From the IMG/VR virus record IMGVR_UViG_3300012746_000026, positions 1 to 26,132 of that record: a stretch of DNA of 26,132 nucleotides; one strand, given 5' to 3'. The notes beneath the pieces are model-generated. The model was not told the origin of the DNA. It saw only the letters and a program-made list of their open reading frames with translations, and searched no databases. This stretch comes from a virus. A program made the translations under genes and the position numbers. Shown here piece by piece: positions 1 through 26,132 of the stretch (position 1 is the first letter of the stretch; the number at the start of each line of letters is the position of its first letter).

Positions 1-28
1 CAGCACGCGACACCGGACGGCACACACC

Positions 29-652
29 ATGAACACCACCATCAAGACCACCACCGTCGACGCCTCCACCTACTGGGCCATCGTGCTCGGCGACCTGACC
101 GAGTCGCAGGCCGTCGAGGCGCACGGCCTCTCCGCGCTCTCTCACTCCGAGCTGATGGCGTGGCTCGAGACGTGCGAGGCCACCGCCCGCGATGCCGGCG
201 CCACCGGCCTCGATGACGTCTTCGGCCTGCGCTGGGACGCCGCCACCGCGCTCGCCGCGGTGGGCGCCATCACGTTCGCTTGCACCTCCGAAGACGGATC
301 CCCCGTCGAGGTGACTGCCGCCACCGCCCGCGAAGCCGCTGAGCTTTACGCAGCCGACGAGTATAGCGCCGACGATCGCACGGCGATCGTTAACGTGCTG
401 GTCGCACCGGTCGGCAACGCGGTCGCCGCCGAATGGCACAAGGTGCAGGTCGACCCCGCCGAGCCCGACTGCGAAGACGTCGACCACGCGTGGCAGGATG
501 GCCCGGTGCGCGGAAACGGCGGCGGAATCGCCTGCACTGCCACCTGCGCCCACTGCGGTCTGCGCCGCCACATCGACACCTGGGGAACCGACCCGCACGA
601 CGGCACCCAGGGCCACCGGATCGTGCGCTACCTGCCCGCGGTGTCCGAGTGA
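29..652 (+). CDS. Conserved phage protein with C-terminal Cys/His zinc-ribbon-like region
   Basis: A 207-aa protein beginning at ATG 29. The N-terminal two thirds is acidic and alanine-rich and I do not recognise it. The last 60 or so residues contain a CxDVDHxW element, a GNGGGIAC stretch, a CxxC pair (CAHC), then DTWGTDPHDGTQG and a closing RYLP. From memory this matches a widespread phage/bacterial domain of unknown function whose members carry GHGGG, CxHCG and DTWAQ-like motifs. The cysteines and histidines suggest metal binding, but that is inference. No strong Shine-Dalgarno precedes the ATG, and an upstream gene may lie outside the window. Its stop overlaps the next start (GTGA), so it is the first visible gene of the rightward operon. 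Confidence 0.8.
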   Translation: MNTTIKTTTVDASTYWAIVLGDLTESQAVEAHGLSALSHSELMAWLETCEATARDAGATGLDDVFGLRWDAATALAAVGAITFACTSEDGSPVEVTAATAREAAELYAADEYSADDRTAIVNVLVAPVGNAVAAEWHKVQVDPAEPDCEDVDHAWQDGPVRGNGGGIACTATCAHCGLRRHIDTWGTDPHDGTQGHRIVRYLPAVSE

Positions 653-813
653 GGGCCGCCGTCGTCGCGGCGCACCTCGCCGTCGCCGTCGTCGCGCTGC
701 AGGCCCTCGGGCCCGAGGCGCTCCTCTTCGCCGTCGCCGTCGCCTTGGGTGGCGTCGGTGTGGCCCACCCCGCAGGGCGTCGCGCCCTGCTTCGCATGGA
801 GATCCGCCAGTGA
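649..813 (+). CDS. Small hydrophobic (membrane) protein, 54 aa
   Basis: A 54-aa reading frame starting at GTG 649, which overlaps the TGA of the preceding gene (GTGA). Residues 2 to about 40 are almost all Ala, Val, Leu and Gly, enough for one or two membrane helices, followed by a basic tail ending in RMEIRQ. Its own TGA at 811-813 overlaps the GTG start of the ERF gene at 810, so it fits exactly between its neighbours with overlaps on both sides. That tight fit is the main reason to believe it is translated. Function is unknown. Small membrane proteins in early phage operons are common, but nothing specific can be assigned. Confidence 0.6.
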   Translation: MRAAVVAAHLAVAVVALQALGPEALLFAVAVALGGVGVAHPAGRRALLRMEIRQ

Positions 814-1730
814 CCCCAGAACCCAAGCCCAGCGCGCTCGCCGCCGCCGTCGTCGAGGCGATGAAGCGCGTCCGATACGTCAAGGAAACCGGGAAAAACG
901 ACTTCCACGGCTATAAGTACGCCAGCGATGAGGACTTCCTGATCCTCGTCCAGCCTGCCCTCGCCGACGTCGGCCTCTGCCTACTCCCGAGCGTCACCGA
1001 GGTGCGCACCCTGGAGCACAGTCCCGACAAAAAGGGAGCGCCGCGGTACCGGACCGAGCTGGTGCAGACTTGGGAGCTATTGCACGTCAGCGGGGAGTCG
1101 CGGATGCTCTCGGTCCCCGCGTGCGGCCTCGACTCCGAGGACAAAGGGACGTACAAGGCCCTCACCGGCGCCCTGAAATACCTCGTCCGGCACCTTCTGC
1201 TTATCCCCACCGGCGCCGACCCCGAGCGCGTCCGCGGTGACGAAAGCGAGCCCGCGGCACCGGGCCACGCGCCGATCAGCGTGCCGGCCGCTCGCAAGCC
1301 GGCGCAGCCCACCGGGCCGATCAACCGGCACCCGGGTGGTGTCGACCTCGACAGCTACATCCCGAGCGACAGCGGAAGGGCGCGCCTCGCCGCATGGGGC
1401 GGTGTCGAAGAGGTGCGCGATCTTGCCGCGTGGTTGGGTCTGTCCGAGGACCCCCTCGCCTGGGTCGACGATCCCGCCCGCCGTGACGCCCTCCTGCAGC
1501 GCCTGACTGACGCGCAGCCCGACGTCGAGGCGCTGCTCGACTGGTCGGACGCCTACCGCGCCGCGCTCGAGGCCGCTCGGGTGACGGCCGCCGCGGTCGA
1601 TCAGTGGGCCACCGGCACCGGCCGCCCGCGCGCCGGCCGCATGCCACGCGAGCAGCGCCTGAAGCTGCTTGAGTTTGTCAAAACCCCCGGCGGAATCGCC
1701 AAGATCACCGCTTTTCACGCCAGCAAGTAG
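810..1730 (+). CDS. erf: ERF-superfamily single-strand annealing protein (recombinase)
   Basis: A 306-aa protein starting at GTG 810, overlapping the stop of the upstream small gene; upstream in-frame ATGs lie inside the preceding genes. The N-terminal domain (about residues 8-145) has the ERF pattern: an early VEAMKRVRYVKETGKN segment, FHGYKYASDED, and the signature G-D-DKGTYKALTGALKY followed by LLLIPTGADPE. ERF proteins (founder: P22 Erf) anneal complementary single strands during phage recombination, genome circularisation and replication restart. Residues 150-190 are a Pro/Ala linker. The C-terminal half (DLAAWLGLSEDPLAWV and helical segments after it) is less conserved and may be a protein-contact domain. 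SSB and a 3'-5' exonuclease downstream fit a recombination module. Confidence 0.88.
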   Translation: MTPEPKPSALAAAVVEAMKRVRYVKETGKNDFHGYKYASDEDFLILVQPALADVGLCLLPSVTEVRTLEHSPDKKGAPRYRTELVQTWELLHVSGESRMLSVPACGLDSEDKGTYKALTGALKYLVRHLLLIPTGADPERVRGDESEPAAPGHAPISVPAARKPAQPTGPINRHPGGVDLDSYIPSDSGRARLAAWGGVEEVRDLAAWLGLSEDPLAWVDDPARRDALLQRLTDAQPDVEALLDWSDAYRAALEAARVTAAAVDQWATGTGRPRAGRMPREQRLKLLEFVKTPGGIAKITAFHASK

Positions 1731-1738
1731 GAAAGACC

Positions 1739-2020
1739 ATGATGACCAACACTGAGCACCCTTACACCCTCGGCGAAAACGTAATCGTTCGCACGGTGAC
1801 AATGTATTACACGGGCCGGATTGTCCGCGTATACCCTGGCGAACTGGTCCTAACTGACGCAGCCTGGATCGCCGACACCGGCCGCTGGTCCGCCGCGCTG
1901 GCGACCGGGAAACTGAACGAAATTGAGCCCTATCCGGGTGAAGGCCGGTGCATTGTCTCCCGCGCGGCGATCGTTGACGTGTCGCCGTGGTTGCACGCGC
2001 TCCCCCGCGACGTGCGCTAG
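1739..2020 (+). CDS. Small conserved phage protein, 93 aa
   Basis: A 93-aa protein with two adjacent ATG codons (1739 and 1742). AGGAAAG at 1729-1735 is a good ribosome-binding site and suits either. The sequence contains TVTMYYTGRIVRVYPGELV and LTDAAWIADTGRW. I recognise this as a small phage/prophage protein family with the motif TGR-V-ELVL-DAAWIADTGR. It looks like a compact beta-rich domain and has no known activity. GC is lower than in the flanking genes. It ends with TAG at 2018-2020. The same frame then stays open without another stop through the hexamer array and all of SSB to 2731 (see findings), though no start codon lies between this stop and the array. Confidence 0.78.
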   Translation: MMTNTEHPYTLGENVIVRTVTMYYTGRIVRVYPGELVLTDAAWIADTGRWSAALATGKLNEIEPYPGEGRCIVSRAAIVDVSPWLHALPRDVR

Positions 2021-2054
2021 TGGTGGCGCTGCGCGTGGGATGCGAGACTTTGGG

Positions 2055-2198
2055 GTCGCAGTCGCGGTCGCGGTCGCGGTCGCAGTCGCAGTCGCGGTCG
2101 TGGTCGGGGTCGCAGTCGCGGTCGCAGTCGCGGTCGTGGTCGCGGTCGTGGTCGTGGTCGGGGTCGCGGTCGCGGTCGCAGTCGCGGTCGTGGTCGGA
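2055..2198 (+). repeat. Tandem array of 24 GTCGNN hexamers
   Basis: Twenty-four consecutive 6-bp units run without interruption. The first four bases (GTCG) are identical in every unit. The last two bases vary: CG in 10 units, CA in 6, TG in 5, GG in 2, and GA in the final unit. A higher-order pattern is visible, since the order CA-CG-TG recurs at units 6-8, 12-14 and 21-23, twice followed directly by GG. All six reading frames are open across it. In frame with SSB it reads as Arg-Gly/Arg-Ser dipeptides. On the minus strand it reads as Asp-Arg/His, Thr-Ala or Arg-Pro. It may be a slippage product, a protein-binding array or a coding repeat. Confidence 0.9.
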
Positions 2199-2238
2199 AT
2201 GACCGCGCCGCACCTCTTCAAGCGCAGATCGCGGTCAT
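2199..2238. promoter_or_regulatory. 9-bp inverted repeat next to the hexamer array
   Basis: ATGACCGCG at 2199-2207 and its perfect reverse complement CGCGGTCAT at 2230-2238 are separated by 22 bp. The left arm begins directly where the hexamer array ends, and the right arm contains CGCGGTC, the same core as the array. It could be an operator for a dimeric regulator, a cruciform or an RNA stem controlling SSB expression. The sequence gives no way to choose between these. A 9-bp match within this distance in GC-rich sequence could also be chance. Confidence 0.4.
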
Positions 2239-2380
2239 GGGCCGCGCATGTCCCCTGGTAATGGTCGACGTGGGGAGGCCGGCACTACGCGATGCGCTCA
2301 AGTGCTTGCCCGCACCTGTACGCTGGATCGTGGTCCGGCGGGTTCCAAGTTTCAAACAGCAAAACAACAAGGGGAAAGCA

Positions 2381-2731
2381 ATGATCCACTGTACCATCGT
2401 CGGCCGTCTCGGAAAGGACGCCCGAGCCATCCCAGGCACCACAGGCGGCGCATCGTTTTCGGTCGCCTGCGACCACGGGTTCGGCGACAAGCGCATCACC
2501 ACCTGGGTCGACGTCACCGTATGGGGCAAACGCGGCGCCGGCATGCTAGAGCGCGGCTTGCTCCCGAAGGGGCAAGTTGTCGCGGTCCGCGGCGAGCTTT
2601 GGGCGGAAGACCGTGAGGGCAAAACTTGGGTCAAGGTCATTGCCGACGAGGTCGAGCTCTTGGGCGGCAAGCCCCAAGGCGCCGACGCACCCAAGACGCG
2701 GCCCGTCCCCTCCGATGATGTGCCGTTTTGA
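2381..2731 (+). CDS. ssb: Single-stranded DNA-binding protein (SSB)
   Basis: A 116-aa protein. The start at ATG 2381 is chosen because AAGGGGAAAG sits immediately upstream and the OB-fold begins there with MIHCTIVGRLGKDA, as in other SSBs; an in-frame ATG at 2237 would add an unrelated leader. Further hallmarks are the SFSVACDHGF strand, TTWVDVTVWGKRG, LLPKGQVVAVRGEL and TWVKVIADEVELLGG. The C-terminus ends SDDVPF, the acidic tip that recruits partner proteins in bacterial SSBs (usual form DDDIPF). It is shorter than host SSBs (about 150-180 aa) because the linker is brief. It coats and protects ssDNA and probably cooperates with the ERF annealing protein. The stop overlaps the next start (TGATG). 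Confidence 0.93.
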   Translation: MIHCTIVGRLGKDARAIPGTTGGASFSVACDHGFGDKRITTWVDVTVWGKRGAGMLERGLLPKGQVVAVRGELWAEDREGKTWVKVIADEVELLGGKPQGADAPKTRPVPSDDVPF

Positions 2732-3744
2732 TGCGCGACGCGATGTTGACAGCCCGCTCCGCGGGTGAGGAGACGCACCAGGCGGCGGCCGATCGCCTTG
2801 ACGCGGCGATCCGTATGCGCCTCGAATGGCGGGACCGCTGGGATCTCGACGCCATCGCGCGATCCGTCGAAGCACATCGCGCGGGCGTTTTGACTTCGCT
2901 GCGTCGCCTGCAGCTGGCCGGGGCGTGCGTTCCGGTCGGCGATGTGTGGTGGTCCGCCGAGGCGTTTCGCCGTCAGTTTGGCGAGCCGCCTCCGCCGCCG
3001 CCGCGTCACGTCGCCGAGATCCCCGCCCCTCCCGGGCGACGGAAGCTCACCACGCCAGCCGCCGCCGCGGACCCGGCACCGACGACATGGCCGCCGGCAC
3101 CGCCGCGACCGTCGACACCGTCGACGCCGTCGACACCAGCACCGGAACGGCCGACACCGCCACCGGCACCAAAGCCGGAGCCACAGCCGACCGCACCGCC
3201 GTTGACCGACGGGCCGCCAGATCCTGGACTGGGTCGCCGTATCGTCGCCTGGGTGTTGGACCAGCCCGAGCCGGTGGCGATCGCCCAGATTGCCACCGCC
3301 CTCAGCGTCAGCCGCGACCGCGTCGCCCGTGAGATTGCACGGCCTTCAGCGGCGAGGATGCTGGGTAAAAGCGGCACGAAGCGAAACCCTTGGGATCCGG
3401 CGTCGGGCTTCCGCTACTGGCGACCGACGCCCGAAGACCTGCCCGCGGCCGTCCCGCTCGCCGAGGCGCAAGCCGAGATCAAGCGGGGCACCCGCCACCT
3501 CGTCGCCGGGACCGCGGATCCGGCGATGCTGGCCGCGATCGCCCGCCACCCAGGGCAGGGCGTTGACTGCTTGCCGACGTCGATCGACTGCTGGTGGGCG
3601 ACTGACCACCACGGCGATCTGCGTCTCCGAGTGCAGTTGTCGTCTCCGAACACCCCCTCGACTGCAGTCCGTATCGTGGCGCAGGTGCCGATCTTGGTGC
3701 CGCGCACAGTCGTAGACCTTACCATTCGCGAGGATCAAGCATGA
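2731..3744 (+). CDS. Unrecognised protein with two helix-turn-helix regions and a Pro-rich linker
   Basis: A 337-aa protein starting at ATG 2731, which shares a base with the SSB stop (TGATG); a TTG at 2728 is also possible. Residues about 30-85 look like a winged helix (WDLDAIARSVEAHRAGVL then LRRLQLAGA and a WWSAEAF wing). Residues about 88-160 are Pro/Ala/Thr-rich low complexity containing a 9-bp DNA repeat (around 3109-3137) that encodes ST-P repeats. A second winged-helix-like segment follows (RIVAWVLDQPEPVAIAQIA, then ALSVSRDRVAREIA). The C-terminal 120 residues are not recognised. Two DNA-binding-like modules beside SSB suggest a role in replication initiation, regulation or helicase loading, but no family match can be claimed. 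Confidence 0.72.
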   Translation: MRDAMLTARSAGEETHQAAADRLDAAIRMRLEWRDRWDLDAIARSVEAHRAGVLTSLRRLQLAGACVPVGDVWWSAEAFRRQFGEPPPPPPRHVAEIPAPPGRRKLTTPAAAADPAPTTWPPAPPRPSTPSTPSTPAPERPTPPPAPKPEPQPTAPPLTDGPPDPGLGRRIVAWVLDQPEPVAIAQIATALSVSRDRVAREIARPSAARMLGKSGTKRNPWDPASGFRYWRPTPEDLPAAVPLAEAQAEIKRGTRHLVAGTADPAMLAAIARHPGQGVDCLPTSIDCWWATDHHGDLRLRVQLSSPNTPSTAVRIVAQVPILVPRTVVDLTIREDQA

Positions 3745-4199
3745 ATTGCACAGATGACTACTTCGAGGCGCTTTGCTGGGCCCAACAATGGGGCATGGGC
3801 GATCATCGTGTTGGCTATTCCATTATCGTAAACGACGATCTTTGCTCAAAAAACAGCCTGCGGACGATAGTAGCGGTTTTGGCGCTTCCGCCGTCGGTCG
3901 CTGAGGACTACTGTAAAAAGCTTTCCCGCCGTCACGGAAAAAATCTGCACTTGCTTGATCAGCATTTCGGAACCTGGGAGGGAAAGCCTGGAGGGCTTTC
4001 TGAAAAGCAAGTCAAAGAGCGGATCAGGGCTTTTCGGCGCAGGGTTCAGCCGGCAATGGCAACGTTGGCCGTGATGGACCATGCTGAGCACGCCATGGCG
4101 CTTGCCGCTGAAGCTGAGGTGCGCGGTTTTAACTGGCACAGACTAGAACCAGAGACGCACATTCAGCAGTTCTGGAAAAACTACAATTTTAACCAATAG
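3741..4199 (+). CDS. Orphan protein of lower GC content, 152 aa
   Basis: The ATG at 3741 overlaps the previous stop (ATGA). The protein is unlike its neighbours: it is rich in Lys, Asn, His, Cys and aromatic residues, and three sampled 60-base lines average about 51% G+C, against about two thirds in neighbouring genes. It begins MNCTDDYFEALCWAQQWGMG, has a central basic helix (VKERIRAFRRRVQPAM) and ends FWKNYNFNQ. No membrane segment or known catalytic motif is visible. Its composition and position inside a compact replication block suggest recent acquisition (a moron-like cargo gene). Function is unknown. Overlap with the upstream gene and an AGGA just before the next start suggest it is translated with the operon. 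Confidence 0.75.
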   Translation: MNCTDDYFEALCWAQQWGMGDHRVGYSIIVNDDLCSKNSLRTIVAVLALPPSVAEDYCKKLSRRHGKNLHLLDQHFGTWEGKPGGLSEKQVKERIRAFRRRVQPAMATLAVMDHAEHAMALAAEAEVRGFNWHRLEPETHIQQFWKNYNFNQ

Positions 4200-4207
4200 G
4201 ATCAAGC

Positions 4208-4939
4208 GTGAGCACCATCTATCTCGACATCGAAACCGTCCCCGCCGACGCACTACCCGGGCAGACCATGCCCCCGGCCCGGTGGATCTTGCGCGCCCCG
4301 GACGAGGTCAAACGCTTAAAAGCCGACACGGACGCCGAGTTCGCCACGAAGTGCGTCGAATGGGCCCGCGAGCAGTGGGGCAAGGAGAGTCTTGATCCAG
4401 TCGGCCGCGCGCCGGCGATCGGCGGTCGCGTGCTCGCCGTTGGCCTTGCCTCGGGTGATGGCCACCCCACGTTCTGGGTCAACGACGAAGAGGGCCGCGT
4501 TCTGGCCGGGCTTGAGCATTACCTTGACAAGCACTGCGGACGCCACTGCTCGATCGTTGGCCACAATATCCGAGGGTTTGACGCCCCTTTCCTGGCCGCC
4601 CGCGCGCTGCGTCACCCGGAGAGGTACCCCGCCATTCTGCGCGCCTTCCTTCCTCGCGACCGCTGGGGCCCCGGGCCGCATGTCGTCGACACGATGGCCC
4701 TGCTGCCCGTGACCAGCTACGGCGGGCGCCCGACCGGAACCGCCCGGCTTAGCGACTGGGTGACGTACCTTGACGAGGCGATCGCCGAGGACCAGATCGA
4801 CGGCTCCCAGGTGCTAGGCCGATACCTCGCCGGCGACCTGGGGGCGATCCTGGATCATCTCGTCGCCGACGTCCAGGAGGTGCGCACCTTGCACCAGCGC
4901 CTGACGGCCGCAAAGCCCTACGGCCGCCAGGTCGAGTAG
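4208..4939 (+). CDS. DEDD-superfamily 3'-5' exonuclease (PolB-exonuclease-like)
   Basis: A 243-aa protein starting at GTG 4208 with a weak AGGA at 4198-4201. Exo I is YLDIETVP (D7, E9). Exo II is VGHNIRGFDAPFLAARA (N120, D125). The C-terminal HLVADVQEV (H217, D221) sits where Exo III is expected; the spacing resembles the YCxxD form of this motif, with His in place of Tyr. The layout fits the stand-alone 3'-5' exonuclease family related to family-B polymerase proofreading domains (often named DNA_pol_B_exo2). Such enzymes remove nucleotides from 3' ends using two metal ions. With ERF and SSB upstream it could produce or trim ends for annealing. The last 22 bases overlap the endolysin gene on the opposite strand. 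Confidence 0.85.
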   Translation: MSTIYLDIETVPADALPGQTMPPARWILRAPDEVKRLKADTDAEFATKCVEWAREQWGKESLDPVGRAPAIGGRVLAVGLASGDGHPTFWVNDEEGRVLAGLEHYLDKHCGRHCSIVGHNIRGFDAPFLAARALRHPERYPAILRAFLPRDRWGPGPHVVDTMALLPVTSYGGRPTGTARLSDWVTYLDEAIAEDQIDGSQVLGRYLAGDLGAILDHLVADVQEVRTLHQRLTAAKPYGRQVE

Positions 4940-4942
4940 GGC
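4915..4942. terminator. Candidate bidirectional terminator hairpin at the convergent gene ends
   Basis: GCCCTAC at 4915-4921 pairs with GTAGGGC at 4936-4942 (7 bp, 14-base loop). The hairpin spans the stop codons of both converging genes. Read on the minus strand, the second arm is followed by TTTG, a short T run; on the plus strand there is none. Convergence of two operons is the expected place for a terminator, but the stem is short and the T tract weak. Confidence 0.4.
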
Positions 4943-5376
4943 CCGCCGGAGCCCGAGGGGGCAGCGGAGCGCAGCACGTCGCCGCGTGCTCGTGCCGACC
5001 CTCTCGGGTGGCCGAGGTGGATGAAGCTCCCGCTCGGGTAGACGATCGCCTGATCCAGCGTCGGGAGCTTGCCCGCTCGGTGCGCCTCGTAGATCGCGCG
5101 GATCGCCGACTCGACAGGGACGCCGACCGGGACGAAGTCGACCGCATCGCCCGTGAGATGCGCGCTGCTCGAGGAGCCGCGCACGGCGAGGTTGACCCCG
5201 GGCGACCGGTATGCCGACGTCACCCGGAGCGGGACGCCGAGGATCGCGCGCACGGGCTCCAGTAGGCCGTGGGCGAGGGCTTGCAGGCGGGCGAGCTCCA
5301 CGGGCCCGGGGACGTTTTCAAGACCCGTCGACGTGTGGGTCAGTTCTTCGAGCGTAAAGTTCGGGGACAGCTTCAC
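4918..5376 (-). CDS. M15-family peptidase endolysin (D-Ala-D-Ala carboxypeptidase-like)
   Basis: A 152-aa protein starting at GTG 5376. It opens with LSPNFTLEELTHTSTG, followed by LRVTSAYRSPGVN, the S-YRS motif, then SAHLTGDAVDF, which supplies the zinc ligands H73 and D80, and a late FIHLGH (H120), the third likely ligand. This is the peptidase M15_3 arrangement found in phage endolysins that cut peptidoglycan cross-bridges and in D,D-carboxypeptidases. There is no signal peptide, so release would depend on the holin-like protein encoded just upstream. The GTG overlaps that gene's TGA (GTGA). The C-terminal 30 residues are Arg/Gly/Ser-rich and may be disordered. It is the last gene of the late operon and its 3' end overlaps the convergent exonuclease gene. 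Confidence 0.9.
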   Translation of the reverse strand: MKLSPNFTLEELTHTSTGLENVPGPVELARLQALAHGLLEPVRAILGVPLRVTSAYRSPGVNLAVRGSSSSAHLTGDAVDFVPVGVPVESAIRAIYEAHRAGKLPTLDQAIVYPSGSFIHLGHPRGSARARGDVLRSAAPSGSGGPYSTWRP

Positions 5377-5684
5377 TTCTGCACCGCATCCCAGCCGATG
5401 AGCGCGGCGAAACCCGTTACGATCGAGACAAGCGACGTGAGCGCGTGCTTCCAGAGGTCCGAGCTTGCCGCGACCTTCGCGCTTTCGGCGCCCTGATGCG
5501 CGGCTTGCTGCGCGACCAGCGCGTCCAAGAGCGTCTTTGACTGGTCCTGGAAAGCCTTGATCAAGCGGTCTTCGCGCGCCTGACTTGCCGACCGGTGCTC
5601 CTTGAGTTCGCGCTGAAGCCCGCCGAGGTCCCGTTCTACAGCTTGCAAGCGCGACAAGATCAGCGCAGTCCCGTCCTCACTCAT
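5373..5684 (-). CDS. Holin-like coiled-coil protein with one C-terminal TM segment (XhlA-like)
   Basis: A 103-aa protein. The ATG at 5684 is preceded by AGGAGG at good spacing, which decides the start over an in-frame ATG further upstream. Residues 8-60 are charged and heptad-like (ILSRLQAVERDLGGLQREL), predicted coiled coil. Residues about 81-98 (ALTSLVSIVTGFAALIGW) form a single membrane helix, followed by a short DAVQK tail. This coiled-coil then TM layout matches the haemolysin XhlA-like family, members of which act with endolysins in lysis. Adjacency to and coupling with the M15 peptidase support a holin or holin-accessory role. No spanin pair is visible nearby. Confidence 0.72.
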   Translation of the reverse strand: MSEDGTALILSRLQAVERDLGGLQRELKEHRSASQAREDRLIKAFQDQSKTLLDALVAQQAAHQGAESAKVAASSDLWKHALTSLVSIVTGFAALIGWDAVQK

Positions 5685-5745
5685 GCCGCCCTCCTGCTCA
5701 CACCGCGAGCCTAACACGCCGGCCGCGGGTGTCGTCACAGGCCCG

Positions 5746-5770
5746 GTCAGGGCTGGTCAGTCCCCGTCAG
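5746..5770. repeat. Three GTCAG direct repeats at 10-bp spacing
   Basis: GTCAG occurs at 5746-5750, 5756-5760 and 5766-5770, exactly 10 bp apart, between the 93-aa gene and the holin-like gene. The spacing places the copies on the same DNA face. They could be a small protein-binding array or an RNA element ahead of the lysis genes. Five-base repeats are short and chance is possible. Confidence 0.35.
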
Positions 5771-6048
5771 ATCGTCAACGCGTAGTGCAGGCCGGCCGGC
5801 ATGACGCCGTCCGACACCCCGACGATGTCGGGCCCGACGATCGAGAGGCTCCACACCATGCGGTGGTCCTCATCGGCGCAAACCGCGTAGCCGCCCACCG
5901 CGCCACCGAGGCCGCGCGCGCTGTAGAGCGTCGCCCCGCAAGTGCAGTGCAAATGCTCCACCCGCGCCCAGCTGACCGGCGCCGAGTCGTCGACGCCCTC
6001 GCCGGCTCGACCTTCGCCGCCCGTCAACGTTGCACCACCTGGGCCCAA
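5767..6048 (-). CDS. Hypothetical protein with Cys cluster, up to 93 aa
   Basis: The frame opens at ATG 6048, inside the end of the upstream 389-aa gene. A TTG at 6027 exactly overlaps that gene's stop (TTGA) and would give an 86-aa product; I cannot decide between the two. The middle contains HLHCTCGATLYSARG and GYAVCADEDHR, so three cysteines and several histidines could bind a metal. The C-terminal part (MVWSLSIVGPDIVGVSDG) is hydrophobic and beta-like. I do not recognise a family. It lies between tail structural genes and the lysis genes, so it could be a minor virion or accessory protein. Confidence 0.55.
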   Translation of the reverse strand: MGPGGATLTGGEGRAGEGVDDSAPVSWARVEHLHCTCGATLYSARGLGGAVGGYAVCADEDHRMVWSLSIVGPDIVGVSDGVMPAGLHYALTI

Positions 6049-7193
6049 AGTTGCAGCGTCGTGGCCGTCGTTGCGGTCGCATATTGAATTGGGATGAGCG
6101 CGGCGCTCTGCTCGATCTTGACGCCCTCGGGCGACAAAACGTTGGTCGACGACAGGTTGGCTACCGGGTTCGGGCTTGCGGCGATCATTCGGTACGCCAC
6201 CAGCGAGATCGAGCCGCTAACCAGCGACGTCCCCAGCGTGATCGACGCGACCGCCGAGACGCCCTCGTCGCCGGCTGCGAGCTGGAACGGGACCATTGTA
6301 CCAGCCACCGCCGTCGCCGGAAAGCTCGCCATGGTGGCGGTTCGCCCGGCGTTCCCGTGGTTATCGGTGTACGACGCGGTGATCGTGGTGACGGCCGCGG
6401 CGTTCGTCGTCGCGCCGGTAACCAAGATCGCCAGTCCGACGCCGTCGCCGTTCGCAGCGCCCTCAATGTCGCGAGCGGGGAAGGCGACCGAGGTCACGGT
6501 CTGCGCCGTGGTGGTGGTGACCACCAAGCCGGTGTTCACCCAGAGAAAGTCCATCAGCATGATCTGACACGCCACGGTCGCCACGGTCTGAAACTGCGTC
6601 AGGTACAGCGACAAACCGGCCCCAGCGGTCGGCAGCTTCAGCACGCCATCATCTGCCAGCGTGGTCCCGTCTGTAGCGCGCCCGCCGACACCCGGGGTGC
6701 CCGGCGACCAGGTGCTAGGGGTACCCGTCGAAATGCTGTGCGAGTGCCAGATACCGGCCGCCTCGGGTGCCGCGCCGACCTTGTGAGCCCATACCGAAAA
6801 ACCGGCCGTGCTGGCGTCACTTCGCTGCGTCCGCTCCCGGCCGGCGGTGTCGAGGCTGTACCACCCGCGGCCGTCCGCATACGCCAGCGTCTCGCCCGGC
6901 TGGATCGCCGCCTTAATGATCGTGCGCGCCGTGCCGGTGGGCTTCGCCTGCACCGTGACCGTGGTGTCAGCCGTGCCGGCATTGCGCAGGGTCAAGCCGC
7001 GGATCTGCCGCTGCGTCGAGGCCCCAGGCGCCGCGACGATCGTCGTCGTCGTCGCCGTCGACACCTGTCCAGTGCCCGCTGAGGCCGTGACCCCGCTCGA
7101 GGTGTGATCTGCCCAGGCCGCGACGTAGTCCACCGCGACCGCGGCGGAGGTCACCAGCTCGAGGCTGTCGGTGGTCGATGGTAGAAGAAGCAT
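6024..7193 (-). CDS. Phage virion/tail-associated protein, 389 aa
   Basis: ATG 7193 follows GGAG at a suitable distance and overlaps the fibre stop region (CTAGATG). The protein is Thr/Ala/Ser/Val-rich and predicted beta throughout. Residues 1-130 (MLLLPSTTDSLELVTSAAV, then IRGLTLRNAGTADTTVTVQ and GETLAYADGRGWYSLD) resemble a domain I recall from phage structural proteins, with strands that read like a decoration or tail-tip jelly roll. The rest (WSPGTPGVGGRATDG, LTQFQTVATVACQIMLMDFLW) is a domain also seen in uncharacterised virion proteins. As the last large gene before lysis it may be the distal tail or receptor-contact component, but that is inference. Confidence 0.72.
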   Translation of the reverse strand: MLLLPSTTDSLELVTSAAVAVDYVAAWADHTSSGVTASAGTGQVSTATTTTIVAAPGASTQRQIRGLTLRNAGTADTTVTVQAKPTGTARTIIKAAIQPGETLAYADGRGWYSLDTAGRERTQRSDASTAGFSVWAHKVGAAPEAAGIWHSHSISTGTPSTWSPGTPGVGGRATDGTTLADDGVLKLPTAGAGLSLYLTQFQTVATVACQIMLMDFLWVNTGLVVTTTTAQTVTSVAFPARDIEGAANGDGVGLAILVTGATTNAAAVTTITASYTDNHGNAGRTATMASFPATAVAGTMVPFQLAAGDEGVSAVASITLGTSLVSGSISLVAYRMIAASPNPVANLSSTNVLSPEGVKIEQSAALIPIQYATATTATTLQLWAQVVQR

Positions 7194-8960
7194 CTAGACT
7201 CCAGTCAGCCACGCCGCGGAGACGGCCTGCGAGGTTGTGATCCCGCTGCCGGCGCCCGGGGGCGTCGCCCATGTCTGATCGCCGCGGAGGAAGGTCGTCG
7301 CATTGGCGGTCCCGGTCGCCAGTCGAGCGGTGCCGACAGTGCCCGAGGTCAAGTCCGAAGCGCTGCCCGAGCTGGCGATCGCGACGAGACCCAGGGTGGT
7401 CCGCTGTGCCGCCGCGTCGGCGTCGTCCAGGATGGCGCGCCCGGCCGCGGTGCACGCGATCTCCTCGACGGATCCGGCGCCCACGGTGGACCGTCCAAGG
7501 ATCTTGTCGGTCGCGCTGACGTTCTGGATCTTGGCATAGCTGACCACGCCCGCGTCGATCGTCCACACCGTTCCCGAGCTTGAAACGGTGATATCGCCCT
7601 TGTCACCGTCGGTCACGCCACCCGAGGGAGGAGCCGCCCAGCTCCCGTCAGCGCGCAGAAAATTCGTGCTTCCGCCGCCGCTTGCTGGCGCCAGCCCCTT
7701 GAGGCTGGACGTAAAGGCGTCCAAGAGCGTCGTCGCCTGGGTGCCGGTCAGCGACTCGACGTCACCCGTCGCGGCGGTGACGCGCCCGAGGATCCGGGCG
7801 GTGGCAATCGTCGACAGGTTCGTGAGCGCGATCGTGTTGGTCGCCACCTCGGCGCCGGTAACCGTGGTCCCCACCGACCAAGTGTTCGCACCCGTCCGGC
7901 GTGCGATGCCCGTTCCAGAGAGGGCCGCGATCGCCGTCAAATCGGCGTCGCTGGGCTGGGCTCCGACGTCCGAGGCGGTGATCGCGGACCAGGTCTGATC
8001 GCCCCGGAGGTAGGTGGTCCCCGACGCCGTTCCGCTCGCCAGTCGGGCGGTCCCGACGGTCCCGGTCGACAGGTCCGACGCCGAGCCGCTCGACGCGATC
8101 GACGCGAGACCCAAGGTGGTCCGGGCTGCGGCTGCATTCAGGTCATCAACAAGTGACGCGCCGAAGGTGCTGATCCCGTGCACGCTCGAGGTGATCGCCG
8201 CGTGGGTCGAGACCGCCGACGCCGCGGTGCCAGTCGGATCGGCGCCCACCTGGGCTGCGGTGGTCGCGTGCGGGTTGCTCGTCGAGGCGACGTGGCCAGC
8301 GATCGACGCCGCCGCGGTCCCCCCGACCGCGTCCACCGTCCACACTGCCCCCGACCCTGATACCGTCACGTCCCCCTTGTCCCCGTCCGAGATGCCGCCC
8401 GCGGACACCGTCGCCCATGTGCTGTCTCCGCGGAGGTACGTGGTCGCGTCGGCGGTCCCGGTCCCCAACCGTACCGCAGGAACCAAGTTCTGGACGTCGT
8501 TTGTACGGCCCGGGCCCATCACCAGGATCTGGCCCGTCGAGGCATGCACCCTCACCACGCGGCCGATGTTTTGGACCAGCTCCGCAGTCCCGGTCGGCCG
8601 GGTGCCGGTCAGCCCGCCGCCGACGGCGACGAAGACCACGCCATTGATCGCATAGGCCGACGTGTTGAGGCTTCGAACGATCCCCAGCGACGTCGCATAG
8701 CCTTGCCCGTTGTTCGCAAGCGTCGTCTCCAGAAGCCCGATCGCCGGCATCTTCGCCGACAAGCCCGCGTCAGCGGCGGCGACTTCCGTCACTCCCGATG
8801 CGCCGACCGAACCCGTCGCGTACACCGGGATGCCGGCCGAAAGCGCGCCGCCGCTGGTGTTTTTGACCGCGAAGCGGACCGCCTCGATGTGCTGGTACGT
8901 CTGATCGCCGCGGAGGAAGGTCGTCGCGTCGGCGGTCCCCGTCCCCAGTCGGGCGGTGGC
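7194..8960 (-). repeat. Imperfect repeats inside the tail fibre gene
   Basis: Near-identical DNA blocks encoding the FLRGDQTW module lie near 7273, 7995, 8425 and 8910. The copies at 7273 and 8910 share a long identical core beginning TCTGATCGCCGCGGAGG. Copies of the GDKGD-VWT module lie near 7560-7610 and 8340-8395. These long direct repeats are candidates for homologous recombination that changes shaft length. Confidence 0.75.
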
Positions 8961-9110
8961 CACCGGACTGTCGAGCGTCCAGACTGACCCGCCGCCCGAT
9001 ACGGTGATGTCGCCGCGATCTCCGTCGGCGACCAGCGCGGCACCCGAGCCCACAGCACCCGAGCGAAGCCGGATGGTGAATACGCGGGGGGTGAGGGTGG
9101 CGGTGCTCAT
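7194..9110 (-). CDS. Repeat-rich tail fibre protein, 638 aa
   Basis: The start is ATG 9110, overlapping the upstream gene's stop (ATGA); the frame is open further upstream but that stretch is an out-of-frame shadow of the 113-aa gene. The N-terminus reads MSTATLTPRVFTIRLRSGAV. The body alternates recurring modules: GDKGDITVSGSG-VWT-D (about three copies), GTARL-TGTA-ATTFLRGDQTW (about four to five) and AAQRTTLGL-AIASSGSASDL (two). These modules are typical of phage tail fibres, which form trimeric beta-rich shafts. The protein ends right after a LRGDQTW module with only about 20 further residues, so there is no obvious globular receptor-binding tip. The DNA repeats could permit length change by recombination. 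Confidence 0.87.
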   Translation of the reverse strand: MSTATLTPRVFTIRLRSGAVGSGAALVADGDRGDITVSGGGSVWTLDSPVATARLGTGTADATTFLRGDQTYQHIEAVRFAVKNTSGGALSAGIPVYATGSVGASGVTEVAAADAGLSAKMPAIGLLETTLANNGQGYATSLGIVRSLNTSAYAINGVVFVAVGGGLTGTRPTGTAELVQNIGRVVRVHASTGQILVMGPGRTNDVQNLVPAVRLGTGTADATTYLRGDSTWATVSAGGISDGDKGDVTVSGSGAVWTVDAVGGTAAASIAGHVASTSNPHATTAAQVGADPTGTAASAVSTHAAITSSVHGISTFGASLVDDLNAAAARTTLGLASIASSGSASDLSTGTVGTARLASGTASGTTYLRGDQTWSAITASDVGAQPSDADLTAIAALSGTGIARRTGANTWSVGTTVTGAEVATNTIALTNLSTIATARILGRVTAATGDVESLTGTQATTLLDAFTSSLKGLAPASGGGSTNFLRADGSWAAPPSGGVTDGDKGDITVSSSGTVWTIDAGVVSYAKIQNVSATDKILGRSTVGAGSVEEIACTAAGRAILDDADAAAQRTTLGLVAIASSGSASDLTSGTVGTARLATGTANATTFLRGDQTWATPPGAGSGITTSQAVSAAWLTGV

Positions 9111-9448
9111 GCCCACACCGTAGCCGTGCGCACCACCTGCAGACTCCCCTCGACAAGCGTCACCCGCCGCCCGTTGGTCAGCGTCGCGACCACCTCGTAA
9201 ACCGCGAAGCCCGGCGATAGCTGGGCGGTATCGGCGTATGCGGCCTCCACCGTCCACACCCCGCCGGCACCCGAAACGGTACCCGAGCAGGTCACCAGCA
9301 GCAGCCCGCCGGGCTCCGAGCGGATCTCGCATTGGACCGTCGACAGCGTCTCGATCGTCCCGTCGTCAGCCGTAGGCGCGGTGCCGTCGAGGATCCACGT
9401 CCTCCCGATGCGGACTACGTCGTCATGCTGCAGGACGTCGATCGGCAT
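9107..9448 (-). CDS. Small tail accessory protein, 113 aa (baseplate-like beta domain)
   Basis: Starts at ATG 9448, one base after the previous stop (TGATATG). Beta-strand pattern throughout: RIGRTWILDGTAPTADDG, VQCEIRSEPGGLLLV, then VWTVEAAYADTAQL, FAVYEVVATLTNGRRVTLVEG. The closing YEVVATLTNGRRVTLVEGSLQV is a form I recall from phage proteins carrying N-terminal BppU-like or Ig-like tail domains. Its stop overlaps the fibre start (ATGA), and small proteins in this position often link the fibre to the tail tip. The function is inferred from position. Confidence 0.68.
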   Translation of the reverse strand: MPIDVLQHDDVVRIGRTWILDGTAPTADDGTIETLSTVQCEIRSEPGGLLLVTCSGTVSGAGGVWTVEAAYADTAQLSPGFAVYEVVATLTNGRRVTLVEGSLQVVRTATVWA

Positions 9449-9449
9449 A

Positions 9450-9959
9450 TCAGGCCGACCGACCGGCGATCAAAGCCTTATAGGTCACGGTGCCAGCGGA
9501 CGCCGCCACCGGGATCAGATCCGCAGTCCCGGCGGTTGTCGCCAGGCCGGCGGTCCCGAGGTCGAGCAGGAGCGCGCCGCCAGGCGGAATCACGATCCTG
9601 TCAGTCGCGCCAGAAAGGATACCGATCAAGTTTGCCGCGCCGCCCACCAGGAGGTTCCCCGCGCTCGCGGTGTTCTCGAGGTAGACGTATTGAACGTCGG
9701 CGAAGCTCGTCGTGGCGCCTCCGGCGATCTGCGAGGTCAGCGAGCCGACCAGATCGATCGACGCCCCGCCGGTCCCGACCGAGCCGGAAGCGGTGCTCCA
9801 CACCCGGTCGATCTCGCCGTTCGCCGTGCCGCTCGACATCTGCCGGGCCTTGGTCGCGACGTGCTGCAGGTTCGTGGCGGCGGCCGCGATCCCTGCCTGA
9901 GTGTCAAGCTCGGTCAGCTCGATCGAGACTGCCACGGTACCCTGTGCCTGACGTGCCAT
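9450..9959 (-). CDS. Conserved phage virion protein, 169 aa
   Basis: ATG 9959 follows GGGGAG at good spacing. The N-terminus (VAVSIELTELDTQAG, then LQHVATKARQMSSGTANGEIDRVWS) and the C-terminus (IGILSGATDRIVIPPGGALLL, ADLIPVAASAGTVTYKALIAGRS) match a phage protein family that I recall from structural gene clusters and that usually lacks an assigned function. The IPPGGALLL-D segment resembles jelly-roll decoration domains. It lies between the hub-like and fibre-linker genes, so a minor tail-tip role is the best guess. Confidence 0.7.
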   Translation of the reverse strand: MARQAQGTVAVSIELTELDTQAGIAAAATNLQHVATKARQMSSGTANGEIDRVWSTASGSVGTGGASIDLVGSLTSQIAGGATTSFADVQYVYLENTASAGNLLVGGAANLIGILSGATDRIVIPPGGALLLDLGTAGLATTAGTADLIPVAASAGTVTYKALIAGRSA

Positions 9960-9961
9960 CT

Positions 9962-11911
9962 TTACTCCCCAGCGCCCGGTGGCGCCTCGCGAATGGTCAA
10001 GCGTACGGTCGGCGACGCCGACAGATGATCGGAGACCGCCTGGACGAGCGCGACGCGATCGGTCAGGTGCAGGTCGACGTGCGAAAGCCTAACGACGTCG
10101 CCGGGCTGAAGCCACCCGATGACCTCGCGGGGGCCAGTGTAGGCCACCTGCCGGTGTCGTGTCCAGAGGGCCGCCGACTTCCAGGCCAGAACCCGCTGAG
10201 CGACGACGCGATCCACGATCACATCCGACTGGATCACCGGCGCCGCGCGCTGCCCGTGCCGCTGGTAGCTGGCCCGCGTGAAAACGTTGCTGGCCGTGCC
10301 CGTTGACGTCGACCAGGCGAGCGGCACCCGGATACCCGTCAACGTTTCGCGTCCCAGGTAGGTGTCTTGGGCGACGTCGCGCGCATACTCGATCGACAGC
10401 TCGGACGCTGGCGAGCCGGACACCGTCACGCCGCCGACCAGATCAAGCAGGTCGCGATCGACGTCCAGATCTGTCACTGCGTCGCGCGTCGTCGCGTCCC
10501 AGCGCGTGATCACCGGGTAGAGGCCCTGTGGCCCCGACACCAGGGCGATCGGCAGGATCGGCAGGAGGTGCGCGCGGATCCAGTCGAGCGGCGTACACTG
10601 CGCCTCGATCGAGCCCGCAACCCGACACCAGGACAGGGCGTCCAGCACGGCGAGACATCGCGAGTAGTCGATCCGCACCGTCGAGCGGCGGAGCGCCCAC
10701 GCCAGCAGCTCGCCCGCGGTGTCGACGATCCCGCCGTCGGCGTCAAGCAGACCGCCGCCGTATGCGCCCGCCTCCTCTGGTCGCCAGCTGATCGAGATGG
10801 CGTTCCCGAATTTCCAGCGGTCTACGCCTCCTTCCATGCCGATCGTGGTCAGAACAGGAGACGACGGCGAGAGCGTTTCGTTTCCATCCTCGCCGCCGAC
10901 ATCCGCGGTCAGGTCGACCACGGCGCCCGTGGCAACGGCGACCACCGTAAAGGCGTTCGCGGCGTCGTTGATCGCGGCGGCGATCTCGGTGGCCAGTAGC
11001 GCTTGGGTGACGAGGGTACCGTCGAAATCGTTGTTTCCCGCCGTTCGTGGCGCCGCGACACCCGTCAAGGTGACGCCGAGGATCTGCAGCGTGACGCCCA
11101 CGGCTCCGCCGGCGACCGCGGCCGGCTGTACCTGGATCAGGCCGGTCGCCTTGGGGACTTGAGGCAGGTTGATCCTGGCTATTGGGTTTCCGTTCAGGTC
11201 GTAGTCGTTGATCACGTTCGCGGTTATCCAGCCTCCGCCCGCGTCTTCGTCGCGTGCCAGCACCGTCGCGGCCTGCACTTGGTGGCCAGCGATGACAGCG
11301 TCGTATGGTACCGCCGACCCGACTGTGTAGCCCGTCGAGCCGCGGTACCGCTTGGATCCGCCCTCGGACCCGAGGTAGTAACCGGGCGCCCCGAAGATGA
11401 TCGGCGCGGTCTCGGCGTTATAGTCCACTTCCATCGCGTGCGTCGACTCATCGATCGGGACCGTCAGCATGCTCCCGGCCTCGTCGACTGAGGACGCGTC
11501 CACCGTCCAGGTCACGGGCTCGCCGATCCGGCCGTACACCGGATCGACGACGACACCCGAGACAAGGATCACGCGGTCATCCCACGAGTCGGCCAAGTCC
11601 GCGAGCGCCACCTCGGCCGCGCAGCCGTCAAGCGGGTGCCCCTGTTCCACAAGCTCCGCGACGTCGACCGGCCAGATCGCCGACACAGACGCGCCCTGCG
11701 GATCTGCCTCGACGCCCTCGCCGATGGCCAGTGCGGCCTCGTCTGCCCAGCTGATTGAGTCGATAGCGGCGACCACCTCGACAGCACCCGCCGACGACGA
11801 CGTCGAAAACGTGCGCGTCCCCAAACGCCACGTCCGGCCCGCGAAGATCACCGAGACGACGATCGCCAGATCACGGTCAGGGGTCAGCGCGTCGGGGACG
11901 AGGCGGATCAC
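9962..11911 (-). CDS. Tail-tip/baseplate hub-like protein, 649 aa
   Basis: The GTG at 11911 overlaps the upstream gene's stop (GTGA). Residues 1-140 are beta-rich (VVSVIFAGRTWRLGTRTFS). Residues about 250-355 carry an inserted domain (TGLIQVQPAAVAG, LLATEIAAAINDAANAFTV, LTADVGGEDGNETL) with the pattern of a small fold often found in phage structural proteins. The C-terminal 200 residues (YPVITRWDATTRDAVTDL, RRSTVRIDYSRCLAVLDAL, VIGWLQPGDVVRLSHVDLH) resemble hub proteins that build the tail-tip ring, including the closing GDVV-LSH-D-HLTDRVALV strand pair. Position after the 1074-aa tip protein agrees. I cannot name an exact family. Confidence 0.68.
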   Translation of the reverse strand: MIRLVPDALTPDRDLAIVVSVIFAGRTWRLGTRTFSTSSSAGAVEVVAAIDSISWADEAALAIGEGVEADPQGASVSAIWPVDVAELVEQGHPLDGCAAEVALADLADSWDDRVILVSGVVVDPVYGRIGEPVTWTVDASSVDEAGSMLTVPIDESTHAMEVDYNAETAPIIFGAPGYYLGSEGGSKRYRGSTGYTVGSAVPYDAVIAGHQVQAATVLARDEDAGGGWITANVINDYDLNGNPIARINLPQVPKATGLIQVQPAAVAGGAVGVTLQILGVTLTGVAAPRTAGNNDFDGTLVTQALLATEIAAAINDAANAFTVVAVATGAVVDLTADVGGEDGNETLSPSSPVLTTIGMEGGVDRWKFGNAISISWRPEEAGAYGGGLLDADGGIVDTAGELLAWALRRSTVRIDYSRCLAVLDALSWCRVAGSIEAQCTPLDWIRAHLLPILPIALVSGPQGLYPVITRWDATTRDAVTDLDVDRDLLDLVGGVTVSGSPASELSIEYARDVAQDTYLGRETLTGIRVPLAWSTSTGTASNVFTRASYQRHGQRAAPVIQSDVIVDRVVAQRVLAWKSAALWTRHRQVAYTGPREVIGWLQPGDVVRLSHVDLHLTDRVALVQAVSDHLSASPTVRLTIREAPPGAGE

Positions 11912-14900
11912 AGCTCCTCCTCGATCAGGATCTCGCCCACCCGGTGGACCTCGCTGTATAGCTCGTCACCGATCACCACCTCGCGGCTAACTGTCCCCGT
12001 GATCCGCCCGTAGATCAGCGCCTCGCTACTCCCCTGGGTGGCGGTGCCTACACCCGAGCGCAGCGCGCCGACTAGGACCACGGGTGACGCCGCGCCGTCG
12101 AGCTCGTCCACCAGCCCAGCCAGAAGCGACGGCGTATCGGCGCCGACCGCGCGCCCGTCCACCGCGTGCGAGCCCGTGAGGTACGGCGGAATCGCTGCGT
12201 CGTACAGTCCGACCGTTGGAATCCCCTCTCGCCAGCTGATCGACACCGTGCGCCGCGATGGGCCTCGGACGCGCGCCGACCGGCCGCCGCCGCCCACGTC
12301 GACGAGCTCGACATCGGGGATCAGCTCTAGCGACCGGCCCCAGCTGTACGGCTCCAGTGGTAGCCACGGCCCGAGGACCATCACGCCGGCGCGTAAGTAG
12401 TCCTCGACAGTCGCCGCCGCCTTGATCGTCAGCCTGACCCGCCGATAGTTGCCGACCGCGTTAACGACCAGAACGCCGGCCGAACGCCAGATGTCGATCG
12501 TCCCGCTGGTGGGTTCTGCGCCCGTGACGCCCTCGAGGTAGATCGTCGGCGAGAGCGTACCGCTCGTCCAACGCCCAGAGGTCGACCGCGCGATCCGCCG
12601 GCTGACGCCACCGGCGAACGCGACGGTGCCTCCGACCAGCTCGCCCCGGTGAAGCCACGCCGCCCCCGAGACGGACGCCGCGGACGTGTCCAAGATTACA
12701 GCATCGCCGCGCCGCACGAAAGGAAGCGACACCAGCCCCGCCGCCAGGTCGAGCGTCCCGAGCGTCGTCCACGTCGCGCCGTCCCAGCCAGCGAGATCCG
12801 CTTGCCTAAAGTTCGTCCGCCCAAGGTACAGGCCCACCGACCCGGTCTCGGATATCACGCCATTCCCGCCCGTATCCGGCAGGCCCCACGCGATATATTC
12901 GTCGACCGCGTCCTGGGTGGCGCGCCACTCCCGCCGCGGGCTTGGCACCGTCAGCGGGTGAAGCTTGTCCACGCCATAGGTGTACTGGGCGGCGGACGTC
13001 CAGGTGTCGCCGGCACCCGTCGGGCCGTCGAGGAGCCGGACGCGCGTCCCGCCCGGCAGGTCGGCCGCCGCGCCGAAAAGGCCAGGCAGCATCTGCCCCG
13101 CGGTCATGTCGGCGCCGATCGGCGTCTGCGACGCATACGGGCCGGTGGTAGTCCCGAGCTCGTAGCCGAAAACCCGGGCGCCGGAAAACGCGCTATCGGA
13201 CAGCTCAATCACCTGGACCGCGCGCCATTCAGACACCGCCGAGGACGCCGACGGGTGGCCCCACCTGACGTAGCCCGCAGCAAGCGGACTGCTGGCGTTG
13301 GCGACGAGCGTCGTCGAGGCCGCGGCGAGCGTCCAGGTTTTCGCATAGCTCGACTGGGAAGCCGCCCCCGTCGCCCGATACCACACCGTGACCGCATTCG
13401 CTCTCATCACCACGCGGATGCGGATCCCGGACGTCGTCGACGTTGTGACCGTGGCCAACGCCGTACCACCGTTGGTATCCCACACCCGGAAGGCGGTCGT
13501 CGTAAAGCGGATGGAAAGCCGATAGTCCGTCGATCCGTTGCCCTGATTGACCACCAGCGCGATCCGGTCCGCCGTCGTCGCGCCGCCCGAGGATGGCGCT
13601 ACGTCGATCTCGGCGACTACGGCGTTCAATACTGAAGCCGCGAGGGCCTTTTCGTAGTACACGGCGACCGCGGCGCCCGTCGTGATTGACCAGCCCGTGG
13701 CCGTTACCGCTTCCGTCGGAACGCCGGTAACCGAGCGGGTGAAGCCCACGTTCACGGGGTCTTCGATTCCGATCCACGTCGAGTTTGGGATCGCTTGCGC
13801 GTAAGTCTCGCGATACAGCGCGGGCCACGTCGGCGAGCTCCACCCACCCGCATAGTGGGCGATGATCGAGTCGTTATCGAAAGTCTGGGTGGTGGTAGCT
13901 ACCCGGCCCACATACACGGTCTGTCCACGTACCGCACACGCGGTCAGCTGCGACGGGTCGAGGTCGGCGTCACCCGTCCAGGGGCGGCCGATGAACCAAG
14001 ACAAACCGTCATCGCGCGAGTAGTGTACCCAAGCATATGTGGCGCCGCCGCTGGTCTCGGGAGCAAGCAAATACAAGGTGCGCCCGTTGTACCAGAGCGC
14101 CGACTGTGTCGGATCGTAGGTCGGACCGATGCTGCTCGCGTTGACCTTCTCGGGCTCCGACCCATAGATGTACGGTGTCCAAGCCGACGAAAGCTGACGC
14201 ACGCGCCATTCCGCGGACGGCGGATGGTAGTAAGACATCACGAACCCGCCCGCGGGGTGCGCCACCACTTCGACGGCGCGGGCCTTTTGCGGGTCAGCGC
14301 TGGCCGCCGTCGCAGAGTCGCCGAGGATCACCTCTGTCAGGGTGTACCCGTTCGCGTCGCTGGCCCACTGCTGCGCGACGTAGCGCGACGTGACGTTGTC
14401 AAGCAGGCTGGCGAAGACGACGACGGTCCCTTGACTATACGCGGCGCGCAGTCGGCCCAGGGTGTAGGCCCCGGCCGCCACCGCAAGCGGAAGGCCGACG
14501 CGGTCAGCGACCGTCTGCCACGTTGTACCGTCGTCGTCGCTCGCCATCACCCGGAGGTAGGCGGCATCGTTCGCCGACGTCCAGTGGTACAGCAGCACGC
14601 GCCCTGACGGAAGCTGCAGGAGCGCCGGATGTGACGCCGTCGGGATATCGGTCCCGCTCGAGGCGGTGATCGCCGCGCCCCAGCCGGTACCCGGCGTGAG
14701 CTTGCGAACGTCGACCCGCTGTGCCGAAGCCGTCGCGCGGTGCGTTGCCAGCAAGACGGCGCCCGAGGCGAGCGAGATCACATGCGGCCGGGTGTCGGAG
14801 TCGCTGCCCCCGTTGGCGCGCCTGACCACCCACTCCCAGCCGGCGACGCGCCACGGCTCATCCAGGCCGTGCCACGGGCCCGTCGACGAGTCCCTCCACA

Positions 14901-15132
14901 CAAAGCCCGCCGCGGTCCGGTTGGATCCGGCGAAACCGCCGCGCGTGGTCTTGATCTCCAGGTACCCGGAAGCCGGTGGCGTGCCGGCCGTCTCGAGGCC
15001 CGCCGCTGCCACGCTCCCGGCAGGCTGACCCGCCACCGCGCCCGCCTGGGTGTAGGAACTCGCCGCCGCCACGATGCGATCAGGCGTCAACCGGGGGTCA
15101 GGGTAGATCAGGCCGCGCAGATCAGAGCTCAT
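11908..15132 (-). CDS. Large tail-tip protein with Asp-box beta-propeller and lectin-like region, 1074 aa
   Basis: ATG 15132 overlaps the tape-measure stop (ATGA). Residues about 100-410 contain two Asp-box motifs, SDDDGTTW (198-205) and SRDDGLSW (372-379), with blade-like patterns such as HPALLQLPSGRVLLYHW between them, indicating a sialidase-like (BNR) propeller. Residues about 450-660 (YYEKALAASVLNAVVAEIDV, IRIRVVMRANAVTVWYR) look like a concanavalin/laminin-G-like jelly roll. The C-terminal 300 residues are beta-rich and read like distal-tail or tail-ring domains. Catalytic residues of true sialidases are not evident, so glycan binding is more likely than cleavage. It is the probable host-contact protein, and its place directly after the tape measure is where a distal tail protein normally sits. 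Confidence 0.75.
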   Translation of the reverse strand: MSSDLRGLIYPDPRLTPDRIVAAASSYTQAGAVAGQPAGSVAAAGLETAGTPPASGYLEIKTTRGGFAGSNRTAAGFVWRDSSTGPWHGLDEPWRVAGWEWVVRRANGGSDSDTRPHVISLASGAVLLATHRATASAQRVDVRKLTPGTGWGAAITASSGTDIPTASHPALLQLPSGRVLLYHWTSANDAAYLRVMASDDDGTTWQTVADRVGLPLAVAAGAYTLGRLRAAYSQGTVVVFASLLDNVTSRYVAQQWASDANGYTLTEVILGDSATAASADPQKARAVEVVAHPAGGFVMSYYHPPSAEWRVRQLSSAWTPYIYGSEPEKVNASSIGPTYDPTQSALWYNGRTLYLLAPETSGGATYAWVHYSRDDGLSWFIGRPWTGDADLDPSQLTACAVRGQTVYVGRVATTTQTFDNDSIIAHYAGGWSSPTWPALYRETYAQAIPNSTWIGIEDPVNVGFTRSVTGVPTEAVTATGWSITTGAAVAVYYEKALAASVLNAVVAEIDVAPSSGGATTADRIALVVNQGNGSTDYRLSIRFTTTAFRVWDTNGGTALATVTTSTTSGIRIRVVMRANAVTVWYRATGAASQSSYAKTWTLAAASTTLVANASSPLAAGYVRWGHPSASSAVSEWRAVQVIELSDSAFSGARVFGYELGTTTGPYASQTPIGADMTAGQMLPGLFGAAADLPGGTRVRLLDGPTGAGDTWTSAAQYTYGVDKLHPLTVPSPRREWRATQDAVDEYIAWGLPDTGGNGVISETGSVGLYLGRTNFRQADLAGWDGATWTTLGTLDLAAGLVSLPFVRRGDAVILDTSAASVSGAAWLHRGELVGGTVAFAGGVSRRIARSTSGRWTSGTLSPTIYLEGVTGAEPTSGTIDIWRSAGVLVVNAVGNYRRVRLTIKAAATVEDYLRAGVMVLGPWLPLEPYSWGRSLELIPDVELVDVGGGGRSARVRGPSRRTVSISWREGIPTVGLYDAAIPPYLTGSHAVDGRAVGADTPSLLAGLVDELDGAASPVVLVGALRSGVGTATQGSSEALIYGRITGTVSREVVIGDELYSEVHRVGEILIEEEL

Positions 15133-17003
15133 CGGGTGCGCCTCCCCGGCACCGTAGCACCATCCAGCGCTCGGGCCAACGGAGTGTCTAACCGCAGGTG
15201 GTCGCGCAGCACGATCGACAGGTCGCGATGTCTGTAACGCATGACCAGCTCGTCACCGCCGCCACCGCCCATGCGCCCGCGATTCAGCGCCGCCAGGCCG
15301 TCAGGTCCGAGCGCGGACATACCTCGACGCGTCACCACGCCCTCACCCGGGGAGGCTTGGATCATCCTGTGATCTGCCTCGACGACACCACCGATCGCAA
15401 AGCTCGGCGGCGACTCGGACGCCACCTGAGCGATCTGCAATGCGGTCGGAGGACCGACTACCGACGCGGCCAAGATCGGGGCCAGCCAGCCAGCAGGCGC
15501 GAACGTTGCGAGCGCGTTCATATAAGCGACGGCGCCCGACATCACGATCGACGAGATCGCCGCGGTTTGACGCAAGGCCCACAGGCGTTTGGCCTCCTTT
15601 TTCTCCGAGTCGCTCAAGTGACCCATCGACTCGATCTGCTTGTCGATCGCCCACACTGCAAGATCGGCCACGCCCGTGTAGATCTGTTCGGCGACTTGTA
15701 GACTCTGCTGGATCGACTCGTTGCGCGCGGCCGTCACCGCGTCAAACGCCGCCTTCTCTTCTTCCTGGTACCGCACCGCAGCATCGTGCGCGGCCTGATC
15801 CGCGGCGGCCTTCTCGGCTGCTTGCTTCGCCGCGGTCTCGGCGCGCGCCGCTTCGATCTTGTCCCGCTCCTCTCCGAGCGCAAGATCCTGCTCATAGAGC
15901 GCCGCCTTGCGCGCCGCCTCCGCCGCCGCCGCGTCACCCGAGATCTCTTCCAGTTCTGCGATCTTGGCGATTCGCTCGTCGTATTTCGCGCGGATCTTGT
16001 CTTCAGTCGACATGCCCGCCTCAGCCGCCGTTGCGATCAGCCCGTACAGCGCCGCGCTGGCGTCGGACTGCTTCTCGAGGGCGTCGGCGTGCCGCTTGCT
16101 GGCCTCTGCCCCCCTGCGCTGTTTCTCTTCGAGCCCTCCCACGGCGGTGTCGAGTTCTGCTGTAATCGTCTTTACGGAGCCCATCTCGGCCAGCGCTTCG
16201 CCGAAGCTCTTGGTATTTCCCTGGGTGGCCTCGCCTACCTTGACCTGACCCGTCAGTAGCTGCTGGAAAGCCTCGTTCAGCTTGCCAGTCGAGGCCCACA
16301 GCGTAGTCTGGCCGGTCGCCGCCACGGTGAGGATCTCGGCGACCGCCGCCAGCCGGGTGTAATTCACGTTCAGCGACTCGTTAAAAGTGCCGAATCCATC
16401 GATCGAATCGTTGACGATGTCGACAAAATCGATAAACGTTGGGAGCAGCACCTCTGCGGCGATTAGCGTCAGCTGATCCATACTCGTCCGCAGCCGCTCC
16501 ATCTCGTCGGTGTAGCCCACAGCGGCGGCGCGGGCGCCCTCGCTGATAAACACGGCTCCACCCATCTCATCGACGCGGTCGATGATTCCGTTCGCCGCGT
16601 CACCCAGGGCGGTCATCGCCGAGACGTATCCAAAGACGGCCGCCGCCGATGCAGCGACAGCGCCAGCTGTCCCGGCCATCGCGATGCCCATCGTGCCGAT
16701 CGCCCCGGTCGCGCCCTCTGCAGTGTCCGACAGATCGCCGAGTGCCCCGGTCGCCGCACCGAGCGGACCACCCATCACCCGGCCAAGCCCCTCGATCGCT
16801 TTGAGCGCAGACTGCGTCTTCTTGGCGCTGTCCTCCTGCTCTTTCGCCAGCTTGTCCGCCGCCTTTTCAGCAACCTTGTAGGCTTTCGCCAGCTTCTGGA
16901 TCCGCTTCTCGGTTTCTTCAACAGACGCGCCGCCGGCGATCATTTGGCTTTTGAGCTGGTCCATGTCGGCAATGAACTGGAGCCGGATCTGCTCGGTGGC
17001 CAT
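15129..17003 (-). CDS. Tail tape measure protein, 624 aa
   Basis: ATG 17003 has a purine-rich GAGGCG just upstream. The N-terminus (MATEQIRLQFIADMDQLKSQ, then EETEKRIQKLAKAYKVAEK) is helical and coiled. Hydrophobic Ala/Gly stretches at about residues 95-135 and 485-530 fit membrane-active parts released at injection. Residues about 330-460 are a long charged helix with many Ala, Glu, Lys and Gln. The C-terminus has SFAIGGVVEADHRM and ASPGEGVVTRRGM, typical of tape measure ends. The protein sets tail length and threads through the tube. At the usual 0.15 nm per residue, 624 aa predicts a tail of roughly 90-95 nm. Confidence 0.9.
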   Translation of the reverse strand: MATEQIRLQFIADMDQLKSQMIAGGASVEETEKRIQKLAKAYKVAEKAADKLAKEQEDSAKKTQSALKAIEGLGRVMGGPLGAATGALGDLSDTAEGATGAIGTMGIAMAGTAGAVAASAAAVFGYVSAMTALGDAANGIIDRVDEMGGAVFISEGARAAAVGYTDEMERLRTSMDQLTLIAAEVLLPTFIDFVDIVNDSIDGFGTFNESLNVNYTRLAAVAEILTVAATGQTTLWASTGKLNEAFQQLLTGQVKVGEATQGNTKSFGEALAEMGSVKTITAELDTAVGGLEEKQRRGAEASKRHADALEKQSDASAALYGLIATAAEAGMSTEDKIRAKYDERIAKIAELEEISGDAAAAEAARKAALYEQDLALGEERDKIEAARAETAAKQAAEKAAADQAAHDAAVRYQEEEKAAFDAVTAARNESIQQSLQVAEQIYTGVADLAVWAIDKQIESMGHLSDSEKKEAKRLWALRQTAAISSIVMSGAVAYMNALATFAPAGWLAPILAASVVGPPTALQIAQVASESPPSFAIGGVVEADHRMIQASPGEGVVTRRGMSALGPDGLAALNRGRMGGGGGDELVMRYRHRDLSIVLRDHLRLDTPLARALDGATVPGRRTR

Positions 17004-17012
17004 GGCTGCGCC

Positions 17013-17483
17013 TCAGGTGTCGGATGTGACGGTCTTGACGATAGATCGACTGATGTCCTGCCCCAGCTTTACGGCGACTTGCCGAGACGGGAGCTTGATT
17101 AGCTGCTGATAGGCGGATCGGCCCGGATCCAAGCCGTTTTGGCCTGACTTCAGGATCTGCGTATATTTCGCCGGATTGCCGATCGAGCCGATCAAGCCAT
17201 TTGAGGTCACAGACCCGTAGGCGCTCCACGTCGTCGCCGATGGGGTTTTGTTGCCGCTCCGCCGATAGTTGCGTTGCACGCCGTCAGATCCGACCACATA
17301 AGGCGATACCGGCCAGCCTTTCGCGATCTGTACCCGGAAAGCCTCGATGGTCGTCTCCATAACGATCAGCGCGTCGGGGGCAAGCTCCGCGGCGGCCTGC
17401 CTGAGCTCTGCCGCGAAGTCCCGATCCATCTTGATCGGGCTATCGCTTCCGACCGTCCAGCGTGGGGGCGACTTTTTTGGCAT
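17013..17483 (-). CDS. Tail-completion-like protein, 156 aa
   Basis: ATG 17483 is preceded by AGGGGGAAAG. The sequence (ALIVMETTIEAFRVQIAKGW, PVSPYVVGSDGVQRNYRRSG, SATTWSAYGSVTSNG, KYTQILKSGQNG) has the look of HK97 gp10-like head-tail joining or minor tail proteins: a helix, then beta-strands around a GW-PV-P and a Y--IL--G element. The match is weak. It sits between the tail assembly chaperone and the tape measure, not before the tail tube as is more usual. The frameshifted chaperone extension overlaps its first 44 bases. Confidence 0.66.
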   Translation of the reverse strand: MPKKSPPRWTVGSDSPIKMDRDFAAELRQAAAELAPDALIVMETTIEAFRVQIAKGWPVSPYVVGSDGVQRNYRRSGNKTPSATTWSAYGSVTSNGLIGSIGNPAKYTQILKSGQNGLDPGRSAYQQLIKLPSRQVAVKLGQDISRSIVKTVTSDT

Positions 17484-17996
17484 CTTTCCCCCTCGTCTGT
17501 AACTCGGCGATCAGCGTCGCCTGGGTGTCTCGGTCCAATGTCGCGAACCAGCCGGGAACCTTTGCCCACTCGCGCTCGATCTGCAGGATCGCGCGCTTCA
17601 GTCGACCCTGGTCCCCGGCCTCGAAAAACCCCGGGCGTCGGACACCTGTTGCCCGGTCGGCAGGTGCGAGCGCAAGAAGCCGAGCGCGCGCACGCCGGCG
17701 ATCACTAAGTCCGCTGGGTCGACCAGGGTGCTCCACTCGGTAAAGATTGCATGTGCAAAGTTTGCGGGATTAAAGCCGCTCTTTGCGTACGACACCCGGG
17801 GACGTCCGCGGACGTCGTCAGGCCAGCAAAGGAAGAGCGCCATGGCGCCGGCACGGATCGGAGACTGCAGGGCCAGACACTCCCAGGCAACGACGATGTC
17901 CGTCGGCGCGCGAAGGCGGATGGGTTGGTTCCCGATCTCGACGGTGTCCGACGCGTCGAGCGTGTCGGAGATGGTCTCGGTCTCGGTCTCTGACAT
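17440..17996 (-). CDS. Tail assembly chaperone, long (GT-like) -1 frameshift product, 185 aa
   Basis: The product consists of codons 1-124 of the short form (17996 down to 17625), then a -1 slip on GGGTTTT, then 61 residues read from 17625 down to 17440. The extension begins FEAGDQGRLKRAILQIEREW and continues with a helical, charged segment (VPGWFATLDRDTQATLIAEL). It has no good start codon of its own near the junction, and it is in the right frame and length for the GT domain that binds the tape measure. The overlap between the frames, the heptamer and gene order together make this a strong prediction, but no expression evidence is available. Confidence 0.8.
17598..17996 (-). CDS. Tail assembly chaperone, short (G-like) form, 132 aa
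   Basis: ATG 17996 follows AGGGAG. The N-terminus is very acidic and Thr-rich (SETETETISDTLDASDT). The core (IRLRAPTDIVVAWECLALQS, PIRAGAMALFLCW) is helical and fits the first tail chaperone gene found between the tail tube and tape measure in siphoviruses. Such proteins coat the tape measure while the tube polymerises, and a minority of ribosomes shift frame near the end. A canonical slippery heptamer is present 8 codons before the stop, supporting the assignment. Sequence similarity alone would not identify it. Confidence 0.82.
   Translation of the reverse strand: MSETETETISDTLDASDTVEIGNQPIRLRAPTDIVVAWECLALQSPIRAGAMALFLCWPDDVRGRPRVSYAKSGFNPANFAHAIFTEWSTLVDPADLVIAGVRALGFLRSHLPTGQQVSDARGFSRPGTRVD
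17625..17631 (-). promoter_or_regulatory. Programmed -1 ribosomal frameshift heptamer GGGTTTT
   Basis: On the minus strand the zero-frame codons are CGG GGT TTT TCG. The heptamer G-GGT-TTT has the X-XXY-YYZ form with X=G, Y=T and Z=T, so both tRNAs can re-pair one base back to GGG TTT. The -1 frame then reads TTC GAG and stays open to 17440. No strong downstream stem or upstream Shine-Dalgarno stimulator is obvious. GGG-TTT-type slippery sites are known for tail assembly chaperones. Confidence 0.8.
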
Positions 17997-18016
17997 AGTA
18001 GGAACTCCCTGGGTAG

Positions 18017-18541
18017 TTAGGCGATTTGGTCGGCGTAGGCGACGCCGTTGACGTAAACCGCGCCGCGGGCGGTCGCGCTGATCGTGAATTTGGTTGGGCC
18101 GCCGCCCGAATCTTCCGCGATGGCGAACGTGAAGTGACAGTCTTTGAGCTCAAACGATCCGTCTGCGTCGTCGCCGTAGTCGGTGCCCTCAAGCTCCCAG
18201 CGAAGGTGGGCCATCAAAGGCCGCGGCCCGGTCCCGGCGGTGTTCGTGATCCCGGAGTATCCGCCGCGGACCAACAAGAAGTCCATGATGACGCCGGCGG
18301 TGACGTTGGTCAGTTCGGCCAGCATCGCCGAAAACTGCGCGGTGGGGTAAACGCGCGCGCCGTGACCGCTGCCCCGGTACTTCCCGCGCGCCTCAAAGGG
18401 AACCTCCTCATTGAGAGTCCGCTTCAGGCCGTCAATCGCGAGGTCGCCCATCTCGTACGGGATCGTCAGGGTAGTCCCCGATCCGTCGATGATCTTTAGA
18501 CGCCCCTGGGCGAAGTTCTTGATATGCGAGGACAAAGCCAT
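18017..18541 (-). CDS. Major tail (tube) protein, 174 aa
   Basis: ATG 18541 is preceded by GAGGTGATCG. The protein starts MALSSHIKNFAQGRLKIIDG and contains TIPYEMGDLAIDGLKR, LMAHLRWELEG, ELKDCHFTFAIAEDSG and PTKFTISATARGAVYVNG, a beta-rich pattern with the long hydrophilic loop and tail-end strand typical of siphovirus tail tube monomers. Length matches the usual 150-250 aa. It lies immediately before the chaperone pair and after the terminator, in the expected order. Many copies stack into hexameric rings around the tape measure. Confidence 0.8.
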   Translation of the reverse strand: MALSSHIKNFAQGRLKIIDGSGTTLTIPYEMGDLAIDGLKRTLNEEVPFEARGKYRGSGHGARVYPTAQFSAMLAELTNVTAGVIMDFLLVRGGYSGITNTAGTGPRPLMAHLRWELEGTDYGDDADGSFELKDCHFTFAIAEDSGGGPTKFTISATARGAVYVNGVAYADQIA

Positions 18542-18549
18542 CGATCACC

Positions 18550-19023
18550 TCACTGGATGTTGAGCATGTGCCGGGCGGTCCCGGATATCTCGGATAGAAG
18601 CCACGTCCCATCGGCCACAGTCTGACGCGATACCGTATCGCTCCAGTCGACGTGTAGCCCGTCGGACGATCCCGGGCCGCCCGACACCCGGGTCAAAGCG
18701 ACCAGAAGCGCGGCCTCTCCGTCAAGCGCAGCCAGGTACTCGGTCCACTGGTGGCCTTCCGGGAGCCGCCAGATCCAGCGCACCGAGATCGACGTGTCGG
18801 CGCGACCGAGTGCAGCTCGCCGGACTCGCGACGACTCGGGACCAGGCGCGAGACGCGTGCTGCGCGCCTCGACGGTGAATGCCCGATGGCCCCACCCTTC
18901 AGGGTCACCCGGAAAATTCCCCGCCGCATACGGCGAGATCCGCCACCCAGGCAGGGTGCCGATCGCCGTGGCGACCTCGCGTACCACGTCGCCAACGGTC
19001 AGCGCCCCCAAGGCGTCCCCCAC
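18550..19023 (-). CDS. Tail terminator-like protein, about 157 aa
   Basis: The stop is certain but the start is not. GTG at 19023 is used here; GTG at 19056, TTG at 19011 and GTG at 18987 are alternatives, none with a good Shine-Dalgarno, since the gene overlaps the previous stop at 18999. The core (VGDVVREVATAIGTLPGWRI, SPYAAGNFPGDPEGW, FTVEARSTRLAPG) and the long second half (SISVRWIWRLPEGHQWTEYL, ALDGEAALLVALT) resemble tail terminator proteins (lambda gpU type), which cap the tube. The position between head-tail connector and tail tube agrees. Identification rests on order and general character. Confidence 0.66.
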   Translation of the reverse strand: MGDALGALTVGDVVREVATAIGTLPGWRISPYAAGNFPGDPEGWGHRAFTVEARSTRLAPGPESSRVRRAALGRADTSISVRWIWRLPEGHQWTEYLAALDGEAALLVALTRVSGGPGSSDGLHVDWSDTVSRQTVADGTWLLSEISGTARHMLNIQ

Positions 19024-19769
19024 CGGGTGCCGGTCTGTCCGCGCCCGTTGGTCCACAGCGAGCCCGCGGCCGTCACCGGCTGGGTGTCGGCCTGCCCATC
19101 GTCGCCGACGTCATAGGTGAGCGACACCTGCGCCCAGGCGCTTTCGTATTGCTGGCGATAGAGCTTGGCTTGTTCGAGGTAGGCTTCGTTGGCGCGCGTG
19201 GTCAACGACTCGAAGACCAGCGCCAGGGTCAGCAGGACGTGGGGCGTCACAAGCTCCGACGTGCCGACCACCAACCACGGCCGCCGCCCGGCGCGCAGGA
19301 GGCGCTGGGAGATCTCGCGCCACGCTTCCTCGAGGTACGGCTGCAGGGTCATCCCGGGGATCAGCGGCTGCACCCCCGGCTGGTGCGGCGACAGCGTCGG
19401 GACGCGCCGCCAGATGTCGGCATCAGAGGCGGCCATCGCAGGGACACAGCGCACCAGCGCGCCGGGCTCCCGGAAGGTATGAACCACGCCGTCGGGCATG
19501 GTCAATGCCCATTCGGTGCGCCACGCGTCGCCCAAGGTGAGCGCGGACGTGGTGGTACCCAGCACCGCATAGGTGGCCACGCCCCCGACCTGCGTCGTCG
19601 CTCCCGTCACCACCGAAGAGTTCTCGGCGTTGTACAGGGTAAAGACGCCGGCCGAGGGCGAGGCAAGGCTTCCGCCGCGGTAAACCGCCAGTGCGAGCGT
19701 GGTATCCCTGGCCCTCTGCACCAGCATCGGACCATCCACGCGGGGACTGTAGGCAACCGCGATCGGCAT
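18999..19769 (-). CDS. Head-tail connector/adaptor-like protein, 256 aa
   Basis: The start is ATG 19769, two bases after the previous gene's stop; the frame is open upstream but that part reads the decoration gene out of frame. The N-terminal 110 residues (MPIAVAYSPRVDG, LALAVYRGGSLASPSAGVF, TLYNAENSSVVTGA) form a beta/Ig-like domain. The C-terminal 120 residues (MTLQPYLEEAWREISQRLL, LVTPHVLLTLALVFESL, EAYLEQAKLYRQQYESAWAQ) are helical, like the HK97 gp6-type connector subunit that docks under the portal. A two-domain protein of this sort would bridge portal and tail. The connector role comes from the helical end and gene order. Confidence 0.66.
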   Translation of the reverse strand: MPIAVAYSPRVDGPMLVQRARDTTLALAVYRGGSLASPSAGVFTLYNAENSSVVTGATTQVGGVATYAVLGTTTSALTLGDAWRTEWALTMPDGVVHTFREPGALVRCVPAMAASDADIWRRVPTLSPHQPGVQPLIPGMTLQPYLEEAWREISQRLLRAGRRPWLVVGTSELVTPHVLLTLALVFESLTTRANEAYLEQAKLYRQQYESAWAQVSLTYDVGDDGQADTQPVTAAGSLWTNGRGQTGTRWGTPWGR

Positions 19770-19771
19770 CG

Positions 19772-20263
19772 TCAGACCATCTCGGCGACGATGAAGGAAT
19801 CGCAACGGCAAGAGTTTCCGGCGTTGGCGACCGACCACACACCGGTCGCTTCGATCTTCTGGGCGAGGGACGAATCGATAGACAGCGACTCGAACGCCAC
19901 GCGAGCGGTGGCGGTGCCCTCGGCGCCCGGAGCGGAGCAGGTGCCGGCGACGATCACCACAGAGGTGGCGCCCGTGGTGCGCACGGTGGCGGTCAGCGAC
20001 CACGCGACCACATCGCCGTTGGCAACGTCGACCGCGCCAGAGTCGGCGACGACGGTCCCGGTGAGGGTGGTCGGGCCGACGCGGACGCGGATCCGCAGGG
20101 TGTCGGTAGCGTTCGTGGCGGTCGCGACGACGGCGCCCGACAGCTGGTAGACCTTGCCAGCCTGCAAGCCGTTCGCCGGGATCTCGTAGGATCCAAGCAC
20201 GGTTTCGGTCGTGCTGTTGGTCAGGGCGGTACCGGCAGAGAGCAAAGCATAAAGAAGGCGCAT
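19772..20263 (-). CDS. Decoration-like virion protein, 163 aa
   Basis: ATG 20263 lies two bases after the preceding stop, with AAGAGGTAACC upstream (AGAGG). It opens MRLLYALLSAGTALTNSTTE, then VLGSYEIPANGLQAGKVYQL and VATATNATDTLRIRVRVGP, a pattern I recall from phage structural proteins that decorate capsids or tails (T-TLTGTVV-ADSGAVDVANGD, VVAWSL). It is all beta and ends with two cysteines (NSCRCDSF). Located between capsid-associated and connector genes, a capsid decoration role is likely but not proven. Confidence 0.7.
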   Translation of the reverse strand: MRLLYALLSAGTALTNSTTETVLGSYEIPANGLQAGKVYQLSGAVVATATNATDTLRIRVRVGPTTLTGTVVADSGAVDVANGDVVAWSLTATVRTTGATSVVIVAGTCSAPGAEGTATARVAFESLSIDSSLAQKIEATGVWSVANAGNSCRCDSFIVAEMV

Positions 20264-20265
20264 GG

Positions 20266-20436
20266 TTACCTCTTGTCCCGCTCGAGGCGGGTATGGGCTT
20301 GTTCGGACGCCTGACGCGCGATGCGCCGGGCGTTGTCGGCGGTGATCCCCGCCTCCCGCAGCTGGTGGTATCCCCGCTGCTCGGTCGCCGTCCGCGAGCT
20401 ATGCGCGCTCGCGCCGGACTCGGTCTTCTCGCTCAT
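20266..20436 (-). CDS. Small hydrophilic protein, 56 aa
   Basis: A short frame from ATG 20436 to TAA 20266-20268. Its ATG overlaps the stop of the 219-aa gene (ATGA), and its stop is two bases from the decoration-gene ATG. The product (MSEKTESGASAHSSRTATEQ, then RGYHQLREAGITADNARRIA) is charged and helical, with no cysteine or membrane segment. It fills the 169-bp space between its neighbours precisely, which is why I accept it despite the small size. It could be a minor head component or chaperone; no family is recognised. Confidence 0.7.
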   Translation of the reverse strand: MSEKTESGASAHSSRTATEQRGYHQLREAGITADNARRIARQASEQAHTRLERDKR

Positions 20437-21092
20437 GCTGCCCCCTTCATCCGCGCCGCGCGGATCGCTTCGATCGCCGCCTCGGTGCGCTTGATCTGTC
20501 CGCGCAAGCTCGGGTTCCGGTCGACGCGGTCAACCAGGCCCGACAAGATCGACGCTTGATCCTGCTCGAGCTTGTCGAGGACCACGGCCGCCGGCGGCGG
20601 GAGGATGCCGTCAGCAACCAGCGACTGCAGCCACGCGACGTAGCCGCGGGTGCGACCCACCAGAGCGGAGCCCGGGGCCGGGTGCTCCCAGGGGGTAACG
20701 TGCGCGGTGCCGCCCTCGACGCTGACGGGGACGCAATAGCGCACCCCGCCGACCGTCGGGTCGAGCACGATATATCCGCGGCGCTCCTTGATATATCGAG
20801 AATTGTCCATCACATACTGGACGCGGCCGGTCTGCGGATCGCGGCGCGACTCGACGCGCGAGACGCCACCCAAGAGCGGGAGCTTGGCAAGCTGCGGGAC
20901 GACGTGGAACGATCCGTCGTCGCAGTCGTCCATCGCGGTCCACCGCTCCGGGTGAAACATGTACAGATAGGGCGGAGAAGTCTGGATCCGCGGGAGGGCC
21001 GCCGGTGCGGCGACCCGTCCCAGGATCTCGTAAGGCTCTGCGTCAGCGGGGGCCGGTGTGGTGACCGGCGTGGGCTTGACTTGCTTAGACAT
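20433..21092 (-). CDS. Unrecognised head-region protein, 219 aa
   Basis: ATG 21092 follows a GAGG-containing leader (CCGAGGTCTTCCA). Residues 1-25 are Pro/Ala/Thr-rich and probably disordered. The centre (PPYLYMFHPERWTAMDDCDD, GSFHVVPQLAKLPLLGGVSR, YIKERRGYIVLDPTVGG, VRYCVPVSVEGGTAHVTPWE) is a compact beta-rich domain. The C-terminal 60 residues (LEQDQASILSGLVDRVDR, RGQIKRTEAAIEAIRAARM) are helical. I recall similar proteins downstream of capsid genes in environmental phages but not a function. Position suggests a capsid-associated or head-completion protein. Confidence 0.68.
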   Translation of the reverse strand: MSKQVKPTPVTTPAPADAEPYEILGRVAAPAALPRIQTSPPYLYMFHPERWTAMDDCDDGSFHVVPQLAKLPLLGGVSRVESRRDPQTGRVQYVMDNSRYIKERRGYIVLDPTVGGVRYCVPVSVEGGTAHVTPWEHPAPGSALVGRTRGYVAWLQSLVADGILPPPAAVVLDKLEQDQASILSGLVDRVDRNPSLRGQIKRTEAAIEAIRAARMKGAA

Positions 21093-21137
21093 TGGAAGAC
21101 CTCGGGAGCCCGGGACTAGGCCCGGGCGGTGGAGTGA

Positions 21138-22058
21138 TCAGGGCGCGTCGGACTGGATGGTGAGGCCGGCCGCGTCATCGAGTTCAACGACGCCCATGTT
21201 CGCGTGGCCCACGTAGGTGGTTTCGGCGCCGAGAGAGTCGCGGTTGCGCTCCATAAGCACGGGCCCGACGTACACTTGGTCGGACGGGAAGTCGAGCGGC
21301 GACACACCGTCAGCCCAGGCGATGGCGCCGGCGCCGAGGAAGGCGCTGGCGACGTCTGCACCGGCGTTCATCGACGGCGAGCGGCTAGTCTGGTAGATCT
21401 CGGTCTCCAGGAAGCTCCCCTTGTACGCCCCACCAGCCCGGCTCACAAACTCCCCGCTCTGTGCCTGCCACTGGATGGCGCCCGCAGACGCGGTGGCGAT
21501 GTCGTTCTGCAGGTCGGTGACGGCCTGGGTGTGGCCGATGAACAGCAACGGCCCGCGGTTATTCGCGACTTCCATCACCTGCTTACCGGCCAGAAAGGTG
21601 GCCAGGGACATGTTCGATCCCGAGGTGCCAATCGGCGTCCCAAAGGTGTCAAGGAGATTCGCGACCAGGTCAACAAGCGCGCCCTCGTAGGACGCAAAGA
21701 AATCTTCCGCGAGCAACGCCGCGTCAAACTCACCAAGGCCGTCGGTCAATTTCGCCAGGTCGGTCGCCTTCCGGGCAAGCGCGAACGCGGACACGGTGAC
21801 GTCCGCGTAGCCGCGGGCGATGTCAGTAACGCCGGCCGCCGCACCGTCGGCGCGGGGCTGCATCCGATCGCGACCGTTAAGGCCGAGGCGGCGCACGCGG
21901 ACGACGTTCGATTCGCGCATATTGACGCGTCCACCGTACACAAACGCAGGATGCGCCGGCAGGCGGAAGGGGTCGTTGAGAAGGTACTGCCACTGAGCGG
22001 CCATGACTTGCGAGAGGCGATGGCCGTCGGACAACAAGCTTGCGTAGGTCTCACCCAT
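21138..22058 (-). CDS. Major capsid protein, 306 aa
   Basis: ATG 22058 with GAGTGA six bases upstream. The sequence begins MGETYASLLSDGHRLSQVMA and has VYGGRVNMRESNVVRVRRLG, a long helix (LAKLTDGLGEFDAALLAEDF), LATFLAGKQVMEVANNRG, LLFIGHTQAVTDLQNDIA and a C-terminal beta segment (FPSDQVYVGPVLMERNRD). Length, a spine-helix-like segment and A-domain-like alternation fit an HK97-fold capsid protein. A separate scaffold gene just upstream replaces an internal delta domain, and no head protease is seen. Evidence is position plus fold-like pattern rather than a diagnostic motif. Confidence 0.82.
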   Translation of the reverse strand: MGETYASLLSDGHRLSQVMAAQWQYLLNDPFRLPAHPAFVYGGRVNMRESNVVRVRRLGLNGRDRMQPRADGAAAGVTDIARGYADVTVSAFALARKATDLAKLTDGLGEFDAALLAEDFFASYEGALVDLVANLLDTFGTPIGTSGSNMSLATFLAGKQVMEVANNRGPLLFIGHTQAVTDLQNDIATASAGAIQWQAQSGEFVSRAGGAYKGSFLETEIYQTSRSPSMNAGADVASAFLGAGAIAWADGVSPLDFPSDQVYVGPVLMERNRDSLGAETTYVGHANMGVVELDDAAGLTIQSDAP

Positions 22059-22125
22059 GATATCACTCGATGGACCGCTGCAGCCCGTTGCGCCCGTTGA
22101 CGGTCGGCGGCCCCTGGTGGCTTGG

Positions 22126-22155
22126 GTCTCGGATCTGGCTTACCAGATCCGAGCC
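22126..22155 (-). promoter_or_regulatory. Strong hairpin between scaffold and capsid genes
   Basis: CTCGGATCTGG at 22128-22138 and CCAGATCCGAG at 22143-22153 are a perfect 11-bp inverted repeat with a 4-base loop, extendable by two GC pairs past a one-base bulge. On the transcribed strand the loop is TAAG. No T run follows, so it is not a standard intrinsic terminator. It sits in the 108-bp gap just after the scaffold stop and about 70 bases before the capsid start. Likely roles are an mRNA-stabilising or processing stem, or partial attenuation setting scaffold-to-capsid ratio. Confidence 0.7.
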
Positions 22156-22166
22156 AGGGACGCAAG

Positions 22167-22769
22167 TTAGCGCAGGTCGCCGCGCTTCCGCAGCTCCTCA
22201 AACTCGGCGCGCGCCGTACGATCTCCGCGCGCCATGCGCTCTGTCAGCGCCTGCAGTCGCGAGACGTCCACGCGAGACGGCGTCGCCGCCGCGCCCGCGG
22301 TCGCCGGGGCCTGGGCCGTCGTCGTCGTCGCCTGCGCCGGCGGTGCCGCCTGCGTCGCCTGCGCCGCTACCGGCGTCGGGGCGTCGATCGTCCGGGCGAG
22401 CCACGGCGTGAGAGCTTTCGGGGCCTTGCCCGGGTCGATCCGCAACTGACCCAGCCACCCGACCAGGTCAGGCCGCGACTCCTCCGCGAGCTTCCCGTGG
22501 TACAGCCGAGCAAGCTCCACCGCCTCCGGGTCGGTCCACCCAGCGCGCGCCAGGGTCGCCTCTTCGCGAGCGCCGGCCAGGTCACGCTCAAGCTGCGCGG
22601 CCTTCGCCGTGGCGGTGGCGGCTGCCTCGGCAGCCTTGCGCGCCGTGTCGCGTTCGGCGATCACTGCGCTGAAGCGCTGGTACGGGATCCACTTCCCGCC
22701 GCTCTGATCGACATACTCATCGGCAGGGGGCGACGTCGTCGACGCCGGGGACTGCGCTTGCTCGCTCAT
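22167..22769 (-). CDS. Scaffolding protein, 200 aa
   Basis: ATG 22769 overlaps the portal stop (ATGA) and follows GAGGAGAG. The N-terminus is Ser/Pro-rich; residues 33-85 form a charged coiled coil (FSAVIAERDTARKAAEAAAT, AAQLERDLAGAREEATLARA). A region of Ala/Thr/Pro low complexity spans about 130-165. The C-terminal 30 residues (VSRLQALTERMARGDRTARA, EFEELRKRGDLR) are a basic helical module of the kind that contacts the capsid protein in other scaffolds. Position directly before the capsid gene is typical. The protein guides procapsid assembly and then leaves. Confidence 0.85.
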   Translation of the reverse strand: MSEQAQSPASTTSPPADEYVDQSGGKWIPYQRFSAVIAERDTARKAAEAAATATAKAAQLERDLAGAREEATLARAGWTDPEAVELARLYHGKLAEESRPDLVGWLGQLRIDPGKAPKALTPWLARTIDAPTPVAAQATQAAPPAQATTTTAQAPATAGAAATPSRVDVSRLQALTERMARGDRTARAEFEELRKRGDLR

Positions 22770-24085
22770 GTGTCGCTCTCCTCGACGCCATCGGGCGCCG
22801 CTTCAGTAATCATCTCCTCGACGTCGGCCGGCTCCTCGACTTCAGGCGCCGCCTCATCCTCGGCCGCCGTCTCCTCAAGCTCGGGCGCCTCGTCCTCTTC
22901 AAACCAGTAGCGCACCCGCCACCCGTCCAAAGGCAGACCCAAACTCCCGACCCGGTTCAATTCCTCTGCCACCCGGCCGCATAGGCGCTCGTCTGCAAAC
23001 CGGAACACGGGTGCATAGCGCTGCTGGGCCAGTTGCTTTGCGGTGGCGCTGATCTCCAGGGCGTAGCCTGAGCGGGGGTCTCCGCTGACCCGCGCAGCGT
23101 CCGCCGGGTCAAGGTCGAGGTAGGCCGCCATCCGGCGCTCGTAGCCCTGGATCCCCTGGGCGATCTCGGTGGGGTTGCCTCCGCTCTGCCACTGGCCGAC
23201 GATCGGCTGCGTCTCGATCTCCCGGCGGGTGCCCTGCAACACGGTGGACGGGTCCGTGACAATGGCGCTCCGAGCCGCCGCCCCGGTGCCTTCTGGCGAC
23301 GCCGGCCCCCACGCCACGTCGATAGAGTAGCGCTGGGGCCAGGACGCGTCCTGCAAAACATGGAGGTAAAACGTCCACTGTACCGCGACGCTTAGGGTCC
23401 CCCAGTAGAGCTCCTGCTCCTCGAAGGGGTCCCACAGCGCCCCGGTCATCGCTGCATGGTAAAGGACGTGGGGGATCCCCTCGCGACCGTCGCCCAAACC
23501 GCGGAGCTCGTCACCGCGGATGGACTCGACGCGCATGGGCTGGCCCGCCCGGTAGACGTCGACCACCCACTGGGGCTCTCGGCCGACGGTGCGGATCCGG
23601 TACTCGCGCAGCTCGATCGGCTGGTCCGGTTGCAGCGGGTCGGGAACGCCGACGACCAGGTCCGGGTAGACCGGCCGCAACAGAACGTCATACGACCCGT
23701 CGGGCCGGGTCACGCCTTGGACGTCCAAGAGCATCTCGCGTAGCCCGAGAGTGTCCCGCTGCAGGCGCTGCAGAAGAGGGATCGCGCCAGCCAGATCCAT
23801 GTGTCGCGACAAGACGACCGCCGCGGCGGCGTCGTCGTGCTCGATCGTCCAGGGCCGATCGTACAGCGTCGCCCGCCCGCCGGCCGCCTTGCGAAACGGA
23901 TTCGCCGAGAGATCAGGCGTACCCCAGGCATCGGCGCGCACGGCGCCCACGCGGCGGCGCAGTTCGTCCTCAAGGTCGGTCATCCACCGGCCGTAGAGCA
24001 TGCGGCGACGGCGCCGGGTGTGCTCCCACCGTTCGGAATCTTCTCTGTTGGTGGGGGCTGGCGGGACGTGAACCGGCAGGGTCAT
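22766..24085 (-). CDS. Portal protein, 439 aa
   Basis: ATG 24085 is three bases past the terminase stop, with GGGTGA just upstream. Conserved-looking portal features include the N-terminal DSERWEHTRRRRRMLYGRW, NPFRKAAGGRATLYDRPW, the long middle (PIELREYRIRTVGREPQWVV), LYWGTLSVAVQWTFYLHVLQ and a helical stem/crown segment (ISATAKQLAQQRYAPVFRFA). The final 50 residues are very acidic (APELEETAAEDEAAPEVEE). The length is in the normal range. It forms the dodecameric ring through which DNA enters and to which the terminase and connector bind. Position between large terminase and scaffold fully agrees. Confidence 0.87.
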   Translation of the reverse strand: MTLPVHVPPAPTNREDSERWEHTRRRRRMLYGRWMTDLEDELRRRVGAVRADAWGTPDLSANPFRKAAGGRATLYDRPWTIEHDDAAAAVVLSRHMDLAGAIPLLQRLQRDTLGLREMLLDVQGVTRPDGSYDVLLRPVYPDLVVGVPDPLQPDQPIELREYRIRTVGREPQWVVDVYRAGQPMRVESIRGDELRGLGDGREGIPHVLYHAAMTGALWDPFEEQELYWGTLSVAVQWTFYLHVLQDASWPQRYSIDVAWGPASPEGTGAAARSAIVTDPSTVLQGTRREIETQPIVGQWQSGGNPTEIAQGIQGYERRMAAYLDLDPADAARVSGDPRSGYALEISATAKQLAQQRYAPVFRFADERLCGRVAEELNRVGSLGLPLDGWRVRYWFEEDEAPELEETAAEDEAAPEVEEPADVEEMITEAAPDGVEESDT

Positions 24086-24088
24086 GAA

Positions 24089-25564
24089 TCACCCGAATCG
24101 CACGACAGAGGAAGACGACCGACGGCGCGACCTCTCGCCGAAGATCCACGGATCCAGAGCATAGCGCAAAGCGTCCACCGGGTCTTTATAGTCCGAGTCG
24201 CGCATGTCCCACCGCTCCATGGCGTCGATAAGCCGGCGGCACCGCGGGTGCACGGTCAGCCGTCCAGAGGAGACCAGATGGTACACGTACCGCGCCCCGA
24301 TCCGCAGACTCCCCGCGCGGCCTTCCCCGCGTTTTACGGTTTCAATCTGCACAGGAGCGCCGTTTCCAAGCTGCCCCGCCCGATACAAATGCTTGGCAAT
24401 GTGCGCGGCCAGATCCTTGTTACTCTTTTGCCCGCCAGTCCCAGGCATATGGACCCGGTCGCCGTGGGCGAGATCGACGTCACCCCAGCGCAGCCCGTGG
24501 CGCTCTAGCATCGCCACGATCCCTTCGGCGTCGTGGCGCGGCTGCGCGACTCCGGTAGAGTCGACATACTCGTCAAGGACGTATACCACCGGCTGCTCGG
24601 GGTCGCGCTCGTCGACGTACAACAGAAGCCCGATCTGCTTGCCCGGTCGGTCGCCGTGGTCGATACCCAAGGCGACCGTGAATTCTGGCGCGTCCGGCAG
24701 GTTCGGCGAGATGTTCGCCGAACACCAGCGGCTGAAGTACCTGTCGGTCGTCCCGCCCCGCCAGGCGCCGTCGACCACGATCGGCCGCTCCCAGTCGTCG
24801 CACAGGTCGCCGAGCTTGGCGATCCACGCCGCATCCTTGGGAACCCCTGACGCCGTGGTGACGGGCTTTGACGTGCCGACCGGGACGAGCTCCGCCTCGG
24901 TCAGCGGGCGCCAGTGATCATGAATAGTCCCGGCCTCGCACAGTGAGCGCAGGTGTTCGATCGTCTCATCGGGCGCGTTGATCGGCGTCAAGCTCATGAG
25001 CAGAACGCCGCCGCGGTCCTCAAGCCGCTTCGCCGCCTCGACCAGGAGGCGGGTCGAGCTGGGGGGCTCGTCGAAGAGAACCACGTCGATCGACGCGCCG
25101 GCGAAGCTGATCGTGTCCTGGCCCGCCGTCTTGATTCGGATCAAGCTCCCGTTTCGGAATTTCACTACCGGCGATTTGATCGGGGCGAAGCCCTGCTCCA
25201 CTGTGTAGGTCGTGCGCGGGTCAAGCTCGCCCCAAGGCAGGAGCGCCGCGAGCTTTTCTTGGATCCCTAGGCTCTGCTGCCAGCTGGCGCAGATGATGTA
25301 GGCTTGGATCGGCGGCGGCGGCACTACGACACCCAGGGGATGGCGCCCGCGGCACCGGCCGATCACCTCGGCGAGGGCCGGCGTGGTCTTGCCGATCGTC
25401 TGGTTCCCCGCGCGGATCAACTTCGCCCAGTGGGTGTCGGCCAGGAACGCCCTCTGCAGGGGCAGCCACCGCATAGCGGCGATCGGGTCGCGCGCGCGGT
25501 CAGCCGCGGCGGCCTGCATCCCGGCGAGGATCGCTCGCATCGCTTCCAGGTCCACCAAGGTCAC
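24089..25564 (-). CDS. terL: Terminase large subunit (ATPase and nuclease), 491 aa
   Basis: The GTG at 25564 overlaps the small-subunit stop (GTGA). The ATPase has a Walker-A-like RAGNQTIGKTT (residues 51-61, K59), a Walker B VVLFDEPP (D165, E166) and the coupling motif SLTP (191-194). The nuclease half has GIDHGD (D302), VLDEYVD (D331, E332) and the late YKDPVDALRYAL (D461, D464), the usual metal-binding acids of the RNase H-like fold. The enzyme pumps DNA into the procapsid and cuts it at packaging ends. The closing RSRRRSSSSVVRF tail is basic and probably flexible. Length is standard. Confidence 0.95.
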   Translation of the reverse strand: MTLVDLEAMRAILAGMQAAAADRARDPIAAMRWLPLQRAFLADTHWAKLIRAGNQTIGKTTPALAEVIGRCRGRHPLGVVVPPPPIQAYIICASWQQSLGIQEKLAALLPWGELDPRTTYTVEQGFAPIKSPVVKFRNGSLIRIKTAGQDTISFAGASIDVVLFDEPPSSTRLLVEAAKRLEDRGGVLLMSLTPINAPDETIEHLRSLCEAGTIHDHWRPLTEAELVPVGTSKPVTTASGVPKDAAWIAKLGDLCDDWERPIVVDGAWRGGTTDRYFSRWCSANISPNLPDAPEFTVALGIDHGDRPGKQIGLLLYVDERDPEQPVVYVLDEYVDSTGVAQPRHDAEGIVAMLERHGLRWGDVDLAHGDRVHMPGTGGQKSNKDLAAHIAKHLYRAGQLGNGAPVQIETVKRGEGRAGSLRIGARYVYHLVSSGRLTVHPRCRRLIDAMERWDMRDSDYKDPVDALRYALDPWIFGERSRRRSSSSVVRFG

Positions 25565-25887
25565 CGCCCGAAGTGAACGAGACGCGGGCGGCGGCGCTGC
25601 TCGATGGCCTCGGCAAGGCGATCGACGAAGGCATCGGGCAGCGAGGGTACCAAGGCGATCACTTGGTCAAGCATGGCGTCGGAAGTCTGCGCCCGATCGG
25701 CCTCAAGCGCGGCGAGCTCGGCCTCCTCAGCGGCGCGAAGGTCAGTCTGTAGGTCGCGCTTCGTACGGAGCAGGCGCTCCGCGGCGACGTAGCTGCCGGC
25801 CTCGGTCGCGGAGCGCTGCAACTTGTCGGCCTCGTCAAGCAGGGCGCGCAACTCGCGCACGGTGCGGGCGATCTTGGGTCGTGCCAT
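25561..25887 (-). CDS. terS: Terminase small subunit-like protein, 108 aa
   Basis: ATG 25887 is selected because GGAGGAGT lies at proper distance upstream; the frame continues upstream of it but without a ribosome-binding site. The product starts MARPKIARTVRELRALLDEA and consists mainly of helices with many Ala, Glu, Arg and Leu (TKRDLQTDLRAAEEAELAAL), then MLDQVIALVPSLPDAFVDRL. A DNA-recognition helix-turn-helix plus oligomerising helices is the standard small terminase design. Its position immediately before the large subunit supports the call. No direct motif confirms it. Confidence 0.72.
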   Translation of the reverse strand: MARPKIARTVRELRALLDEADKLQRSATEAGSYVAAERLLRTKRDLQTDLRAAEEAELAALEADRAQTSDAMLDQVIALVPSLPDAFVDRLAEAIEQRRRPRLVHFGR

Positions 25888-25912
25888 GGGTAAAACTCCT
25901 CCGTATTGACGG

Positions 25913-26131
25913 TTAGACCGGCGTTTTGAGAAAATAGTGCGCGCGTGACAAAACAACGGTGACCTGGGCTAAGGGGTCGGCTAATTTCACACGTTCGCCC
26001 GACACTTCGTAAACACCGCCCACAGACGCGCCCCATAGCCCGCGGCTGCCTTCCTGAGCGCCCGCCCTGGCCATGCCAGCCCGACGCGCTGCGACGCCGT
26101 CCCGGCCCCGTTTTGGCCCTGCTGTGCCCAT
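25913..26131 (-). CDS. Possible partial ORF at the right edge
   Basis: The frame is open from the window edge to TAA 25913-25915, at most 72 aa visible (ATG at 26131 or further out). The C-terminal part GVYEVSGERVKLADPLAQVT and VVLSRAHYFLKTPV reads like a small soluble protein, while the first half is Gly/Arg/Ala-rich and less convincing. It would end 26 bases before the small terminase start. The region could instead be untranslated leader or packaging-site sequence. No family recognised. Confidence 0.35.
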   Translation of the reverse strand: MGTAGPKRGRDGVAARRAGMARAGAQEGSRGLWGASVGGVYEVSGERVKLADPLAQVTVVLSRAHYFLKTPV

Positions 26132-26132
26132 A

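Follow-up and report, generated by a model that had tools for sequence, protein, structure and literature searches.

A hexamer array in a metagenomic phage reads as a Ser-X repeat gene paired with a gene for a predicted Sm-like protein

The repeat locus and its surroundings

The window (the whole stretch of viral DNA that we analyzed, 26,132 bases) contains a hexamer array between a 93-aa gene and a gene for a single-stranded DNA-binding protein (SSB) (Table 1). Tandem Repeats Finder (TRF) resolved the array (GTCGNN/GGTCGC) into 23.8 copies with 86% matches and a score of 195, by a wide margin the strongest tandem array in the window. The pattern (GTCGNN)3GTCG gave 21 overlapping exact matches on the + strand against none for the reversed control pattern, and the array described in the original prediction is thus real. 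That prediction had placed the coding capacity of the array in the frame common to the 93-aa gene and ssb. We confirmed from the sequence that this frame stays open between 2021 and 2731 and gives a Gly/Ser-Arg reading. It had also held that no start codon precedes the array, so that readthrough of the TAG, a frameshift, or a broken fusion would be needed, but the search for starts had covered only the Gly-Arg frame. A GTG at 2020-2022 overlaps the stop codon of the 93-aa gene (TAGTG), with a second GTG at 2023, and the frame that it opens is uninterrupted across the entire array to a TGA at 2200-2202, which removes the need for such events. The predicted product, MVALRVGCETLGSQSRSRSRSQSQSRSWSGSQSRSQSRSWSRSWSWSGSRSRSQSRSWSE, begins with a short leader, after which Ser alternates with Arg, Gln, Trp, or Gly. 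We call it the Ser-X (SX) protein and the 93-aa gene its partner. The frame first proposed was therefore one base off, and the encoded residues are Ser-Arg/Gly/Trp/Gln rather than Gly-Arg/Ser-Arg. That the Gly-Arg frame coincides with that of the 93-aa gene is a consequence of the overlapping -1 phase in which the downstream gene begins. The array is almost certainly the body of a protein-coding SX gene. The SX protein of the window is small, carries a net charge of +9, and has no match above the cut-off in Pfam; its array is atypical in having 6 Gln units.

Table 1. Features of the cassette region and its neighbors in the window
Feature	Position	Strand	Basis or remark
Erf-like single-strand annealing protein, neighbor	810..1730	+	PF04404, E 2e-10; phrog_155, E 6e-21
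Partner gene, 93 aa, class 1, predicted Sm/LSm-like fold	1739..2020	+	ORF; IMG/VR relatives; AlphaFold2; Foldseek
SX gene, 60-aa Ser-[Arg/Gln/Trp/Gly] repeat protein	2020..2202	+	Frame, start, and leader kept in relatives; codon evidence
SX leader, MVALRVGCETLG	2020..2055	+	Resembles MVTLRAG.., MIALRAG.., and MNxA[IV]LRxG[FY][DE] leaders of class-1 relatives
Hexamer array GTCGNN	2054..2196	+	Coding frame: TCG alternating with CGG (10), CAG (6), TGG (5), GGG (3)
Possible short second SX-type gene, MTAPHLFKRRSRSWAAHVPW	2199..2261	+	ATGA overlap with SX stop; weak, read from sequence
Spacer before ssb	2262..2380	+	Cassette-to-spacer stretch also between two tandem cassettes in L022
SSB, neighbor outside the conserved pair	2381..2731	+	PF00436, E 8e-8; phrog_44, E 1e-16

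The position of the cassette between the Erf-like annealing protein and SSB constitutes a recombination setting. The nearest relative, locus L022 (positions 1 to 1257), contains two copies of the Sm-like partner, one of them truncated where the contig ends, together with four SX ORFs ahead of SSB. Positions 1891-2386 of the window match L022 1-525 with 76% identity (blastn), and therefore the window appears to hold one cassette, against a tandem arrangement in L022. In L022, the second Sm-like gene is preceded by the spacer that in the window leads up to ssb. Tandem SX genes with the same ATGA overlap as the candidate second gene of the window are present in L022 and in other loci. Across phages, no neighborhood was conserved beyond the pair itself, the neighbors being varied. 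The window had no DNA similarity to phage records, no match to Rfam, and no match in a terminase search, and a promoter/terminator scan around the cassette yielded nothing above chance. Elsewhere in the window, an imperfect 18-bp GTCGAC-type repeat (3090-3137) encodes a Pro/Thr/Ser-rich linker in a 338-aa ORF (2728-3744), and an ORF at 4208-4939 weakly resembles PolB-type exonuclease domains (phrog_403, E 3e-4; PF10108, E 0.007, below the cut-off).

A fast-changing, protein-coding repeat gene coupled to a gene of predicted Sm-like fold

Relatives of the 93-aa partner were recovered from IMG/VR contigs (18 close ones and 268 stretches in a wider search), from five MAG contigs (Ilumatobacter, Bathyarchaeota, Schlesneria, Phycisphaeraceae, and Deltaproteobacteria), and from a single phage record, MW202573. 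A repeat-pattern scan of viral contigs also detected arrays that lacked this family and had basic leaders such as MRSMKQKYR. The gene upstream of these arrays is a diverged homologue of the partner (YIYTGKLVGVNxxCVxLEDAxIVYETG), which we termed class 2, and the profiles of the two classes are homologous (hhalign probability 96.8%, E 2e-10). Class 2 comprises 350 matching stretches and one phage record, MW202825; the combination of a class-2 partner with a basic-leader SX gene (MRxxKQKYR-SxS) was seen in loci L128, L138, L177, L190, L193, L217, L237, and L368-L447. A plasmid search returned no partner of either class. MW202825 (L448, positions 3001-3437) is a circular GenBank record that bears the flag UNVERIFIED; it leaves the Sm-like gene and the adjacent SX gene unannotated and lists the subsequent SX ORF as a hypothetical protein. 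The repeat-pattern scan also returned GGAGC arrays, mostly pure SRSRSR or SWSWSW without a partner; we took these as ordinary linkers or tandem repeats and excluded them as cassettes.

We then evaluated how often the two genes occur together. Only loci fetched by protein homology and with at least 90 nt downstream were counted, because a fetch by repeat pattern itself selects for the presence of an array. An SX gene lay directly downstream of 115 of the 125 partners (68/74 in class 1 and 47/51 in class 2), and in 4 of the 10 exceptions it lay upstream. SX-type stretches elsewhere in the same loci set the expectation at ∼0.02 per interval of the size examined and were mostly further SX genes. 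The array hexamers beside the relatives vary (GGTCGN, GGAGCN, GGTCTN, GGTCAN, and GGACGN), and all of these arrays read Ser-X, or Thr-X for GGACGN, from a start codon located at the partner's stop or close to it. The leaders of class-1 relatives include MNAAILREGFDRS, MNQAILRAGFDGS, and MVTLRAGFW, and the leader type tracks the class of the partner, hydrophobic (MNxAILRxG) with class 1 and basic (MRxxKQKYR) with class 2. The number of SX ORFs per locus reaches 13 to 14 (14 in L103 and 13 in L418); loci L103, L418, L038, L126, and L111 carry 6 to 14 tandem SX ORFs, and copies within a locus have similar leaders. Repeats of a different kind were also observed. In L026/L055 (3700-6400), a very long GTCG-rich array with triplet-type units (GTCGTC, GTCGGC) flanks the partner gene on both sides and reads Ser-rich with Asp, Glu, and Ala, unlike the R/G/W alphabet. 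In L029/L069, a Thr-Gly-reading array upstream of an Sm-like gene at the contig end suggests another cassette, cut by that end.

Between loci whose partner genes are 97 to 98% identical, the arrays can diverge over their whole extent, in unit order as well as in length (L080/L084, L370/L372, and L438/L439). A nonfunctional microsatellite expansion or an assembly artefact is one rival explanation of the arrays. Contigs often end inside an array (of 133 distinct partners, 19 have the end of their stretch within 250 nt and 5 at 251 to 500 nt), so that single arrays may be misassembled in length. Yet the linkage in 115 independent loci, the annotation of an SX ORF in MW202573, a circular complete record, and the constancy of residue composition across changes of codon and GC content (see below) make this explanation scarcely credible.

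Comparison of the three frames shows which one is coded. A start codon after the partner's stop was found for the SX frame in 195 of 202 arrays, compared with 19 for the +1 (Gly-Arg) frame and 20 for the +2 frame. In the same 202 arrays, a start overlapping the partner's stop belonged to the SX frame in 133 cases, to the +1 frame in none, and to the +2 frame in one. Over 203 arrays (11,045 codons), 55 stops interrupt the +1 frame and 323 the +2 frame; the SX frame has zero stops by construction, and this was left out as evidence. Whichever of the three phases it occupies relative to the partner, the SX frame retains a start of its own. Read onward past its stop, the partner's frame is open in 90 of 202 arrays and closed in 112, and it is also closed in 67 and open in 49 of the 116 loci that share the overlapping phase of the window. 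A Gly-Arg tail joined to the 93-aa protein or to SSB through stop readthrough, a frameshift, or a fusion since broken agrees with the open frame at 2021-2731 in the window, but the original prediction had named stops in this frame in relatives as evidence against it, and those 112 related loci are interrupted. It had also suggested looking for relatives of the 93-aa protein with RG-rich tails, and among 231 distinct partner genes we saw no fusion to the repeat. Since the SX frame has a start codon of its own, the Gly-Arg model retains next to no probability, being refuted by the comparative data. The broader expectation of protein-level selection on an Arg-rich, plausibly nucleic-acid-binding product of the + strand, beside nucleic acid genes, has held up, and the frame, the residues, and the mechanism proposed with it have not.

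Selection on residues and turnover of codons

We then analyzed the composition of the arrays, treating loci as independent in the residue and codon counts. Ser is the most constant residue (86%), and its majority codon per array is TCG in 126 arrays, AGC in 32, TCT in 30, TCA in 13, and AGT in one, with ACG (Thr) in one further array. The X positions are 31% Arg, 30% Gly, and 26.5% Trp, and nearly all of their codons are NGG. The R:G:W ratio is 0.36:0.34:0.30 in the 55 arrays that use only AGG and 0.36:0.33:0.31 in the 74 that use only CGG; among the protein-fetched loci alone, R, G, and W also do not differ significantly between AGG and CGG arrays. The shares of A and C anticorrelate (rho -0.84), and the variance of their sum is 0.21 of the summed variances, the lowest among pairs of bases. 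GC content correlates with the share of CGG (rho 0.45) and hardly with the shares of R (0.01) or W (0.06). Synonymous diversity is 0.07 to 0.10 within arrays and 0.50 to 0.60 between arrays, and R/G/W diversity within arrays is 0.63 of a maximum of 0.67, with all three residues present in 154 of 161 arrays. Within an array, each residue is mostly written with one hexamer. We infer that drift during unit turnover leaves each array with a single synonymous codon and that selection retains R, G, and W.

These data bear on a DNA-level element, such as a set of iterons, a hotspot of recombination, or some other site, in which the open frame would be incidental. The uniform 6-bp units beside the Erf and SSB genes, the X codons that are almost only NGG, and the unit spacing that is almost always 6 are what such an element would look like, and from the predominance of NGG it follows that some DNA-level homogenization is also at work. 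However, the hexamer letters differ completely between phages while Ser/Thr-X is kept, the start codon and the leader are conserved, R:G:W stays constant while the Arg codon tracks GC, and breaks in the spacing remain multiples of 3 in 3,724 of 3,751 cases, which together make a DNA element very unlikely. An iteron or replication-origin repeat in particular was rejected, as the related phages share no conserved DNA motif and the letters change while the encoded pattern stays.

The regular Ser or Thr at every second position behind a leader, with Ser so constant, could instead mark a modification platform, either for phosphorylation or as a RiPP-like core, for which the partner would recruit the enzyme. 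The surroundings of the cassette show no recurrent kinase or modifying enzyme, though, and Ala is tolerated at Ser positions in L029, so we consider this quite improbable.

The order of the units is near random, identical neighbors being slightly fewer than in shuffles (1,335 versus 1,413 ± 29). Single-unit slippage as the main driver of array change is unsupported, as there is no excess of identical neighbors. A long shot is that the sequence of S-R, S-G, and S-W units encodes recognition information and undergoes active rewriting, a reading prompted by this near-random order, the use of mostly one hexamer for each residue, and the wholly different arrays beside near-identical partner genes; if true, a diversified, modular recognition or decoy system would be attached to the phage Sm-like protein.

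Predicted fold of the partner and possible function of the pair

The 93-aa protein of the window was assigned to no family in Pfam (E ≤ 1), PHROGs, or NCBIfam, and class-2 proteins had no Pfam match at E ≤ 10 and no significant match in PHROGs; the Pfam LSM profile was among those without a match at these thresholds. AlphaFold2 modeled class 1 with a pLDDT of 95.2 and a pTM of 0.85 (72 sequences) and class 2 with a pLDDT of 93.0 (21 sequences). In Foldseek searches of the PDB, the leading matches of both models were mostly Sm/LSm proteins (probability 1.00), and the best structural neighbors of both families are Sm/LSm/Hfq proteins, for example, AF-Sm1 (1i5l), SmF, Lsm1-8, and SmAP. The best E values (5e-3 and 1.2e-3) are modest to borderline, and therefore the Sm-like assignment is strong yet predicted. 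By prediction, both models form the bent five-stranded beta barrel that defines the Sm fold. The consensus contains an Sm1-like YTGRLxxVxxxELVLxDA and an Sm2-like GRGAIVD motif, although the spacing differs and the Arg is not invariant. Compared with classical Sm/LSm/Hfq proteins, the partners keep the Sm2 RG motif only in part, and the N-terminal helix is absent from the class-1 model and reduced to 3 residues in class 2. Viral models of similar fold include proteins named DUF6948 and "Sm-like domain"; the DUF6948 phage proteins (BFVD A0A6J5MA76 and A0A6J5KRP8) resemble the partners in predicted fold but gave no sequence match in Pfam scans of the window or of class-2 proteins. Going by these models, the cassette very probably consists of an SX gene and a partner of Sm-like fold.

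The strongest of the rival explanations is that the SX protein is a toxic or antimicrobial Arg/Trp-rich peptide, acting in host takeover, lysis, or antidefense, and that the Sm-like protein is its regulator or neutralizer in a translationally coupled pair. A small, cationic, Trp-rich, and fast-changing product, sometimes present in many tandem copies, would suit such a role, but the fold predicted for the partner suggests a connection with nucleic acid, and we judge a toxic peptide unlikely.

The best explanation overall, which we hold to be fairly probable, is a two-gene phage cassette made of an Sm-like protein and an SX tail provided in trans. We tentatively propose the following mechanism, the less assured part of this explanation. 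The product of the first gene is predicted to have the LSm/Hfq fold, and ribosomes finishing that gene would restart at the overlapping GTG to translate the SX gene. The Sm-like protein, probably assembled into a ring, would bind RNA or single-stranded DNA, and the SX protein may dock on it through its leader, whose type matches the class of the partner. The SX protein would then serve as a flexible tail in which Arg grips phosphates, Trp stacks on bases, and Ser and Gly act as spacers. The outcome may be multivalent nucleic acid binding, possibly with local condensation, that would play a role in infection.

Low-complexity tails that work with an Sm core are known from the RG tails of Sm B/D1/D3. 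The C-terminal tail of Hfq is likewise a low-complexity tail working with the Sm core (PMC5606850). The tail described here differs from both in being encoded by its own gene and in using a Ser-[R/G/W] alphabet. The closest precedent that we found is that of the Borg Sm ribonucleoproteins, which carry N-terminal amino acid tandem repeats with units of 4, 8, 12, or 17 aa (Schoelmerich et al. 2023, PMC9879509). As in the phages, an Sm-like protein of a mobile element is combined with rapidly evolving, disordered amino acid tandem repeats; unlike in the phages, where a separate downstream gene encodes a 2-residue Ser-X unit, the Borg repeats are fused to the N terminus of the Sm protein, and the repeat unit is unrelated. 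Perfect repeats fused to an Sm protein, the hallmark of the Borg proteins, were found in none of the 231 distinct partners. Eukaryotic SR/RS-repeat proteins also share with SX proteins an alternating Ser-Arg low-complexity sequence, but SX proteins are phage encoded, have about one-third each of Arg, Gly, and Trp at X, possess a leader peptide, and lack an RRM, with no sequence homology seen.

Among open-licence papers, we found no description of the Sm-like/repeat-peptide pair, which appears to be undescribed, although a search of this scope does not prove novelty. It is absent from the family libraries searched and nearly absent from isolate collections (one phage record per class and no plasmids). 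At least several hundred metagenomic phages nevertheless carry a relative of the partner (268 plus 350 stretches), with an SX gene immediately downstream in about 9 of 10 of those examined. Repeat arrays dismissed as noncoding in phage contigs can thus be genes, and some contig breaks are explained. The maintenance of Arg, Gly, and Trp at about one-third each despite complete codon replacement is an exceptionally clean example from nature of selection on low-complexity composition, and SX proteins lend themselves to sticker-and-spacer studies as a simple system. Should the prediction of an Sm-like fold be borne out, phages would employ Sm-type proteins whose tails are provided in trans.
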